From contig NZ_WTVH02000009.1 in the NCBI RefSeq assembly GCF_012910785.2, positions 620,001 to 684,000 on the forward strand: a DNA stretch of 64,000 nucleotides, given 5' to 3'. The notes beneath the pieces are model-generated. The model had not been told where the DNA came from. It ran no database searches and saw nothing but the letters and a program-made list of their open reading frames with translations. Shown here in pieces: positions 1 to 64,000 of the stretch (the stretch's first letter is position 1; every line of letters begins with the position of its first letter). Made by a program: the position numbers and the translations under genes. This DNA is from Aromatoleum buckelii (lineage in GTDB: Bacteria; Pseudomonadota; Gammaproteobacteria; Burkholderiales; Rhodocyclaceae).

Positions 1-1634
1 GGCGCGATTTCAAGCCAGTGGTCGGGTGAGACATAGTTGCCCCCGACACGCCGCTCGAGGATCTGGAAGTGCCGTCGTGCGCGTCCGGGCTCGCTGATGA
101 TGCCCGCATTGTGACCGCCGCTGGTGAGCACGAAGGTGATTTCCGCCGGGGTCAGGTAATGCAGCTTGTGGACCGACCGCCACGGCGCGACGTGGTCCGT
201 GACCGTGCCGACACAGAAAATCGGCGTATCGATGTCGCTCAGCGCAACGGGTTTGCCGCCGACCGGGTAACGTCCTTCGCTCAGGTCGTCGTTGAGAAAC
301 AGCAGCCGCAGGTACTGCGTGTGCATGCGCGCGGGCATGCGCGTCGCGTCGGCGTTCCACGCCATCAGGTCGTTCATCGGCGCGCGCTCGCCCATCAGGT
401 ATTCGCCGACCATGCGCGACCACAGCAGGTCGTACGAGCGCAGCAACTGGAACGCGCCGGCCATTTGCCCGGCGGTGAGGTAGCCGGTCTCGGCCATCTG
501 GGCTTCGAGCAGGCTGACTTCGCTTTCGTCGATGAAAAGCGCCAACTCGCCCGGCTCGGTGAAATCCGTCTGCGCCGCGAACAGCGTCATCGACGCGAGC
601 CGCTCGTCGCCGTCGCGCGCCATCGCTGCATTGGCGATCGACAGCAGCGTGCCGCCGAGACAGTAGCCGGCGGCATGCACCTTACGGTCGGGGACGATCG
701 CGTTGACCGCTGCGAGTGCCGCATGGAAGCCGGACTGCACATAGTCTTCCATGTCGAGGTCGGATTCTTCCGCGCCCGGGTTCTTCCAGGAGATGCAGAA
801 CACCGTGTGTCCCTGGTCGACGAGGTACTTCACGAGCGAATTGTGCGGGGACAGATCGAGGATGTAGTACTTCATGATCCACGCCGGAACGATCAGGACC
901 GGTTCGGGATGGACTTTTTCGGTCGTCGGCGAGTACTGGATCAGCTCGATCAGGCGGTTCTTCAGCACCACTTTGCCCGGCGTCACGGCGACATCGCGGC
1001 CGACGACGAAATCTTCGGCGCCGGCTGGAGGGTGTCCGGTCGCGACGCGCTCGAGATCGTCCAGCGCATTCACCAGCCCCCGCCACAGGTTCGTTCCTCC
1101 CTGCTCGGTGGTGCGTTTCAGCACGAGGGGATTCGTCGCGAGGTAATTGCCCGGTGAAAAGACGTCGAGCCACTGCCGTGCGGTGAACGAGACGACGTTC
1201 TCGTGATGCCGGGAGACGCCGGGAACGCCGCGCGTCGCCGCCTGCCACCATTCGTCGGCGAGCAGGAAGGACTGGTGCATCAGGTTGAACGGCCAGTGGT
1301 GCCATTCGTCGGCGACGAAGCGCCGGTCGCGCGCCGGAGGCTCGATGCATTCATGGGCCGGCGAGCCCGGCAGCGCACGTGCGAGTTCGCGGATGTAGCG
1401 CACCAGGCGGCGGTTCTGTTCGAGCCCGAGGTTGACGAGCTCCAGCCGTTTGCCCGGCGAGCCGGCAAGGTGTCCGGCCCAGTCGATCGTCGCGAGCAGC
1501 AGGGACATCGGGGAAACCGACGACGTCGCCCGTGCCAGCGCGGCATGAACCTTGATGTCGAGAGGATTGCGGGTGCGGGAAGGGGGTTCCGGAATTGTCG
1601 GAGGCGTCGCGGGCGAGGGATTGCGCATGTTCAT
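1..1634 (-). CDS. phaC: Poly(3-hydroxyalkanoate) synthase, 3' end cut by window edge
   Basis: PHA synthase, which polymerises (R)-3-hydroxyacyl-CoA into storage polyester on granules. About 544 residues are visible; the C-terminus lies beyond the left edge. The ATG at 1634 is preceded by AGGAG at suitable spacing; another in-frame ATG lies two codons on. The lipase-like box GYCLGGT near residue 325 supplies the nucleophilic Cys. The Asp of TDHVAPW (near residue 475) and His of SGGHNAG (near residue 505) complete the expected triad. The PhaC N-terminal domain precedes the box. It is transcribed away from the glutathione transferase gene. A second, divergent synthase lies at 41121. Family assignment is firm; class I versus a related class is not settled. 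Confidence 0.9.
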   Translation of the reverse strand, partial: MNMRNPSPATPPTIPEPPSRTRNPLDIKVHAALARATSSVSPMSLLLATIDWAGHLAGSPGKRLELVNLGLEQNRRLVRYIRELARALPGSPAHECIEPPARDRRFVADEWHHWPFNLMHQSFLLADEWWQAATRGVPGVSRHHENVVSFTARQWLDVFSPGNYLATNPLVLKRTTEQGGTNLWRGLVNALDDLERVATGHPPAGAEDFVVGRDVAVTPGKVVLKNRLIELIQYSPTTEKVHPEPVLIVPAWIMKYYILDLSPHNSLVKYLVDQGHTVFCISWKNPGAEESDLDMEDYVQSGFHAALAAVNAIVPDRKVHAAGYCLGGTLLSIANAAMARDGDERLASMTLFAAQTDFTEPGELALFIDESEVSLLEAQMAETGYLTAGQMAGAFQLLRSYDLLWSRMVGEYLMGERAPMNDLMAWNADATRMPARMHTQYLRLLFLNDDLSEGRYPVGGKPVALSDIDTPIFCVGTVTDHVAPWRSVHKLHYLTPAEITFVLTSGGHNAGIISEPGRARRHFQILERRVGGNYVSPDHWLEIA

Positions 1635-1814
1635 GTTCGTCTGCTCCTGCAGGGCAACAGCGGGGCGATTATCCGTCGAGCGGGGCTCGCGCATAGTGTG
1701 GGGCATTCTTTTATGCTGTGTTAGAGTTTTTGCTGCCCGGCATGGGGTGGACGGAACGTCCACTCGCCGGAACGCGCAGCACCTCAGGATTCAATTCCCT
1801 CGAAGGAGACGTCG

Positions 1815-2423
1815 ATGAAGCTCTATCACTCCCCCGGAGCATGCTCGCTCGCGCCGCATATCGTCGCGCGCGAACTGGGCCTTGCGGTCGAACTGGAAAA
1901 AGTCGATATCCCGACGAAGAAGACTGCCGGCGGCGACGACTACTGGAAGATCAATCCGAAAGGCTACGTGCCGGCGCTGGTTCTCGACAATGGCGAGGTG
2001 CTCACGGAAGTGGGGGTCATCTGCCAGTACCTCGCGGACCAGAAACCCGAATCCGGGCTGGTGCCGAAATTCGGCACGATGGAGCGTTACCACCAGATGG
2101 AGGCGCTCAATTTCGCCGCCACCGAAGTCCACAAGCAGATCGGGGCGCTGTTCAATCCGGCGATGACGCCGGAGTCCAAACAGGTGCAGCTCGGCACGAT
2201 CGAGCGCCGCTTCGATGCGCTGGAAAAAATCCTTGCCGGGAAGCAGTTCGTCACCGGTGACACCTTCACCGCCGCCGATGCCTATCTGTTCACGGTGCTC
2301 AACTGGACAGGGATGCTGAAGATCGACGTCGCGAAGTGGCCGAACATCCAGGCGTTCATCGCCCGCGTCGCGCAGCGGCCGAAGGTGCAGGAGGCGATGA
2401 AGGCAGAAGGTCTGGTCGCGTAG
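1815..2423 (+). CDS. gst: Glutathione S-transferase
   Basis: Cytosolic glutathione S-transferase of 202 residues, the usual family length. Residues 1-80 form the thioredoxin-like glutathione-binding domain, beginning MKLYHSPGACSLAPHI, where Ser/Cys near residues 6-11 mark the beta-class active site. NPKGYVPAL near residue 55 carries the cis-Pro loop. The rest is the all-helical C-terminal domain with the N-capping box near TGDTFTAADAY. A strong AAGGAG precedes the ATG. The gene stands alone, divergent from phaC, and ends just before a perfect 15-bp terminator hairpin. Its physiological substrate cannot be read from sequence. Confidence 0.93.
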   Translation: MKLYHSPGACSLAPHIVARELGLAVELEKVDIPTKKTAGGDDYWKINPKGYVPALVLDNGEVLTEVGVICQYLADQKPESGLVPKFGTMERYHQMEALNFAATEVHKQIGALFNPAMTPESKQVQLGTIERRFDALEKILAGKQFVTGDTFTAADAYLFTVLNWTGMLKIDVAKWPNIQAFIARVAQRPKVQEAMKAEGLVA

Positions 2424-2448
2424 CGGCGACGGCTCTCGCATGCGGCAA

Positions 2449-2490
2449 AACGGCCCGTCGACGTGTGTCGACGGGCCGTTTCGTTTTTTG
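2449..2490. terminator. Bidirectional intrinsic terminator between gst and sodB
   Basis: A perfect 15-bp inverted repeat (2449-2463 and 2468-2482) with a GTGT loop is followed by CGTTTTTT on the plus strand; the minus-strand reading also ends in a short T run. It sits between two convergent genes and can stop both transcripts. Confidence 0.9.
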
Positions 2491-2525
2491 CGCGCCCCGT
2501 CGAAGGGGCGCGAAACAGCGCTCGC

Positions 2526-3113
2526 TCAGGCGGCGAAATTCTTCGACGCGAAGTCCCAGTTCGCGAGATTGTTCAGGAACGCGGCGACGAAGTCCGGGCG
2601 GCGGTTGCGGTAGTCGATGTAATAGGCGTGTTCCCACACGTCGATGCACAACAGCGGCTTGTCGCCGGTCGTCAGCGGCGTCCCGGCCGCGCCCATGTTG
2701 ACGATGTCGACGCTACCGTCGGCTTTCTTCACGAGCCACGTCCAGCCGGAGCCGAAGTTGCCGACGGCGGAGGTGGTGAAGGCTTTCTTGAAGTCTTCGA
2801 ACGAACCCCACTTGGCCTTGATCGCGTCGGCCAGCGAGCCCGCCGGTTCGCCGCCGCCGCTCGGCTTCATGCAGTTCCAGAAGAAGGTGTGGTTCCAGAC
2901 CTGGGCGGAGTTGTTGTAGATGCCGCCGGCTGGGGCCTTCTTGACGATTGCTTCGAGATCGAGGTTCTCGAATTCGGTGCCCTTGATCAGGTTGTTCAGG
3001 TTCGTCACGTAGGCCTGGTGATGCTTGCCGTAGTGGAATTCCATCGTCTCGGCCGAGATGTGCGGGGCCAGCGCTTCTTTCGCGTAGGGCAGCTGAGGCA
3101 GGGCATGTTCCAT
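2526..3113 (-). CDS. sodB: Iron superoxide dismutase
   Basis: Converts superoxide to hydrogen peroxide and oxygen in the cytoplasm. At 195 residues it has typical Fe-SOD length. The metal ligands are visible as His27 (in EFHYGKHH), His75 (in WNHTFFW), and Asp and His of DVWEHAYY near residues 158-162. Gln71 in the NNSAQ segment is the second-sphere residue characteristic of Fe rather than Mn enzymes. No signal peptide is seen. GAGAGAGAAA upstream of the ATG acts as ribosome binding site. The gene lies downstream of xseA on the same strand but is separated from it by a hairpin, so it probably has its own promoter. Confidence 0.95.
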
Positions 3114-3149
3114 TTTTCTCTCTCCTGTTGCAATTCAGGTTGTTGGGCT

Positions 3150-3177
3150 AAAAGCCTGCCGATTCTAGGCGGGCTTT
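3150..3177 (-). terminator. Hairpin terminator after xseA
   Basis: The arms at 3151-3160 and 3168-3177 pair over 10 bp with one mismatch; read on the minus strand, the stem is followed by TTTTAG. It lies between the xseA stop and the sodB start, as expected for the end of the xseA transcript. Confidence 0.65.
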
Positions 3178-3246
3178 GATGATGGTGGCAATGCCGCAAC
3201 AGCGACTCCGCAAACAGCGCTCTGCCGGAACCGCGCGTTTTTCGCG

Positions 3247-4623
3247 TCATGCGTCCGTGCTGTTCACCGTAGCATGAAGTCGGCCGGTGGCCAGTTCGAC
3301 CGATACCTTTTCACCGCTGCTGACACCCGCCGACGTGCGCAGGATGTGGCCCTGGGCATCCCGTGTGATGCTGTAGCCGCGCGCCAGCACGGCGTGTGGC
3401 GCGAGGTGCTGAAGATGGGCGGCGAGGCCGGCGAGGTGTGCGCGATGCCGGTCGATCAGGCGATCTGCGGCGAGGACGAGGCGGTTCGCAAGGCGTGCGC
3501 AGCGTTCGGCCTCGCGGTCGATATCGGGCCGGCGCGTTTCGAGGCGAAGGGAAAGCTGCTCGTTACGGGCGTGCAGGCGCTCGAGGCGGCGGCTCATCGC
3601 GGCGGCGAGGCGCACGCCGAGACGGGCGGTACGCTCGTGTGCCACCGCGAGGCGTTCGCGCGGGTGTACGAGGCGCAAGGCGGCGCGGTCGATCCGCTGC
3701 GCGAGCGTGTCGAGGCGATAGTGCAGCGCCGCCGAAAGCGTCCGGCCGAGCGAAGTGATGCGCGCGCAGGCTTCATGGTAGCCGGCGCTCGCGAGCTCGG
3801 CCGCGCCGGTCGGGGTCGCCGCGCGCAGGTCGGCGGCAAAGTCGGCGATCGTGAAGTCGGTCTCGTGTCCGATGCCGCTGACCACCGGCACCGGGCACGC
3901 GCGGATCGCCCGGGCGAGGTTTTCGTCGTTGAACGCCCACAGATCCTCGATGCCGCCGCCACCACGCACGAGCAGCAGCAGGTCGATGCCATCCATTGCG
4001 GCGCGCGCCGAGGCAACGCGCACCGCCTCGGCCAATCGCGTTCGAGCCGCCTCTCCCTGCACCGGAGCGGGGTACAGCACGACTTCGAGGTGCGGCGCGC
4101 GTCGCCGCAGCGTCGCGAGAACATCGTGCCACGCGGCCGCTGCCGGCGACGTGACGACGCCGATGCGGCGCGGGTAGCGCGGCAGCGCCCGCTTCAAGGC
4201 GGCATCGAACAGTCCTTCACCGGCGAGCCTGTCCTTCAGGCGCACGAAAGCTTCGAAAAGATTGCCGACCCCGGCTTGTCGAAGCGCTTCGATGCCGAGC
4301 TGGAAGTCGCCTCGCATCTCATACAGCGTCACCAGCGCGCGGGCCTCGACACGCATGCCGTTTTCCGGCCGGAATGGCAGCAATTGCGCGCGATTGCGCC
4401 ACATCGTGCAGCGAACCTGCGCTTGCGCATCTTTCAGCGTGAAGTACAGGTGGCCCGATGGCGCGCGAGTCAGGTTGGACAGTTCGCCGCCGACCCACAG
4501 CAGCGGAAAGCGGGATTCGAGCGTCTGGCGCGCGAGCCGGTTGAGTTCGGCGACGCTCAGCACGTGGCCAGCCGAAGGGAGGCGGCACGGATCCCCGTCG
4601 CCATGCGGGAGCTCGGTTTGCAT
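3247..4623 (-). CDS. xseA: Exodeoxyribonuclease VII large subunit
   Basis: Large subunit of exonuclease VII, which with XseB degrades single-stranded DNA to oligonucleotides in recombination and mismatch repair. From the ATG at 4623 the protein is 458 residues, normal for XseA. Residues about 20-120 form the OB-fold nucleic-acid-binding domain (VLSVAELNRLARQTLE at its start). The catalytic domain follows with RIGVVTSPAAAAWHD and the loop LLLVRGGGGIEDLWAFNDE, then a long helical C-terminal region rich in Arg and Leu. An upstream in-frame start at 4665 adds 14 residues unlike the family and was not used. No strong ribosome binding site is seen. xseB is not in this window. Confidence 0.93.
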   Translation of the reverse strand: MQTELPHGDGDPCRLPSAGHVLSVAELNRLARQTLESRFPLLWVGGELSNLTRAPSGHLYFTLKDAQAQVRCTMWRNRAQLLPFRPENGMRVEARALVTLYEMRGDFQLGIEALRQAGVGNLFEAFVRLKDRLAGEGLFDAALKRALPRYPRRIGVVTSPAAAAWHDVLATLRRRAPHLEVVLYPAPVQGEAARTRLAEAVRVASARAAMDGIDLLLLVRGGGGIEDLWAFNDENLARAIRACPVPVVSGIGHETDFTIADFAADLRAATPTGAAELASAGYHEACARITSLGRTLSAALHYRLDTLAQRIDRAALRLVHPRERLAVAHERTARLGVRLAAAMSRRLERLHARNEQLSLRLETRRPDIDREAERCARLANRLVLAADRLIDRHRAHLAGLAAHLQHLAPHAVLARGYSITRDAQGHILRTSAGVSSGEKVSVELATGRLHATVNSTDA

Positions 4624-4923
4624 GCGCGGATTGTAGCGGAATCCACAAGCGCGGCGCCTTGTCAATCCTGATTAGGAAAACCCTTTCTATTCAAGGTCGT
4701 ATTTTCAACATATTGATAATAAAGGAAATTTTAGTTGCTCATTTTTTGATCGAAGTGGCCATTGGCTTGACGCGACAGAGTTTCGGGGCGCTATCCGCGA
4801 AAAATCCACATACTTATCCACAGCTTTTGTGGATTCTTCGAGGCCCGCTGCCCGAGTGGCCGAGCTTGCCCTGCCGACATGCGAACGCTAGAGTTCCGCC
4901 TTTGCAAAGGGGAGTCTTCTCGC
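4624..4923. other. A/T-rich intergenic region with clustered DnaA-box-like sequences
   Basis: 300 bases between divergent xseA and exbB. Bases 4664-4760 are markedly A/T-rich compared with the flanks. A perfect TTATCCACA (consensus DnaA box) lies at 4814-4822; near matches are AATCCACAA at 4640-4648, AAATCCACA at 4802-4810 and, inverted, TGTGGATTC at 4828-4836. AATCCACA and TGTGGATT (4803-4810 and 4828-4835) form a perfect inverted repeat. It most likely holds the exbB promoter; whether DnaA binds is inference. No small gene or tRNA was recognised. Confidence 0.5.
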
Positions 4924-5532
4924 GTGTTCGCGCTCATACAGGCCTCGGGCTGGCCGATCTGGCCGCTGTTGCTGGCATCGGTGATCGCCCTGGCTCTCAT
5001 CATCGAGCGCGTGACGACGCTGCGCCGCTCCAGAATCGCCCCTCCCGACCTGCTCGACAAGGTGCTCGCGGATCTGCGCCAGAAAGGCGTATCGAGTGAA
5101 ATGGCGAACCGCGTCGCGGCCCATTCGCCACTCGGGAAAGTTCTCGCGGCCGGACTGCGCAACGTCAACAGCTCGCGCGAGGTCATGAAGGAGGCGATCG
5201 AGGAGAGCGGCCGGGTGGTCGCGCACGAGCTCGAACGGTTCCTGACGACCCTCGGCACGATCGCGGCGATCAGCCCGCTGATGGGGCTTTTCGGCACCAT
5301 CGTCGGCATGATCGACATCTTCGCGTCGCAAAGCGCCGCCGGCACGAACCCGCAGCAACTCGCGCAGGGCATCTCGACCGCGCTCAACTCCACCGGCCTG
5401 GGCCTGATCATCGCGATCCCGGCGACGATCTTCTGGCGTCATTTCCGCGCCCTCGTCGACAGCTTCGTCATCGAAATGGAGCAGCAGGCGATCAGGCTTG
5501 TCGAAGTCGTGCACGGCGAGCGTCGCGCCTGA
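4924..5532 (+). CDS. exbB: ExbB/TolQ-family proton channel subunit (MotA/TolQ/ExbB)
   Basis: Inner-membrane subunit of an ExbB-ExbD motor that uses proton flow to energise TonB-type outer-membrane work. The GTG at 4924 is preceded by GGGGAG; an upstream ATG at 4879 would add 15 charged residues ahead of the first membrane helix and was rejected. Three hydrophobic segments are visible: near residues 5-25 (WPIWPLLLASVIALALII), near 115-140 (LGTIAAISPLMGLFGTIVGM) and near 160-180 (TGLGLIIAIPATIFW). The conserved TolQ/ExbB loop is present. exbD follows after 8 bases. It could equally be named tolQ-like; no pal/tolB genes accompany it. Its place before lpxK suggests an envelope role. Confidence 0.88.
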   Translation: MFALIQASGWPIWPLLLASVIALALIIERVTTLRRSRIAPPDLLDKVLADLRQKGVSSEMANRVAAHSPLGKVLAAGLRNVNSSREVMKEAIEESGRVVAHELERFLTTLGTIAAISPLMGLFGTIVGMIDIFASQSAAGTNPQQLAQGISTALNSTGLGLIIAIPATIFWRHFRALVDSFVIEMEQQAIRLVEVVHGERRA

Positions 5533-5540
5533 GAACGCAC

Positions 5541-5963
5541 ATGAACTTCCAGCGCGGCCGACGCCAGGAAGAGCCGGAGATCAACCTGATCCCGCTCATC
5601 GACATCATGCTCGTCCTGATCATCTTCCTCGTGCTGACGACGACGTTCTCGAAAGTCTCCGGCCTCGAGATCAACCTGCCGACAGGCGAAGCGCAGCCGG
5701 CCGAGACGTTGCCCGACGAGATCGACCTCGCGGTGAGCGCTACCGGCGACATCCTCGTGAACCGGCAGCCGGTCGGAGGCAAGGACATCGAGGCGATTGC
5801 GGCGGCGCTCGGACGGGCGGTTCCTGCCGGAAAGGATGAGCCGGTCGTCGTCATCAATGCCGACGCGAAAGCCGCCCATCAAAGCGTCATCAACGCGATG
5901 CAGGCAGCGCAGCGGGCGGGCCTGTCGCGCATCACGTTCGCGGTCCAGGCGCCGACCCAATGA
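5541..5963 (+). CDS. exbD: ExbD/TolR-family protein
   Basis: Partner of ExbB: a single N-terminal membrane helix (INLIPLIDIMLVLIIFLVLT, from residue 14) with the conserved Asp (PLID) that carries protons, followed by a periplasmic domain of about 95 residues. At 140 residues it has family length. It lies 8 bases after exbB and about 50 bases before lpxK, so the three probably form one transcript with the Kdo/lipid A genes downstream. ExbD and TolR cannot be told apart with certainty from sequence alone. Confidence 0.9.
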   Translation: MNFQRGRRQEEPEINLIPLIDIMLVLIIFLVLTTTFSKVSGLEINLPTGEAQPAETLPDEIDLAVSATGDILVNRQPVGGKDIEAIAAALGRAVPAGKDEPVVVINADAKAAHQSVINAMQAAQRAGLSRITFAVQAPTQ

Positions 5964-6013
5964 CGCCGGCCCCTGCCTCTTCCCGCCAGGGACCGGCGCG
6001 GTCGTTCTGACCC

Positions 6014-7024
6014 ATGCCGCGCAACGCGCCGGCGTTCTGGCAGACCCGCTCGCTCGCAGCCGTACTGCTGCTGCCGCTGTCGGCCCTGTTCCTGCTGCTT
6101 GCAGCCGCGCGCCGGCAGTTGTTCAAGCTCCGGATCCGGCGTGCGGTGCGCCTTGCGGTGCCGGTCGTCGTCGTCGGCAACATCGCGGTCGGGGGCAGCG
6201 GCAAGACGCCGGTCGTCGAATGGCTCGTCGCTCGGCTGCGGGACGCGGGCTTCACGCCGGGCATTGTCAGCCGGGGCTACGGCGGCAAAGTCGCCGGGGC
6301 CGTGATCGTGCCACCGCACGGGGACGTGCGGCTGTTCGGCGACGAGCCGGTGCTGCTCGCGCGCCTCACCGCCTGTCCGGTCGCTGTCGGCGCCGATCGC
6401 CCCGCCGCAGCGCTCAAACTGCTGCAGGCACACCCCGAATGTGACGTCATCGTCGCCGACGACGGCTTGCAGCATTACCCGCTCGCGCGCGACGTCGAGA
6501 TCGCGGTCGTCGATGAACGCACGCTGGGCAATCGCTGGCTGCTGCCGGCGGGGCCGCTGCGCGAAAGGCCGGGGCGACTGCGCGACGTCGATATCGTCGT
6601 CGCCCATGGCGCACTGTCGCCCGCACTGTCGTCGCTACTCGACGGGCGTCCGGTGTATGCGATGCATCTCGAAGGCGCCGAATTCCGCCGCCTCGACGGC
6701 AGCGCATGCTGCAATGCCGAAACGTTTCGCGGCAGGCGTGTGCACGGCATCGCCGGCATCGGCCGTCCGGAGCGTTTCTTCGCCCAGTTGGCCGGGATGG
6801 GGCTCGATGTCGTGCCGCACCCGTTTCCCGATCATCATCCCTTCACCGCGGCGGACCTCGATTTCGCGTCGGGCGAGCCGAAAATCCTCACCAGCAAGGA
6901 TGCGGTAAAATGCGCGTCTTTCGCGTCCGCCGACACTTGGGAGTTCCCGGTGAAAGCGCATATCGCCGCGGGCGCCGCCGAACGTATCCTGGAGAAACTG
7001 ACGCATGGACGCCCGACTGCTTGA
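6014..7024 (+). CDS. lpxK: Tetraacyldisaccharide 4'-kinase
   Basis: Phosphorylates the 4' position of the tetraacyldisaccharide 1-phosphate to give lipid IVA, the sixth step of lipid A synthesis at the inner membrane. The 336-residue length fits. A hydrophobic N-terminal segment ([18 protein letters not shown]) anchors it; the P-loop [16 protein letters not shown] follows near residues 56-72, and [12 protein letters not shown], the conserved LpxK motif with the catalytic Asp, lies near residue 150. The 3' end overlaps the next gene by 20 bases, indicating translational coupling. Confidence 0.95.
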
Positions 7025-7199
7025 AATCCTCGTGTGCCCGATCTGCAAGGGCCCTCTCGACTTCGTCAAGGACAAGCAGGAACTGGTGTGCAAGGCCGAC
7101 CGCCTCGGCTTCCCGGTCCGCGACGGCATCCCGGTGATGCTCGAAGAGGAAGCGCGCCAGCTCGGCGCCGAAGAAGTCGACGCCTTGCGGCGCCGCTGA
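7005..7199 (+). CDS. Trm112-like zinc-binding protein (YcaR/UPF0434 family)
   Basis: A 64-residue protein of the Trm112/YcaR family, usually found between lpxK and kdsB. It begins [16 protein letters not shown] with the first Cys pair (CPIC), and [20 protein letters not shown] follows, with one further Cys. The canonical zinc ribbon has four Cys; only three are obvious here. Eukaryotic and archaeal Trm112 proteins activate methyltransferases; the bacterial role is not established. Start and stop overlap lpxK and kdsB, so expression is coupled. Confidence 0.88.
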
Positions 7200-7975
7200 T
7201 GGCTGCGTTCCACGTCGTCATCCCGGCGCGCCACGCGTCGAGCCGGCTTCCGGGCAAGCCGCTCGCCGACATCGCCGGCAAGCCGATGGTCGTGCGCGTG
7301 CTCGAGCAGGCGCGCCGCGCCGGCGCCGCGTCGGTGTGGGTCGCGACCGATCACCCGGCGGTGTTCGACGCGGTCAGGGCGGCCGGCGGCGATGCGCTGA
7401 TGACGCGCGAAGACCACCCGAGCGGCACCGACCGGCTCGCCGAAGTCGTCGAAGCGCTGGGCTGGAAAGCGGACGACATCGTCGTCAACGTTCAGGGCGA
7501 CGAACCACTGATCGAGCCGAAGCTGATCGCGGCCGTCGCCCAGGCGCTCGCCGACGACCCGCTCGCGGCGATCGCGACGGCGGCGCACCCGCTGCACGCC
7601 GCGGCCGAGCTTTTCAACCCGAACGTCGTCAAGGTCGTCTGCGACGCGCGTGACCACGCGCTGTATTTTTCGCGCGCCCCGATTCCGTGGGCGCGCGATG
7701 CGTTCTCCACTGCCCGCGACGGGATTCCCGCCGGCCTGCCGGTGCTGCGTCACGTTGGCTTGTACGCGTACCGCGTCGCGTTCCTGCGCTGCTACGCGAG
7801 CCTTGCCCCGTCTCCGCTCGAGCAATGGGAAGCGCTCGAACAGTTGCGCGCGCTGTGGCACGGACACCGGATCCGGGTGATGCCTGTCGAAGTTGCTCCG
7901 GCCGCGGGTGTCGACACCCCCGAAGACCTCGAGCGCGTGCGGGCGGCGTTTGACCGCCATGAACGAGTCGGTTAA
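7199..7975 (+). CDS. kdsB: 3-deoxy-manno-octulosonate cytidylyltransferase
   Basis: Activates Kdo with CTP to CMP-Kdo for addition to lipid A in the cytoplasm. At 258 residues it is family-sized. The nucleotidyltransferase signature [18 protein letters not shown] sits at residues 8-25, and [10 protein letters not shown] near residue 98 holds the metal-binding Asp. The ATG overlaps the preceding stop codon (TGATG), so translation is coupled to the Trm112-like gene. With lpxK it places two lipopolysaccharide core steps in one operon. Confidence 0.96.
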
Positions 7976-8041
7976 GTTTTGCGGCTTTTGTTGGCAGTTC
8001 TTTTTTGCATAACGACGCGGCTGGCAGCATCGGCCGCCTGA

Positions 8042-8710
<669 letters not shown>

Positions 8711-8719
8711 ACCGGAGTT

Positions 8720-8753
8720 TTCCCGCATGGCGCGGCGAGCGGCGGGAATTTTT
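8720..8753 (+). terminator. Intrinsic terminator after adk
   Basis: TTCCCGC (8720-8726) pairs with GCGGGAA (8742-8748), closed by inner G/C pairs, and is followed directly by TTTTT (8749-8753). It begins 10 bases after the adk stop. Confidence 0.75.
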
Positions 8754-8788
8754 CCCGTCCCTCGCCGCGTTTGCGTTTCTGGACCGTG

Positions 8789-10045
8789 ATGAACAAAGCC
8801 AACCTGCTCTATGCCCAGTCCGGCGGCGTGACCGCGGTCATCAACGCGACCGCGGCAAGCGTCATCGAAGCCGCTCGGGCCCGCGCCGATGCGGTCGGGC
8901 GGGTGCTCGCTGCGCGTCACGGCATTCTCGGCGCGCTCGACGAGGATCTGATCGACACCGCGCCGCTGTCGGCCGCCGATCTGCGCCGCCTCGCCGGCAC
9001 GCCGGGCGGGGCGTTCGGCTCGTGCCGCTTCGACCTCGATGCGCCGGAGGCGAACCGCGACCAGTACGACCGCCTGTTCGCGGTGTTCGCGGCCCACGAC
9101 ATCGGTTACTTCCTCTACAACGGCGGCAACGGTTCGATGGACACGGTTGCGAAAGTGTCGCGTGCGGCTGCCGAGCGCGGCTATCCGCTGGTGTGCGTCG
9201 GGGTGCCGAAAACGGTCGACAACGACCTCGAAGGCACCGACTGTTCGCCCGGTTTCGGCTCCGCAGCGAAATACGCGGCGACGTCGATGCTCGAAGCCGG
9301 GCTCGACCTGGCGGCGATGACGAGTCGCGTCGGGCGCGCGTTCGTGCTGGAAGTCATGGGGCGCAACGCCGGCTGGCTCGCTGCGGCGACCGCGCTTGCC
9401 GCGCGCAACGACGACGAGCCGCCGCATGTGATCCTGATGCCCGAAGTGCCGTTCGACGAGGAAGCTTTCCTCGCGGCGGTCTGCTCCACCGTGTCGCGTC
9501 TCGGCTATTGCGCGATCACCGTATCCGAAGGCATCCGCCGCGCCGACGGCTCGCTGCTGATGGAGCAGGACGAGGATGCGAAAGGGCATGTCCAGCTCGG
9601 CGGCGCCGGGCAGTGCATCGCGCGCCTGATCCACGCGCGCCTCGGCTACAAGCATCACTGGGCGATCCCGGACTATCTGCAGCGCGCGGCTGGCCACCTG
9701 GTGTCGGCGACGGACCACGCGCAGGCTCGCGCCGTCGGGCAGGCGGCGGTGGAGTACGCGCTGGCGGGGCGCGACGGCGTGATGGCCGCGATCCGCCGCC
9801 TCGCCGACGCGCCGTACCGCTGGGACGTCGCGCCCGTCGCGGTGGCCGCGGTCGCGAACCTCGAACGCCAGGTGCCTGCGGCTTTCATTCGCGCCGACGG
9901 GCTGCACGTCACCGACGCCGCGCGGGCGTACCTGCGCCCGCTGATCGAAGGGGAAATGCCGGCGTGTTTCGCCGGCGGACTGCCGGATTACCCGCGTTTC
10001 GCGCTGCCTGGCGTGCCGCGCAGGCTCGCGCCGTACCGTCCGTGA
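8789..10045 (+). CDS. pfp: 6-phosphofructokinase, PPi-dependent type (pyrophosphate-fructose 6-phosphate phosphotransferase)
   Basis: Interconverts fructose 6-phosphate and fructose 1,6-bisphosphate, probably with pyrophosphate as donor, in glycolysis/gluconeogenesis. From the ATG at 8789 it has 418 residues; an in-frame TTG at 8771 was rejected because the family begins NLLYAQSGGVTAVIN. The catalytic loop PKTVDNDLEGTDCSPGFGSA near residues 142-161 has Lys where ATP enzymes have Gly (E. coli position 124), a PPi marker. The donor loop reads NGGNGSMDT near residue 112, with Gly at the position (E. coli 104) where PPi enzymes normally have Asp. MGRNAGWLA near residue 190 binds sugar phosphate. 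Donor specificity is therefore not certain. Confidence 0.88.
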   Translation: MNKANLLYAQSGGVTAVINATAASVIEAARARADAVGRVLAARHGILGALDEDLIDTAPLSAADLRRLAGTPGGAFGSCRFDLDAPEANRDQYDRLFAVFAAHDIGYFLYNGGNGSMDTVAKVSRAAAERGYPLVCVGVPKTVDNDLEGTDCSPGFGSAAKYAATSMLEAGLDLAAMTSRVGRAFVLEVMGRNAGWLAAATALAARNDDEPPHVILMPEVPFDEEAFLAAVCSTVSRLGYCAITVSEGIRRADGSLLMEQDEDAKGHVQLGGAGQCIARLIHARLGYKHHWAIPDYLQRAAGHLVSATDHAQARAVGQAAVEYALAGRDGVMAAIRRLADAPYRWDVAPVAVAAVANLERQVPAAFIRADGLHVTDAARAYLRPLIEGEMPACFAGGLPDYPRFALPGVPRRLAPYRP

Positions 10046-10070
10046 CGCGTGCTCGCCGCGCCCGCCTGCC

Positions 10071-10706
10071 TCACCCCGCGCGGCGCTCCAGCGCGGGATT
10101 CAGGCTATAGAGGCCGGTCAGCTTCGCCTCGGCGAGCACATGGGCCGTGAGCGCATTGCGCACTTCGGCGCCGCCGAAGCGGCCTTCGAGCGCGATGCAT
10201 TCGACGTCGAGCGCGTAGAGCGTGAAGACATAATGGTGCACCAGCTCGTCGTTCCACGGCGGACAGGGGCCGTCGTAGCCGTAGTAGTCGCCGTGCATCG
10301 ACTCGTCGCCGGCAAACCACGCCGTGTAATCGTTGATTCCGTGCCGCCCGTGCGGCGCTTGCGGCCCGGGCTTGCCGCCCGGCGTGACGGCCGCCGAGAA
10401 GCTGCCGGCGGCGATTTCGCTCAGCTCCGCGGGAAGATCCACCAGCACCCAGTGGAAGAAATCGACGCGCGGCAGACTCGCCGGCACGACGCGTCCTTCC
10501 TGATTGACGTCGTCGCCCTTGCCTGGAACATCGGGGTCATGGCAGATCAGCGCGAACGAGCGGGTTCCGGACGGGATGCTGCTCCATGCCAGGTGCGGGT
10601 TGAGGTTGCTGCCGAGGCACACGTGCCCGGCGGTCGCGGGAATGCAGAATGCGAATTCGCCGGGAATCGTGGCGTTGTCGGTGAAGCTCTGGCTCGTGAG
10701 TTTCAT
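10071..10706 (-). CDS. YbhB/YbcL family PEBP-like protein
   Basis: A phosphatidylethanolamine-binding-protein (Raf kinase inhibitor-like) fold protein of 211 residues. Visible family marks are NPHLAWSSIPSGTRSFALIC near residues 37-56, the ligand-pocket motif HDPDVP, FFHWVLVDLP near residue 83 and YDGPCPPWNDELVHHYVF near residue 143. There is no signal peptide, so it is probably cytoplasmic. Bacterial members have no settled function. It is a single gene, convergent with pfp and about 110 bases downstream of murJ's stop on the same strand. Confidence 0.88.
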   Translation of the reverse strand: MKLTSQSFTDNATIPGEFAFCIPATAGHVCLGSNLNPHLAWSSIPSGTRSFALICHDPDVPGKGDDVNQEGRVVPASLPRVDFFHWVLVDLPAELSEIAAGSFSAAVTPGGKPGPQAPHGRHGINDYTAWFAGDESMHGDYYGYDGPCPPWNDELVHHYVFTLYALDVECIALEGRFGGAEVRNALTAHVLAEAKLTGLYSLNPALERRAG

Positions 10707-10816
10707 GCCCTCGGGCTCCTTCGGTGGGGCGGCGGGAAAGCCGGGATGGATTCATTGTAGAGCGCGTTGCGGTGATCGGCGTCCCGCCTCCGGAGCGACA
10801 TCGACCTCCCGCCGAC

Positions 10817-12352
10817 CTACGCGGCGCGGCGGCGAAAATCGCGCAGGCGAAAGCCGAGTGCCAAAAGCGTCGCGAAATACGCAACCATGCCGGCGACGAC
10901 GACCACCGACAGCCGCAGCACGCGCGCCAGCCCGCCTTCCGCGAGCCACCAGGCATCGTCGCCGCGCCCGAACCACAGCACGGTGCCGAGCACCACCAGC
11001 CCCCCCGCGAGCCGCAGCCAGAACCGGCCCCACGCCGGCTGTGGCCGGTACACGCCGCGCCGCCTCAGGCCGCGATACAGCAGCCCCGCGTTGAGCAGCG
11101 ACGCGAGGCCGATCGACAGCGCGAGCCCGGCGTGCTGCAGCGGCACGATGAAAGCGAGGTTCATCAGCTGCGTCGCTGCGAGCGTCAGCAGCGCGATCTT
11201 CACCGGCGTGCGGATGTCCTGGCGCGCATAGAAGCCCGGCGCGAGGATCTTCACGAGGATGAGCCCGGCAAGCCCGACGGTGTAAGCGATCAGCGCGAGG
11301 CGGGTCTGCATCACGTCGGCGGGGGTGAACGCGCCGTGCTGGAACAGCGTCGAGATCAGCGGCACCGCGAGCAATGCCAGCGCCAGCGCCGCCGGCAGCG
11401 TCAGCATCAGCGTCAGCCGCAGGCCCCAGTCGAGCAGCGACGAAAAAGCTTCGGGCTGTTCGTCGGCGTGCAGCTTCGACAGGCTCGGCAGCAGGATCGT
11501 CCCGAGCGCCGCGCCGAGCAGCCCGGCGGGGAATTCCATCAAGCGGTCCGCGTAGTACAGCCACGACACGCTGCCGCTGGGGAGAAACGACGCGAAGACG
11601 GTGTTGATGATCAGCGAAACCTGGCTCACCGACACGCCGAGCATCGCCGGCCCCATCAGCTTCGCGATGCGGCGCACGCCCGGATCCGACAGATTCAGAT
11701 CGAAGCGCGGCAGCAGCCCGATGCGCGCGAGCGGGCGCAGCTGCAGCGCGAGCTGCAGCACGCCGCCGATGAACACCGCCCAGCCGAGCGCGAGCACGGG
11801 CGGGTCGAAGTACGGCGCGGCGAACAGCGCCATGCCGATGAACGACAGGTTCAGCAGCACCGGCGTGAAGGCCGGAATCGCGAACCGGCTCCAAGTGTTG
11901 AGCACGCCGCCGGCGAGCGCGACGAGCGACATGAACAGGATGTAGGGGAAGGTGATGCGCGTCAGCTCGACAGTCAGCGCAAACTTGTCCGGATTCGCCG
12001 CAAACCCGGGCGCCGTGACCTGGATGATCCACGGCGACGCGAGAATGCCGAGCACCGACACTGCGGTTACCGCGAGCCCGAGCGCCGTGGCGACCCGATT
12101 GACGAGCCGGTGCGCTTCCTCGGGCCCCTGGCGGTTCCGGTATTCGGCGAGGATCGGCACGAAGGCCTGCGAGAACGCACCTTCGGCGAACATGCGCCGC
12201 AGCAGGTTCGGCAGACGGAACGCGACAAAAAAAGCGTCGGTTGCGATCCCGGCGCCGAACGCACGAGCGATGACGAAATCGCGGACGAAGCCCAGGATGC
12301 GCGACAACAGGGTCATGCCGCTTACGGTGGCGAGGGCGCGCAGCAGATTCAT
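10817..12352 (-). CDS. murJ: Lipid II flippase MurJ (MviN)
   Basis: Inner-membrane flippase moving lipid II across the membrane for peptidoglycan synthesis. The ATG at 12352 gives 511 residues and the canonical N-terminus [20 protein letters not shown]; a longer open frame upstream crosses the rpsT promoter and was rejected. About 14 hydrophobic segments are visible along the length, with [15 protein letters not shown] near residue 20 and [16 protein letters not shown] near residue 55, both hallmarks of the MVF family. It diverges from rpsT with about 117 bases between starts, a common betaproteobacterial arrangement. Confidence 0.96.
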
Positions 12353-12469
12353 CTGGGGTAGCCAAAAGGGGAGGATGATAGCGGCTGAAGGCTCGCGGCG
12401 CACTTGCATCAGACAGCCCGAATCGGTAGACTCGCGCGTTTTCAAGAACCAACCAACGGAAGAACATCT

Positions 12470-12736
12470 ATGGCCAATTCGGCACAAGCCCGCAAGCGCG
12501 CCCGTCAGGCGGTCGTGGCCCGCGCTCACAACGGCAGCCTGCGTTCTCGTCTGCGTACCGCGATCAAGGCTGTGCAAAAGGCCGTCGTGGGTGGCGACAA
12601 GGCTGCGGCGCAAGCCACGTTCCGCACCTCGATGAGCACCATCGACAGCATCGCGGACAAGAAGATCATCCACAAGAACAAGGCCGCTCGCCACAAGAGC
12701 CGCCTGTCGGCCGCGATCAAGGCGATGACTGCCTGA
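12470..12736 (+). CDS. rpsT: 30S ribosomal protein S20
   Basis: Binds 16S rRNA in the small subunit. It has 88 residues, starting [13 protein letters not shown] and very rich in Lys, Arg and Ala, as the family requires. The ATG at 12470 follows ACGGAAGA; an upstream in-frame ATG at 12404 overlaps the likely promoter and was rejected. A perfect 13-bp terminator follows 25 bases after the stop. Confidence 0.97.
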
Positions 12737-12760
12737 GCTTCACACCGGGCTGGCAGCAAA

Positions 12761-12796
12761 TGAAAACGGCGACTTCAGGTCGCCGTTTTCATTTTC
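12761..12796. terminator. Intrinsic terminator after rpsT
   Basis: A perfect 13-bp stem (12761-12773 and 12779-12791) with a TTCAG loop continues into TTTTC. Because the stem's own ends are T- and A-rich, it can serve both rpsT and the convergent DUF3579 gene. Confidence 0.88.
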
Positions 12797-12890
12797 AGCG
12801 TCGCATCCGCCGCGGCGAGGGTTCAACGCCCGCTTCTGGTTCAACGTCCGCTTCTGCCGCGAGCCGAAAAGGGCCGGGCTGCGCGGAGAA

Positions 12891-13187
12891 TCAGATCTTG
12901 ACCTGATCGTCGTCGATCCGGTCCACGACCAGGTCGTTGTCTTTCGCGAAGTTGAGCAGGAACTTGTAGGCCAGAGGTTCGATTTCGTACAGTCGGGCAT
13001 CGACGAGCACTGCCTTGTGCCCTTTGAGCGTGCAGCCCGGGCGCACGTAGGGCGAATACATCATGCGGTGATCTGCGCCGAATGCCGACATGATGCCGCA
13101 CAGGCGATCGGCCCAGTCGCTCGGGCGGAAAGTCTTTCCCTCTCGCGTGACCCCGATGATGACAAAGCTTTCGATCAATTGGCTCAT
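12891..13187 (-). CDS. DUF3579 domain protein
   Basis: A conserved betaproteobacterial protein of 98 residues. The sequence MSQLIESFVIIGVTREGKTF at the N-terminus and CGIMSAFGADHRMMYSPYVR near residue 30 are the recognisable family segments. No catalytic motif, membrane helix or signal peptide is visible. It regularly sits beside the arginine genes, as here, but on the opposite strand. Function unknown. The ATG at 13187 was chosen over a TTG three codons upstream. Confidence 0.8.
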   Translation of the reverse strand: MSQLIESFVIIGVTREGKTFRPSDWADRLCGIMSAFGADHRMMYSPYVRPGCTLKGHKAVLVDARLYEIEPLAYKFLLNFAKDNDLVVDRIDDDQVKI

Positions 13188-13490
13188 GTGGCGCAACCCG
13201 GCGGCTGAGGGAATTTCAGAAGGCGGCGTCCCGGCTCGAGCCGGTGTTGTGAGGACCGCGAAAGACGCGGCGGATTCTAGCAGAAAACCGGCTTTGCGAT
13301 TTCATGTCGTGGCTGACGGTTTCATGATGCGAGTGTGATGAAGCGGGGAGGCGACACGCGGCGCGGGTTCGGAACGGGGGCTTGCAATCTGTACAAGGCG
13401 CGCATTTTTCGCTTAACATCGACCCTTCGATTATTCACGGCGGCGAGTGCCGCCGTGTGCATTTCTGCTTCATCCTGATCGGGGTCCTCC
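13188..13490. other. Intergenic region upstream of argD
   Basis: 303 bases between the divergent DUF3579 and argD genes. It must hold both promoters. No convincing -35/-10 pair, ARG box or gene could be picked out by eye. Confidence 0.4.
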
Positions 13491-14660
13491 ATGTCGCATC
13501 TCATGAATACCTACGCCAGATTGCCGGTCGCATTCACGCACGGCGAAGGGGTCTGGCTCTTCGATGAGACGGGCAAGCGTTATCTGGACGCCCTGTCCGG
13601 GATCGCCGTGTCGACGCTCGGTCACAATCACCCGCGTCTGGTGCGCGCAATCGCCGGCCAGGCGGCGAAGGTGCTGCATACGTCGAACATCTACCGCATC
13701 CCGCTGCAGGAAGAACTCTCCGACCGGCTCGCCGCGGTGTCGGGCATGGACGAAGTGTTCTTCTGCAACTCCGGCTGCGAGGCCAACGAGGCGGCGATCA
13801 AGCTCGCGCGTTTCTACGGACACCGGAAAGGCATCGACCAGCCGGCGATCATCGTCATGGAAAACGCGTTCCACGGGCGCACGCTGGCGACGTTGTCGGC
13901 GACCGGCAACCGCAAGACCCAAGCCGGCTTCGAGCCGCTGGTGTCCGGTTTCCTGCGCGTGCCGTACAAGGACATCGGCGCGATCCGCACGGTCGGCGAG
14001 CACAATCACAACGTCGTCGCGGTCATGCTCGAAATGATCCAGGGCGAGGGCGGCGTCAATATCGCCGACGAAACCTTCCAGCGCGAGCTGCGCGCGATCT
14101 GTGACGAGCGCGGCTGGCTGCTGATCTGCGACGAAGTCCAGTGCGGCATGGGGCGCACCGGAAGCTGGTTCGGTTTCCAGCAGGGTGGGGTGACCCCCGA
14201 CGTGATGACGCTCGCGAAGGGCCTCGGTTCCGGCGTGCCGATCGGCGCATGCATCACCGCCGGGCGCGCCGCCGGCCTGTTCGGACCGGGCAATCACGGT
14301 TCGACTTTCGGCGGCAATCCGCTCGCCTGCGCCGCGGGCCTCGAGACGCTGGCGACGATCGAGGACGACGGGCTGATGGCGAATGCCGTCAAGGTCGGCG
14401 AAGCGATCCGCGCCAGCTTGCAGGAAGCGCTCGCCGGGCTTTCCTGCGTCGTCGACATCCGCGGCCGCGGGCTGATGATCGGCATCGAGCTCGATCGTCC
14501 GTGCGGCGACCTGGTTCGCCAGGCGCTCGACGCCGGCCTGCTGATCAACGTCACCGCCGACCGCGTCATCCGCCTGCTGCCGGCGCTGGTGTTCACAGAG
14601 GCCAATGCCCAGGAGCTGGTGTCGCGTCTCGCGCCGCTGGTGCGCAAGCATCTCGAATGA
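13491..14660 (+). CDS. argD: Acetylornithine aminotransferase
   Basis: PLP-dependent class III aminotransferase converting N-acetylglutamate semialdehyde to N-acetylornithine, and often also acting in lysine synthesis. It has 389 residues. GTGKRYLDALSGIAV-type entry near residue 25, FFCNSGCEANEAAIK near residue 87, ENAFHGRT near residue 124, DEVQCGMGRTG near residue 213 and the PLP lysine in TLAKGLGSGVPIGA near residue 240 are all present. Its stop overlaps an in-frame ATG of argF (ATGA). A second start four codons in (13503) is possible. Confidence 0.95.
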   Translation: MSHLMNTYARLPVAFTHGEGVWLFDETGKRYLDALSGIAVSTLGHNHPRLVRAIAGQAAKVLHTSNIYRIPLQEELSDRLAAVSGMDEVFFCNSGCEANEAAIKLARFYGHRKGIDQPAIIVMENAFHGRTLATLSATGNRKTQAGFEPLVSGFLRVPYKDIGAIRTVGEHNHNVVAVMLEMIQGEGGVNIADETFQRELRAICDERGWLLICDEVQCGMGRTGSWFGFQQGGVTPDVMTLAKGLGSGVPIGACITAGRAAGLFGPGNHGSTFGGNPLACAAGLETLATIEDDGLMANAVKVGEAIRASLQEALAGLSCVVDIRGRGLMIGIELDRPCGDLVRQALDAGLLINVTADRVIRLLPALVFTEANAQELVSRLAPLVRKHLE

Positions 14661-14671
14661 ACGGGCGCGCG

Positions 14672-15595
14672 ATGACCAAACCCAGGCATTACCTGCAGTT
14701 CAAGGATTTCACGCGCGACGAATACCGGCACGTGTTCGAGCGCACGCGCTGGATCAAGGACAAGTTCAAGCGCTACGAGCCCTATCACCCGCTGTTCGAC
14801 CGCACGCTGGTGATGATCTTCGAGAAGGCCAGCACGCGCACGCGGCTGTCGTTCGAAGCCGGCATGCAGCAGCTCGGCGGTTCGGCGATCTACCTCAATA
14901 CGCGCGACTCGCAGCTCGGTCGCGGCGAGCCCGTCGAAGACGCGGCGCAGGTGATCTCGCGCATGAGCGACGTCGTGATGATCCGCACTTTCGAGCAGGA
15001 CATCATCGAGCGCTTCGCCGCGCATTCGCGCGTCCCGGTCATCAACGGGCTGACGAACGAATACCACCCGTGCCAGATCCTCGCCGACATCTACACCTTC
15101 ATCGAGCACCGCGGCTCGATTCAGGGCAAGACGGTCGCCTGGGTCGGTGATTCGAACAACATGTGCAACACCTGGCTGCAGGCCGCCGAGCTGCTCGACT
15201 TTAACGTCCACGTGTCGACGCCGCCCGGCTACGAAGTCGAGCCGGAACGGGCCGGACTGTACGGCACCGGTCATTTCGAGCAGTTCGCCGACCCGATGGA
15301 AGCGTGCAAGGGCGCGGACCTCGTCACCACCGACGTGTGGACGTCGATGGGTTTCGAGGCGGAAAACGACGAGCGGATGAAGGATTTCGCCGACTGGTGC
15401 GTCGACGCCGAAATGATGGCGGCGGCCCGCGCCGATGCGGTCTTCATGCACTGCCTGCCGGCCCACCGCGGCGAGGAAGTCACCGCCGACGTCATCGACG
15501 GCGCGCAGTCGGTCGTGTGGGACGAAGCGGAGAATCGCCTGCACGTGCAGAAAGCGCTGATGGAATACCTGGTGCTCGGCAAAGTCGAAGACTAG
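14672..15595 (+). CDS. argF: Ornithine carbamoyltransferase
   Basis: Transfers carbamoyl phosphate to ornithine, giving citrulline. It is 307 residues from the ATG at 14672; an ATG at 14657 overlapping the argD stop would add five residues and offer translational coupling. Carbamoyl-phosphate motif [11 protein letters not shown] lies near residue 50, HPCQ near 130, and the ornithine/catalytic motif [12 protein letters not shown] near 258. The arginine genes argD, argF and argG run together; argininosuccinate lyase is not in the window. Confidence 0.96.
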
Positions 15596-15613
15596 CCGGC
15601 GTCTTTGCAAGTC

Positions 15614-15642
15614 CAGGCTGCAGACCGCAGGGCTGCGGCCTG
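15614..15642 (+). repeat. Hairpin between argF and argG
   Basis: A 10-bp inverted repeat (15614-15623 and 15633-15642, one T-G pair) with a 9-base loop lies between the argF stop and the argG start. No T run follows. It may slow decay or tune read-through; function is inference. Confidence 0.4.
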
Positions 15643-15678
15643 TCTGTTGAGCGGAAATCGGAAAAAGCGGAAATCGAC

Positions 15679-16908
15679 ATGAGCGACGTCAAGAAAGCGG
15701 TGCTTGCCTATTCGGGCGGGCTGGATACTTCAGTCATCCTGAAGTGGCTGCAGGATACCTATCAGTGCGAAGTGGTGACGTTCACGGCCGATCTCGGCCA
15801 GGGCGAGGAACTCGAGCCTGCGCGCCAGAAGGCGCTGAAGTTCGGCATCAAGCCTGACAACATCTTCATCGACGACCTGCGCGAAGAGTTCGTGCGCGAC
15901 TTCGTCTTCCCGATGTTCCGCTGCAACACTGTTTATGAAGGCGAATACCTGCTCGGCACGTCGATCGCCCGCCCGCTGATCGCCAAGCGCCAGATCGAGA
16001 TCGCGCGCGCGACCGGCGCCGAGGCCGTGTCGCACGGCGCGACCGGCAAAGGCAACGACCAGGTCCGCTTCGAACTCGGCTACTACGCGCTGATGCCGGG
16101 CGTGAAAGTCATCGCGCCGTGGCGCGAATGGGATCTTTTGTCGCGCGAGAAGCTGCTCGCGTACGCCGAGAAGCACGGCATCCCGATCGAGATGAAGCAC
16201 AAGCAGGGCGGTTCGCCGTATTCGATGGACGCGAACCTGCTGCATATCTCGTTCGAAGGCCGCCACCTCGAGAATCCGGCTGCGGAAGCCGAGGAGTCGA
16301 TGTGGCGCTGGACCGTGTCGCCGGAAGCGGCGCCGGATGCGGCCGAGTACGTCGACCTCGAATTCGAGCGTGGCGATCTCGTCGCGATCAACGGCACGCG
16401 CCTGAAGGCGCACGAGCTGCTCGCGAAGTTGAACGAGCTCGGCGGCAAGCACGGCATCGGCCGCCTCGACCTCGTCGAAAACCGCTACGTCGGCATGAAG
16501 AGCCGCGGCTGCTACGAGACCCCGGGCGGCACGATCCTGCTGCGCGCGCACCGTGCGATCGAGTCGGTCACGCTCGATCGCGAAGTTGCGCACCTCAAGG
16601 ACGACCTGATGCCGCGCTACGCCAGCCTGATCTACAACGGCTACTGGTGGAGCCCGGAGCGTCGCGCGCTGCAGGCACTGATCGACAACACGCAGGAATC
16701 GGTCAACGGCTGGGTACGCGTCAAGCTCTACAAGGGCAACGTCATCGTAACGGGGCGCGACTCGAAGACCGATTCGCTGTTCGACCCGACGATCGCGACG
16801 TTCGAGGACGACCAGGGCGCCTACAACCAGAAGGACGCGCACGGCTTCATCCGCCTCAACGCACTGCGCATGCGCATCGCGGCGAATGCGAAGACGAAGC
16901 GCGGCTAA
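15679..16908 (+). CDS. argG: Argininosuccinate synthase
   Basis: ATP-dependent joining of citrulline and aspartate to argininosuccinate. It has 409 residues, the usual bacterial type I length. The N-type ATP pyrophosphatase loop AYSGGLDTS is at residues 10-18, [13 protein letters not shown] near residue 117, and [17 protein letters not shown] near residue 177. It follows argF after about 83 bases and is probably cotranscribed. Confidence 0.97.
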
Positions 16909-16920
16909 GGAGGCCGATCG

Positions 16921-17151
16921 ATGGACGGCGACGCAGTCATCTTCGGACTGACGATCGCGGAGTTCGAGGACTGGTCGCTCAAGATCCTGCTGACTGCGCT
17001 GATCGTGTACATGCTGTTCATCATCGGCAACCTCGCGAAGCAGTCGAAAGCCGGCAGATACGGCACCGTGTGGCTGTTCATCGCGCTCGGGCTGGGGTTC
17101 GTCGGCTTCGTCGCGAAGAGTTTCATCCAGAGATTTCTCGGCATCGAATAG
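16921..17151 (+). CDS. DUF2788 small membrane protein
   Basis: A 76-residue protein with two hydrophobic helices, near residues 19-41 (ILLTALIVYMLFIIGNLA) and 50-68 (LFIALGLGFVGFVAKSF). This matches the small DUF2788 family found near argG in related bacteria. TAAGGAGG precedes the ATG strongly, and the gene lies 12 bases after argG. Function unknown. Confidence 0.8.
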   Translation: MDGDAVIFGLTIAEFEDWSLKILLTALIVYMLFIIGNLAKQSKAGRYGTVWLFIALGLGFVGFVAKSFIQRFLGIE

Positions 17152-17164
17152 GAAAGCAGCAATC

Positions 17165-17500
17165 ATGAGCCTCACCGAAAAGTTCGACGGCGTCACTGTC
17201 GCCACCAAGGCCAACGTCTATTTCGACGGCAAATGCGTGAGCCACGGCATCGTGCTGGCCGACGGCACGAAGAAGTCCGTCGGCGTGATCCTGCCGGCAA
17301 CGCTGACGTTCAACACCGGTGCGCCCGAGATCATGGAAGGGGTCGGCGGGAGCTGCCGCGTGCGCCTGAAAGGGGCCAACGGTGAAATGGGCGAGTGGAA
17401 CGTCTACGGCGCCGGCGAGTCCTTCAAGGTACCGGCCAATTCCAGCTTCGACATCGAAGTTGCCGGCGAACCGTACCACTACGTCTGCCACTTCGGCTGA
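17165..17500 (+). CDS. ppnP: Pyrimidine/purine nucleoside phosphorylase (DUF1255 cupin)
   Basis: A single-domain cupin of 111 residues, homologous to E. coli PpnP, which phosphorolyses several nucleosides to base and ribose 1-phosphate. Family segments [15 protein letters not shown] near residue 15, [20 protein letters not shown] near residue 41, and [13 protein letters not shown] near residue 88 are visible. It starts 13 bases after the DUF2788 gene and ends 13 bases before the yajQ-type gene, so the three probably share a transcript. Confidence 0.88.
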
Positions 17501-17513
17501 CCGGAGTCGAGCC

Positions 17514-17999
17514 ATGCCATCCTTCGACATCATGTCCGAAGTCGATCTGCCTTCGCTGAAGAACGCGGTCGACGTCGCCAACCGCAAGATCAGCGGCCGC
17601 TACGACTTCAAGGGCAGCGACGCGCGGGTCGAGCAGGGCGAAAAAGTGCTGACGCTGTTCGGCGACAGCGACTTCCAGATCGACCAGATGCGCCAGATCC
17701 TGCTGCCCGAAATGACGGCGAAGAAGATCGACGTGCGCTGCCTCGAATATGGCGACCTGCAGAAGATCGGCGGCAACAAGCTCAAGCAGGAGCTCAAGGT
17801 CCGCGTCGGCGTCGAGCAGGACCTCGCGAAGAAGATCGTCAAGCTGCTCAAAGACAGCAAGCTCAAGGTCCAGGCCGCGATCCAGGGCGAAGCGATCCGC
17901 GTCTCGGGCGCGAAACGCGACATCCTGCAGGAAGCGATCGCGCTGGTGAAGAAGGACATCACCGACTTCCCGCTGCAGTTCGGCAACTTCCGCGACTGA
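17514..17999 (+). CDS. yajQ: YajQ family nucleotide-binding protein
   Basis: A 161-residue protein beginning [20 protein letters not shown], the invariant YajQ start. It holds two ferredoxin-like domains; [12 protein letters not shown] lies near residue 28 and [14 protein letters not shown] near residue 128. YajQ binds nucleic acids or nucleotides, and a Xanthomonas homologue binds cyclic di-GMP; the role here is not known. No membrane segments. Confidence 0.93.
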
Positions 18000-18011
18000 C
18001 GGCGCCCGCCG

Positions 18012-18212
18012 ATGAACGTCGCCGCGATCGCCGCCACCGCCTCCGCAAATAGCGCAGCCACCGTCCAGGCGCAAGCTTCGCTATTGGTCCTGAGGAAGGC
18101 GATGGACGTGCAGCAATCCCACGCCGCGCAGCTCTTTCAGGCGCTCCCCCAACCCGCGGTCGCGCCCACTCCCGGCGCAACCGTTGGCGGATCGATCGAC
18201 ATCTTCGTCTGA
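18012..18212 (+). CDS. YjfB-like putative motility protein
   Basis: A small protein of 66 residues whose centre (LLVLRKAMDVQQSHAAQLFQ, residues 24-43) and C-terminal Pro/Gly tail ending in IDIFV match the YjfB family, tentatively linked to motility in Bacillus. An Ala-rich N-terminus is present. It follows the yajQ gene by 12 bases. No flagellar gene is nearby, so the motility link is weak here. Confidence 0.65.
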   Translation: MNVAAIAATASANSAATVQAQASLLVLRKAMDVQQSHAAQLFQALPQPAVAPTPGATVGGSIDIFV

Positions 18213-18299
18213 CCTTGTGCGCGTCGCGGCGCGAGCGATCCGGCGTCGAAGCGACGGGCGATTCTCGGAAAACTCCCCCCGGGAAACCCTGCATTTCCG

Positions 18300-18330
18300 A
18301 CGTCGACTACCCGTTTTTGGTAGTCGATGT
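18300..18330. repeat. 12-bp inverted repeat upstream of the diheme cytochrome gene
   Basis: The arms at 18300-18311 and 18319-18330 pair over 12 bp with one mismatch around a 7-base loop. It lies about 130 bases before the cytochrome start, in a 245-base intergenic stretch. No T run follows. It could be an operator or a hairpin in the leader. Confidence 0.45.
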
Positions 18331-18457
18331 ACATCCTGTTCGTCATAACAATCCTGCTGTTCAGCGTCTAGTGTTCCAACTGGTGACCGCCCCGGGCCTC
18401 GGGGGACGGTCGGGGGGCCGCGTGCGACGCTTCCGGGGACAGCCAAAGGAGAGATCG

Positions 18458-20002
18458 ATGAACAGACGACGTAGCCCGGTTTTCGGTGCCAGTGTTGTGG
18501 TCGCCGCCCTCTTGACGGGGGGAGCACCGAGTCATGCCCAGGACGCTCCCGACCGCCCCGCCGCGGCGCCCCGCGATGCAGCGGCCGAAGTGCAAACCCC
18601 CGGCCAAGTCCCGATCACCCGCCCCGAGCAGCGCCTGTCCGAACATGACCGGTCGAACGTGTTCAACCCCCCGGAGGGTGCGCCGCTGTCGCCGGCTTTC
18701 CGCAACCAGCCCGACAATGGCCGCGTGCTGGGCTTCGATTTCGCCCGTGACCCCCTGAACGCCAAGGAGCCGATGCAGACTTTCGAGGAAACGATGCGCG
18801 CCGACGTCGCCGCCCGCGCCGAGGTCATGCAGACCCAGCGCGGGTTGCTGGCGAGCCGCTACGACCTGACGCCTCGCCTCGACCCGGAAGCGCGGATGTC
18901 CCGCGGCAAGCCGCTGCCGGTCGGGCCGACCGCACGTCTTGCGCGAGGCGTCGACTGGGATGCCCTCGCCGAAATGCCGCCCGAGCAGATCCGCGAGCGC
19001 GGCCTCTTCCCCTATCCGTCGCTGCCTCATCCGAAGCAGGCCACCGGCGGCCAGGTGTTTCCGCAGATGCAGATCGACATGTTCCCGCGGCTGGAGCGCT
19101 TCGACGTCGAGTTCGACCTGCCCGAAGCTTTCCTGCCGGAATTCCCGCCAGCGATTTTCCTGCAGAACCGCCCGGAGCTGGGCGACGTGTCGCGCGGCGA
19201 AGTGGTGTCGATCAACAACTTCCACCGCCTGTTCAAGGGCATCCTGACGCCGGTTCAGCTCGACGGACTGCGCCTCCTCGTCACGCCTTTCCCGCAGGAA
19301 GAATTCAACGCGACCGACGACCGCAAGAGCGCACAGCCGAGCCTGGGCGTCGCCTGTTTCGACTGCCACGTCAACGGCCACACGACCGGGCAATTCCACC
19401 TGAACCCGGACGACCGCCCGCAGGAACGGCGCTTCCGCCTCGATACGACCAGTTTGCGCGGTCTCTTCAACCAGCAGATCCATGGCTCCAAGCGCAGCCT
19501 GCGCTCCGTCGAGGATTTCACCGAGTTCGAGTTCCGCACCGCCTACTTCAACGGCGACCCGATCCACGCGATGAAAAAAGGGTTCACGATCTTCGACCGC
19601 ATCCACGTCAGCCACATGGCGCAGCTGCAAAACATGCTCGACTTTCCGCCGACGCCCAAGCTCAACGTCGAAGGGCGGCTGGACCCGGCCAAGGCGACCG
19701 AGCAGGAGCTGCGCGGCGAGGCCATCTTTTTCGGCAAAGGCCGCTGCGCCGGCTGCCACGAGCCGCCCGCCTACCTCGACCACCAGATGCACGACTTGCA
19801 TCTCGAACGCTTCCTCGACGAGCCGGGCGACGGACCGATCAAGACTTTCACGCTGCGCGGCATCAAGGACAGCCCGCCGTACATGCACGACGGGCGCTGC
19901 CTCACGCTCGAGGACACAGTCGAGTTCTTCAACCTCGTGCTGGCGCTGAAGCTGAACGGGCAGGAGAAAGCCGACCTGGTCGCATTCATGCGGCAGCTGT
20001 AG
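18458..20002 (+). CDS. Secreted diheme c-type cytochrome
   Basis: A periplasmic protein of 514 residues. Residues 1-28 form a signal peptide (ASVVVAALLTGG then a cleavage near SHAQ). Two c-type heme sites are visible, CFDCH near residue 303 and CAGCH near residue 429, and the C-terminal half resembles the MauG/cytochrome c peroxidase-like diheme fold (TFTLRGIKDSPPYMHDGR near residue 463). The first ~280 residues are not recognised. AAAGGAGA precedes the ATG. It stands alone; the electron partner or substrate cannot be inferred. Confidence 0.8.
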   Translation: MNRRRSPVFGASVVVAALLTGGAPSHAQDAPDRPAAAPRDAAAEVQTPGQVPITRPEQRLSEHDRSNVFNPPEGAPLSPAFRNQPDNGRVLGFDFARDPLNAKEPMQTFEETMRADVAARAEVMQTQRGLLASRYDLTPRLDPEARMSRGKPLPVGPTARLARGVDWDALAEMPPEQIRERGLFPYPSLPHPKQATGGQVFPQMQIDMFPRLERFDVEFDLPEAFLPEFPPAIFLQNRPELGDVSRGEVVSINNFHRLFKGILTPVQLDGLRLLVTPFPQEEFNATDDRKSAQPSLGVACFDCHVNGHTTGQFHLNPDDRPQERRFRLDTTSLRGLFNQQIHGSKRSLRSVEDFTEFEFRTAYFNGDPIHAMKKGFTIFDRIHVSHMAQLQNMLDFPPTPKLNVEGRLDPAKATEQELRGEAIFFGKGRCAGCHEPPAYLDHQMHDLHLERFLDEPGDGPIKTFTLRGIKDSPPYMHDGRCLTLEDTVEFFNLVLALKLNGQEKADLVAFMRQL

Positions 20003-20010
20003 GGAAAAAG

Positions 20011-20054
20011 GCGGGAGGGGGCGCAGTTCAGGAGGGCTGCGCCGCTCCTCCCGC
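20011..20054 (+). terminator. Long G+C-rich hairpin after the diheme cytochrome gene
   Basis: The outer arms around 20011-20018 and 20047-20054 and inner arms GCGCAG/CTGCGC (20021-20026, 20037-20042) form an interrupted stem 9 bases after the stop. There is no T run, so termination efficiency is uncertain. Confidence 0.5.
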
Positions 20055-20204
20055 GACGCGGGGCTGCGATCCCGTTGGGTGATCGGCGACGGTCTCACCC
20101 TCCGGGGGTCATCCCAGCCGCTCGTCGAGTAGACTATGGCCCTTCATCGACAGCCCCACCGCCCGATCGAGGCTCCGATTCACAAGCAAAGGGACGTCTG
20201 AAGA

Positions 20205-20492
20205 GTGATTGGAATCCTGAACAGAATCATGCGCAGGAAGCACGACGACAACAAGCGGTCGCTGAGAGAGAACGCCGAAAAAGTCCTGAGGCACGATCAG
20301 CTGATTGCGAGAGTGAAATCGGGGACAGAGGTAGGCGCCGCAGCGGTCCCCACCCCCGCCCCAGTGCAGGAATTCTCTCCGGTGGAACCGGTGATCGATC
20401 TCGAAAGCCACGTGGCCGCTGGCCCCGAACCCGACCTGCCGCCGGGATTCGAGGAGGAGCTTCGGCGGCTCAGTAAACTGATGGATTTTTGA
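20205..20492 (+). CDS. Hypothetical protein, 95 residues
   Basis: An unrecognised small protein, mostly hydrophilic: a basic N-terminal third (RIMRRKHDDNKRSLRENA), then a Pro/Val/Glu-rich linker and an acidic C-terminus (PGFEEELRRLSKLMDF). It has no signal peptide or membrane helix. The GTG start at 20205 has a poor ribosome binding site; an ATG at 20229 is an alternative. It converges on the remains of pilV. Confidence 0.5.
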   Translation: MIGILNRIMRRKHDDNKRSLRENAEKVLRHDQLIARVKSGTEVGAAAVPTPAPVQEFSPVEPVIDLESHVAAGPEPDLPPGFEEELRRLSKLMDF

Positions 20493-20533
20493 TGACGTAT
20501 GGGTAAATAAGCCAGACTTTTCCCTGTCGTCTC

Positions 20534-21449
20534 TCACTCGCTGACCGTTTGATGCGGGATTTCGTCATCCTCGTTGCAGGTCGCATTGCGCTTAATCACG
20601 ATGAAGTTCTGATTCTCGAGGCTTTCTGTCACCGTGAGATAAGACGACGGGTGAGCGCGGTTCGACTCGATACTGCCGTCACTAACGCCTTCGACACCAA
20701 AGCGACAGACCTTGACACCCGATTCATTCTCAGCCCCGACTTTAGCTCCCGTTCCCGTGAAATCTACCGTAAGCGTACCTGACCAGACCGGCGGTGTGGC
20801 TAAATCGCCATCATTGTCGACGGGTGTTATAACGCAGCTGTAGGAAATGATGTCCCGATTCATCTTCTTTGTTGGATCGGGCGGGACTGGGGCAGGATCG
20901 GGCGTGTTTGGAAGGGCGCTGTCGTCGAAGCATTCGTCGACAAGAGTGCCTGGATCGATATTCGCCGCTGCTGAAATGGTTGTCTGACCCCCGATCGTGG
21001 TTGTGTCTGTAGATATGCTAGTCGTGCCGATATTCAGGAATTCTGGGGGAGCTCTTGAGCTCTTTCCCGCGCTGATATATCCGGAAAGCAGGTACCCCTT
21101 CAAAACCGTGCAATCGGTGTAGTTGCCGGTAGTTAGATCTGCCAGAACGTCATCACTAATAGTTGCGTCCTTATCGGTACAGCGGTACTCGATGATCCCT
21201 GTATCGTTGTTGAACACAAGCCGTACATTCGGTGATCCGGGGGGGGCGAAAGCGCTTTTTCCACCCGTTAGATCCTTTGCAGGATAAGGAATGCGCAAGT
21301 TGCGATTGTATGGCGTCTTGATGACATCCTTGGTGCCGCAGCGGATGTCGGTATCGGTCTGGCACGCAATTAGCCACGCTGCGTCGGCCGGATCATGTTT
21401 GGCTATGATAGAGGGTAGCGTCAGAGTTCGGGTGGCGCCTTGCTTGTTA
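20534..21449 (-). pseudogene. pilV: pilV 3' part, separated from its start by IS630 insertion
   Basis: The C-terminal 304 or so codons of a minor pilin gene. Joining this segment to 22550-22988 across the IS, keeping one copy of the TA target, gives an uninterrupted frame of exactly 451 codons; the join reads MTWNNKQGATRTLTLPSII, the usual PilV region after the central strand. This part has no start of its own. It contains Cys-rich, Thr/Ser-rich sequence such as IEYRCTDKDATISDD and ends HQTVSE. A C-terminal region this long is unusual for PilV, which is normally under 200 residues. Confidence 0.82.
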
Positions 21450-22549
21450 CTAACTTTCCCGAAAGTAATGCCATATAGGCGATAATATGCGGCATGAAAT
21501 GCAAGCGAACTTCCGACGGTCGCGCCCACGATCATCACACCTTGCAGGTGATGCGGCAGCAGGCCATCAAAGCGGTGCGTGAGGGGCAGACCGTGCAGAG
21601 CGTCGCCGCCTCGTTCGGCGTGAATCCTCGCAGCGTCTTCCGCTGGCTGGCCGACTTCGCCAACGGCGGCCAGAACGCCCTGCTCGCCAAGCCGATCCCG
21701 GGACGTCCGCCCAGGCTCAGCGCCGAGGAGATGGCCTGGCTCGCCCGCGCGGTCCGCGACCACACCCCGCAGCAGTTCAAGTTCGAGTTCGGGCTGTGGA
21801 CGCTGACGCTGATCCGTCACCTGATCAATCGTCAGCTCAAGAAGGAACTGTCGGTTTCCTCGGTCCACCGGCTCATGAAGATCCTGGGCTTCAGCGCCCA
21901 GAAACCGCTCTATCAGGCCTGGCAGCAGGATCCCGTGCTGGTGCGGACCTGGGAGACCGAGACCTATCCCGCCATTCGCGCCGAAGCGCGTGCGACGGGC
22001 GCGACGATCTACTTCGCCGACGAGTCGGGAATCCGTTCCGACTACCACACCGGCACCACCTGGGCGCCGCAGGGCCAGACGCCGGTGGTGACGGCCACCG
22101 GCCGGCGCTTTTCGCTGAACATGATCTCGGCGGTGAGCGCGCAGGGCGAGTTTCGGTTCATGCTGCATGAAGGCTCGGTCGGTGCGAAGGTCTTTCTGGA
22201 GTTCCTCAAGCGCTTGATGATCGGCGCTCAGAAGCCGGTGTTCGTCATCGTCGATGGTCATCCGATCCACAAGGCAAAGTTGATCAAGACCTATGTCGAC
22301 AGCCTCGGCGGCCGGCTGAAGCTGTTCTACCTGCCGCCGTATTCGCCGCACCTGAACCCGGACGAAACGGTCTGGGCGCATGTGAAGCGCAAGGTTTCGC
22401 GCCAGGTGGTCGAGAGCAAGGAGGACATGAAGCGCCTCGCACTCGGGGCCCTGCGCAGCATTCAGAAACTCCCCGAGCTCGTGAAGTCATTCTTCCGGCA
22501 ACCAGAGTGTCAATACACTCTATAGTGACACTACTTATTGAAAAGTTAG
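21450..22549 (+). mobile_element. IS630-family insertion sequence, 1100 bp, in pilV
   Basis: The ends are imperfect inverted repeats beginning CTAACTTT at 21450 and, inverted, AAAGTTAG ending at 22549; similarity continues inward for about 30 bases. The element is flanked by TA at 21448-21449 and 22550-22551, the two-base target duplication typical of the Tc1/mariner-IS630 group. It carries a single intact transposase gene. Both ends and the duplication are intact, suggesting recent insertion. Confidence 0.9.
21494..22525 (+). CDS. IS630-family transposase
   Basis: A DDE transposase of 343 residues that cuts and pastes at TA sites. The N-terminal helix-turn-helix region (VQSVAASFGVNPRSVFRWLA, residues 34-53) is followed by a winged-helix domain (LSVSSVHRLMKILGFSAQKP near residue 120). 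The catalytic triad is visible: Asp in FADESGIRSD near residue 176, Asp in FVIVDGHPIHKA near residue 252, and Glu in SPHLNPDETVWAHVK near residue 291. The frame is complete, so the element could be active. Its stop lies 24 bases before the right end. Confidence 0.93.
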   Translation: MKCKRTSDGRAHDHHTLQVMRQQAIKAVREGQTVQSVAASFGVNPRSVFRWLADFANGGQNALLAKPIPGRPPRLSAEEMAWLARAVRDHTPQQFKFEFGLWTLTLIRHLINRQLKKELSVSSVHRLMKILGFSAQKPLYQAWQQDPVLVRTWETETYPAIRAEARATGATIYFADESGIRSDYHTGTTWAPQGQTPVVTATGRRFSLNMISAVSAQGEFRFMLHEGSVGAKVFLEFLKRLMIGAQKPVFVIVDGHPIHKAKLIKTYVDSLGGRLKLFYLPPYSPHLNPDETVWAHVKRKVSRQVVESKEDMKRLALGALRSIQKLPELVKSFFRQPECQYTL

Positions 22550-22988
22550 TATTCCAAGTCATGTCGATCAGGACCAGTTTGAGGTCAGGAGTGACGGTGA
22601 CGGAAGGCGTTCCTGCCCAAGTCAGACTAACCGAGTTGGCGGTTACCGTCGTCCCGCGATTGAAGGCTGCGACGTAATTGCTGTTGTTGATCGCCGCACT
22701 CGGAACGTTGGCGATTTGGGCATACGCGAAATTCGAGGCCAGGGGAGTTGCCGGAACATCGATTACGTCAAATCCCCGTAGCCGATCCATCTGCTCCTGC
22801 GCAAGGAACAGCGCCTCCACCCGGTCCCGACCGGTTCCGATCGCATCGGCGAGGGTAATTTGGAATTTTCCGATTGCGAGTAACCCGAAACCGAGAATCA
22901 CAAGAGCAAGTAGAGCTTCGATCAGACTGCTGCCGGTTTGCAGATTTTTGGCGGTGAAGGTTGATCGAAGCGAAGAGCCAGATTTCAT
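22550..22988 (-). pseudogene. pilV: pilV 5' part, type IV pilus minor pilin, interrupted by IS630
   Basis: N-terminal 146 codons of a PilV-type minor pilin. The prepilin signature GSSLIEALLALVILGFGLLA starts near residue 18, with cleavage after Gly and the conserved Glu5 of the mature protein. GGAGAAA precedes the ATG at 22988. As it stands the frame runs on into the insertion sequence, antisense to the transposase, adding about 88 foreign residues ahead of a stop at 22284. PilV normally helps prime pilus assembly with FimU, PilW and PilX. The product here is probably non-functional. Confidence 0.85.
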
Positions 22989-23029
22989 AATTGTTTCTCC
23001 AGTGTGACGTAACGATAAAATCTCACCAA

Positions 23030-24280
23030 TCAGTGAAAATCGCAGTCGTTACACCAGTCCTTCCATCCGCCCGGAATTCGCACATAGCTGCCTAGATTAC
23101 GTTTGACGTTATTAAGAACATTGGAATCATAAGTCGGATTCGGGGTGCCTGTTGCTTGGAAATTCCCCTCGGCAATGGCTGCCCCGATGATCTGTGAAGT
23201 GCCACCTCCGGAGTTGTTCCAGGTAAACGCACTGCAGTAAACTACTCCGTAGATGACGACATTGCCGTTTATTTGCAAGGGTCCGTCGACGATCAGGATC
23301 ACCGGCTCCGAGGCGGTACCAATTGTAACGTTCGAGTTAATTTGTGCTCCGCTCGTGGTATTCACCCAGATGACCTTGCCTTGCCCGTCCACGCTATCGA
23401 TCGCGCTCGGACAAGGGCCATTGCAATCTATCTGCACGGCTTCCGCCTTGACGCTGTCCTTGCTTTCGCCAAAAAAACCTTGGAAAAATCGATCACCGGT
23501 CAAATTTGAAAGCGTTGAATCCTCTTTTGCGACGCTCGCTTCCGGGGGGGTACCCGGCACCGTAACCAGGTCTGCGCTGCCATCCGAGGTATAGGTGCCT
23601 CCGGCGTGGACCGTGGTGCCGTTTGTGGCGGCCTCTGTGTTGGTAATGGTGACGTTTCCGCTGAAACTTACATTCCCTTTCGCCGTGAGCGCAGCAGAGG
23701 GGGCTGAGACCATGCTCGGTTTGAATACTACGCTTTGAGTCGCTAAGGCTCGGGACGTGCAAGCAGCCGCGCCGGGCGCCTGTCCGTCGGCGCAACCCAA
23801 CACGTTGATCAGGATCGCCCTGTTGGGATCCGTGATTGTGGAGGGGGTGCTCAAGCGTTTGAAGCGAGCCTGAAAGGAACTGATGTTTACGCCAACTGGT
23901 GCCGTTGGCATGGTGCCGTCGGTCGTAGCGGCGAGTCTTACTTCATCCACGAGGCCATTCGGGGTGTTGCTCGTGTCGAGGAAGAAACCGTAAAGCGTAC
24001 CGTCGTACCATGGGTCGGTCACTGGATCTGAGGGCGATCCGATTAGCAGCTTCTCGCGATTCGTTTTTTTTGCCAGCACCGCCAGCGATGCTTCGAGCCC
24101 GCCCATCGCCGCTTCCTGAGCCATGATTGACTTGATCTGATTGGCCTGGCTTTTCACGCCAAATACCAGATTGCGATTCGTGAACAGGGCGGTCAGGGTC
24201 GCCGCGACAAGCAGCACGAGCGCGACGATCATTGCAACGCCGTGCTGGCGCATCCGAATTGTGTTCCTGCGCTTATTCAT
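23030..24280 (-). CDS. pilX: PilX-type minor pilin with long C-terminal domain
   Basis: A minor type IV pilin with 416 residues, about twice the usual PilX length. The N-terminal helix (GVAMIVALVLLVAATLTALF, near residue 13) lacks a canonical Glu5, as is usual for PilX. The C-terminal part repeats short strand-like blocks (GNVSFSGNVTI, GTTVHAGGTY, QINGNVVIYGVVY), suggesting a beta-helix-type fold. The ATG at 24280 has GAGG at good spacing; the upstream ATG at 24292 overlaps the pilW stop and would add four residues. It is part of the minor-pilin operon. Confidence 0.78.
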   Translation of the reverse strand: MNKRRNTIRMRQHGVAMIVALVLLVAATLTALFTNRNLVFGVKSQANQIKSIMAQEAAMGGLEASLAVLAKKTNREKLLIGSPSDPVTDPWYDGTLYGFFLDTSNTPNGLVDEVRLAATTDGTMPTAPVGVNISSFQARFKRLSTPSTITDPNRAILINVLGCADGQAPGAAACTSRALATQSVVFKPSMVSAPSAALTAKGNVSFSGNVTITNTEAATNGTTVHAGGTYTSDGSADLVTVPGTPPEASVAKEDSTLSNLTGDRFFQGFFGESKDSVKAEAVQIDCNGPCPSAIDSVDGQGKVIWVNTTSGAQINSNVTIGTASEPVILIVDGPLQINGNVVIYGVVYCSAFTWNNSGGGTSQIIGAAIAEGNFQATGTPNPTYDSNVLNNVKRNLGSYVRIPGGWKDWCNDCDFH

Positions 24281-24288
24281 AGCGGACC

Positions 24289-25026
24289 TCATGTTGCGGG
24301 AGGGGTGGACTCGGCGGCACCCCCCTTGAAGATGTCGGCGCGCACTCGCACCCGCTCATTCAACGTCCGTTTAACGGCGCTATCAGCTTTCAACTGGCCC
24401 GACATCGTGATTGCGATCTCGGTGACGAAATGAGCACCATCATGGCTTTTCGAAGGGGTGGGCGGTGTTCCAGCGCAGACCGCCGGACCTCCATTTGCAG
24501 GATCGTCTCCATCGATGTCGATGCAACGATAGGTTCGGCTTAACGCGAATTCGGTAATTTGGGTGACGTTTGGGTCGGTAATGGCCTGCCAAGTACCTCC
24601 GTCCCGACGCTGAAGCGTATTCGAGTCCAACCTGTAGCCATGCTGCTCGGTAGTCGCACCGGTATCCAAGGTGTCGTCCGAGTTCTCGTCGTACCAGAAT
24701 TTGATCTCGCTTCCGCTAATATCGGCTTGCGGATTCAGGAAAATCGGAAAAGTCGCAGCCCGGGAACTCGAATCCTGGGTCAGATTAAGGATATCGAGAT
24801 GAACGTCACGCTTGTAGCCCATGCGTTTAATGTCGCGTGCGACGATGTCCATTGCCGTCCGCATCTCCTGATCGAGACGCGCCATCTGAATCAATTGCCG
24901 GTTGTTTTGCAGATAGTTGACAAAAAACGTTGTGATGCCGGTCATCACGACCAAGCCGACGGTGACGCCGACCATCAGTTCGACGAGCGACAGACCTTTC
25001 TGCGTAGAGCGTTGGGGTTTCAACAT
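24289..25026 (-). CDS. pilW: PilW-type minor pilin
   Basis: A 245-residue minor pilin that helps initiate pilus assembly. The prepilin peptide ends in Gly before LSLVELMVGVTVGLVVMTG (residues 13-31) with the mature Glu5 in place. The globular domain includes the pattern RLDQEMRTAMDIVARDIKRM near residue 47, typical of PilW. Start and stop overlap the neighbouring fimT and pilX genes by a few bases, so the operon is translationally coupled. Confidence 0.88.
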   Translation of the reverse strand: MLKPQRSTQKGLSLVELMVGVTVGLVVMTGITTFFVNYLQNNRQLIQMARLDQEMRTAMDIVARDIKRMGYKRDVHLDILNLTQDSSSRAATFPIFLNPQADISGSEIKFWYDENSDDTLDTGATTEQHGYRLDSNTLQRRDGGTWQAITDPNVTQITEFALSRTYRCIDIDGDDPANGGPAVCAGTPPTPSKSHDGAHFVTEIAITMSGQLKADSAVKRTLNERVRVRADIFKGGAAESTPPAT

Positions 25027-25541
25027 GATGGGTACCCCATGGATGCGCCATCGGTCGAAGGCGCGCAGAGCTTCACTGAAATTGGCATAGGCTTGACGCC
25101 CGCCTTTCCTGTGCTGTTTCCAACCAAAATTGTGTCTACGCCGATAGTGCCGCCGACGGCGTCGGTGATGGTGCCCTGCGTGCCATCAAAGGTCAGTGAT
25201 GTAAATTCTGACGTCAATATCGTGCCATTGAACGCGCTGCCTGCAACCGTTTTGATTACGCAGTCTGCCGGCGTTGCGCAGCCAGGATCCGTGTCGTTCA
25301 CGCTGTAAGACCAGTCTTCGCCGGGGGTAATCGAAACCGTAATCTGCCGATTGCGCAGCACGGCCTCGGACCTAGCATAAGTGAGATCGGTGTGAAGCGC
25401 TTCCGCTGCGCCCCGAACCCTTGCTTTCTTTATGAAATCATTAAGCGACGGTACGGCGATGGTTGCGAGGATTGCGGCGACCGCAATCACCACCATCAAC
25501 TCGATCAATGTGAAACCTGAACTGCGGGTGCCATCGTCCAT
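25020..25541 (-). CDS. fimT: GspH/FimT-family pseudopilin
   Basis: A 173-residue pseudopilin of the FimT/FimU type. The prepilin signature GFTLIELMVVIAVAAILATI starts at residue 9. The GspH domain follows, with LHTDLTYARSEAVLRNRQIT near residue 45 as its clearest family mark, and two Cys pairs near the C-terminus. It lies directly after pilE and overlaps pilW by seven bases. It probably corresponds to fimU of the Pseudomonas minor-pilin operon; another family member is at 27267. Confidence 0.87.
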   Translation of the reverse strand: MDDGTRSSGFTLIELMVVIAVAAILATIAVPSLNDFIKKARVRGAAEALHTDLTYARSEAVLRNRQITVSITPGEDWSYSVNDTDPGCATPADCVIKTVAGSAFNGTILTSEFTSLTFDGTQGTITDAVGGTIGVDTILVGNSTGKAGVKPMPISVKLCAPSTDGASMGYPSC

Positions 25542-25542
25542 G

Positions 25543-25959
25543 TTACTTACTCCAACAGGCGGCAGTCGGTCCGTTGCTTACCGTATTACCGCCGCCGGTC
25601 ACGGTCATCGTGATCGTTGTGCAGGTGGTGTCTGCAGCTTGGGATTTTCCGCTCACCGGGCTCGCCGTTGCGGTGTAGCCAATCGCTGAAACCGCGCTTA
25701 GTGCGATGGTGTAATAGCCCTCAGTAGACGGAAGCGGGTCGGCCAGCCCCAATTGGACCAAGGTGCCGTAAGTAGTGTTATTCAATCTGTATGTTTCCTG
25801 CGCCAGCTGGATCTTTGCCAGTGAGGTCGTTGCGTCCGACCGGCGCGACTTGCGGATGGATTCCATATATGACGGAACGGCGATGGCTGCGAGAATTGCG
25901 ACTACCGCCACGGCGATCATCAGCTCGATCAGCGTGAATCCGCCTGTTCTGGACTTCAT
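25543..25959 (-). CDS. pilE: Type IV pilin-like protein PilE
   Basis: A 138-residue pilin. The signal ends TGG and the mature protein starts FTLIELMIAVAVVAILAAIA with Glu5; the hydrophobic helix continues to VPSYMESIRKSRRSDATTSL, the usual PilE pattern. A Cys pair (TTCTTIT and AACWSK) near the C-terminus forms the D-loop disulphide. GGAGAAA lies before the ATG. It is the first gene of the minus-strand operon pilE-fimT-pilW-pilX-pilV. It could be a minor rather than the major pilin, given the company it keeps. Confidence 0.88.
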   Translation of the reverse strand: MKSRTGGFTLIELMIAVAVVAILAAIAVPSYMESIRKSRRSDATTSLAKIQLAQETYRLNNTTYGTLVQLGLADPLPSTEGYYTIALSAVSAIGYTATASPVSGKSQAADTTCTTITMTVTGGGNTVSNGPTAACWSK

Positions 25960-26230
25960 GTGTTTCTCCGAATGGCTGGAGTTTGGGTTGGTGGAAATGC
26001 GGCTTTTCAGTTCGAAGCGGCCTAGGTCGGCGCGGACGTGTCGAAGGCCCTCCGGACTCTGACATAGTCTTACACTTTATTACAGAGCCGTGCGAGAGAA
26101 GCTCGACAGGCGGCACGTACGGCGCGATGACTGGCAGCGGTGTATCGACTGAGGATATTAAGGTGTCGCAAGTCGGCAGGGCAGTTGGCTCGGCACCCGG
26201 CGCGACGACGCAATTTCGAGGTATGACAGC

Positions 26231-27262
26231 ATGGGTTATGCGGGCTCCGGCAACAGCGTGACGCTCCCCGATTTCCGCAATCTGGGAGTGATGCTGCGGA
26301 TTTTGGTCATCGCGGAGTTTGCGAGCAGTGTCGCGCTGGTGGCTCATGCACCGGAGGGCTTTGCCGTGCTGCTGCACATCACCGAGTCGGGACTGTTGTT
26401 CGAGTCCTCGCTGTTGCTCGTCGTGCTGCTGCTTTTTCTGCTCTCGCCGTCGCTGGGCCGTTTGCCGTACAGGAGGGGAGTGTGGGCGGTGGCAGGTGTT
26501 GCGGCGGCGGTTTCCGGAGCGCTCGATCTGGGCGTGCGCGCCTGGGTCGGCGGCGCGCCTACGGGAGGGGCGGTGAAGGCGGCAGTATTCGCGGCCATGC
26601 TGGCCGGGTTGCTACTGGCGTATTTCAACTGGCGGCAACGTGTGCTTTCTCCTGCACTGCCCGAGGCGCGCCTGATGGCGCTGCAGTCACGCATCCGGCC
26701 GCACTTCCTGTTCAACAGCCTCAATACCGCTGTATCGCTCGTTCGGCGCGACGCGCGCCTCGCGGAGCAGGTCCTGCTCGACATGTCCGACCTGTTCCGG
26801 GTGCTGCTCGCGGAGCCTCGTTCGCTGGTGCCGCTTGCCGAGGAGATCCGCCTTGCACGCTCTTACCTGAAGATCGAACAGCTTCGCCTCGGTGAACGTC
26901 TTCACGTGACATGGGACTGCGAAGGCGCCCCGCAGGGAGTCCCTGTGCCCGTGTTGCTGCTGCAACCGTTGCTGGAGAACGCGGTGAGGCATGGCGTGGA
27001 ACCATCCGAAAACGGTGGCGAGATCCGGGTCCGAATCGGGGGCCGGGGCAGGGTTCTCGATATCGAAGTGCAGAACACGATCACGGATTCAACGAGCGGA
27101 ACCCCTGCGGGAAACCGGATCGCGCTGGCAAACATAGCGGAGCGTCTAGCTTTGCATTTCGATGCGGAAGCGCAGCTGCGAACCTGGCAGCAGGAAGACA
27201 GCTTTATCGTGCGCGTGCAGCTTCCGCTGCTCAAGCATCAGGAGGGGGTGCTTCGTTCTTGA
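26231..27262 (+). CDS. algZ: LytS/AlgZ-type sensor histidine kinase
   Basis: A membrane sensor kinase of 343 residues. Four or so hydrophobic helices lie in residues 17-135, with no extracytoplasmic domain of any size. The His_kinase domain begins MALQSRIRPHFLFNSLNTAV near residue 150, where the His before FLFN is the phosphorylated residue; the N box LLQPLLENAVRHGVEP lies near residue 240. This is the FimS/AlgZ pattern, which in Pseudomonas pairs with AlgR and controls the minor-pilin operon. Here it sits inside the pilin region, divergent from pilE and convergent with another pseudopilin, with no response regulator beside it. Confidence 0.85.
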   Translation: MGYAGSGNSVTLPDFRNLGVMLRILVIAEFASSVALVAHAPEGFAVLLHITESGLLFESSLLLVVLLLFLLSPSLGRLPYRRGVWAVAGVAAAVSGALDLGVRAWVGGAPTGGAVKAAVFAAMLAGLLLAYFNWRQRVLSPALPEARLMALQSRIRPHFLFNSLNTAVSLVRRDARLAEQVLLDMSDLFRVLLAEPRSLVPLAEEIRLARSYLKIEQLRLGERLHVTWDCEGAPQGVPVPVLLLQPLLENAVRHGVEPSENGGEIRVRIGGRGRVLDIEVQNTITDSTSGTPAGNRIALANIAERLALHFDAEAQLRTWQQEDSFIVRVQLPLLKHQEGVLRS

Positions 27263-27266
27263 TGGG

Positions 27267-27830
27267 TCACCCGTCTGGACAGGGAGGATGCCCGGTCACT
27301 TTCGCTACTGCTGTTTTCGGCGAGCAGGTCCGGATTCGGCCGACGTTGCTGACGATCACTTTGATTTCCTTGCCGCCGGGTGACCGCAACGAGAGGGTGA
27401 CGTTCGTGCCGAGCGTCGTGCCCGAAATCGGGTCGAACCGGGTGGCATTGCGGTTTGCGCTGGCGGTGATGCCTTGAAATTGCGCCCCGTCGAGCACCGT
27501 GAGCGCTCTGCCGCCGCTGGAGGGGATGGTGCATGCATCGGGTTGCGCCGGGTTGGACAGCGAAGTGTCGCACTGGCTGTGGTCGTGAATGCCCATCCTC
27601 CAATTGACCGTGTCTTTCATCGAGTACGTTACGAACATGGGCGCGCTCTGTTGTATCGCCTCCGTTCTTGCGTAGTGCAGTTGCGTGACGAGGAGGTCGG
27701 CCGCACCGCTGATGCGACTGGCTTCGAGGAAGCTGGCGAGGAGCGGCGGCGCAATTGAATAAAGGATCGCAGCCACCGCGATCGTCACCATGAGTTCAAC
27801 GAGGGTGAGCCCGTGCATTTTCCGATTCAT
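27267..27830 (-). CDS. GspH/FimT-family pseudopilin, second copy
   Basis: A 187-residue pseudopilin. The prepilin peptide MNRKMHG is followed by LTLVELMVTIAVAAILYSIA with Glu5. LVTQLHYARTEAIQQSAPMF near residue 46 is the GspH-domain mark. Three Cys appear in the globular part. It stands alone, converging with the kinase gene four bases apart. A second start, four codons in, is possible. Its C-terminal sequence differs fully from that of the copy at 25020. Confidence 0.82.
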   Translation of the reverse strand: MNRKMHGLTLVELMVTIAVAAILYSIAPPLLASFLEASRISGAADLLVTQLHYARTEAIQQSAPMFVTYSMKDTVNWRMGIHDHSQCDTSLSNPAQPDACTIPSSGGRALTVLDGAQFQGITASANRNATRFDPISGTTLGTNVTLSLRSPGGKEIKVIVSNVGRIRTCSPKTAVAKVTGHPPCPDG

Positions 27831-28020
27831 GACAAATATATAAATCAGCAGGGCGTATTATGCAAATCGTGTTTTCCAGCACCATCACAACCTCGGCCCA
27901 AGTCGGGGATCAGCCCGTCCTGCTGGTGCAATCGGGTATTCGTCGGTAACCTTTCTTGGTTGTCTCGAGAGCGGTTCGCAGGGCGGGTTCGAGGCGCAAT
28001 TTCTTCTTCGAAGGTCATCG

Positions 28021-28677
28021 ATGCGGCAGATTTCCAAGCTGTGCCGGGTTGCGGTGGCGTCTCTCGGGACGGCTTGCGCCGGGGCGTCGTTCGGCGCGGA
28101 GGTCGAGCTGGTCGGCGTGTTCGGCGCGAAGGCGGTGCTGATCGTCGATGGTGGCGCCCCGAAGACGCTGGCCGTCGGCGAGCGCACGCGCGAGGGAGTC
28201 AGGTTGATCGAAGTGCGCGGCGAGACGGCGGTCGTCGAGGTTGACCGCACGCCGCGCCGGATTGCGCTCGGGCAGGCGGTGTTGCGCGCCGACGGGCCGC
28301 AAGCGGAATCGGCGACAGCCAGTCTTTTTGCCGATTCCTCCGGTCATCACTTCGCGAACGGCACGATCAACGGCGCCGCGGTGCGTTTTCTCGTCGACAC
28401 CGGCGCGAGCATGGTGTCGATTGGGATGTCGGATGCGCGGCGGGCCGGCATCGACTACCGTCGCGGCATGCCGGCCCACACACAGACGGCAAGCGGGCCG
28501 GTAATGGTGTGGAAAGTGCGGCTCGATACCTTGCGCGTCGGCGACATCGTGGTGCACGGCGTCGATGGACTGGTGCATGAAAACGACCTGCCGTTCGTGC
28601 TGCTCGGGATGACTTTTCTCGGCCGCATGGACATGCAGCGGGACGGTGACCGGCTCGTGCTGCGCAAGCGCTACTGA
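28021..28677 (+). CDS. Retropepsin-like aspartic protease, periplasmic (TIGR02281-type)
   Basis: A 218-residue protein with an N-terminal signal peptide ([18 protein letters not shown], cleavage near residue 26) and a clan AA aspartic protease domain in the C-terminal half. The active-site motif [13 protein letters not shown] lies near residue 122, and [17 protein letters not shown] near residue 197 is the second conserved segment. Such single-domain proteases act as dimers. The N-terminal half ([18 protein letters not shown]) resembles a PDZ-like or SH3-like entry region but is not assigned. Substrate unknown. Confidence 0.85.
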
Positions 28678-28685
28678 ACGCCCCA

Positions 28686-28706
28686 GGAAACGGCTTTGCC
28701 GTTTCC
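28686..28706 (+). repeat. Hairpin after the aspartic protease gene
   Basis: A perfect 9-bp stem (28686-28694 and 28698-28706) with a TTT loop starts nine bases after the stop. No T run follows, so it may stabilise the 3' end rather than terminate. Confidence 0.45.
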
Positions 28707-28766
28707 GCCCGCGAACGGGACAAGAAAATCCGTGGCCGCCGGGCGTTTTCTGGAGAGGTAAGACGA

Positions 28767-29384
28767 GTGATCGAAAAGAAGCTCATGGAAGCGGCACTGG
28801 ATGCCGAGGGGCTGCGGCGCCGGTTTGTCGATGCGCCGCAGATGGCGCCGGTGCGCGAAGACGGCTCCCACCGGGGCGAGTTTCGCCCGGCTGCGGTGCT
28901 GGTGCCGGTGGTCCTGCGCCCGGAACGGCTCGCCGTGCTGCTGACGCGCCGCACCGATCATCTGCACCATCATCCGGGCCAGATCAGCTTTCCGGGCGGG
29001 CGGGTCGAGAAGGCGGACGTCTCGGCGGTGATGACGGCGTTGCGCGAGACGGAGGAGGAGACCGGTCTCGATCCGGAACGCATCGAGCTGCTCGGCGAGC
29101 TGCCCGAATACTTCACCGGGACCGGCTTCAGGATCACGCCGGTGGTCGGGCTCGTGCATCCGCCGTTCGAGCTCAAGCTCGACACGTTCGAAGTTGCCGA
29201 AGCGTTCGAAGTGCCGCTGGCGCATTTCCTCGATCCGGCCAACCACGAGCGCCACACGATGGAGTACCAGGGCCGGATGCGACAGTATTACGCGATGCCG
29301 TACGAAGGGTATTTCATCTGGGGCGCGACGGCGGGAATCCTGGTGTCGCTGTACCGGTTTCTCGGTGGCGAGGCGCCCGTGTAG
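28767..29384 (+). CDS. Nudix hydrolase, CoA pyrophosphatase type (NudL-like)
   Basis: A 205-residue Nudix protein. The Nudix box [20 protein letters not shown] and its continuation EETGL run from about residue 76, and the preceding [20 protein letters not shown] is the CoA-diphosphatase signature (UPF0035). It should cleave CoA or its derivatives to 4'-phosphopantetheine and 3',5'-ADP. The GTG start at 28767 follows GGAGAGG; an ATG six codons on is the alternative. It runs in the same direction as the protease and the dehydrogenase. Confidence 0.87.
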
Positions 29385-29401
29385 CGCTCGCCGAGGTTGA
29401 C

Positions 29402-29413
29402 GTTGACGTCAAC
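29402..29413. promoter_or_regulatory. Perfect 12-bp palindrome upstream of the dehydrogenase gene
   Basis: GTTGACGTCAAC at 29402-29413 is a perfect palindrome 60 bases before the dehydrogenase start and just after the Nudix stop. It is suited to a dimeric repressor. The half-sites are not spaced like an FNR box. Confidence 0.4.
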
Positions 29414-29473
29414 GGACATTATGTTGCGCCCTCGAACGCCCGGATCCGGGCGGCATTCACGGAGAGTCTCGCA

Positions 29474-30241
29474 ATGAAGATCGAAAATGGTGTGTTCGTC
29501 GTCACCGGAGGCGGATCGGGGCTGGGGGCGGCGACTGCGCGGATGCTGGTCGGCGCCGGAGGCAAAGTGGTGCTGGCCGACGTGAATCGTGACGCGGGCG
29601 AGGCGCTGGCGGCCGAGCTGGGCGCCGCGGCGGCGTTCGTCGCGACCGACGTGACCGACGAGGCGAGCGCGAAGGCGGCGATCGAGCGCGCGGTGTCCGG
29701 CTTCGGCGCACTGCACGGGCTGGTCAACTGCGCCGGCATCGCTCCGGCCGAAAAAGTCGTCGGCCGCGAGGGACCGCACCAGCTCGAATCGTTCGCGCGC
29801 ACGATCACCGTCAACCTCATCGGCAGCTTCAACATGATGCGCCTCGCGGCGGACGTGATGACGAAGGCGGCGCCGAACGACGAAGGCGAGCGTGGCGTGA
29901 TCGTCAGCACCGCGTCGGTCGCAGCCTATGACGGGCAGATCGGCCAGGCCGCGTATGCGGCATCGAAGGCGGGCGTCGTCGGACTGACGTTGCCGGTGGC
30001 GCGCGAGCTGGCGCGCTTCGGCGTGAGGGTGATGACGATCGCGCCGGGAATCATGGAGACGCCGATGCTGATGGGCATGCCGCAGGAAGTGCAGGATTCC
30101 CTCGGCAGGACCGTACCGTTCCCGTCCCGCATGGGACGGCCTGCGGAATACGCGGCGCTGGTGCGCCACATCATCGAGAATGCCTACCTCAACGGCGAGA
30201 CGATCCGCCTCGACGGCGCGATTCGCATGACAGCGAAATGA
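29474..30241 (+). CDS. Short-chain dehydrogenase, 3-hydroxyacyl-CoA dehydrogenase type
   Basis: An SDR-family NAD(P)-dependent oxidoreductase of 255 residues, close in pattern to the HSD17B10/3-hydroxy-2-methylbutyryl-CoA dehydrogenase group. TGGGSGLG at residues 11-18 binds the cofactor, [12 protein letters not shown] lies near residue 89, the catalytic Ser near [10 protein letters not shown] and YAASKAG near residue 159 completes the Tyr-Lys pair. It probably oxidises a 3-hydroxyacyl-CoA in fatty or aromatic acid degradation. GGAGAG precedes the ATG. No other beta-oxidation gene is adjacent. Confidence 0.87.
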
Positions 30242-30434
30242 GCTGAAGCGGACGGCGCCGCGGCGACGGTAAGCGGCGCGTGCGACGATTGCGGCTCTTC
30301 GGGGTTGGCGTGCCGCAAGTTTTGCTGCACTGCAATAGCGGCGGGACATCAAGTGTGCTAAAAGACGTTTCGCTGCCTGACCGGACGGAGGGGGCCGCCC
30401 ACTCGCCGCCCTTGCCGCCCTCGGTGTTTCCCTG

Positions 30435-32924
30435 ATGAGCGCTTCCGAAATCGAGTCTGTCCGAGCATCGTTGCCTGAGCAGGACTGCTATCACTGCGGC
30501 CTGCCGGTCCCGCCCGACACGCACCATTACGTGACGATCGACGGCGCGTCGCGGCGCATGTGCTGCGTCGGCTGCGAGGCCGTCGCCGAGTCGATCGTCG
30601 CCAATGGCCTGACCGATTACTACCGCCATCGCGACGCGATGCCCGAGCCGCAGAAGGAGGCGCTGCCCGCCGAACTGCAGGAACTCGGGCTGTTCGATCA
30701 TCCCGATTTCCAGAAAACCTTCGTCCAGCCGATCGGCGAGCACGAGCGCGAAGCGGCGCTGATCCTCGAAGGCATCACCTGCGCGGCGTGCGTGTGGCTG
30801 AACGAACAGCATGTCGCGCGCCAGCCGGGCGTTTCGTTGGTCGAGGTCAACTATGCGACCCGGCGTGCGCGGGTGCGCTGGGACGAACGGCGCGTCAAGC
30901 TGTCCGAGATCCTCTCCGCGATCCAGGCGATCGGCTACCGCGCGTATCCGTACGACGCGGAGCGCTCGGAGCAGATCGGCAAGCGCGAGCGGCGGTCGAT
31001 GCTGTGGCGCGTCTTTGTCGCCGGCTTCGGCATGATGCAGGTGATGATGTACGCGTTCCCGGCGTACATCGCGCCGGAAGGCGACCTCGCGCCGGACATC
31101 GAGCAGCTGATGCGCTGGGCGAGCCTGCTATTGACGCTTCCGGTCGTGCTGTATTCCGCGGCGCCGTTTTTCCAGCGGGCGTTGCGCGACCTGAAGCTGC
31201 GCCGCCTCGGCATGGACGTGCCGGTGGCGCTCGGAGCCGGCAGTGCGTTCGCGGCAAGCCTGTGGGCGACGCTCGTCGGGGGCGGCGAAGTGTATTTCGA
31301 CTCGGTGACGATGTTCGTGTTCTTCCTGCTGTGCGGGCGCTATCTGGAGATGGTCGCGCGCCAGAAAGCGGTGCGCGGTGTCGAGGAGCTCGGCAAGGTG
31401 TTGCCGGCGTTTGCCGAGCGCCTGCCCGGCTGGCCGGCGCCGGACGGGGAGCGCGTGCCGGTGTCGCAACTGGTACCGGGCAACTTCGTGCGGGTGCGTC
31501 CCGGTGAAGTCATGCCCGCCGACGGCGTCGTCGTCGACGGACGCAGCGAGGCGAACGAGGCGCTGCTGACGGGCGAGAGCCTGCCGGTGCCGAAGTTTGC
31601 CGGGAGCCCGGTCACCGGCGGCAGCATCAACATTTCGAGTCCGCTGACGGTGCGCGTCGAGCAGGTCGGCGACTCGACCCGTCTCGCGGCGATCCGCCGC
31701 CTGATGGAGCGCGGCGCGAGCGAAAAGCCCCGCCTCGCGCAGCAGTCGGACCGCGTCGCAGTCGTGTTCATCGTCGCGCTGCTGGTGCTCGCGTTCGCGA
31801 CGGGTCTCGCGTGGTACTTCATCGAGCCGGGGCGGGCGCTGTGGGTGTTCGTGTCGGTGCTGGTGGTCGCGTGTCCTTGTGCGCTGTCGCTGGCCACGCC
31901 GACGGCGCTGACGGTAGCGACCGACGCGCTGGCCCGAATCGGAGTGCTGGTGACGCGCGGCCACGCGATCGAGACGCTCGGGCGCGCGAATCACTTCGTC
32001 TTCGACAAGACCGGCACGCTAACGCGGGGGCGGATGAGCCTCGAAGAAGTCCTGCCGCTCGGCGAGCTTGGCGAAGCCGAATTGCGAGTGCTGGCAGCGG
32101 CGCTCGAGCGCGATTCCGAACATCCGGTCGCCGAGGCACTGCGCCGCGTCGGGGGTGACGACGTGCTGCCCGCGGTCGATGAGGTCATCGCGCAAACCGG
32201 GCAAGGCATCGCGGGGCGGATCGATGGCGTGCGCCATGCGATCGGACGCCCGGCCTACGTCGCAGCGCAACTGGATCTCCTCGAACCCGCGCGGTGCGCG
32301 GAATTCGAGGCGCGGGGCGGGTCGGTGATCGCGCTCGGCAGAACCGGCGAATGGCTCGGTCTGTTCCGCCTCGCGGACGTGCCGCGCGAGGAAGCGGCGC
32401 AGCTGACGACGAAGCTTCTCGCAGAGAAAGTGCGCATGACGGTGCTGAGCGGCGATTCGCCCGGCGCGGTCGATGCGGTCGCGCAGGGTCTCGGTATCGA
32501 TGACGCTCACGGCGGGCTGACGCCTCAGGGCAAACAGCAGTTCCTGGCGAGGCTGCAGCGTGCTCCCGGGGCAGTGGTGGCGATGGTCGGCGACGGCGTC
32601 AATGATGCGCCGGTGCTTGCCCAGGCCCACGTGTCGGTGGCAATGGGCGGCGGCACCGAGCTCGCCCGCAACGAAGCCGACATCGTGCTGTTGAGCGAGA
32701 ATCTCGCCGGGCTGGGGCGCGGGCTCGACCTTTCGCGCCGCACGCTGCGGATCATCCGGCAGAACCTGTGGTGGTCGTTCGCGTACAACTTCACGTCGGT
32801 GCCGCTCGCGATGGCCGGCCTGGTCACGCCGTGGATGGCGGGCATCGGCATGGCCGGGAGCTCGCTGCTCGTCGTTCTCAACGCGCTGCGCCTGCAGCGC
32901 CAACCGCAGAGCGGGGTTCGCTGA
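30435..32924 (+). CDS. ccoI: Copper-translocating P1B-type ATPase for cbb3 assembly
   Basis: A heavy-metal P-type ATPase of 829 residues, of the CcoI/FixI type that supplies copper to cytochrome cbb3. The N-terminal region has an extra Cys-rich segment (DCYHCG near residue 16, MCCVGCE near 42) followed by an HMA domain with GITCAACVW near residue 115. The membrane CPC motif VACPCALSLATP lies near residue 480, the phosphorylated Asp in DKTGTLTRG near residue 523, and GDGVNDAPVLAQ near residue 718. ccoS overlaps its stop codon. The extra N-terminal Cys domain separates it from copA at 49638. Confidence 0.94.
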   Translation: MSASEIESVRASLPEQDCYHCGLPVPPDTHHYVTIDGASRRMCCVGCEAVAESIVANGLTDYYRHRDAMPEPQKEALPAELQELGLFDHPDFQKTFVQPIGEHEREAALILEGITCAACVWLNEQHVARQPGVSLVEVNYATRRARVRWDERRVKLSEILSAIQAIGYRAYPYDAERSEQIGKRERRSMLWRVFVAGFGMMQVMMYAFPAYIAPEGDLAPDIEQLMRWASLLLTLPVVLYSAAPFFQRALRDLKLRRLGMDVPVALGAGSAFAASLWATLVGGGEVYFDSVTMFVFFLLCGRYLEMVARQKAVRGVEELGKVLPAFAERLPGWPAPDGERVPVSQLVPGNFVRVRPGEVMPADGVVVDGRSEANEALLTGESLPVPKFAGSPVTGGSINISSPLTVRVEQVGDSTRLAAIRRLMERGASEKPRLAQQSDRVAVVFIVALLVLAFATGLAWYFIEPGRALWVFVSVLVVACPCALSLATPTALTVATDALARIGVLVTRGHAIETLGRANHFVFDKTGTLTRGRMSLEEVLPLGELGEAELRVLAAALERDSEHPVAEALRRVGGDDVLPAVDEVIAQTGQGIAGRIDGVRHAIGRPAYVAAQLDLLEPARCAEFEARGGSVIALGRTGEWLGLFRLADVPREEAAQLTTKLLAEKVRMTVLSGDSPGAVDAVAQGLGIDDAHGGLTPQGKQQFLARLQRAPGAVVAMVGDGVNDAPVLAQAHVSVAMGGGTELARNEADIVLLSENLAGLGRGLDLSRRTLRIIRQNLWWSFAYNFTSVPLAMAGLVTPWMAGIGMAGSSLLVVLNALRLQRQPQSGVR

Positions 32925-33121
32925 TGGAAAGCCTTTACATCCTGATCCCGCTCTCGGTCGTGCTGGTTTTCGTGATCGGCGTGATTTTCTGGTGGTCGCT
33001 CAAGTCAGGGCAGTACGACGATATGGAAGGTCCGGCGTACCGGGTGCTGATGGACGACCGCGATGCGCCACCGCCTGCCGAGAAGCAGCCGGACGGCACC
33101 GACCGCGAGGCGCCGAAGTGA
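32924..33121 (+). CDS. ccoS: cbb3 oxidase maturation protein CcoS
   Basis: A 65-residue membrane protein with one helix (ILIPLSVVLVFVIGVIFWW, residues 6-24) followed by the family motif SLKSGQYDDMEGPAYRVLMD. CcoS is needed for cofactor insertion into cbb3 oxidase. The ATG overlaps the ccoI stop (TGATG), so it is translated from the ccoI message. Confidence 0.93.
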   Translation: MESLYILIPLSVVLVFVIGVIFWWSLKSGQYDDMEGPAYRVLMDDRDAPPPAEKQPDGTDREAPK

Positions 33122-33159
33122 GGCGGAGCACCTCGCGGCACTGCCGGGGACACTCTTTG

Positions 33160-33173
33160 TTGATCCTGGTCAA
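33160..33173 (+). promoter_or_regulatory. FNR-type box upstream of a predicted small RNA
   Basis: TTGATCCTGGTCAA matches the FNR/ANR consensus TTGAT-N4-ATCAA in 9 of 10 half-site bases. A -10-like CATACT lies at 33196-33201; a start at about 33208 would place the box centre at -41.5, the exact class II spacing. It could also act at a distance on ccoN. Confidence 0.7.
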
Positions 33174-33207
33174 AACTTCATCCGGCCGAGATGGGCATAC
33201 TTTTTCC

Positions 33208-33314
33208 ATGGTTTTTACGGGTGTCGCCGCGAAATTTCGGGAGGCATTCCGGCAGCTGGTATTCATGTCTCTCTGTTGGGGTTGGGGGTGCGTTCGATAC
33301 GCACCCTTTTTTTT
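33208..33314 (+). ncRNA. Candidate FNR-induced small RNA between ccoS and ccoN
   Basis: A predicted transcript of about 107 nucleotides. It is bounded upstream by an FNR-type box at class II distance and a -10-like CATACT, and downstream by a strong terminator with eight T residues. No gene is recognised within it: an open frame starting at 33209 runs through both downstream terminators and has no family resemblance. The centre holds an unpaired pyrimidine stretch (TGTCTCTCTG near 33267), a possible target-pairing site. By analogy it resembles FnrS of enterics in layout only. Existence is inference. Confidence 0.45.
33286..33314 (+). terminator. Strong intrinsic terminator upstream of ccoN
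   Basis: GGGTGCG (33286-33292) pairs perfectly with CGCACCC (33300-33306) around TTCGATA, followed by eight T residues. It ends either the ccoI-ccoS message or the predicted small RNA. Confidence 0.9.
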
Positions 33315-33327
33315 GCCTGCGATTTTC

Positions 33328-33352
33328 ACCATGTTTCCAACATGGTTTTTTT
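33328..33352 (+). terminator. Second tandem intrinsic terminator upstream of ccoN
   Basis: ACCATGTT (33328-33335) pairs perfectly with AACATGGT (33339-33346) around TCC and is followed by six T residues. It lies 14 bases after the first terminator and insulates ccoN from upstream transcription. Confidence 0.85.
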
Positions 33353-33397
33353 GCGCGATTGGTGCTCCATATGCTTCCGCCCGATTGCGCGGTGCAA

Positions 33398-33418
33398 TAT
33401 AATGTTGACCTAAGTCAA
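33398..33418 (+). promoter_or_regulatory. FNR-type box and TATAAT hexamer upstream of ccoN
   Basis: TTGACCTAAGTCAA (33405-33418) is a symmetric FNR-type palindrome about 100 bases before the ccoN start. A perfect TATAAT (33398-33403) abuts it. The box can activate a downstream start near 33453, or, if TATAAT is used, would sit at the transcription start. The two readings predict opposite effects. The rest of 33122-33520 holds the small-RNA locus and two terminators. Confidence 0.72.
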
Positions 33419-33520
33419 CGGCCGATCAGCGGTGTTGTGCATTGACGCGTTCGTCCCGGATGCTAGTGCGTCGATGACTGCAGACCGGGCGTAAAGGTTT
33501 TTCATCAGGGGGGCAGTTAC

Positions 33521-34945
33521 ATGCAATCGCAAGCGACTTACAACTACAAAGTCGTGCGCCAGTTCTCCATCATGACAGTGGTGTGGGGAATCGTGGGCAT
33601 GCTGGTCGGCGTGATCATCGCGGCACAGCTTGTATGGCCGGAACTCAACGTCGCGGAATGGTTCCACTTCGGCAGGCTGCGTCCGCTTCACACGAACGCG
33701 GTGATCTTCGCGTTCGGCGGCTGTGCGCTCTTTGCGACGTCGTATTTCGTCGTTCAGCGCACCTGCCATACCACGCTGTTCGCGCCGGGTCTCGCGGCTT
33801 TCACGTTCTGGGGCTGGCAACTGGTCATCGTGCTGGCCGCGATCACGTTGCCGCTCGGCATCACGAGCAGCAAGGAATACGCCGAGCTCGAATGGCCGAT
33901 CGACATCCTGGTCGCGGTGGTTTGGGTGTCCTACGCGATCGTGTTCTTCGGCACCATCGCCAAGCGCAAGACCTCGCACATCTACGTCGCGAACTGGTTC
34001 TTCGGCGCGTTCATCCTGACGGTCGCGCTGCTGCACATCGTCAATAGCGCCGCGCTTCCGGTAACGCTGACCAAGTCTTATTCGGCGTACGCCGGCGTGC
34101 AGGACGCGATGGTGCAGTGGTGGTATGGCCACAACGCGGTCGGCTTCTTCCTGACCGCGGGCTTCCTCGGGATGATGTATTACTTCGTGCCGAAGCAGGC
34201 AGAGCGCCCCGTGTATTCGTACCGCCTGTCGGTGGTGCACTTCTGGGCGCTGATCTTCACCTACATGTGGGCCGGCTCGCACCATCTGCACTACACCGCG
34301 CTGCCCGACTGGACCCAGTCCGTCGGCATGGTGTTCTCGCTGATCCTGCTGGCGCCGTCGTGGGGCGGGATGATCAACGGCATCATGACGCTGTCCGGCG
34401 CGTGGCACAAACTGCGCACCGACCCGATCCTGAAGTTCCTGATCACCGCGCTATCGTTCTATGGCATGTCGACGTTCGAAGGTCCGATGATGTCGATCAA
34501 GACGGTGAACGCGCTGTCGCACTACACGGACTGGACTGTCGGTCACGTCCATTCGGGCGCGCTCGGCTGGGTCGCGATGATCTCGATCGGCTCGATGTAT
34601 TACCTCCTGCCGCGCATGTACGGCCGGACCGAGATGTATTCGACGGGCCTGATCAATGCCCACTTCTGGATCGCGACGATCGGCATCGTGCTGTATATCG
34701 CGTCGATGTGGATTGCCGGCGTGATGCAGGGGCTGATGTGGCGTGCGACGAATCCGGACGGCACCCTTACGTACTCGTTCGTCGAGAGCGTCAAGGCGAG
34801 CTACCCGTTCTGGTCGATTCGCCTGGCAGGCGGCGTGCTCTTCCTGACCGGCATGCTCATCATGTTCTACAACATGGTCAAAACGATGGCCGGCCACCGC
34901 GCGTACGACGCTCCCGTCGTGCTTCCCGCCGCTGCGCACGCCTGA
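33521..34945 (+). CDS. ccoN: Cytochrome cbb3 oxidase subunit I
   Basis: The catalytic heme-copper subunit of the high-affinity oxidase, an integral membrane protein of 474 residues with about 12 helices. Heme and CuB ligands are visible as His in [14 protein letters not shown] near residue 60, [15 protein letters not shown] near residue 203, [14 protein letters not shown] near residue 254 and the pair in [17 protein letters not shown] near residue 340. It is used in low oxygen. It heads ccoN-O-Q-P-G-H and follows an FNR-type box. Confidence 0.97.
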
Positions 34946-34960
34946 TCGGAGAAACGTGAC

Positions 34961-35599
34961 ATGGCCAAATCCAAATCGAATCACGATTTTATCGAGCGCA
35001 GTGTTGGCTGGCTGATCGTGCTCACGCTGCTGACGGTGAGCGTCGGTGGTCTTGTCGAGATCGTCCCGCTGTTCTTCCAGAAGTCGACAACGATGCCGAT
35101 CGATCGCCAAGGCAACCAGCTGAACGTCAAGCCGTACGATCCGGTGCGGCTCGTCGGGCGCGACATCTACGTCCGCGAAGGCTGCTACAACTGCCACTCG
35201 CAGATGATTCGGCCGTTCCGGGCCGAGACCGAACGCTACGGCCACTACTCGGTCGCCGGCGAATTCATCTACGACCGGCCGTTCCAGTGGGGCTCGAAGC
35301 GGACCGGCCCAGACCTGCAGCGCGTCGGCGGTCGCTACTCGGACGAGTGGCACCGGGTGCACCTCAACAATCCGCGCGACGTCGTGCCGGAATCGAACAT
35401 GCCTGCGTTCCCGTGGCTCGAACGTCCGGTCAAGGCGGACGACATCGAGCAGAAAATGCAGGTGCTGCGCACCCTCGGTCATCCGTATTCCGACGAGGAA
35501 ATCGCCGGGGCCCGGGCAGCGCTCGAAGGCAAGACCGAGATGGAAGCGTTGATCGCGTACCTGCAGGGGCTGGGTACCGCGCTTTCGAACTTCAAGTGA
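34961..35599 (+). CDS. ccoO: Cytochrome cbb3 oxidase subunit II
   Basis: Membrane-anchored monoheme cytochrome c of 212 residues, passing electrons to CcoN. One N-terminal helix ([19 protein letters not shown], near residue 16) is followed by the heme motif [15 protein letters not shown] near residue 74. The axial Met is probably in SNMPAFPWL near residue 146. It is 15 bases after ccoN. Confidence 0.96.
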
Positions 35600-35616
35600 A
35601 GAACAGGAGAAGCGCC

Positions 35617-35796
35617 GTGGATATCAACGATTTGCGATCCCTCATCACCGTGCTCGGCCTGACCTGCTTCCTGGGCATCTGTTTTTGGGCCTACAGCAAA
35701 CGTGCCCGGGCCGGATTCGATGAAGCGGCGCTGCTTCCCTTCACCGATGATGATGCGCCGATGCCGCATGGTGGCCGGCAAGCCAAGGAAGGATAA
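35617..35796 (+). CDS. ccoQ: cbb3 oxidase subunit CcoQ
   Basis: A 59-residue single-helix protein (SLITVLGLTCFLGICFWAYS, residues 8-27) followed by a short charged tail containing FDEAALLPF, the usual CcoQ pattern. It stabilises the oxidase complex. The GTG start at 35617 follows AGGAGA at good spacing. Confidence 0.88.
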   Translation: MDINDLRSLITVLGLTCFLGICFWAYSKRARAGFDEAALLPFTDDDAPMPHGGRQAKEG

Positions 35797-35799
35797 AAA

Positions 35800-36702
35800 A
35801 TGGCTGACTTTGTTAGCGGTTTCTGGAACGTGTATGTGATGGGCCTGGTGGCCCTGAGCCTGCTGTTCTGCCTGTTCGTGCTGATGTCGAACAACAAGCG
35901 CGAGACTGGCCCAGTGGAGTTGCACGGCCACGTCTGGGACGAAAACCTCGCCGAATACAACAACCCGCTGCCGCGCTGGTGGTTGTACCTGTTCTGGCTG
36001 ACGCTGGTTTTCGCAGTCGTCTACCTGATCCTGTATCCGGGGTTCGGCAACGCGAAAGGCCTGCTCGGATGGGCGTCGGTCGGGCAGTACGAAACGGAAA
36101 TCCGGAAGGCGGAAGAGCGCTACGCGCCGATCTTCGCCAAGTACCAGGGCATGGACGTGGCGGCAGTGGCGGCGGACCCCGAGGCCCGCGGGATGGGGCA
36201 GCGGCTGTTCGTGACCTATTGCGCGCAGTGCCACGGGTCGGATGCGCGCGGGGCGAAAGGCTTCCCGAACCTCACCGATAAGGCCTGGCACTGGGGCGGC
36301 GATCCGGAGACGATCAAGGCCACCGTCACCAACGGGCGGATCGGCGTGATGCCCCCTCTCGGTCCGACGCTCGGCGCCGGCGGCGTGAAGGATGTCGCGA
36401 ACTACGTGCGCTCGCTGTCCGGCCTCGCGCACGACTCGCTGCGCGCGCAGCGGGGTGCGGAGCTGTTCCAGCAGAACTGCGCGGCCTGTCACGGAGCCGA
36501 AGCGAAAGGGATGCCGGCGATGGGCGCTCCTGATCTTTCCGATGACGCCTGGCTGTACGGGTCTTCGGAGGCGACGATCATGGAAACGGTCACGAAGGGC
36601 CGGATGAACCGGATGCCGGGGTTCGGCGAATTCCTCGGCGAGGCGAAAGTGCACCTGCTGACGGCGTACGTGTACGGCCTCTCGAACAAGCCGGCGCAGT
36701 AA
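35800..36702 (+). CDS. ccoP: Cytochrome cbb3 oxidase diheme subunit III
   Basis: A diheme cytochrome c of 300 residues that takes electrons from soluble cytochromes. Two membrane helices lie near residues 8-28 and 57-77. NNPLPRWWLYLFWLTLVFAV precedes the first heme site CAQCHGSDARGAKG near residue 141; the second is CAACHGAEAKGMPA near residue 227. It lies 3 bases after ccoQ and ends the structural genes. Confidence 0.96.
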   Translation: MADFVSGFWNVYVMGLVALSLLFCLFVLMSNNKRETGPVELHGHVWDENLAEYNNPLPRWWLYLFWLTLVFAVVYLILYPGFGNAKGLLGWASVGQYETEIRKAEERYAPIFAKYQGMDVAAVAADPEARGMGQRLFVTYCAQCHGSDARGAKGFPNLTDKAWHWGGDPETIKATVTNGRIGVMPPLGPTLGAGGVKDVANYVRSLSGLAHDSLRAQRGAELFQQNCAACHGAEAKGMPAMGAPDLSDDAWLYGSSEATIMETVTKGRMNRMPGFGEFLGEAKVHLLTAYVYGLSNKPAQ

Positions 36703-36721
36703 ACCGTTTCGGGCAGCAGGG

Positions 36722-36746
36722 ATTCCCCGGGGGCGACCCGGGGAAT
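36722..36746 (+). repeat. Hairpin between ccoP and ccoG
   Basis: A perfect 9-bp inverted repeat (36722-36730 and 36738-36746) with a 7-base loop, 20 bases after the ccoP stop. No T run follows. It could lower ccoG expression relative to ccoNOQP or protect the message end. Confidence 0.55.
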
Positions 36747-36785
36747 TCAAGCCCGAGAAATTAGAATTTACGGATATAGCGATAT

Positions 36786-38219
36786 ATGACCGCCCCGATA
36801 CCTCTTCGGAAGTTCCCTTCCCCGCGCGACAAATCGGCCGCCGAGTCCGACGACCTCTATGCTGCACGGAAGAAGCTCCATGTGCGTTCGGTGAGCGGCC
36901 GCTTTGCGACCTGGCGGTGGATCCTGGTGTGGTTTACGCAGATCCTCTATTACGGCCTGCCCTGGCTCACGTGGAACGACCGGCAGGCAGTGCTGTTCCA
37001 CCTGACCGAGCGCAAGTTCTACATCTTCGGTTGGGTGTTCTGGCCGCAGGACGTGTTCTACCTCGCGATCCTGCTGATCATCTCCGCTTTTGCGCTGTTC
37101 TTCTTCACCGCGATTGCGGGGCGGTTGTGGTGCGGGTACGCGTGTCCGCAGACGGTGTACACCGAAATATTCATGTGGATCGAGGAGAAGATCGAAGGGG
37201 ATCATCTCAAGCGCAAGAAACTCGACAGCGCGCCGATGGGAGCGCGAAAACTTGCGATCCGCTCGGCCAAGTACGGTGCGTGGATTCTTCTGTCGCTGTG
37301 GACCGGTTTCACGCTGGTGGCGTATTTCACGCCGCTCGAGGAGTTGCTCGAGGCGGCGAGGACGCTGAGTTTCGGGCCATGGGAAATGTTCTGGATCCTG
37401 TTCTACGGCGGCTTCACCTACCTTTTCGCGGGAGTGATGCGCGAGCAGGTGTGCAAGTACATGTGCCCCTATGCACGTTTTCAGAGCGTGATGTTCGATG
37501 CCGACACCCTCGTCATCACTTATGACCAGGAGCGCGGCGAGCCGCGGGGCTCGCGCAGGAAAGGCGTCGCACCGCGCTCGTCCGGGTTGGGCGACTGCGT
37601 CGATTGCGGGATCTGTGTCCAGGTGTGCCCCACCGGGATCGACATCCGGCAGGGCCTGCAGTACGAATGCATCGGTTGCGCGGCGTGTATCGACGGCTGT
37701 GACGGCGTAATGGACCGCATGGGCTATCCGCGCGGGCTGATCCGTTATTCCACGGACAATGCGCTCAAGCAGCACTGGGGACGAAAGGAAATCGTCGCGC
37801 ACGTGCTGCGGCCGAGAACGCTGATCTACAGCGCGATCCTGACGTCCGTTTGCATCGCGCTGCTGTGGGGCCTGGCGACCCGTTCCGACCTGCGAGTGGA
37901 CGTGATCCGCGATCGGGCAACTCTCGCACGCGAAGTCGAAGGGGGCTTGATCGAGAACGTCTACCAGCTGCAGATCATGAACATGCTCGAGACTCCTCGT
38001 GTGTTCGACATCGCCGTGTCGGGCCTGGACGGGATTCGCATCGACGGCGTCCGGCAGGTGAGCATCGCTCCGGCCTCGACCGAATCCGTGACAGTGCATG
38101 TGCGGGTGCCGCCCGAAGCGGGGGCGCCGGGTTCGCACGAAATCGTCTTCGATGTCGGCATGAGCGGTGATCCGTCCGTGTCGGTGCAGGAAGACACGAC
38201 TTTCCATTTGCCGCGCTAA
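36786..38219 (+). CDS. ccoG: cbb3 oxidase accessory protein CcoG (ferredoxin-like)
   Basis: A polyferredoxin membrane protein of 477 residues, implicated in copper reduction for cbb3 assembly. Five or so helices are visible. The N-terminal membrane half contains WCGYACPQTVYTEIFMWIEE near residue 117. Two 4Fe-4S motifs follow: CVDCGICVQVCPTG near residue 273 and CIGCAACIDGCDGVM near residue 297. The C-terminal 120 residues form an Ig-like periplasmic domain. It follows ccoP after a hairpin. Confidence 0.93.
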   Translation: MTAPIPLRKFPSPRDKSAAESDDLYAARKKLHVRSVSGRFATWRWILVWFTQILYYGLPWLTWNDRQAVLFHLTERKFYIFGWVFWPQDVFYLAILLIISAFALFFFTAIAGRLWCGYACPQTVYTEIFMWIEEKIEGDHLKRKKLDSAPMGARKLAIRSAKYGAWILLSLWTGFTLVAYFTPLEELLEAARTLSFGPWEMFWILFYGGFTYLFAGVMREQVCKYMCPYARFQSVMFDADTLVITYDQERGEPRGSRRKGVAPRSSGLGDCVDCGICVQVCPTGIDIRQGLQYECIGCAACIDGCDGVMDRMGYPRGLIRYSTDNALKQHWGRKEIVAHVLRPRTLIYSAILTSVCIALLWGLATRSDLRVDVIRDRATLAREVEGGLIENVYQLQIMNMLETPRVFDIAVSGLDGIRIDGVRQVSIAPASTESVTVHVRVPPEAGAPGSHEIVFDVGMSGDPSVSVQEDTTFHLPR

Positions 38220-38233
38220 GAGGGATCGATCGA

Positions 38234-38746
38234 ATGCGCACAGCAGTTCTGACGAAAGACATTCAGCCTTGGTATCGGCAGGGCTGGCCGTGGTTCCTGA
38301 TCGCAATCCCGGCGACCGCCGTGCTTGCGGGCGCAGTGACCTTGTGGCTCGCCATCACCACTTGGGACGGGCTGGTGGTGGACGATTACTACCAGCAGGG
38401 CAAGACAATCGAAAAAACCATCGGGCGCTCGGTCCGGGCACGCGAAATGGGCCTCGTCGCCGATCTCCGGCTTCGCGCGGAGGAGGTCAGCATTCGGCTG
38501 GACGCCGCGCAGGGAATCGTGTTGCCCCCGACAGTCGTGCTGACGATCGCGCATCCGACGCGCGCCGGGCAGGATCAGAAGCTCCTGCTTAAAGGGCGCG
38601 ACGGGACGTTCGCCGGGGCTGTCGCACCGCTATCGACGGGTCGCTGGCTGATTCAGCTCGAGGACGAGGCGCAGACGTGGCGACTCAGTGAAACCATCCT
38701 CGGGCCGACGGGCGCGGAGATCCGGATAGTCCCCGCGGATTCTTAA
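38234..38746 (+). CDS. ccoH: cbb3 assembly protein CcoH/FixH
   Basis: A 170-residue membrane protein with one N-terminal helix (WFLIAIPATAVLAGAVTLWL, near residue 19) preceded by WYRQGWPW, and the motif VVDDYYQQGKTIEK near residue 50, both FixH marks. The periplasmic part is beta-rich. It helps CcoN acquire copper. It lies 15 bases after ccoG. Confidence 0.9.
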   Translation: MRTAVLTKDIQPWYRQGWPWFLIAIPATAVLAGAVTLWLAITTWDGLVVDDYYQQGKTIEKTIGRSVRAREMGLVADLRLRAEEVSIRLDAAQGIVLPPTVVLTIAHPTRAGQDQKLLLKGRDGTFAGAVAPLSTGRWLIQLEDEAQTWRLSETILGPTGAEIRIVPADS

Positions 38747-38769
38747 CTGACTGGCGAAGGGGGTGTCAC

Positions 38770-39009
38770 GTGCTGAAATGGATCCAGGTCCTGTGGCCTT
38801 CGTTTCTTGTCGCAGGCATTGCCGAAGCGGTTTTTTTTACCGTTGTCGATCCCAAGACCCTGTATTTTCTTGGCGAACCTGTTGAATATTCGCTGACGGC
38901 TACTTATTCGATCGGGTTTTTCGGTTTCTGGATCGTCTGTGCCGTCTCCAGCCTGGCAACGCTGTTTCTGCTGCGCAGTCCGGAAGAGCTGAACCGGCAG
39001 CAGCCCTAG
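38770..39009 (+). CDS. Small two-helix membrane protein at the end of the cco cluster
   Basis: A 79-residue protein with two hydrophobic segments, residues 7-25 (LWPSFLVAGIAEAVFFTVV) and 46-68 (YSIGFFGFWIVCAVSSLATL). No named family was recognised. It starts with GTG 24 bases after ccoH and is probably cotranscribed. A role in oxidase assembly is guessed from position only. Confidence 0.65.
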   Translation: MLKWIQVLWPSFLVAGIAEAVFFTVVDPKTLYFLGEPVEYSLTATYSIGFFGFWIVCAVSSLATLFLLRSPEELNRQQP

Positions 39010-39053
39010 CTCGCTGCAGCGAGACCCGCCGCCGGCGGGCTTCGCCTGCCGGC
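39010..39053. terminator. Tandem hairpins between the cco cluster and the usp gene
   Basis: A perfect palindrome CTCGCTGCAGCGAG (39010-39023) is followed by a 10-bp stem (39031-39040 and 39044-39053, one mismatch) with a TTC loop. Placed between convergent genes, they probably end both transcripts although T runs are absent. Confidence 0.55.
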
Positions 39054-39061
39054 CGTCAATC

Positions 39062-39505
39062 TCAGCGATACACCAGCACGGGAATATTGCTGTGGGTAAG
39101 CACTTTCTGCGTCTCGCTGCCCAGCAACAGGCCGGCAATTCCCCGGCGACCGTGTGAAGCCATGAAGATCAGGTCGCAGCCGTGCCGCTTCGCCGCGTCG
39201 ATGACCGCTTCGTACGGCACTTCGTTGACGAGCGTATCGGTGTCGGCAGCGACCCCTTCGCTATCTGCCACCGCCTTGGCCTTGCCGAGGATCTTCCTCG
39301 CTTCCTCTTCGGCCGATTTCGCGAACTGCTCCGGTGTGGTCGGATCGATCAGCGCGCCCTCGCCGTAGATCGGCATCGGAAAATCGGGCTGCGCATAAAA
39401 GAAGGTGATCCGCGCGCCGGCATCCTTAGCGAACGAAACCGCCCGTGCGACAGTGCCTTCCGACAGCGGCGAGCCGTCGGTGGGGACGAGAATGTGCTTG
39501 AACAT
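39062..39505 (-). CDS. Universal stress protein
   Basis: A single UspA domain of 147 residues. It begins MFKHILVPTDGSPLSE, the standard Usp start with the nucleotide-binding Asp, and ends with the ATP-binding motif ASHGRRGIAGLLLGSETQ (residues 116-133). The ATG at 39505 follows GGGAG; longer upstream frames were rejected. Its promoter region has TATAAT on the minus strand (39539-39544) and an FNR-type box some 62 bases upstream of the expected start, so it should be induced without oxygen, as in other FNR/ANR regulons. Confidence 0.93.
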   Translation of the reverse strand: MFKHILVPTDGSPLSEGTVARAVSFAKDAGARITFFYAQPDFPMPIYGEGALIDPTTPEQFAKSAEEEARKILGKAKAVADSEGVAADTDTLVNEVPYEAVIDAAKRHGCDLIFMASHGRRGIAGLLLGSETQKVLTHSNIPVLVYR

Positions 39506-39538
39506 CGCGTTGCTCCCTCGGTTTTTGATGGACGATTG

Positions 39539-39601
39539 ATTATAGCCACGTCGGGCGCGATGGCGCGCTGCGGGCAGCGGCGGACGATTGACACAGGTCA
39601 A
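39539..39601. promoter_or_regulatory. Divergent control region: FNR-type box and usp -10 hexamer
   Basis: TTGACACAGGTCAA at 39588-39601 is a symmetric FNR-type palindrome. On the minus strand TATAAT at 39544-39539 predicts a start near 39532, putting the box centre near -62, class I spacing. On the plus strand the box centre lies 57 bases before the hydrolase start codon and could act at class II spacing. Confidence 0.75.
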
Positions 39602-39650
39602 CCAGCACGTAGGGATATGAGAACAAGCTACCCGCATTGCGGGAGGGGCT

Positions 39651-41060
39651 ATGGACGTGACATTTTTCGGCGCCGCCGGCGAGGTTACCGGATCGTGTGC
39701 AAGGGTGCGCCACGAGGGTGGCATGTTCCTCGTGGATTGCGGCATGTTCCAGGGCGGCCGCGATGCGACGCGAAAGAACCTGCAGGCGCTCGACTTCGAC
39801 CTCTGCGAAGTCGATTTCGTTGTCCTGACCCACGCTCACCTCGATCATTCGGGGCTTGTGCCACGGCTGGTTTCGCTCGGTTACCGGGGAAAAATCCATG
39901 CGACCGCTGCGACAGTCGACCTTCTCGGCGTGATGCTGCTCGATTCGGCGCACATACAGGAGAAGGAGGCGGAGTGGGCGGTCCGCAACAGCCGCCGAAA
40001 GAACGCGCGGCACGGCTGGTCGGCAGCGCCGCTCTACACGGTTAACGAGGCGCGCGAGAGCCTCGCGAGCCTGCGCAAGGTTGCCTACGACGAAGAGATC
40101 GTTCCGCACCCCGGCGTGCGCTACCGGTTCCGCGAGGCAGGCCACATCCTCGGTTCGGCGATCGTCGAAATCGACATCGAAACGGGCGGAACGTCGCGCA
40201 GGCTGGTTTTCAGTGGCGATTTGGGGCGACCGATGCGACCGGTGTTGCGGGATCCGGTGAAGATCCCGCGGGCGGATTATCTGTGCATCGAGTCGACGTA
40301 TGGCAATCGTGCGCATCGTCCCATCGGGGCTACTGAGTCGGAACTGATTCACGTCCTGCGCGATACGTTGGAGCAAAGGCGCGGCAACGTGATCATTCCT
40401 GCGTTTGCCGTGGGGCGCACGCAGGAGGTGATCTTTGTTCTTGCCGATCTTGTCAGGGCGGGGAAGATCCCGCGGCTCGAGGTCGTCGTCGATTCTCCGA
40501 TGGCATCGGCCGTGACGGAGCTGACCCTGCAGTACGACGAACTGTGGGACGAGGAAACCCGGTCCCTGCTCGCCTGGATTCGCGCCCATCCGGAAAGGAT
40601 CAGCGTGCGTTTCGTCCAGGACGTCGAGGACTCGATCGCATTGAACGCACAGCCCTCGGGACTGGTCATCATCTCGGCAAGCGGCATGTGCGAAGCCGGG
40701 CGTATCCGTCACCACCTCAAGTACAACGTCGGCCGCAGCGAGTGCAGCATCGTGATCTGCGGCTTTCAGGCGGCAGGGACGCTGGGTCGCCGGCTGGTCG
40801 ACGGAGCACGCACGATCACGCTGTTCGGTGAATCCATCGCAGTGCGTGCGCAGGTGCATACGATCGGAGGACTCTCCGCCCATGCCGACCAGCCGGAGCT
40901 GCTCGAGTGGCTCGGGCACATCGAAGAGGCGCCGCGCCGGACGTTCGTGGTTCATGGTGAACAGGAAGCCGCGTCAGCGTTTGCCGAGGCGCTCGCCTCG
41001 CGGCTGCAGTGGGCCGGGATTACGATTCCTGCACCGGGGAACGTCTACGCGCTGGATTGA
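39651..41060 (+). CDS. Beta-CASP metallo-beta-lactamase-fold RNA-processing enzyme
   Basis: A 469-residue protein of the CPSF/Ysh1-type metallo-beta-lactamase family, likely a zinc-dependent ribonuclease. The metal motif THAHLDHSGLVPRL lies near residue 60, GHILGSAIVEI near residue 165, FSGDLGR near residue 187, and the beta-CASP insert has FAVGRTQEVIFVL near residue 250. The C-terminal HTIGGLSAHADQPELLEWLG near residue 403 and VVHGE near 429 supply the final ligands. It follows a shared FNR-type box and precedes phaC by 60 bases. RNA as substrate is inferred from family. Confidence 0.88.
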   Translation: MDVTFFGAAGEVTGSCARVRHEGGMFLVDCGMFQGGRDATRKNLQALDFDLCEVDFVVLTHAHLDHSGLVPRLVSLGYRGKIHATAATVDLLGVMLLDSAHIQEKEAEWAVRNSRRKNARHGWSAAPLYTVNEARESLASLRKVAYDEEIVPHPGVRYRFREAGHILGSAIVEIDIETGGTSRRLVFSGDLGRPMRPVLRDPVKIPRADYLCIESTYGNRAHRPIGATESELIHVLRDTLEQRRGNVIIPAFAVGRTQEVIFVLADLVRAGKIPRLEVVVDSPMASAVTELTLQYDELWDEETRSLLAWIRAHPERISVRFVQDVEDSIALNAQPSGLVIISASGMCEAGRIRHHLKYNVGRSECSIVICGFQAAGTLGRRLVDGARTITLFGESIAVRAQVHTIGGLSAHADQPELLEWLGHIEEAPRRTFVVHGEQEAASAFAEALASRLQWAGITIPAPGNVYALD

Positions 41061-41120
41061 TTGAGCAGGCTCCTTTCGGCGGCGATTGCAGGATGCAGCG
41101 ATTCGCCCCAAAACGACGGG

Positions 41121-42881
41121 ATGATGAGCGTGAATACAGCAAGAAACGGAAAGCCCTCCAGTCCGCTCACACCGCCGCAGGCAGTGCGGCGGACGCTGCG
41201 CGAGATTCACGACCACGTCGAGGGCACTGTCGATCCCCTCGGCGTCGCAGCGCCGATCGTGCATGCGCAACTCGCCTGGGCTGCGCATCCCCAGGAACTT
41301 GCGGAAAGGCTTGCCAGCCTGTCCTCCGATCTTTGGCGGCTGCAGGAGCACTCGTGGCGCCGCGCCGTGGGGCTGGCGAATCCCGATCCGATCAGCCCGA
41401 ATGCCGACGACGAACGCTTTGCCGACCCCGTTTGGACGGATATGGCGACTTGGGATCTGATCAAGGAGTGGTACCTGGCCTTTACCCACCACATGCAGGA
41501 CATGCTGTACAACACTCCCGGAATGTCCGGCAAGGAGCGTCGCAGGGCCGCATTCTGGTGGCGCCAGTGGATCAATGCAGTGGCGCCGACGAACTTCTAT
41601 TGGACGAACCCCGTCGCGATGCGCAAGGCCATGCAGGCCCGCGGCGCGAGCCTCTTGCGCGGATATGGCATTTTTCTCGGCGATCTGCAGGCGGGCGACG
41701 TTCGCATGACCGATCCCGCCGATTTCGAGGTCGGCAGGAACCTTGCGACGACCCCCGGCGCCGTCATCTTTCGCAACGATCTGCTGGAAATCATTCATTA
41801 CGCGCCGACCCGGGCCAAAGTGCGTGCCGAGCCGGTCGTGATCGTCACGCCCTGGATCAACAAGTTCTACATCCTCGATCTGGTGCCAAGGAAAAGCATG
41901 ATCCGCTTCCTCCTCGACCAGGGGCTGGACGTGTTCATCACGAGCTGGAAGAGCCCGGACGCCGGGATGCGCGATGTGGGGTTCGACCGTTATCTGCAGG
42001 ACGGCGTTCACGCGATTGTCGAGACGGCCCGGCGCTTTACCGGCGCCGCCCGGGTGCACGCCGTGGGCTACTGCATCGGCGGGACAGCGCTGGCGATGTA
42101 CATGGCGTGGGCCAACCGGCGTTTCCCCGCGGAAGACGTCCCGGTGGCGGACTGGACGTTGCTGACGACGCTCGTGGATTTCCGCAAGCCCGGCGACATC
42201 GAAGTCTTCATCGACGACGGAAGCATCCGCTATCTGACCGCGAGCATGGCGCGCAAAGGGTTCCTCGACGGCAAGGAGATGGCTTCCGCGTTCCGCCTGC
42301 TGCGCTCCAATAGTCTCATCTGGCACTACGTCGTCCACGGTTGGCTGTATGGCGAGGCGCCGCCGCCGTTCGACGTGCTGTACTGGAACATGGACACGAC
42401 GCGGATGCCGTGCGCGATGCACTCATGGTATTTGCGCGAACTCTACCTGCACAACCGGCTGATCGAGCCCGATGCGCTGGTGGTCGCCGGCGAGCCGATC
42501 GATCTCGCCCGCATCACGCAGCCGCTGTATGCCGTCGCCGCCGAGGACGACCACATCGCCCCGTGGCAAGAGGCTTATCGCGTCAACAACTTCGTCACCG
42601 GACCGAAGCGCTATGTGTTGTCGAGCTCGGGGCACATTCTCGGCATCGTCAATCCTCCCGTGACTCCGCCGAAGCGCAAGTATCGTGTCGCCGACGCGCA
42701 CCGCTCCGACGCCGCGGAAGCGTGGCATGCGAAAGCCGCGGAAGAGCCGGGCAGCTGGTGGACCGACTGGATGAACTGGCTCACGCCGCGGTGCGGAGAG
42801 CTGGTCGAGGCGCGGGACGCCGCATCGGAGGCCTATCCCCGGCTCGCGGATGCACCTGGGGTCTATGTCCTCGAGCACTGA
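41121..42881 (+). CDS. phaC: PHA synthase-like protein, second copy
   Basis: A 586-residue protein of the PhaC family, clearly distinct from the one at 1634. The box VGYCIGGTALAMYM near residue 316 has the nucleophilic Cys; Asp in AAEDDHIAPW near residue 475 and His in SSSGHILGIVNPP near residue 506 complete the triad. The N-terminal domain matches class I synthases (WINAVAPTNFYWTNPVAMRK near residue 152). Start: the ATG at 41121, directly followed by another ATG; a TTG at 41061 was rejected. No phasin, thiolase or reductase gene is nearby. The oxygen-limitation neighbourhood suggests polymer formation as an electron sink. Confidence 0.9.
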   Translation: MMSVNTARNGKPSSPLTPPQAVRRTLREIHDHVEGTVDPLGVAAPIVHAQLAWAAHPQELAERLASLSSDLWRLQEHSWRRAVGLANPDPISPNADDERFADPVWTDMATWDLIKEWYLAFTHHMQDMLYNTPGMSGKERRRAAFWWRQWINAVAPTNFYWTNPVAMRKAMQARGASLLRGYGIFLGDLQAGDVRMTDPADFEVGRNLATTPGAVIFRNDLLEIIHYAPTRAKVRAEPVVIVTPWINKFYILDLVPRKSMIRFLLDQGLDVFITSWKSPDAGMRDVGFDRYLQDGVHAIVETARRFTGAARVHAVGYCIGGTALAMYMAWANRRFPAEDVPVADWTLLTTLVDFRKPGDIEVFIDDGSIRYLTASMARKGFLDGKEMASAFRLLRSNSLIWHYVVHGWLYGEAPPPFDVLYWNMDTTRMPCAMHSWYLRELYLHNRLIEPDALVVAGEPIDLARITQPLYAVAAEDDHIAPWQEAYRVNNFVTGPKRYVLSSSGHILGIVNPPVTPPKRKYRVADAHRSDAAEAWHAKAAEEPGSWWTDWMNWLTPRCGELVEARDAASEAYPRLADAPGVYVLEH

Positions 42882-42960
42882 GCACGATCTGAGCACGATT
42901 CGTCCCGCGGCTTTTCCGGACGCCGCCGTCCAGGCCCTCTCCACGGGCTTCTTTATGCAA

Positions 42961-42974
42961 TTGACCCGAGTCAA
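42961..42974. promoter_or_regulatory. Isolated FNR/Dnr-type box in a convergent intergenic region
   Basis: TTGACCCGAGTCAA is a symmetric FNR-type palindrome between the 3' ends of phaC and the Dnr-like gene, where no coding gene starts. On the plus strand GAGAAT at 42998-43003 lies where a class II -10 would be, so an RNA antisense to the regulator gene is conceivable. Confidence 0.5.
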
Positions 42975-43035
42975 GGTGAGCACTCGGAGCGCTGGGGAGA
43001 ATGCTTCAGGCCTGCAAGCCCGCCCGCTCTTGCGA

Positions 43036-43725
43036 TCAGCCTTGGTAGTGGGCGAGGCCGACGGGATCGTGCAGGGCGATGTGTTTGCCGTGGACGGTGA
43101 TCAGTCCTGCATTGACGAGGTCGTGGAAAATTCGCGAAAGCGTTTCGGGAGTCAGGTTCAGACGCGAGGCAATGACCTGCTTGCTGGTCGGCAGCTGGAT
43201 ATCCTGAGCGCCGGTGGCGCCCTCCTGCTCGACCTGCTGCAGCAGGTAACCGATCACCCGCTGAGTGCTCGAGCGCAACGAATAGATTTCGACGTCCTGG
43301 ATCATGCTGTGCAACCGGATCGCCATGCCCGCCAGTAATTTGCGGGCGAAGCTGGAGTCCTGGTCGATCAGATCCGAGACGACCGCTTGCCCGATGTGGA
43401 GAAGGCGGGTGGCCACGAGTCCTTCGGCGAAAACGGGATACGGGCGGTTCAGGAACATCACCGCTTCACCGAAGCTGTGCATCGGGCTGATGATCTCGAC
43501 GACTTTCTCGTTGCCTTGGGCGGACGAAACCGCGAGTTTCACCTGGCCGGAAACGACGAAAAAGAAACCATGGACCGGGTCGCCGCGCTGGAACAGGACT
43601 TCACCTTTTTCCAGCGTGCGTTCCCGGGTGTAGCGGGCAACCCGGTCGATGTCGTCGGCGGAAAGTTCGCTGAAGAACGAAATCTGACGCAGCAGGGTGG
43701 GGATGTCGGCAATGGGGTTGGGCAT
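43036..43725 (-). CDS. Crp/Fnr-family regulator, Dnr/NnrR-like
   Basis: A transcription factor of 229 residues. The cyclic-nucleotide-binding-type fold (GEVLFQRGDPVHGFFFVVSG near residue 42) is followed by the long dimer helix and a C-terminal winged helix, SKQVIASRLNLTPETLSRIF near residue 182, whose recognition helix has the E..SR pattern shared with FNR. It lacks the N-terminal Cys cluster of FNR, so it does not hold an iron-sulphur cluster; this is typical of Dnr/NnrR, which sense nitric oxide through heme. The ATG at 43725 follows GGAGG. nnrS diverges from it, supporting that role. Confidence 0.85.
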   Translation of the reverse strand: MPNPIADIPTLLRQISFFSELSADDIDRVARYTRERTLEKGEVLFQRGDPVHGFFFVVSGQVKLAVSSAQGNEKVVEIISPMHSFGEAVMFLNRPYPVFAEGLVATRLLHIGQAVVSDLIDQDSSFARKLLAGMAIRLHSMIQDVEIYSLRSSTQRVIGYLLQQVEQEGATGAQDIQLPTSKQVIASRLNLTPETLSRIFHDLVNAGLITVHGKHIALHDPVGLAHYQG

Positions 43726-43785
43726 CTTGGCCTCCAGCGGAAACAACTGGCCATTCTACCGTGTCGGACCCTTGCCCCCGGAATT

Positions 43786-43804
43786 CCCGGCCGTAACGGC
43801 CGGG
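43786..43804. repeat. 8-bp inverted repeat upstream of nnrS
   Basis: CCCGGCCG (43786-43793) and CGGCCGGG (43797-43804) flank TAA, 28 bases before the nnrS start and within the divergent promoter region. It may be an operator or a leader hairpin. Confidence 0.4.
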
Positions 43805-43832
43805 CAGGGATTCACTGAAGGAACGCAGCACC

Positions 43833-45056
43833 ATGCAGACTCAAACCCAGGCCGCGCCCGCGCCGCCGATTCTCTTCGCAGCGCCGCATCGGGCGATGTT
43901 CTTTTCCGGTGGCGTGATGTTGCTCGTGGCCTTCGTGCTGTGGGCGTTCGAGCTCGCGGGCCGCGTCGGCGCGGTGGCGCCGCTGCCGTGGACGCTTCCG
44001 CCGGGCTGGATGCATGCGTTGCTGGTCCTCGCGGGCGTGTTCCCGTTGTTCATGTTCGGGTTTCTCCTTACCGCGATGCCGCGCTGGCAGGGCGCGCAGG
44101 ACGTGCCCGTTACAGTCTGGCTGCCACCGTGGCGTCTGCTCGTCGCCGGGTGGGCCGTTGCAATCATCGGATTGTGGGTTCCCGGCCTGCTTGCGGTCGG
44201 CCTGCTGCTGGTGCTGGCCGGGTGGGGCGGCGTCCTGCGGGTGCTGTGGGGCGTGGCATTCAACGACAATCCCGATTCGCTGCACGCCCGACTTGTGACG
44301 GCTGCGCTCACGGCAGGTGCCTTCGGCGTGCTCGCCTGGTTCGTTTTCGCAATCACCGGTGACGGCGTCTGGGCGCGCGTGGCGATCGGCCTCGGGGTGT
44401 GGTGGTGCCTGCTGCCGGTGTTCTTTACGGTCTGTCACCGCATGATTCCGTTTTTTTCCAGCAACATCGTCAAGGATTACGTGATCGTCCGTCCGCGCTG
44501 GGCGCTCGGCGTGGTGCTGGGGGCGAGTGTCATCCACGGCGCGCTGGCGATGGCGGGATTCGGGGCGATGACGTGGATCGTCGATGCGCCCGCGGCGGCG
44601 ACTGCGCTGTGGCTGTCGGTGCAATGGCGCCTCATCCCGGCTTTGCGCGTGCCGCTCTTGGGGATGCTGCATATCGGTTTCGCGTGGCTCGGGATCGCTT
44701 TCCTGCTGTCGACGCTGCAGGGGGTCGCCGCGCTGTTCGGCCATGCATGGCTCGGCCTCGCGCCGCTGCACGCGCTGGGTGTCGGATTCTTCGGCTCGGT
44801 ACTGCTCGGCATGGTGTCGAGAGTGACTTTGGGACATTCGGGCGGCAAGCTCGTCGCAGACAAGCTGACGTGGTCGCTATTTCTCGGGCTCGAGCTTGTC
44901 GTGGTCGTGCGCGTGGCCGGCGAAATGGTGCCGCCTTCCTGGTCGAGCGGCGTGATGCTCGCCGCGGCGCTGGGCTGGATTGCTGTGTTCGGCTTGTGGG
45001 GAACCCGATATCTGCCCGTCTATCTGCGCCCGCGCAGTGATGGCCGGCCGGGTTGA
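43833..45056 (+). CDS. nnrS: NnrS family membrane protein
   Basis: A heme- and copper-containing membrane protein of the NnrS family, linked to nitric oxide metabolism and protection. It has 407 residues with about 12 helices. Family marks are APHRAMFFSGGVMLL near residue 19, FLLTAMPRWQGAQDVPV near residue 78, FFTVCHRMIPFFSSNIV near residue 197 and GMVSRVTLGHSGGKLV near residue 332. It diverges from the Dnr-like regulator and is followed by a SirB2 gene after six bases. Confidence 0.93.
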   Translation: MQTQTQAAPAPPILFAAPHRAMFFSGGVMLLVAFVLWAFELAGRVGAVAPLPWTLPPGWMHALLVLAGVFPLFMFGFLLTAMPRWQGAQDVPVTVWLPPWRLLVAGWAVAIIGLWVPGLLAVGLLLVLAGWGGVLRVLWGVAFNDNPDSLHARLVTAALTAGAFGVLAWFVFAITGDGVWARVAIGLGVWWCLLPVFFTVCHRMIPFFSSNIVKDYVIVRPRWALGVVLGASVIHGALAMAGFGAMTWIVDAPAAATALWLSVQWRLIPALRVPLLGMLHIGFAWLGIAFLLSTLQGVAALFGHAWLGLAPLHALGVGFFGSVLLGMVSRVTLGHSGGKLVADKLTWSLFLGLELVVVVRVAGEMVPPSWSSGVMLAAALGWIAVFGLWGTRYLPVYLRPRSDGRPG

Positions 45057-45062
45057 CGTGCG

Positions 45063-45458
45063 GTGTACGCTGCGATCAAGCACCTGCACATCCTCTGTGC
45101 GATGTTGAGCGGGTCGGGATTCCTGCTGCAGGGGGTATGGATGATGCGGCGCAGCCCGCTGCTCGATCACCGCGCAACCCGAGTTGTACCGCACGTGATC
45201 GATACCGTGTTTCTCGCCAGCGCGATCACGCTCGCCGCGCTGAGCGCGCAGTACCCGTTCGTCGCCCCGTGGGTCACGGCGAAGGTGATCGGGCTGGTCG
45301 TCTACGTGGTGCTCGGTTACATCGCGCTGCGCGGCGGCCCGACAATGCGCATACGCGTCTTCGCGCTGGTCTGCGCATTGCTCGTCTTTTCATGGATCGT
45401 GTCGGTCGCGTTGACGAAGAATGCGGCCGGCTTTCTTGTTCTTACCGGAGCTTTCTGA
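45063..45458 (+). CDS. SirB2 family membrane protein
   Basis: A 131-residue membrane protein with four hydrophobic helices. The start YAAIKHLHILCAMLSGSGFL and VVPHVIDTVFLASAITLA near residue 41 are SirB2 marks, with His residues that may bind heme. Function unknown. The GTG start at 45063 lies six bases after nnrS, and the stop overlaps the next gene (TGATG). Its constant place beside nnrS suggests a link to nitric oxide handling. Confidence 0.85.
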   Translation: MYAAIKHLHILCAMLSGSGFLLQGVWMMRRSPLLDHRATRVVPHVIDTVFLASAITLAALSAQYPFVAPWVTAKVIGLVVYVVLGYIALRGGPTMRIRVFALVCALLVFSWIVSVALTKNAAGFLVLTGAF

Positions 45459-46009
45459 TGGCTGATTCCCTGATACCCGTTGCTCCCGGCCTGGAAACGC
45501 CGCTCGAAATGCTTGAAGCCTGCCATGGGCGGCTGCAGGCGCAGCTCGCGACGCTGTCACGCCTCGCGGCGTGGCTGCCCGAGCATGGCGCCGACCGGCA
45601 GGCACAACAGGCGGCCGCCAACGTGATGCGCTATTTCGACCTGGCTGCCGTCAATCACCATCTCGATGAGGAAGACGACCTGTTCCCGGTTTTGCGCGCG
45701 CGCGTCGATGGCGGACGCCGGGAAGCACTCCACGAGTTGATCGACTGGATACTGGCGGACCACCAGGAAATGTTCGCGGCCTGGGCCGCAATCCGGGCGA
45801 AGCTCGAGCCGATCTCCCGTGGCGAGCCGGCGGACCTGTCGGCCGCGGAAGTCGAGCAATTCACGGCCCGTTACCGGCGCCACATGGAGCGCGAAGAGGG
45901 CGAACTGCTGCCGTATGCGCGCGAGTTGTTGACAGAACAGGACGTTGCCGCCCTGACCGCGACGATGACCGCGCGACGGCGGCAGGACGCGCCGCCGCGC
46001 AGTTCCTGA
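45458..46009 (+). CDS. Hemerythrin-domain protein
   Basis: A four-helix di-iron hemerythrin-like protein of 183 residues. Likely ligands are His in EACHGRLQ near residue 23, VNHHLDEEDDLFPVL near residue 68, ILADHQEMFAAW near residue 105 and RRHMEREEGELLPYA near residue 141. No cofactor other than iron is implied. It is translationally coupled to the SirB2 gene behind nnrS. Related proteins bind oxygen or nitric oxide or help repair iron-sulphur clusters; context favours nitrosative stress. Confidence 0.88.
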   Translation: MADSLIPVAPGLETPLEMLEACHGRLQAQLATLSRLAAWLPEHGADRQAQQAAANVMRYFDLAAVNHHLDEEDDLFPVLRARVDGGRREALHELIDWILADHQEMFAAWAAIRAKLEPISRGEPADLSAAEVEQFTARYRRHMEREEGELLPYARELLTEQDVAALTATMTARRRQDAPPRSS

Positions 46010-46015
46010 TCCAGG

Positions 46016-46756
46016 TCAGGCGCGCGGCGACGGGTGGTGGATCAGCTTTTTCAGGCCGCCGATATTGAGAATGCGGATGTGCTTCTGCTGGACGGCGATC
46101 AGTCCCTCTTCCTGGAACTTCGAGAACGCCCGTGACACGGTCTCCAGCTTCAGCCCCAGATACGAGCCGATTTCCTCGCGCGTCATACGCAGATGGAATT
46201 CCGCTGCAGAGAAGCCGCGCGCGGTGAAGCGCTGCGACATGTTCAGCAGGAACGCCGCCAGACGTTCTTCCGCGCGCATCGAACCGAGCAGCGTCATGAC
46301 GCCGTGGTCACGTACGATCTCGCGGCTCATCACCTTGTGGAACTGATGCTGCAGACCTTCGACGACGCGCGACAGCTCTTCGAGCTTGCCGTAAGCGATC
46401 ACGCAAACTTCGCTGTCCTCGAGCGCGATCGCATTGCACGAATGCAGTTCCGTGCTGATGCCGTCGAGCCCGAGCATCTCCCCGGTCATCTGGAAACCGG
46501 TGACCTGCTCGCGTCCGTCTTCAAGCAGCACGTCCGTCTTGAACGAACCGGCACGGATCGCGTAGATCGCCTCGAAAGCGTCGCCGGCGCGATAGAGGTG
46601 GTGCTGGCGCTTGATCTTGCGACGCGCTCCGACAAGTTCGTCGAGGCGGTCGATCTCGTTTTCCGACATGCCGAACGGCAGACACAGCTCGACCAGATTG
46701 CACTGGGAACACGCGACTTTCAGACTGGCTACCGTAATTGGCACCGTGGCCTTCAT
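46016..46756 (-). CDS. fnr: FNR-type oxygen-sensing regulator
   Basis: The global anaerobic regulator, 246 residues. Cys16, Cys19 and Cys25 (CSQCNLVELC) and Cys118 (SEVCVIAY) reproduce the E. coli FNR spacing, including the 93-residue gap from the third to the fourth cluster ligand. The recognition helix region MTREEIGSYLGLKLETVSRA near residue 190 carries E--SR, matching the TTGAT half-site. The ATG at 46756 was chosen; a GTG two codons upstream is possible. It shares its upstream region, including an FNR-type box, with hemN, so autoregulation is likely. Confidence 0.95.
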   Translation of the reverse strand: MKATVPITVASLKVACSQCNLVELCLPFGMSENEIDRLDELVGARRKIKRQHHLYRAGDAFEAIYAIRAGSFKTDVLLEDGREQVTGFQMTGEMLGLDGISTELHSCNAIALEDSEVCVIAYGKLEELSRVVEGLQHQFHKVMSREIVRDHGVMTLLGSMRAEERLAAFLLNMSQRFTARGFSAAEFHLRMTREEIGSYLGLKLETVSRAFSKFQEEGLIAVQQKHIRILNIGGLKKLIHHPSPRA

Positions 46757-46813
46757 TTGCACGATAATAATGCCCTCTGTTCAAGTCCGACTTGCGATTG
46801 CCAAGGAAGTCCG

Positions 46814-46827
46814 TTGATCCACGTCAA
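46814..46827. promoter_or_regulatory. FNR-type box between fnr and hemN
   Basis: TTGATCCACGTCAA matches the consensus in 9 of 10 half-site bases. Its centre lies 61 bases before the hemN start codon, so a class II start near 46862 would leave a leader of about 20 bases. It is also about 64 bases upstream of the fnr start codon. Confidence 0.82.
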
Positions 46828-46881
46828 CCCCCACGGCGCTGCTTTTTGCGATCGTACGAAACGCACCCGAGCGATACAACT

Positions 46882-48273
46882 ATGACCAGCCAGAACGATC
46901 TTGTATTCGACCCGCAGCTGATCCGCCGCTTCGATATCAACGGGCCGCGCTATACGTCCTATCCGACCGCCGATCGCTTCGTCGAAGCCTTCGATGACCG
47001 CGCCCTCCGGGACTGGCTTGCCCAGCGTGCGGTGGGCGGGGTAAGCAAACCTCTTTCATTATACTTCCACATCCCATTTTGTAACACGATTTGCTACTAC
47101 TGCGCGTGTAACAAGATCATCACGAAAGATCATGCTCGTTCCGCCAAGTACCTGAAATACCTCGATAAAGAAATCGGCATGCAGGCCGAGGCGCTGGGCG
47201 GCAGCCATCAGGTCACTCAGCTGCACCTCGGAGGAGGAACGCCGACTTTCCTCTCGCACGACGAGTTGCGCCAGCTGATGGATTCGGTCCGTTCGCGCTT
47301 CACTCTGGTGCCGAACGGCGAATACTCGATCGAAGTGGACCCGCGCAAAGTCGACTTCGAAACGGTCAAGCTGCTTGCCGACCTGGGTTTCAACCGCATG
47401 AGCGTCGGCGTGCAGGACTTCAACGAGGACGTCCAGGTCGCGGTCAATCGGGTGCAGAGTTTCGACGAAACCAAGCTGGTCATCGACTCGGCCCGGTCGA
47501 CCGGCTTCAAGTCGATCAGCCTGGATCTGATCTACGGGCTGCCGAAGCAGAACATCATCAGCTTCAACCGCACGCTCGAACAGGTTCTTGCGCTGTCCCC
47601 GGACCGCATTTCGCTATACAGCTATGCGCATCTGCCGGGTCTGTTCAAGCCGCAACGCCGCATCACCGTCGTCGACATGCCCACTTCGGACACGAAGCTG
47701 CAAATCCTGCAGCTGGCGATCCGCCGGCTGACCGACGCGGGCTACGTGTATATCGGCATGGATCACTTCGCGAAGCCGGACGACGAGTTGACCGTCGCGC
47801 AGCGCCAGGGCCGGCTGCATCGGAACTTCCAGGGCTATTCGACGCAGGCCGAATGCGACCTGCTCGCGTTCGGCGTGTCCGCGATCGGCAAGATCGGACC
47901 GGTATATTCGCAAAACTACAAATCGCTCGACGAGTATTACGACGCGCTCGATCGCGACGAACTGCCGGTGCTGCGCGGCATCGAGCTGACAGCCGACGAC
48001 CTGCTGCGCCGCTCGATCATCCAGGCGCTGATGTGTCATTTCGAGCTTTCGATCGATTCGATCGAAATCGCGCACTTGGTCAAGTTCAACGACTATTTCG
48101 CCGAAGAATTGCAGGACTTGCGCGCAATGGAAGAGGCTGGGCTCGTCGAGGTTACCGACAAGTGGATCAGCGTCATGCCGGCAGGCCGTCTTCTGGTGCG
48201 GGGCATCGCAATGGTGTTCGACCGGTATCTGCGGGCCGATCGGGAGCGTGCTCGCTACTCCAAGGTGATCTGA
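46882..48273 (+). CDS. hemN: Oxygen-independent coproporphyrinogen III oxidase
   Basis: Radical SAM enzyme that makes protoporphyrinogen IX without oxygen, feeding heme to the cbb3 oxidase and nitric oxide proteins. It has 463 residues. The cluster motif HIPFCNTICYYCACNKI lies near residues 62-78; TQLHLGGGTPTFLS near residue 111 and GYSTQAECDLLAFGVSAIG near residue 323 are HemN marks. A longer upstream frame was rejected. Bases 47041-47100, which encode the stretch up to the cluster Cys residues, have only 22 G/C of 60, far below the rest of the gene. Confidence 0.96.
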   Translation: MTSQNDLVFDPQLIRRFDINGPRYTSYPTADRFVEAFDDRALRDWLAQRAVGGVSKPLSLYFHIPFCNTICYYCACNKIITKDHARSAKYLKYLDKEIGMQAEALGGSHQVTQLHLGGGTPTFLSHDELRQLMDSVRSRFTLVPNGEYSIEVDPRKVDFETVKLLADLGFNRMSVGVQDFNEDVQVAVNRVQSFDETKLVIDSARSTGFKSISLDLIYGLPKQNIISFNRTLEQVLALSPDRISLYSYAHLPGLFKPQRRITVVDMPTSDTKLQILQLAIRRLTDAGYVYIGMDHFAKPDDELTVAQRQGRLHRNFQGYSTQAECDLLAFGVSAIGKIGPVYSQNYKSLDEYYDALDRDELPVLRGIELTADDLLRRSIIQALMCHFELSIDSIEIAHLVKFNDYFAEELQDLRAMEEAGLVEVTDKWISVMPAGRLLVRGIAMVFDRYLRADRERARYSKVI

Positions 48274-48328
48274 CCGCGCCACGGCCGGAGCCCGGCGACA
48301 GGTGAGTGTTAGAATAGAAGCGTTTTCT

Positions 48329-48348
48329 GCGACGCGGTACCGCGTCGC
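48329..48348. repeat. Perfect 20-bp palindrome between hemN and the TauE/DsbD-like gene
   Basis: GCGACGCGGTACCGCGTCGC is a perfect palindrome followed by TTTCG, 55 bases after the hemN stop. It may end the hemN transcript or be an operator for the next gene. Confidence 0.5.
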
Positions 48349-48372
48349 TTTCGCTTGATTCGACGCTACCTG

Positions 48373-49083
48373 ATGCCTGAAACCGGTTATATCGCAGTTT
48401 TCCTCATCGGCCTGCTTGGCGGAACTCATTGCGTAAGCATGTGCGGGGGGATCGTCGGGGCGATGACCTCGGTGCGCATGCTGGGCGATACGCGTCGGCA
48501 GTGGCCGATCCACCTCGCCTACAATCTCGGGCGCATCGCCACCTACACCCTGCTGGGCGCGGTGCTCGGCGCGCTCGGCACCGTCGGCCTCCTGTTCAAC
48601 GACGTGCTGCCGGTCCAGCTTGGTCTCTATGTGCTGGCGAACCTGATGCTCATCGCGCTCGGCCTGTACCTGACCGGCTTCACGCGCCTATTGACGCCGG
48701 TGGAGCGAGTCGGGCTGCGGCTGTGGCGGGTGGTTCAACCCCTGACGCGGCGCTTCCTGCCGGCACGTTCGGCGGCTCAGGCGCTGCCGCTTGGCCTGTT
48801 GTGGGGGTTCCTGCCGTGCGGCCTTGTGTACAGCGTACTGACCACTGCGCTCGTCACCGGCTCGGCGGGGCGCGGCGCCGGACTGATGCTGGCGTTCGGG
48901 CTCGGGACGCTGCCGAACCTGATGCTCGCAGGAATGCTCTTCAAGCGGTTCCGCGATGTCACGCGCAACGGCAAAGTTCGCTTCGCCGCCGGTCTGCTGG
49001 TGCTCGGGTTCGGAGTATTCGGGCTCTACAACGCGCCGACGCTCGGGGGCAAGCTGTGGAGCGGGGTGGTCTGCGAAGTGTGA
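48373..49083 (+). CDS. Sulfite exporter TauE/SafE or DsbD-like membrane protein
   Basis: A membrane protein of 236 residues with six or so helices. The N-terminal GLLGGTHCVSMCGGIVGAMT (near residue 14) has paired Cys and His, and LGLLWGFLPCGLVYSVLTTA near residue 142 repeats the Cys pattern; both mark the DsbD-2 type subfamily often found beside cbb3 and copper genes. It may handle copper or thiol redox during oxidase assembly; sulfite export is only a family name. The ATG at 48373 was preferred to a TTG at 48355. Confidence 0.82.
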   Translation: MPETGYIAVFLIGLLGGTHCVSMCGGIVGAMTSVRMLGDTRRQWPIHLAYNLGRIATYTLLGAVLGALGTVGLLFNDVLPVQLGLYVLANLMLIALGLYLTGFTRLLTPVERVGLRLWRVVQPLTRRFLPARSAAQALPLGLLWGFLPCGLVYSVLTTALVTGSAGRGAGLMLAFGLGTLPNLMLAGMLFKRFRDVTRNGKVRFAAGLLVLGFGVFGLYNAPTLGGKLWSGVVCEV

Positions 49084-49123
49084 ATGCCGCCGGCGAGCGA
49101 ACTTTTCTCCCTGTGCCACTTTG

Positions 49124-49528
49124 TCAATCAGCCTCCCCGCCGAGGGTGCGCAGGATCGGACACGGTGCCGGTGCTTCCGTGTGCTCGCAGCAGCTGACGA
49201 GCTCCTGCAAGGCGGAATGCACGCTCTGAAGTTGCCGAATGCGCTCTTCGACATCCGCAATCTTCGTCCTTGCCAAAGCCCGGGCACTTTCGCGGTCGGT
49301 TTCCTCGTCGAGGGCGAGCAGGCTGGCGATTTCATCGAGCTTGAAACCCAGTGCCTGGGCGCGGCGGATGAAACGCAGGCGCGCGAGCTCCGGATCGCCA
49401 TAGACGCGAAACGCTCCTTTCTTCGTGCCTGCCGTCGGCAGCAGGCCTCGGCGCTGGTAGTAGCGCACGGTCTCGACGCCGACGCCGGCAGACCGTGCCA
49501 GCGTGCCGATCGTGATTTCGCTGCTCAT
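49124..49528 (-). CDS. MerR-family metal-responsive regulator
   Basis: A 134-residue regulator. The N-terminal winged helix (ITIGTLARSAGVGVETVRYY, residues 5-24) is standard, then RVYGDPELARLRFIRRAQAL. The C-terminal metal loop SCCEHTEAPAPCPIL (residues about 111-125) has Cys-Cys and, nine residues on, Cys-Pro, the MerR-like spacing. By my alignment the position at the start of the dimer helix that is Cys in MerR/ZntR types and Ser in CueR is Arg. It diverges from copA, so copper is the likely signal, though another soft metal is possible. Confidence 0.85.
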   Translation of the reverse strand: MSSEITIGTLARSAGVGVETVRYYQRRGLLPTAGTKKGAFRVYGDPELARLRFIRRAQALGFKLDEIASLLALDEETDRESARALARTKIADVEERIRQLQSVHSALQELVSCCEHTEAPAPCPILRTLGGEAD

Positions 49529-49533
49529 GGGAG

Positions 49534-49565
49534 TTGACTCCGTACTTTGGTACAGGGTCTAGACT
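49534..49565 (+). promoter_or_regulatory. MerR-type operator/promoter for copA
   Basis: TTGACT (49534-49539, -35) and TAGACT (49560-49565, -10) are 20 bases apart, the stretched spacing used by MerR-family activators. An imperfect dyad, ACTCCGTAC against GTACAGGGT, lies in the spacer. The first 12 bases, TTGACTCCGTAC, match the mer operator of Tn501 as I recall it. Confidence 0.75.
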
Positions 49566-49637
49566 GCCACTGACAGCTGCGGTCCGCAACATCGTTTCCG
49601 CGGACCGTTGACCTTCGGTGTTTTGCAGAGGCGACCA

Positions 49638-52049
49638 ATGAACAATCCCGTGATGGATCCGCGCAACGCTGCAATCGAACTGCCGGTCTCCGGCATGACT
49701 TGCGCCGCCTGCGCTGCGCGCATCGAGAAAGTGCTGAACCGCCTGCCCGGCGTCAGTGCGAATGTGAATCTCGCGGCCGAGAAAGCGCGCGTCAACTTCT
49801 CCGGCGTCCAGGCCGGCCCCGCGGAGGTCGTCGCGGCGATCCGCAAAGCGGGTTTCGATGTTCCGGCGGCGACGCTCGAACTGGCGATTTCTGGCATGAC
49901 CTGCGCGGCCTGCGCGGCGCGGCTCGAAAAAGTCCTCAACCGTCTGCCGGGCGTCGAGGCAGCGGTGAATTTCGCCACCGAGCGCGCCACGGTGCGTTAC
50001 CAGCCCGGTCTGGTAGCGGTCGAAGCGCTGAAGGATGCCGTGCAGCGTGCCGGTTTTTCTGCCGCGGAAACCGGGCTTGCGGACCGGGAGCAGGTGCGTT
50101 TGCGGCAGGCGGCGGTGTGGAAAGCCGAGCTGCGGCACTTCTGGATCGCTGTGTTGCTGACGCTGCCACTCGCTGCCCAGATGCCCGCGATGTTCGGTGG
50201 GGGCTGGGCGGCCGACGCGCACCACGAGTTCCTGCCGCGCTGGCTGCAGCTGATGCTCGCGACGCCGGTGCAGTTCTGGATCGGCGCGCGCTTTTACCGC
50301 GGTGCCTGGTCCTCGGTGCGAGGAGGCGGCGCGAACATGGACGTGCTGGTCGTGCTCGGCACGAGCATGGCCTGGAGCTACAGCGCGATCGTCACGCTGT
50401 TCGGTCGCCATGACCTGCACGTGTATTACGAAGCGTCCGCGATGATCATCACGCTGATTCTGCTCGGCAAGCTGCTCGAAGCCCGGGCGAAGGCTCGCAC
50501 CACCGCTGCGCTCGATGCGCTGCTGCGCCTGCAGCCCAGGGTCGCGCATGTCGAACGTGACGGCGATCTCGTCGCGGTTCCCGTCGACAGCCTGAAGCCG
50601 GCGGATCTGTTCGTGGTGCGGCCGGGAGATGCCGTGCCGGTCGATGGCGAAGTCGTTTCCGGAGTGTCGGCGCTCAACGAGGCGATGCTGACCGGCGAGA
50701 GCATGCCGATCGACAAGCGGCCCGGTGACAAGGTGTTCGCCGCGACGCTCAATGGGGAAGGCGTATTGCGCTGCCGGGCGACCGGCGTCGGCGCCCACAC
50801 GCTGCTCGCCGGCATCATCCGCATGGTCGAGCAGGCGCAGGGCTCGAAAGCGCCCGTGCAACGCCTTGCTGATCGCATCGCGGCGGTGTTCGTGCCCGTC
50901 GTGGTGGGGATTGCCGTCGTCACTTTCGTCTCGTGGTGGTGGCTTGGCGGCGACTTCGCGCAGGCGCTGATCAGCGCGGTTGCCGTGCTCGTGATCGCGT
51001 GCCCGTGCGCGCTGGGGCTCGCGACGCCGACCGCGATCATGGTCGGAACGGGACAGGGTGCGCGCGCGGGCATGCTTGTAAAGAACGCCGAAGCGCTCGA
51101 ACTCGCCGAGAAAATCCGCGTGCTGGTCGTCGACAAGACGGGCACGCTGACCGAAGGTACGCCGGCGGTCAGCGACGTCGTGCCGGCCGACGGCTGGGAC
51201 CGCGCCGGCCTGCTCGGCATTGCGGCGGCGCTCGAGCAGGCCAGCGCGCACCCGATCGCTGCGGCAGTCGTGGCCGAGGCGCGCGCGACGGGCGCCTCGA
51301 TTGCCCCGGCCGGGGACAGCGTCGCCGAGCCGGGCAAGGGACTGTCGGGCCGGGTCGATGGACGGGACGTCGTGCTCGGTACTCCCGCTTTCCTCGCAGA
51401 GCGTGGCATCGACATGTCGGGCGTCTCGTGGGAGAGCCTCGCAGCGGCCGGCAAGACGATGGTCGCGGTCGCAGTCGACGGCCGGTGCGCAGGCGTGATC
51501 GCGGTCGCCGATCGCGTGCGGCAGGATTCGGCGAGCGCCGTGGCGCGCTTGAAGGCGCGCGGCTTGCGGGTCGTGATGCTGACCGGCGATCACGCTGCCA
51601 CGGCGGCCGCAATCGCTCGCGAAACCGGCGTCGACGAGTGGCAGGCGGGCGTGATGCCGGCAGACAAGGCAGCCGCGGTGCAGACTTTCGCCCAGGACGG
51701 CGAACGAATCGGGATGGCCGGCGACGGCATCAACGACGCGCCGGCGCTCGCCGCGGCGGATGTGTCGTTCGCGATCGGGGTCGGGGCGGACGTTGCGGTC
51801 GAAGCGGCCGACATCACGCTGGTGAGGAACAGCCTGCACGGTGTCGCCGACGCGATCGACCTGTCGCGCGCGACTTTGTCCAAGATCCGGCAGAATCTTT
51901 TTTTCGCGTTCATCTACAACATACTCGGCATCCCGCTCGCTGCGTTCGGATTGCTCAATCCGGTGATCGCCGGTGCGGCGATGGCGATGAGTTCGGTATC
52001 GGTCGTCACCAATTCACTGTTGCTCAAGCGGTGGCGGCCAGGGCGGTGA
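49638..52049 (+). CDS. copA: Copper-exporting P1B-type ATPase
   Basis: A heavy-metal P-type ATPase of 803 residues that removes Cu(I) from the cytoplasm. Two N-terminal HMA domains repeat GMTCAACAARIEKVLNRLPG and GMTCAACAARLEKVLNRLPG, near residues 18 and 86. The membrane site VIACPCALGLATP lies near residue 452, DKTGTLTEGTPAV near residue 500, the HP locus EQASAHPIAAAV near residue 536, and AGDGINDAPALAAADV near residue 694. The start ATG follows AGAGG. copZ follows, and a MerR regulator diverges from it. It differs from ccoI in domain makeup, so the two have separate jobs: export and oxidase loading. Confidence 0.95.
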   Translation: MNNPVMDPRNAAIELPVSGMTCAACAARIEKVLNRLPGVSANVNLAAEKARVNFSGVQAGPAEVVAAIRKAGFDVPAATLELAISGMTCAACAARLEKVLNRLPGVEAAVNFATERATVRYQPGLVAVEALKDAVQRAGFSAAETGLADREQVRLRQAAVWKAELRHFWIAVLLTLPLAAQMPAMFGGGWAADAHHEFLPRWLQLMLATPVQFWIGARFYRGAWSSVRGGGANMDVLVVLGTSMAWSYSAIVTLFGRHDLHVYYEASAMIITLILLGKLLEARAKARTTAALDALLRLQPRVAHVERDGDLVAVPVDSLKPADLFVVRPGDAVPVDGEVVSGVSALNEAMLTGESMPIDKRPGDKVFAATLNGEGVLRCRATGVGAHTLLAGIIRMVEQAQGSKAPVQRLADRIAAVFVPVVVGIAVVTFVSWWWLGGDFAQALISAVAVLVIACPCALGLATPTAIMVGTGQGARAGMLVKNAEALELAEKIRVLVVDKTGTLTEGTPAVSDVVPADGWDRAGLLGIAAALEQASAHPIAAAVVAEARATGASIAPAGDSVAEPGKGLSGRVDGRDVVLGTPAFLAERGIDMSGVSWESLAAAGKTMVAVAVDGRCAGVIAVADRVRQDSASAVARLKARGLRVVMLTGDHAATAAAIARETGVDEWQAGVMPADKAAAVQTFAQDGERIGMAGDGINDAPALAAADVSFAIGVGADVAVEAADITLVRNSLHGVADAIDLSRATLSKIRQNLFFAFIYNILGIPLAAFGLLNPVIAGAAMAMSSVSVVTNSLLLKRWRPGR

Positions 52050-52074
52050 TTTTCTGTGGACAGGAGAACTCGTG

Positions 52075-52284
52075 ATGGTTGAAACGGTAATCAGGGTCGA
52101 AGGGATGAGCTGTGGCGGGTGCGTGAACAGCGTCACGGCGGCGCTGAAGTCGCTCCCCGGCGTCACGGACGCCAACGTGTCGCTGGATTCGGCGCAGGCG
52201 CGCGTGCAGTACGACCCGGCAACGGTGTCCGAGCAGCAACTGCGCGAGGCGGTCGAGGATGCCGGTTTCGATGCGCCGGTGTAA
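52075..52284 (+). CDS. copZ: Copper chaperone CopZ
   Basis: A single HMA domain of 69 residues with the metal site GMSCGGCVNSV near residue 9 and the fold ending LREAVEDAGFDAPV. It passes Cu(I) to CopA. AGGAG lies eight bases before the ATG at 52075; a GTG directly ahead is also possible. It starts 25 bases after copA and should be cotranscribed. Confidence 0.92.
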   Translation: MVETVIRVEGMSCGGCVNSVTAALKSLPGVTDANVSLDSAQARVQYDPATVSEQQLREAVEDAGFDAPV

Positions 52285-52317
52285 TTGGACTGCTGGCGCG
52301 ACGCACTGCTGACCCAT

Positions 52318-53116
52318 TCAATCGTCGAGACGGAACACGATCGGAACGCGCAGCCAGCTGTCGACCCGCGCCTCTCCCCGCTGCGCGGGCGTGAAACGCC
52401 AGTTGCGCACGGCTTCGCGCGCCGCCTCGTCCAGCCGCGAGTGGCCGCTGCTTTCCGCCACTTCCACTGCGTCGGTGCTGCCGTCCCCGAGTACATGCAC
52501 CTTGAGGATGACTTTTCCTTCGTCGCCGCGTCGTCGCGACGATCGCGGATAGGTGGGCGCCGGGTTATGCAGATAGGCGGCATCGAAGCTTGGGGGAGTC
52601 ACTGCAACGGCCGTCCCTTGTGAAGCCGGTGGTGGGGGCGCCGCAGAAGGTGTGTCGGGAGCCCCTGCACTGGCGGAAGGTGACGAGGATGGCGCAGCGT
52701 CGGCGACGGGCAGGGGCGGGTCGTCGGGATGCGGAGATGCCTCGCCGGGCAGGACCGGCGCCGGGGACGGACGGGGCGACGCGGGCTGAGGGCCGGGGGC
52801 GGCGCGCAGGTCGCGTTGCCGGTTTTGCGACGGTGCTGCGTGGTGCGACTGTCGCAACAGGCGGCGCCTCCGCGGGCACTGGCGTCACCGACGGAGGGGC
52901 GGCCGGCGCCGGCGGGGCGATCAGGCGTACGCTGAGGGTCGCCGGTGCGGAAGGCGGAACCCGGGCCGGCGCGGGGCCGCCGAGACCCGACAGCGCGAGC
53001 AGCCCGGCCGCGTGTGCGCCGGCGACGAAAGCCAGCGATCCCCACTGGACCGACGAGAACTGCCTGCGGGCGGCATTACCGCCGGACCAGGCGGATCGAG
53101 AACCGGGTGAGCCCAT
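52318..53116 (-). pseudogene. tonB: tonB with a single-base frameshift
   Basis: An energy-transducing TonB protein in two frames. The first frame from 53116 gives a membrane anchor (FVAGAHAAGLLALSGLGG near residue 30) and a Pro-rich stretch to KPATRPARRP. The second frame gives the rest of the Pro-rich region and the TonB C-terminal domain, from SFDAAYLHNPAPTYPRSSRR to RFTPAQRGEARVDSWLRVPI. Removing one base from the run of five G (plus strand, 52795-52799) joins the frames into 265 residues, a normal TonB length. It may be a true mutation or a sequencing error. A cobalamin riboswitch precedes it. Confidence 0.8.
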
Positions 53117-53205
53117 TGAATCCCGCGCAAAGGTTGTCGAATGCGGGGCTGGCACGGGCACGAGGCACGTGCTGCGCGGCCGGCCCGCAACGCAGTCACC
53201 ATCAC

Positions 53206-53316
53206 GAAGGCCGGTCTCCGGGCTTTGCGCAGGGCGCGCATTTACCGTTGCGGGGGCAGCGCAGGAATTTCACCTGCTTCCCGATTCTCCGCGGCATCGA
53301 TCGTCGCGGCACCTTC
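53206..53316 (-). ncRNA. Cobalamin riboswitch
   Basis: Read on the minus strand, conserved blocks appear in order: GAAGGTGCC at the 5' end (53316), GGTGAAATTCCTGCGCTGCC and CCCGCAACGGTAA (B12 box region, about 53272-53240), and AGCCCGGAGACCGGCC ahead of CCTTC at 53206, which closes the P1 stem with GAAGG. The aptamer ends about 90 bases before the tonB start. Adenosylcobalamin should repress expression, linking this TonB to B12 uptake. No B12 receptor gene is adjacent. Confidence 0.92.
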
Positions 53317-53326
53317 GAGCGGGCCG

Positions 53327-53332
53327 ATTATA
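53327..53332 (-). promoter_or_regulatory. -10 hexamer of the riboswitch transcript
   Basis: A perfect TATAAT on the minus strand, about 10 bases upstream of the aptamer's 5' end. No good -35 is visible 17 bases further up. Confidence 0.55.
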
Positions 53333-53490
53333 TCGCTTCCGCCGGTCGTTTTCTGCGCGCGTCTGCGGCTGACCCGATGGCCAGGCTCGGCTGCGGCAAA
53401 TTTGCCGCGGGGGACCGCAGCTATCAAGGCGGCGATCCCGGCAGATCGGGAAATGCGCGAACGCCGCGGCGCGGGTGCGGTCCTTTTGGC

Positions 53491-55563
53491 ATGGACCACG
53501 AACGACCGATGATTCCTCCTCGCCCGCTCGTTCCGCTCGTGCTGCCTTGGAAGCCCGGAGATGATCCGGCGGCGCTGCGCGAGCGGGAATGGCTCGTGAC
53601 GAACGGGATGGGCGGCTTCGCGTCGGGAAGCCTCCTCGGCATGCCGACGCGCCGCTATCACGGGCTGTTCGTGCCGAATCTGTCCGAGCCGAAAGGGCGC
53701 TACGTCGCGCTGTCGCGGCTCGACGAACTTATCGAGACCTCCGCCGGGCCGGTCAATCTCGGCGGCGCCGAGTTTATCGACGGCACGCGCAAGGGGGTTG
53801 CCGAACGTCACCTGCGCGAATTCCGGCTCGACGGGCTGACACCGGTGTGGGTGTTCGACATCGACGGCAGCATCGTCGAGCGGTCGATCGTGATGCCGCA
53901 TGGACGCAACGCGGTGTGCGTGCGATGGCGGCTGCTCGACGGGCCGGCGCGACGGATGCGCGTACGGCTCTACGTGGGCCCGCGTCGTCAGGACGCCGCG
54001 CTGGTATGCGACGACGCGCGGCCGTGCGAGCTCGAGCGCGCGACGGCGCAAGACGGCGGACAGGTGCTGCGGATCCGACAACCGACGCGCGACATTGTGC
54101 TGCGCGTCGCGGTGCGGCCGGACAACAGCGCATTCGTCGAGGACTGGCAGATCGACCGCGAGGTGCTTTTTCGCGTCGAACGCGATCGGGGCTATGACCG
54201 CGTCGAGCATATGCACAGCCCCGGCGGCTGGTCGTTCGAGCTGCGTCAGGAGTGCGAAGCGGCGCTGTTCGCGACGACGGACGCGGAGCTGCCGGCGCTC
54301 GATGCGGGCACGTGGTTCGACGCCGAGCGTGGGCGGCTCGAGGCGCTGCTTGCCCGCGGCGGGTTCGATGAGGCAGACGGAATCGCGCAGCGGCTCGCGC
54401 TCGCCGCGGACCAGTTCATCGTGCTGCCGGGCAGCCGCAGGGATGAGCCGCCTGGCGGGTCGGCGGGCGAGAGCGCGTTCCGCTCGGTGATTGCCGGTTA
54501 TCACTGGTTCAACGACTGGGGGCGAGACACGATGATCTCGCTCGAAGGGCTGACGTTGTGCACGGGCCGGCTCGACGAGGCGCGGGCGATCCTGCGCACG
54601 TTCGCGGGCTATTTGCGCGACGGGTTGCTGCCGAACCTGTTCCCGGAGGGCGGACGCGAAGCGCTGTACCACACGGTCGATGCGACGCTGTGGTACTTCC
54701 ACGCGCTCGAGCGCTACGTGCTGCGCACGCGAGACATCGCGCTCGTCGGCGAGCTCTATCCGGCGCTGCAGGACGTCGTCGCGCATCACCTGCGCGGCAC
54801 ACGCTTCGGCATCGGCGTCGATCCGCGGGACGGGCTGCTGCAGGCCGGCGCCGAAGGCTATCAGCTGACGTGGATGGACGCGAAGGTCGACGACTGGGTC
54901 GTGACGCCGCGCCGTGGCAAACCGGTCGAGATCCAGGCACTGTGGTACAACGCGCTGCGGCTAATGGCCGGCTGGGCGCGACTGCTCGGCGTCGCCGATG
55001 ACGGCTGCGACGCGCTCGCAGACCGCGTGCAGGCGGCGTTCAACGCGCGCTTCTGGTCGAGCGGGCGCGGCCACCTCTTCGACGTCATCGACGGGCCGGC
55101 CGGCGACGACGCGAGCCTGCGACCGAACCAGATCTTCGCGCTGTCGCTGACGCATCCGGTGCTCGACCGGGATCGCTGGGACGACGTGCTCGCGGCCGTC
55201 GAGCGCGCACTGCTGACGCCGGTCGGGCTGCGCACGCTCGCGCCCGGCGAGCCGGGCTACCAGGCGCGCTACGAGGGGTCGCTGCGCGAACGCGACGCGG
55301 CCTACCACCAGGGCACGGTGTGGCCGTGGCTGCTCGGCCATTTCGTCGATGCCCGGATCCGTGTGCGCGGGCGCACTGGAGCACGCGAATTTCTTCAGGC
55401 GTTTCCCGCGCAACTTCTCGAAGCCGGGATCGGCAGCCTCAGCGAGGTGTACGGCGCTGAGCCGCCGCACCGCGCCGGGGGATGCATCGCGCAGGCATGG
55501 AGCGTCGCCGAAGTGCTGCGTGCGTGGCTCGTGACGCGGGAGCGAAGGAAAGCGGATGGCTGA
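53491..55563 (+). CDS. Glycogen debranching enzyme-type amylo-alpha-1,6-glucosidase
   Basis: A 690-residue protein of the archaeal-type glycogen debranching family. The N-terminal domain opens WLVTNGMGGFASGSLLGMPT and RRYHGLFVPNL near residue 35. The C-terminal (alpha/alpha)6 barrel, GH133-like, has GYHWFNDWGRDTMISLEG near residue 334, LPNLFPEGG near residue 385 and YHQGTVWPWLLGHFVD near residue 605, holding the catalytic acids. Probably it trims branch points in stored glycogen. The ATG at 53491 was chosen; an ATG six codons on is equally likely. It overlaps the next gene by eight bases. Confidence 0.88.
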   Translation: MDHERPMIPPRPLVPLVLPWKPGDDPAALREREWLVTNGMGGFASGSLLGMPTRRYHGLFVPNLSEPKGRYVALSRLDELIETSAGPVNLGGAEFIDGTRKGVAERHLREFRLDGLTPVWVFDIDGSIVERSIVMPHGRNAVCVRWRLLDGPARRMRVRLYVGPRRQDAALVCDDARPCELERATAQDGGQVLRIRQPTRDIVLRVAVRPDNSAFVEDWQIDREVLFRVERDRGYDRVEHMHSPGGWSFELRQECEAALFATTDAELPALDAGTWFDAERGRLEALLARGGFDEADGIAQRLALAADQFIVLPGSRRDEPPGGSAGESAFRSVIAGYHWFNDWGRDTMISLEGLTLCTGRLDEARAILRTFAGYLRDGLLPNLFPEGGREALYHTVDATLWYFHALERYVLRTRDIALVGELYPALQDVVAHHLRGTRFGIGVDPRDGLLQAGAEGYQLTWMDAKVDDWVVTPRRGKPVEIQALWYNALRLMAGWARLLGVADDGCDALADRVQAAFNARFWSSGRGHLFDVIDGPAGDDASLRPNQIFALSLTHPVLDRDRWDDVLAAVERALLTPVGLRTLAPGEPGYQARYEGSLRERDAAYHQGTVWPWLLGHFVDARIRVRGRTGAREFLQAFPAQLLEAGIGSLSEVYGAEPPHRAGGCIAQAWSVAEVLRAWLVTRERRKADG

Positions 55564-57184
55564 ACACTGGTACAAGAATGCGATCGTGTACTGCCTCGAC
55601 GTGCGCACGTTCGCCGACGGCAACGGCGATGGCACCGGCGATTTCGTCGGCCTCGGGCGCAAGCTCGACTATCTGCGCGGTCTCAATGTCGATTGCGTGT
55701 GGCTGCAGCCATTCTTTCCGTCGCCGATGCGCGACAACGGCTACGACATCGTCGACTACTACAGCGTCGATTCGCGCACCGGCACACTCGGCGACTTCGT
55801 CGAGTTTTCGCGCCGCGCGCGCGAGAGCGGTATGCACGTCATGGTCGACCTCGTCGTCAACCATACATCGGTCGAGCATCCGTGGTTCCAGGCCGCGCGC
55901 AACGACCCCCATTCGCCGTATCGCGACTATTACGTCTGGAAGGAGGATAAGCCGGACGACGCCGACCAGGGCATGGTGTTTCCCGGCGAGCAGCATACGA
56001 CCTGGACCTGGGATCGCGAGGCGAAGGCGTATTACTACCACCGCTTCTACGACCATCAGGCCGAGCTCAACATCGCGAACCCCGCAGTCGTGCGCGAGAT
56101 CGAGAAGATCGTCGGCTTCTGGCTGCAGCTCGGCGTCACCGGCTTTCGCATCGATGCGTTGCCGTTCCTGATCGAGCTTAAGGGCCTCGAGGTCGAAGGC
56201 GAGCGCGACCCGCATCGGTACTTGCGCGAGCTGCGCCACCACGCGCAGACCCTGTGCGGCGAGGTCTGCCTGATGGCCGAGGCGAACCTGACGCCGGAGG
56301 AGGTGCCCGATTACTTCGCTGACGGCGACATGATCCACATGTCGTTCAACTTCTGGGTCAACCAGCACCTGTTCCTCGCGCTCGCGCGTGGCGACGCGAC
56401 GCCGATCCGCGAAGCCTACGCGGAGTTGCCGCCGCTGCCGAAGTGGTGCCAGTGGAACAACTTTCTGCGGAGTCACGACGAGCTCGACCTCGGCCGGCTG
56501 ACCGATGCCGAGCGCGAGGAAGTGTTCCGCGCGTTCGGCCCCGATGACGACATGCAGCTCTACGGCCGCGGCATCCGGCGTCGGCTCGCGCCGATGCTCG
56601 GCAACGACCGGCGGCGCATAGAGCTCGCGCACAGCCTGCTGCTGACATTGCCGGGCACGCCGGTGCTGCGCTACGGCGACGAGATCGGCATGGGCGACGA
56701 CCTGTCGCTGCCGGCGCGCGAGAGCGTGCGCACGCCGATGCAATGGAACGACGAGCCGAACGGCGGCTTCTCGTCTGCCGCACCCGATCGCCTCGCGCTG
56801 CCGCCGATTGCCGACGGCGAGTTCGGTTATCGCACGGTCAACGTCCAGGCGCAGCGGCGCGACCCCGACTCGCTGCTGAACTGGCTCGAACGCGCGCTGC
56901 GGCGACGCAAGGAATGCCCCGAGTTCGCGTTCGGCGAATGCACGTGGATCGACACCGACCAGCCGCAAGTGCTCGCGCAGCGCTTCGAGCTGGGCGATTC
57001 GACGTGCTTCGTGGTTCACAACCTCGGCTCGAAGCGGGTGAAGTTTTTGCTGCCGGTCGGACGCGGCGAGCACCTGCACGACGTGCTCGCGTTTCACCGC
57101 CACGAGGTCGAGGAGAAAGGACACTTCCGTCTCGAGCTTGAACCGTACGGCTACCGCTGGCTGCGGCGCGGCCCTGCGGACTAG
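55556..57184 (+). CDS. GH13 alpha-amylase family enzyme, trehalose synthase-like
   Basis: A 542-residue glycoside hydrolase family 13 enzyme. The (beta/alpha)8 barrel marks are DLVVNHTSVEHPWFQ near residue 97, the nucleophile Asp in GFRIDALPFL near residue 199, the acid Glu in CLMAEANLTPEE near residue 240 and RSHDELDLGRLT near residue 305. The start HWYKNAIVYCLDVRTFADGN is like trehalose synthases and maltosyltransferase relatives. The usual maltokinase domain is absent. It is coupled to the debranching gene, so it probably acts on the freed glucans. Exact product unknown. Confidence 0.86.
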   Translation: MAEHWYKNAIVYCLDVRTFADGNGDGTGDFVGLGRKLDYLRGLNVDCVWLQPFFPSPMRDNGYDIVDYYSVDSRTGTLGDFVEFSRRARESGMHVMVDLVVNHTSVEHPWFQAARNDPHSPYRDYYVWKEDKPDDADQGMVFPGEQHTTWTWDREAKAYYYHRFYDHQAELNIANPAVVREIEKIVGFWLQLGVTGFRIDALPFLIELKGLEVEGERDPHRYLRELRHHAQTLCGEVCLMAEANLTPEEVPDYFADGDMIHMSFNFWVNQHLFLALARGDATPIREAYAELPPLPKWCQWNNFLRSHDELDLGRLTDAEREEVFRAFGPDDDMQLYGRGIRRRLAPMLGNDRRRIELAHSLLLTLPGTPVLRYGDEIGMGDDLSLPARESVRTPMQWNDEPNGGFSSAAPDRLALPPIADGEFGYRTVNVQAQRRDPDSLLNWLERALRRRKECPEFAFGECTWIDTDQPQVLAQRFELGDSTCFVVHNLGSKRVKFLLPVGRGEHLHDVLAFHRHEVEEKGHFRLELEPYGYRWLRRGPAD

Positions 57185-57248
57185 GGGGCGGCCCGGGTGG
57201 GCTGAACGACGCTAGGGCGCTCGACAATCGCTGGAGCAGGGACTGCCT

Positions 57249-58382
57249 ATGGTCTGGAAACGCAGGCTTACCGCTTTCGTTGGCCGCACCGACGACTTCA
57301 TCGATCGGGGGCGCGTGCGGCTGGGAAGGCTGTGGCCCGCCTCAGGGCCGTTTCTTATCGTGGCATACGCGAGCTACGGGACGCGAGAGGAGGTGTTCGT
57401 CCACGGTCGAGTGCTCGAGGACGAGGGGTTCGTGGCACCGAGCGCAGGCGAGCGTACGTGGCACAATCTCGTCGAGCTGTACAAGCGCTTCGAATCCGAC
57501 GAGGTTCCGCAGGCGCGGGTGAGGGTACGCTTTGCCGGGGTAGACGAGACAGTGACCGCGGACATGGAAGGCTATTTCCGCATCGACCTCTCGCTGGCTA
57601 CGCCGCTCGAGCGGTCGGGCTGGCACGAAGCGGAACTCGAGCTCGTCGATCCGCTCCCGCGCTCGGGCGCCGCGGTTCGCGCCGCGGCGCCGATTCTCGT
57701 CCCGCCGCCCACGGCGCGTTTCGGTGTGATCAGCGACATCGACGACACGGTGATGTGGACGAACGTCACCGACAAGCTGCGCATGGTGTTGCTGCTCGTG
57801 CGCTCGAATGCGCACACGCGCAAGCCGTTCAAGGGTGTCGCCGCGTTCTACCGCGCGCTGCGCGACGGCGCCAGCGGCGCGGAAAACAATCCGGTTTTCT
57901 ATGTCTCGGGGAGTCCGTGGAATCTCTATACGCCGCTCGTCGAGTTTCTGCGCCTGCAGCGCATCCCGGACGGACCGCTGCTGCTGAAAGACTTCGGCGA
58001 CCACACATTGTTCGCATCCGGCGATCAGCAACTGCACAAGCTCAGTCATATCGAGCGGATTTTTGCGCGCTATCCCGAGCTGCCGTTCGTGCTGATCGGT
58101 GACAGCGGCGAAAAGGATCCGGAAATCTACAGCGAGGTCGTTCGGAGGCATCCGGACCGGGTGCGCGTCCTCTACATTCGCAGCATCGACCCGGATCCCG
58201 ACCGGGTCGCCGCGATCGACCGTCTGATCGCCGAGGTCCGCGAGGCGGGCGCCCAGCTCGTGCTCGCGCCCGATACGGAGTTCGCTGCCGCGCATGCCGC
58301 AGCCGAGGGGCTGATCGGCACGCAGGCGCTGGCCGACGTGCGAGCCGACAAGCGGGAAGAGCTGGACGGGCCGCCCGCTTAG
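57249..58382 (+). CDS. APP1-domain (DUF2183) phosphatase-like protein
   Basis: A 377-residue protein with the APP1 catalytic domain, related to yeast phosphatidate phosphatase App1 and to HAD phosphatases. The core motif VISDIDDTVMWTNVTDKLRM near residue 158 has the paired Asp; FYVSGSPWNLYTPLVEFL near residue 217 and FVLIGDSGEKDPEIY near residue 280 are the later HAD motifs. No signal peptide or long helix is clear. It lies 65 bases after the GH13 gene and may share its transcript; a link between lipid phosphate and glycogen is not known. It ends overlapping the convergent AraC gene by four bases. Confidence 0.85.
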   Translation: MVWKRRLTAFVGRTDDFIDRGRVRLGRLWPASGPFLIVAYASYGTREEVFVHGRVLEDEGFVAPSAGERTWHNLVELYKRFESDEVPQARVRVRFAGVDETVTADMEGYFRIDLSLATPLERSGWHEAELELVDPLPRSGAAVRAAAPILVPPPTARFGVISDIDDTVMWTNVTDKLRMVLLLVRSNAHTRKPFKGVAAFYRALRDGASGAENNPVFYVSGSPWNLYTPLVEFLRLQRIPDGPLLLKDFGDHTLFASGDQQLHKLSHIERIFARYPELPFVLIGDSGEKDPEIYSEVVRRHPDRVRVLYIRSIDPDPDRVAAIDRLIAEVREAGAQLVLAPDTEFAAAHAAAEGLIGTQALADVRADKREELDGPPA

Positions 58383-59410
58383 CAGGCCACCCGGTTCGCG
58401 CCGGACCCGGTGCTGCGCAGCGTCTCCGACGGAAGTTCGCCGAACATCGTGCGGTAGTCGGCCGCAAAGTGCGACAGGTGCCAGAAGCCCCATTGCGCGG
58501 CGATGTCCGCGACCGCCGCATGCCCATGCTCGGCGCTCTTCAGCGCGCGACGCACACCGTTCAGGCGCAGGGCGCGCAGGAAGCTGACCGGGTTGAGGTT
58601 GAGGATGTCCTGGAAGCTGTATTGCAGCGTGCGCCGCGATACCTCGAGCTCGGTGCATAGGTCCGCGACCGTGATCGGCTCGTCGATGTGGGCGTTCATG
58701 TATTCGCGCGCGCGATCGACGATAAGTTGCCGCCCGCGTCCCGGCGTGGATGCGCGCGCAGCGTCCGGTGAGCCGCTGATGGCTGCGAGGAGGCTGGCGT
58801 AAATGGCCTGCTCGAGGCCTTTGCGCATCTGCGGATGGCGGAGCAGTTCCGGTGTCGCTTCGAGGCTGGAGATCACCGTCAGCAGGAACGATCGCAGCGT
58901 CGTGGCCTGTTCGGGCGTCGCGGCGATGACCCGGCGGTTGCCGATTTCGGCTTCGATGTCGCGGTGCTCCACCTGTGCCGCGTAGTCGCTGAACGCTTGG
59001 GTGTCGGTCGTGACCGCAACGACGTCGTGCACACGCGGCGTCCGGTAGTCGAGATCGTCGCCGCCGCGCAGCGTGATCAGCGAATCCACTCCGCAGGCTT
59101 CGCCGCAGTACCAGCCCGTGCCGTCGAGCGCGACCGGCACGCCCACTGTGCGCGAGCCTTCCCACGCGCTGCCGATTTCGTGCACGACCTGGTTCGTACG
59201 CTCGCGAAAGACCTGAACGTTGCCGAACCAGAACTCCTCGAACTTGCCGGAGAATGCACCTGCCGACAACTGGTCGTAGCGCTGGCGCCAATGCTGAAGG
59301 CACGACGCGTGGTCGTCCGCGTCGCGCGTGTCGAGCTGGACGACGGAAAAAGCGTCGTCGCCGGCGAGCGCCGGGTCGTCGCTTGCCGCCGTCATTGCAA
59401 GAGCTTCCAT
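58379..59410 (-). CDS. AraC-family transcriptional regulator
   Basis: A 343-residue regulator with a C-terminal AraC/XylS DNA-binding domain: two helix-turn-helix units, TVADLCTELEVSRRTLQYSF near residue 247 and VADIAAQWGFWHLSHFAADY near residue 299. The N-terminal 220 residues are a ligand or dimer domain of the type in EutR-like and related regulators (YDQLSAGAFSGKFEEFWFG near residue 45). AGGAG precedes the ATG. It diverges from the DUF1329-DUF1302-RND operon, its likely target. Confidence 0.87.
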   Translation of the reverse strand: MEALAMTAASDDPALAGDDAFSVVQLDTRDADDHASCLQHWRQRYDQLSAGAFSGKFEEFWFGNVQVFRERTNQVVHEIGSAWEGSRTVGVPVALDGTGWYCGEACGVDSLITLRGGDDLDYRTPRVHDVVAVTTDTQAFSDYAAQVEHRDIEAEIGNRRVIAATPEQATTLRSFLLTVISSLEATPELLRHPQMRKGLEQAIYASLLAAISGSPDAARASTPGRGRQLIVDRAREYMNAHIDEPITVADLCTELEVSRRTLQYSFQDILNLNPVSFLRALRLNGVRRALKSAEHGHAAVADIAAQWGFWHLSHFAADYRTMFGELPSETLRSTGSGANRVAC

Positions 59411-60100
59411 TCGGTCTGTCTCCTGACCGGAAAGTGTTCTGATGATGTTTTCTTTATATCTTTCAGACTAATCCCAAACCCACACGGGGAACAAGTTTTT
59501 TCGGTTGTTTCGTGTATCGCGATTCACAACCGCTGGCTCTGGGATCGGCGGGTGCGATGCGCTCCGGCGTCAGTGGGGGGCAGGCGTTCCTGCGCCGGTC
59601 GTGCAGTTCGCGCCGCCGTTTCGGTCTCGCGTGGGGCAGGCGGCAGGGAAATTGTGCTTGCCGATTTCGGATAACGCCTGACGAAGACCCGTTCCTACAA
59701 TCCGCCTCACCGATGCGTCCGCAGACCGGGCCCAATCGACAATAAAACGATCCGCCGCACAATCGCGAGCGGGACACGGAGACAGCGAAGGCGCGCCCTC
59801 GGCCGCCGTCGCCCGAAAAGGAGGTCGACCCATGGCTCGACGTCACGCCCTGCACGCCCGGTGCTTGCGATCCGCTGCGCCGCATGCGCCTTTCCCGGCA
59901 CATCGCCCGGCGTATGCCGTGCACTCCGATCTTTCCTCCCCGGCAGTCTGCGCTCGTTCCCGGCTGTCGCCTGCGGATTCCGGCTGCGTCCGATCCTGCA
60001 GGCGCAGAGCTGCGGCGCGCAGCGGGCAGCACAACACGTCATCGAGAACGTGAAGGCAGCAGAAGTACAGGCAACACACACAAAAAGCGAGGAGACGAAC
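59411..60100. other. 690-base intergenic region between the AraC gene and the DUF1329 gene
   Basis: It must contain the divergent promoters and any AraC-type half-sites. No direct repeat pair, hairpin, tRNA or supported gene could be assigned by eye. Several short open frames cross it, none with a recognisable product. The segment 59445-59500 is the most A/T-rich and may hold the AraC gene promoter. Confidence 0.4.
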
Positions 60101-61480
60101 GTGACCAGAACGACCATCAAACCGCCCCGCCTGGGCCTTATCTGTCTCGCCGTGGCGGCCCTTATCGGCAGCTCGGTTGTGCAGGCGGCGGCTAGCGACG
60201 CGGAAGCTGCCGCACTCGGCAAGAACCTGACGCCGATCGGCGCCGAAGCCGCGGCCAACCAGGACGGCTCGATTCCCGCCTGGACCGGCGGCATGACGAA
60301 AGCGCCCGCAGGCTGGAAGCCGGGCCATCTCGACCCGTTCAAGGACGACAAGCCGCTCTATTCGATCGATGCGTCGAACGTCGACAAATACGCTGACAAG
60401 CTGTCGGCCGGGCAGGTTGCGCTGATCAAGGCGTACCAGGGCTACCGGATGGACGTGTATCCGAGCCGCCGCAGCTGTCCGGTGCCCGACTTCGTTGCGG
60501 AGCAAACGAAGAAGAACGCGACGGCCGCGAAGCTCGGCGGCGACGGCTGGCAGCTCGAAAAAGTGTTCGGCGCCGGGATTCCGTTCCCGATTCCGAAAAC
60601 CGGTGCGGAAGCGATGTGGAACTTCAAGCTGCGCTACACCGGCCTGGGCCGGCGCGCGCAGATCGCGGCGCTGATGCCGGAGAAGGACGGCTCCTACGTC
60701 GAGAACAAGCAGTGGGCGTACGAGATGTATCCGTTCAACGACCCGAAAGTGACCGGTCCGGCGGACGTGGGCAGCGTCGAGGCGAAGCTGCTGTACGACG
60801 TGCTGACGCCGCCGTCGCGCGCCGGCGAGGGCTACCTCGTCCATACGTACGTGGACAAGCCGCAGGACGCGTGGATCTACTTCCCGGGACAGCGCCGCGT
60901 GCGCCGTTCGCCGACCTTCGCGTACGACAACCAGGTCGCCGGCTTCGACAACCTGTACTTCGTCGACCAGATCAACATGTTCACCGGCGCGCTCGATCGC
61001 TACGACTACAAGTTGGTCGGCAAGAAGGAGATGTTCGTCCCGTACAACTCGTACAAGCTGATCGACAAGTCGCAGAAGTTCAAGGACATGCTCGGGCCGG
61101 AATATGTCGACCGCGACCTCATTCGCTACGAGCCGCATCGCGTATGGGTCGTCGAGGCGACGGTGAAGCCGGACAAGCGCCATTCTTTTGCGAAGCGCGT
61201 GTTCCACTTCGACGAGGATTCGTGGGCCCTGCTGCAGGTCGACATGTATGACGCCAAGGGCAACCTGTGGCGCGTGCAGGAAGGCAGCCTGTGGGCGGCG
61301 CCCGAGGTCGGGGCGTGCATCACCTACGAGACGCAGATGTACGACCTCGTCGCGCGCCGCTACGTCGTCGACAACTGGACTGCGGAAGGCGAGGTGCTCG
61401 ACCTGACCGCCGCGAAGGACGGCCGGATTACGGCCGCGAACTTCACGCAGGACGAAATGCGTCGCCGCGGCGAACGCTGA
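60101..61480 (+). CDS. DUF1329 outer-membrane-associated protein
   Basis: A 459-residue exported protein of the DUF1329 family, structurally akin to LolB/LppX-type lipid carriers. The GTG at 60101 follows GAGGAGA; the signal peptide (LICLAVAALIGSSVVQAAA) is cut near residue 29. Family segments are GAEAAANQDGSIPAWTGGMT near residue 46, YFPGQRRVRRSPTFAYDNQV near residue 260 and RYEPHRVWVVEATVKPDKRH near residue 343. Such proteins are encoded with DUF1302 and RND genes and are thought to handle hydrophobic substrates. No specific substrate is established. Confidence 0.87.
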   Translation: MTRTTIKPPRLGLICLAVAALIGSSVVQAAASDAEAAALGKNLTPIGAEAAANQDGSIPAWTGGMTKAPAGWKPGHLDPFKDDKPLYSIDASNVDKYADKLSAGQVALIKAYQGYRMDVYPSRRSCPVPDFVAEQTKKNATAAKLGGDGWQLEKVFGAGIPFPIPKTGAEAMWNFKLRYTGLGRRAQIAALMPEKDGSYVENKQWAYEMYPFNDPKVTGPADVGSVEAKLLYDVLTPPSRAGEGYLVHTYVDKPQDAWIYFPGQRRVRRSPTFAYDNQVAGFDNLYFVDQINMFTGALDRYDYKLVGKKEMFVPYNSYKLIDKSQKFKDMLGPEYVDRDLIRYEPHRVWVVEATVKPDKRHSFAKRVFHFDEDSWALLQVDMYDAKGNLWRVQEGSLWAAPEVGACITYETQMYDLVARRYVVDNWTAEGEVLDLTAAKDGRITAANFTQDEMRRRGER

Positions 61481-61507
61481 CCGCCGCCCACTCGAGGGAG
61501 AAAACCA

Positions 61508-63280
61508 ATGAAAACAAAGACGATTTTGCATCGTCGGGGCGCGTTCGCGCCGTCGATCCTGGCCGTGTCGGTGGCGGCGGCCTGCTGGGCGCCGGATAGT
61601 CAGGCGTTTCGCTTCGGTTCCGAGGAAGGGTTGTCGGGGAGCCTCGACAGCACGATTTCGTTCGGCGTCGCGAGCCGGCTCGAATCGCCGAGCTGTTCGA
61701 TAATCAGCAACGACAGCGGCGGCTGCAACAACACGACGAACAACGAGCTGCACACCAAGCAGGCCGGAAACGGCTACGCGAACGCCGACTTCAACTACAC
61801 CCAGTTCGACGACGGCAACCTCAACTACGACGAGGACGACATTGTTTCCGCGGCGTTGAAAGGCACGCACGACCTGTCGCTGAAGTACCCCGGTGGCTGG
61901 AGCGCGCTCGCCCGGGTGAACTGGTTCCATGACTGGAAGGCGGACGACACCGAGCGCACCGACGTCGCGAGCGAGGCGACCGACGATGCGACGCTGCTCG
62001 ACCTGTGGGTCGCGAAGACGTTCAGCCTCGGCGACCGTCGCGGCAAGGTGAAAGTCGGCAACCAGGTGCTCTCGTGGGGCGAGGACATCTTCATCGTCGG
62101 CGGCGTGAACCAGATCAACGCGATCGACCTGCAGAAATTCCACGTGCCGGGCACGCAGCTGAAGGAAATTTTCATCCCGGCGCAGATGATTTCGGCTTCG
62201 ATGGACCTGACCGAGCAGCTCGGCGTCGAGGGGTACTACCAGTGGCGCTGGAACGGCTTCAAGTTCGACCCGTCCGGCACGTTCTTCTCGACGGTCGACG
62301 TGCTCGGCAAGGGGCGGCGCATCGCATACGTGCCGACGAGCATCATCGAGGACTTTGCCGGCGTCGGCGCCTGCGCAGGCCTGCCGAACGGTCGCTGCGG
62401 TGACGATCCCGGTCTTCCCGATGCCGATCTCATCGCCGAAGGCCTGGCAGTGCCCTATCTCGGCCAGGACGAGCCGAAGAAAGGCGGCCAGTACGGCGTG
62501 AATTTCCGCTACAACGCCGAGGAGATCGACACCGAGTTCGCGTTCACGTATCAGCGCTACCACGACAAGCTGCCGTTCCTCGGCTTCACCGGCACTCCGG
62601 AAGGCGCCGTCACCGGCTACTTCCTCGCGTACGGCGAGGACAAGGACCTGTACGCGATCTCGGCGAACACCAAGCTGATGAACATCGCCGTCGGTGCGGA
62701 ATTGTCTTACCGGCCCGACGACAGCGTCGGCGTCGACCCGACGGTGCCGTTCGCGGGGAGGTTCAGCAGCTACGAGAACGGCAGGCATCCCGGTTTCGTC
62801 GAGGAGGAGAAATACCAGTTCCACCTCACCGGCTTCTACACGTTCTCGCACAACGATCCGCTCGGCGGCATCGCGAAGGCGCTGGGCGCGGTCGACGGTT
62901 TCATCCTCGCCGAGGCCGCGGTCGCGCATTACCCGGGTCTCGACCGCAGCGGCGTGACGCCGTACTTCCTGCCCGACTATTCGCTGCCGGACAAGACCTC
63001 GTGGGGCTACGTCGTCGAAGCGGCGCTGAACTACCCGAACGCGTGGGGCACCGGAGTCACGCTGACGCCGCAGATCGACTGGTACCACGACGTCAATGGC
63101 ACGACGCCGAACGGGCTGCCGTTCGTCGAAGGGCGCAAGGCGCTGACGCTGTCGCTGTTCGCGAACTACCGCGACAACTGGAAAGGCGGGATCCAGTGGG
63201 TCAACTTCTCCGGCGGCGGCGCGAACAACCTGATGCGCGACCGCGACTTCCTGGCCGCGAGCATTTCGCGTTCGTTCTGA
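61508..63280 (+). CDS. DUF1302 outer-membrane protein
   Basis: A 590-residue protein of the DUF1302 family, predicted to be a beta-barrel. A signal peptide is present (ILAVSVAAACWAPDSQA, cleavage near residue 33), followed by FRFGSEEGLSGSLDSTISFG, the family start. Alternating strands run to the C-terminus, which ends ISRSF with the terminal Phe needed for barrel insertion. WGEDIFIVGGVNQINAIDL near residue 194 is conserved. It lies 27 bases after the DUF1329 gene and is probably its outer-membrane partner. Confidence 0.88.
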   Translation: MKTKTILHRRGAFAPSILAVSVAAACWAPDSQAFRFGSEEGLSGSLDSTISFGVASRLESPSCSIISNDSGGCNNTTNNELHTKQAGNGYANADFNYTQFDDGNLNYDEDDIVSAALKGTHDLSLKYPGGWSALARVNWFHDWKADDTERTDVASEATDDATLLDLWVAKTFSLGDRRGKVKVGNQVLSWGEDIFIVGGVNQINAIDLQKFHVPGTQLKEIFIPAQMISASMDLTEQLGVEGYYQWRWNGFKFDPSGTFFSTVDVLGKGRRIAYVPTSIIEDFAGVGACAGLPNGRCGDDPGLPDADLIAEGLAVPYLGQDEPKKGGQYGVNFRYNAEEIDTEFAFTYQRYHDKLPFLGFTGTPEGAVTGYFLAYGEDKDLYAISANTKLMNIAVGAELSYRPDDSVGVDPTVPFAGRFSSYENGRHPGFVEEEKYQFHLTGFYTFSHNDPLGGIAKALGAVDGFILAEAAVAHYPGLDRSGVTPYFLPDYSLPDKTSWGYVVEAALNYPNAWGTGVTLTPQIDWYHDVNGTTPNGLPFVEGRKALTLSLFANYRDNWKGGIQWVNFSGGGANNLMRDRDFLAASISRSF

Positions 63281-63288
63281 GTTAGAGC

Positions 63289-63321
63289 GCCGGCGCGGCG
63301 GGAGCTTTCCGCCGTGCCGGC
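63289..63321 (+). repeat. Strong hairpin between the DUF1302 and RND genes
   Basis: 13-bp arms (63289-63301 and 63309-63321, one mismatch) enclose a 7-base loop, eight bases after the DUF1302 stop and 17 before the RND start. No T run. It may favour expression of the first two genes by stabilising their message end. Confidence 0.6.
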
Positions 63322-63337
63322 CTGACGGATACCCAAC

Positions 63338-64000
63338 ATGATCGAGACACTGGTGCGTGCGTTGCAGCAGGCGTGCTTCCGGCACCGCCCGATGATCCTG
63401 CTCGCGCTGCTTGGCTTCACCGTGGTGATGGCGGTGTTCGCTTCCCGCCTCGAAATGAGCGCCGGCTTCGACAAGCAGCTGCCGCAGGACCATGAATACA
63501 TTCAGACTTTCAACCAGTACCGCGATGTGCTGTTCGGCGCCAACCGCATCATCGTCACCGTCGAGGCGAAGAACGGCGACGTCTGGAACGAGAAGGCGCT
63601 GACGAAACTCCACGATGTCACCCAGGCGGTGTTCTTCATGAAGGGCGTCGACCGCCGCACGGTGACGTCCCTATGGACCCCGAACGCGCGGGCGGTGCAG
63701 ATCACCGAGGAGGGCATGCGGGCCGAGGACGTGATCGGCGGCGACGTCACCGTCAAGGCGCTCACCGACGACAACATCGCGGCGATCCGCGAGCGCACAA
63801 TCGTCGGCGGCTTCATCGGCAGCCTCGTCGCGAACGACTCGTCGTCGGCGATGGTCGTCGCCGAACTGGCCGATCCCGATCCGCAGACCGGTGAACGGCT
63901 CAATTACCAGGAATTCAGCGAGCGCCTCGAGCGCGAAATCCGCGACGCCTTCACCGACGACGACATCCGCATCCGCATCATTGGCTTCGCGAAGCAGATG
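63338..64000 (+). CDS. RND-family (MMPL-type) transporter, 3' end cut by window edge
   Basis: The first 221 residues of an RND-superfamily membrane transporter. An N-terminal helix (MILLALLGFTVVMAVFAS, near residue 19) precedes LEMSAGFDKQLPQDHEYIQT, the periplasmic entry typical of MMPL/HpnN-like exporters, and a porter-like domain follows. The rest lies beyond the window. With DUF1329 and DUF1302 it forms a putative trans-envelope route for a hydrophobic compound. Confidence 0.85.
   Translation, partial: MIETLVRALQQACFRHRPMILLALLGFTVVMAVFASRLEMSAGFDKQLPQDHEYIQTFNQYRDVLFGANRIIVTVEAKNGDVWNEKALTKLHDVTQAVFFMKGVDRRTVTSLWTPNARAVQITEEGMRAEDVIGGDVTVKALTDDNIAAIRERTIVGGFIGSLVANDSSSAMVVAELADPDPQTGERLNYQEFSERLEREIRDAFTDDDIRIRIIGFAKQM

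Follow-up and report, generated by a model that had tools for sequence, protein, structure and literature searches.

The interval between ccoS (ending at 33121) and ccoN (33521) in the window, i.e. the whole stretch of 64,000 nucleotides of Aromatoleum buckelii analysed in this work, is predicted to encode an FNR-activated trans-acting small RNA that would repress aerobic and redox genes in anoxia; we assign this reading a probability of about 0.8. It is argued for by the conservation of promoter, core and terminator, by antisense sites at the translation starts of other genes and, for one target, by pairing partners that match in each of six genera. As oxygen drops, an FNR-type regulator would bind at about -41.5 and drive an RNA of about 107 nt ending at its own terminator ahead of the ccoN operon, production and end point being deduced from the anatomy of promoter and terminator. 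The conserved 3′ core GUCUCUCUGUUGGGGUUGGGG would then base-pair with mRNA leaders rich in C and A (type CCCCAACCCCAACAGAGAGA), covering or adjoining the start codon and ribosome-binding site in genes for aerobic, redox, Fe-S and carbon-flux proteins, so that translation would be blocked or the mRNA destabilised. A chaperone of the Hfq type would go well with the U run at the 3′ end. Transcription of the RNA, its dependence on oxygen and FNR, the chaperone and the repressive effect are what we infer.

The genera with the core in a scan of GTDB genomes comprise, among those listed, Azoarcus, Aromatoleum, Thauera, Dechloromonas, Zoogloea and Candidatus Accumulibacter, which play central parts in wastewater treatment, in denitrification and in the anaerobic degradation of aromatic compounds. 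With a conserved FNR-boxed RNA, its exact address and a list of targets, the shutdown of aerobic genes at the oxic-anoxic switch becomes directly testable, and the system provides an example of targets turning over while the RNA that addresses them stays invariant. One report describes Aromatoleum aromaticum as lacking ArcBA and mentions small RNAs there only as a possibility (PMC9765128). Our literature searches, mostly of openly available papers, found no report of this RNA.

The genome to which the window belongs comprises 4.16 Mb in 10 contigs. The features discussed below are, in window coordinates:

3114 to 3158, minus strand: leader of sodB (CDS 2529-3113 plus stop), a weak candidate target
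33160 to 33173, plus strand: FNR-type box TTGATCCTGGTCAA in class II position, centre at about -41.5
33196 to 33201, plus strand: -10 hexamer CATACT, 22 nt after the FNR box
33208 to 33314, plus strand: predicted small RNA of about 107 nt, its start derived from promoter geometry
33267 to 33288, plus strand: conserved core GTCTCTCTGTTGGGGTTGGGGG, the proposed target-pairing region, with 33270-33283 invariant in sets of 55 and 59 sequences
33284 to 33314, plus strand: intrinsic terminator with eight T (stem 33284-33308, T run ending at 33314)
33405 to 33418, plus strand: second FNR-type box TTGACCTAAGTCAA before ccoN, belonging to the neighbouring promoter and lying outside the RNA

The FNR box, the CATACT hexamer, the terminator and the transcript of about 107 nt had been proposed in a sequence-only reading of the window; the three signals were located again, with the terminator stem beginning at 33284, and predict the same transcript length. 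The box has one mismatch to TTGATNNNNATCAA; placing its centre (33166.5) at -41.5 puts the predicted start at about 33208 and thus gives an RNA of 107 nt. A sigma-70 scan of the window returned no promoter at the RNA locus; class II FNR promoters do not need a -35 element. Across the 64 kb the FNR box is matched 21 times with up to two mismatches, where shuffled sequence gives 10.28, and the 107-nt RNA folds moderately better than its shuffles (z -2.29; z -1.67 for 33207-33316). The signals are weaker in the window taken alone, and the case for the predicted RNA rests on conservation. Just 3′ of the terminator of the RNA comes another terminator-like hairpin, followed by a T run (33328-33353, hairpin 33328-33346). 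Elsewhere in the window further palindromic FNR-type boxes (TTGAC/T...GTCAA) were seen at 39588-39601, 42961-42974 and 46814-46827, and a cobalamin riboswitch at 53192-53331 on the minus strand (87.1 bits).

The search of 150 relatives used 33150-33330 as the query, and the part common to the matches corresponds to 33266-33314. The element is present in 71 of 91 family genomes (Rhodocyclaceae sensu GTDB, window included; loci L001-L070 and L087). The proposal of the sequence-only reading had been staked on conservation of box, hexamer and hairpin in relatives, and all three are kept. Twenty family genomes are without the canonical RNA, and a ccoN match was obtained in 15 of them; among 14 ccoN leaders read from such genomes, two (G034 and G066) contain a diverged form that retains an FNR box, a core rich in G and a hairpin, no core was recognised in the other 12, and an FNR-type box within 420 nt of ccoN is kept in 12 of the 14. 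With 118 stretches listed from GTDB genomes, the exact 18-nt core is adjoined by a cco protein at 77 of 80 loci among those listed; of the three others, L190 is the leader of a DsrC-like gene (Pfam DsrC), and L192 (Nocardioides) and L245 (Ruegeria) look like chance matches. Covariance model R1 reached at least 60 bits in 10 of 250 genomes drawn from the order, 8 of them in the family and two (G472 and G491) labelled as other families and carrying ordinary ccoS-core-ccoN loci, the remainder staying at or below 37 bits. Among 185 genomes of the class the window's own genome alone exceeded 33.2 bits with this model, and full-strength copies outside the family were limited, in the 250 and 185 genomes together, to G472 and G491. 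Among 21 loci from these order and class genomes that were read (3 in part), most apart from those of G472 and G491 look like plain terminators. At about 1501 on the minus strand of L309 (G128, another family of the order) CTCCCCCTGTTGGGGTTAGGG stands before a terminator, with no FNR box in the 130 nt inspected; this is either a distant cousin or a look-alike.

A box with at most 2 mismatches followed at 21-22 nt by a hexamer with at least 4/6 matches was found at 65 of the 71 homologous loci, in comparison to a mean of 0.055 in 71 and a maximum of 1 in dinucleotide shuffles of the same upstream stretches (200 rounds). When spacings from 10 to 24 nt were taken singly, 22 nt accounted for 48 loci, 21 nt for 17, and 11, 12 and 15 nt for one each. 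Widening the spacing to 20-25 nt brought the number to 66, with the hexamer spelled CATACT in 37 of them, and left L014, L027, L047, L066 and L070. The box is present at L014 and L047 with a poorer hexamer and lies further off at L070. At L027 and L066 the box stands 751 and 770 nt before the core. An OmpW gene (Pfam OmpW) comes between the two, with 10 nt separating the end of its ORF from the core, and L066 is without a good hexamer; at these two loci the RNA may be a 3′ UTR product of the OmpW gene. Judged from sequence alone, a class II FNR box precedes its own predicted transcript, as is required of FNR-activated trans-acting small RNAs. Within the transcript UCUCUGUUGGGGUU is invariant over 55 and 59 sequences and the 5′ half drifts and hardly aligns. 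The terminator covaries, with 5 of the 13 pairs of the consensus structure changed on both sides, all of them in the terminator stem.

The pyrimidine-rich stretch near 33267, singled out in the sequence-only reading for a target search, is the start of the conserved core. Among the shorter matches of the 150-relative search, 29 to the core and 21 controls to other parts of the query were read. By eye, 24 of the 29 core matches read, among the matches listed, are antisense at translation starts and fall into 19 gene groups (antisense, ending no more than about 40 nt before the start codon or overlapping it; L088 just after), whereas the 21 controls gave one such case at most (L138, a possible one; none was clear). 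A reservation is that the site has a purine-rich part similar to a ribosome-binding site, and this similarity by itself favours positions before start codons. The core matches that failed are L115, L120 (short ORF, uncounted) and L124-L126 (terminator part, inside genes). Under a strict automatic rule, with seven more ferredoxin copies added, 18 of 36 core matches were scored as antisense and 4 as sense, against 4 and 2 of the 21 controls and 8.9% of 5,700 random positions; this rule, which overlooks some of the ferredoxin copies and counts starts lying within other genes, is less clear-cut than the reading by eye. The pattern CCAACCCCAACAGN{1,30}ATG gave 95 matches in 80 of 297 family genomes versus 13 control matches, many being the opposite strand of the RNA and others lying inside genes without a real start (70 loci of this search were read, some the same site twice). 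In 17 genomes of the window's genus a 20-mer antisense pattern (up to 3 mismatches) gave 54 matches, 17 of them the RNA itself, and the other 37, read in part, compare with 4 for the reversed control.

The target list is biased to long matches. Candidates passing a curated cut-off are TusE/DsrC, YfhL-type ferredoxin, a 2Fe-2S ferredoxin domain, Cu-Zn SOD (Pfam), isocitrate lyase, glyoxylate carboligase, pyruvate kinase, FolE2, an FAD-dependent hydroxylase-like oxidoreductase, amidohydrolase (two genomes), glutathione peroxidase, L(+)-tartrate dehydratase/fumarase alpha (genera g1 and g62), acyl-CoA dehydrogenase (two genomes), YdiU/SelO, the N-domain of shikimate dehydrogenase, DsrE, TctC, HAD type II and MSMEG_0572. 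Strong matches below the cut-off are cytochrome bd subunit I (cut by the locus end), YceI (two genomes), a WrbA-like protein and an aldehyde dehydrogenase; no protein family was found for L080 and L391. Silencing of aerobic genes, suggested in the sequence-only reading, would fit such antisense sites at translation starts; some candidates are not aerobic, e.g. pyruvate kinase, FolE2 and the AcsV-like protein of L423. By sequence, the RNA is likewise predicted to pair with several unlinked mRNAs at their translation starts, as is required of FNR-activated trans-acting small RNAs.

In six genera (G045, G035, G017, G026, G024 and G057) the leader of a DsrC-like gene is predicted to pair with the core of its own genome, with duplexes of -28.5 to -39.3 kcal/mol and z from -3.05 to -5.8; at most one of 500 shuffles did as well. 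For comparison, sixteen further leaders of dsrC type, sorted by eye and comprising paralogues and relatives from the order, gave -14.7 to -27.0. The DsrC-like leader of G033, a genome without the RNA, is unremarkable (z -1.49), and the closest such leader in G041, which has the RNA, is without the site (-19.5; orthology unsure). A ferredoxin site is kept in 10 genomes of the window's genus at -31.9 to -38.7 (background -19.3 ± 3.0, 1% at -27.2), is only weakly present in G014 (-24.6) and is missing from G000, G005, G007, G008 and G011 (-19.4 to -21.7). By eye, ferredoxin leaders (e.g. L071 and L329) resemble an inverted copy of the terminator plus core of the RNA, a likeness that hints at how target sites may arise.

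Most long targets are lineage-specific, and targets that hold the core invariant in every genome may therefore remain to be found. aceA is not supported as a general target, the site of G057 recurring in 0 of 27 other aceA loci (4 placed poorly). Pattern searches of the genome that holds the window turned up no long target site. The sodB duplex there (-27.4 kcal/mol) ranks third of 44 ORF starts in the window, the two above it being apparently spurious by eye, and has z -2.76 with 10 of 1000 shuffles as good (z -2.02 to -3.69 in four relatives); sodB is present in 13 of 20 syntenic stretches, with duplexes of -23.8 to -30.2. A 9-nt pattern before ATG gave 10 matches besides the RNA versus 2 for the control in five close genomes, aroG being the only recurring one (3/5: G000, G005 and G007). 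Both sodB and aroG are weak candidate targets, to be taken as leads only.

The direction of the effect is unreadable from sequence, and anoxic cells could have a use for several of the targets related to ferredoxin and Fe-S; the RNA could thus activate its targets or mostly titrate another small RNA. We consider this unlikely, since the sites overlap or just precede ribosome-binding sites, where pairing of small RNAs usually blocks initiation.

Also quite unlikely is a role mainly in cis, as an FNR-driven short transcript forming a leader or attenuator that tunes the downstream ccoN operon. It would suit the place before ccoN, which is fixed in most loci (at 64 of 71 the element follows ccoS and precedes ccoN, all on one strand, by tblastn with the window's proteins; one cco neighbour only at L028, L045, L054, L059, L065 and L066), and the FNR boxes also found near ccoN. 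However, what is conserved is a 21-nt core plus terminator, with complements of the core at the starts of unrelated genes, and a purely cis role is not supported. Extra genes lie between core and ccoN at L205 and L258, ccoN is about 0.75 kb off at L234, and L061 has promoter, core and terminator with a distant ccoS match as the sole sign of a cco neighbour. For tuning of oxidase assembly, the other function suggested in the sequence-only reading, no specific support was obtained.

The core is more constrained than most small RNA seeds and is G-rich, and a possible UCUC-UGUU-GGGG hairpin within it has four pairs that never vary. An FNR-induced RNA with a chiefly protein-binding core (an RsmA-like or Hfq-like sponge), in which matches to leaders arise as a side effect, would account for these properties. 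UGUU is mostly unpaired in 63 folded transcripts (0.82-0.89; core mean 0.52); the RNA of the window itself has this stretch largely paired (0.17-0.18 unpaired), its predicted fold pairing most of the core, and this counts against the preferred reading. We regard the sponge as very improbable, because the antisense orientation and translation-start position of the matches, their enrichment in the genus (37 vs 4) and the long pairing retained in DsrC-like and ferredoxin leaders need base pairing as their explanation. That the RNA encodes a small protein is hardly credible: ORFs can be drawn through the stretch, but indels inside the conserved part of relatives (GGGGTTGGGGG vs GGGGTTGGGG) and a 5′ half of other length and sequence break every frame.

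The preferred reading of a repressing, trans-acting RNA can be extended to the whole family, tentatively and with the odds against the full scheme. The RNA would be a post-transcriptional FNR arm of Rhodocyclaceae in which the core is a fixed address and the regulon changes as genes gain or lose long, near-perfect antisense leaders, the Aromatoleum ferredoxin possibly through an inverted partial copy of the 3′ half of the RNA; in some genera an ompW gene with an FNR box would supply the RNA as its 3′ UTR, in place of a promoter belonging to the RNA.

FnrS of Escherichia coli and its relatives resembles this RNA in the FNR box, the own terminator and the proposed repression of oxidative metabolism. 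The layout had been called FnrS-like with an unrecognisable sequence, and indeed the FnrS covariance model was not among the Rfam matches up to E 5, so membership was rejected. FnrS differs in genomic place and in its pairing letters, and the long near-perfect target sites predicted here are a further difference. The targets of FnrS include sodB, according to PMC10993149, and sodB is a weak candidate target of this RNA. AniS of Neisseria, whose host is also a betaproteobacterium, is described in PMC4423775 as anoxia-induced and FNR-controlled, with a deduced role of Hfq. Both layouts have a single-stranded stretch before the terminator, and AniS has CUCUUUCCUCUUGAUGUGUG where this RNA has its core; membership in the AniS family (RF02274) was rejected at 14.9 bits versus a gathering score of 50 (E 2.8 and 1.7). 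AniS-like sequences were seen by eye in two genomes of other families (L311 and L313). The long terminator T run is compatible with Hfq-dependent small RNAs, and as far as sequence can say the RNA would work like FnrS and AniS while belonging to neither Rfam family.

SorY (RF02651) and SorX (RF02784) of Rhodobacter share with this RNA CUCYCUGUUGG directly 5′ of the terminator. The window matched SorY at E 0.0025, 0.00076 and 0.00046 and SorX at E 0.018 and 0.011, varying with the stretch searched; among 12 relatives, SorY was matched up to E 0.5 in five (25.5-32.4 bits) and SorX in one, the shared stretch being short. Membership in either family was rejected, the scores of 26.8 vs 111 and 18.9 vs 46.6 bits being far below the gathering scores. 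According to PMC8625941, RNase E releases SorX from the 3′ UTR of ompR-1, and SorX has its role under oxidative stress. The likeness may reflect descent or convergence.

A Crp/FNR-type regulator gene (Pfam HTH_Crp_2 and cNMP_binding) was seen between the RNA and ccoN at L205:2704-3462 and L258:6180-6968, so that a possible activator is a neighbour of the RNA at these two loci.
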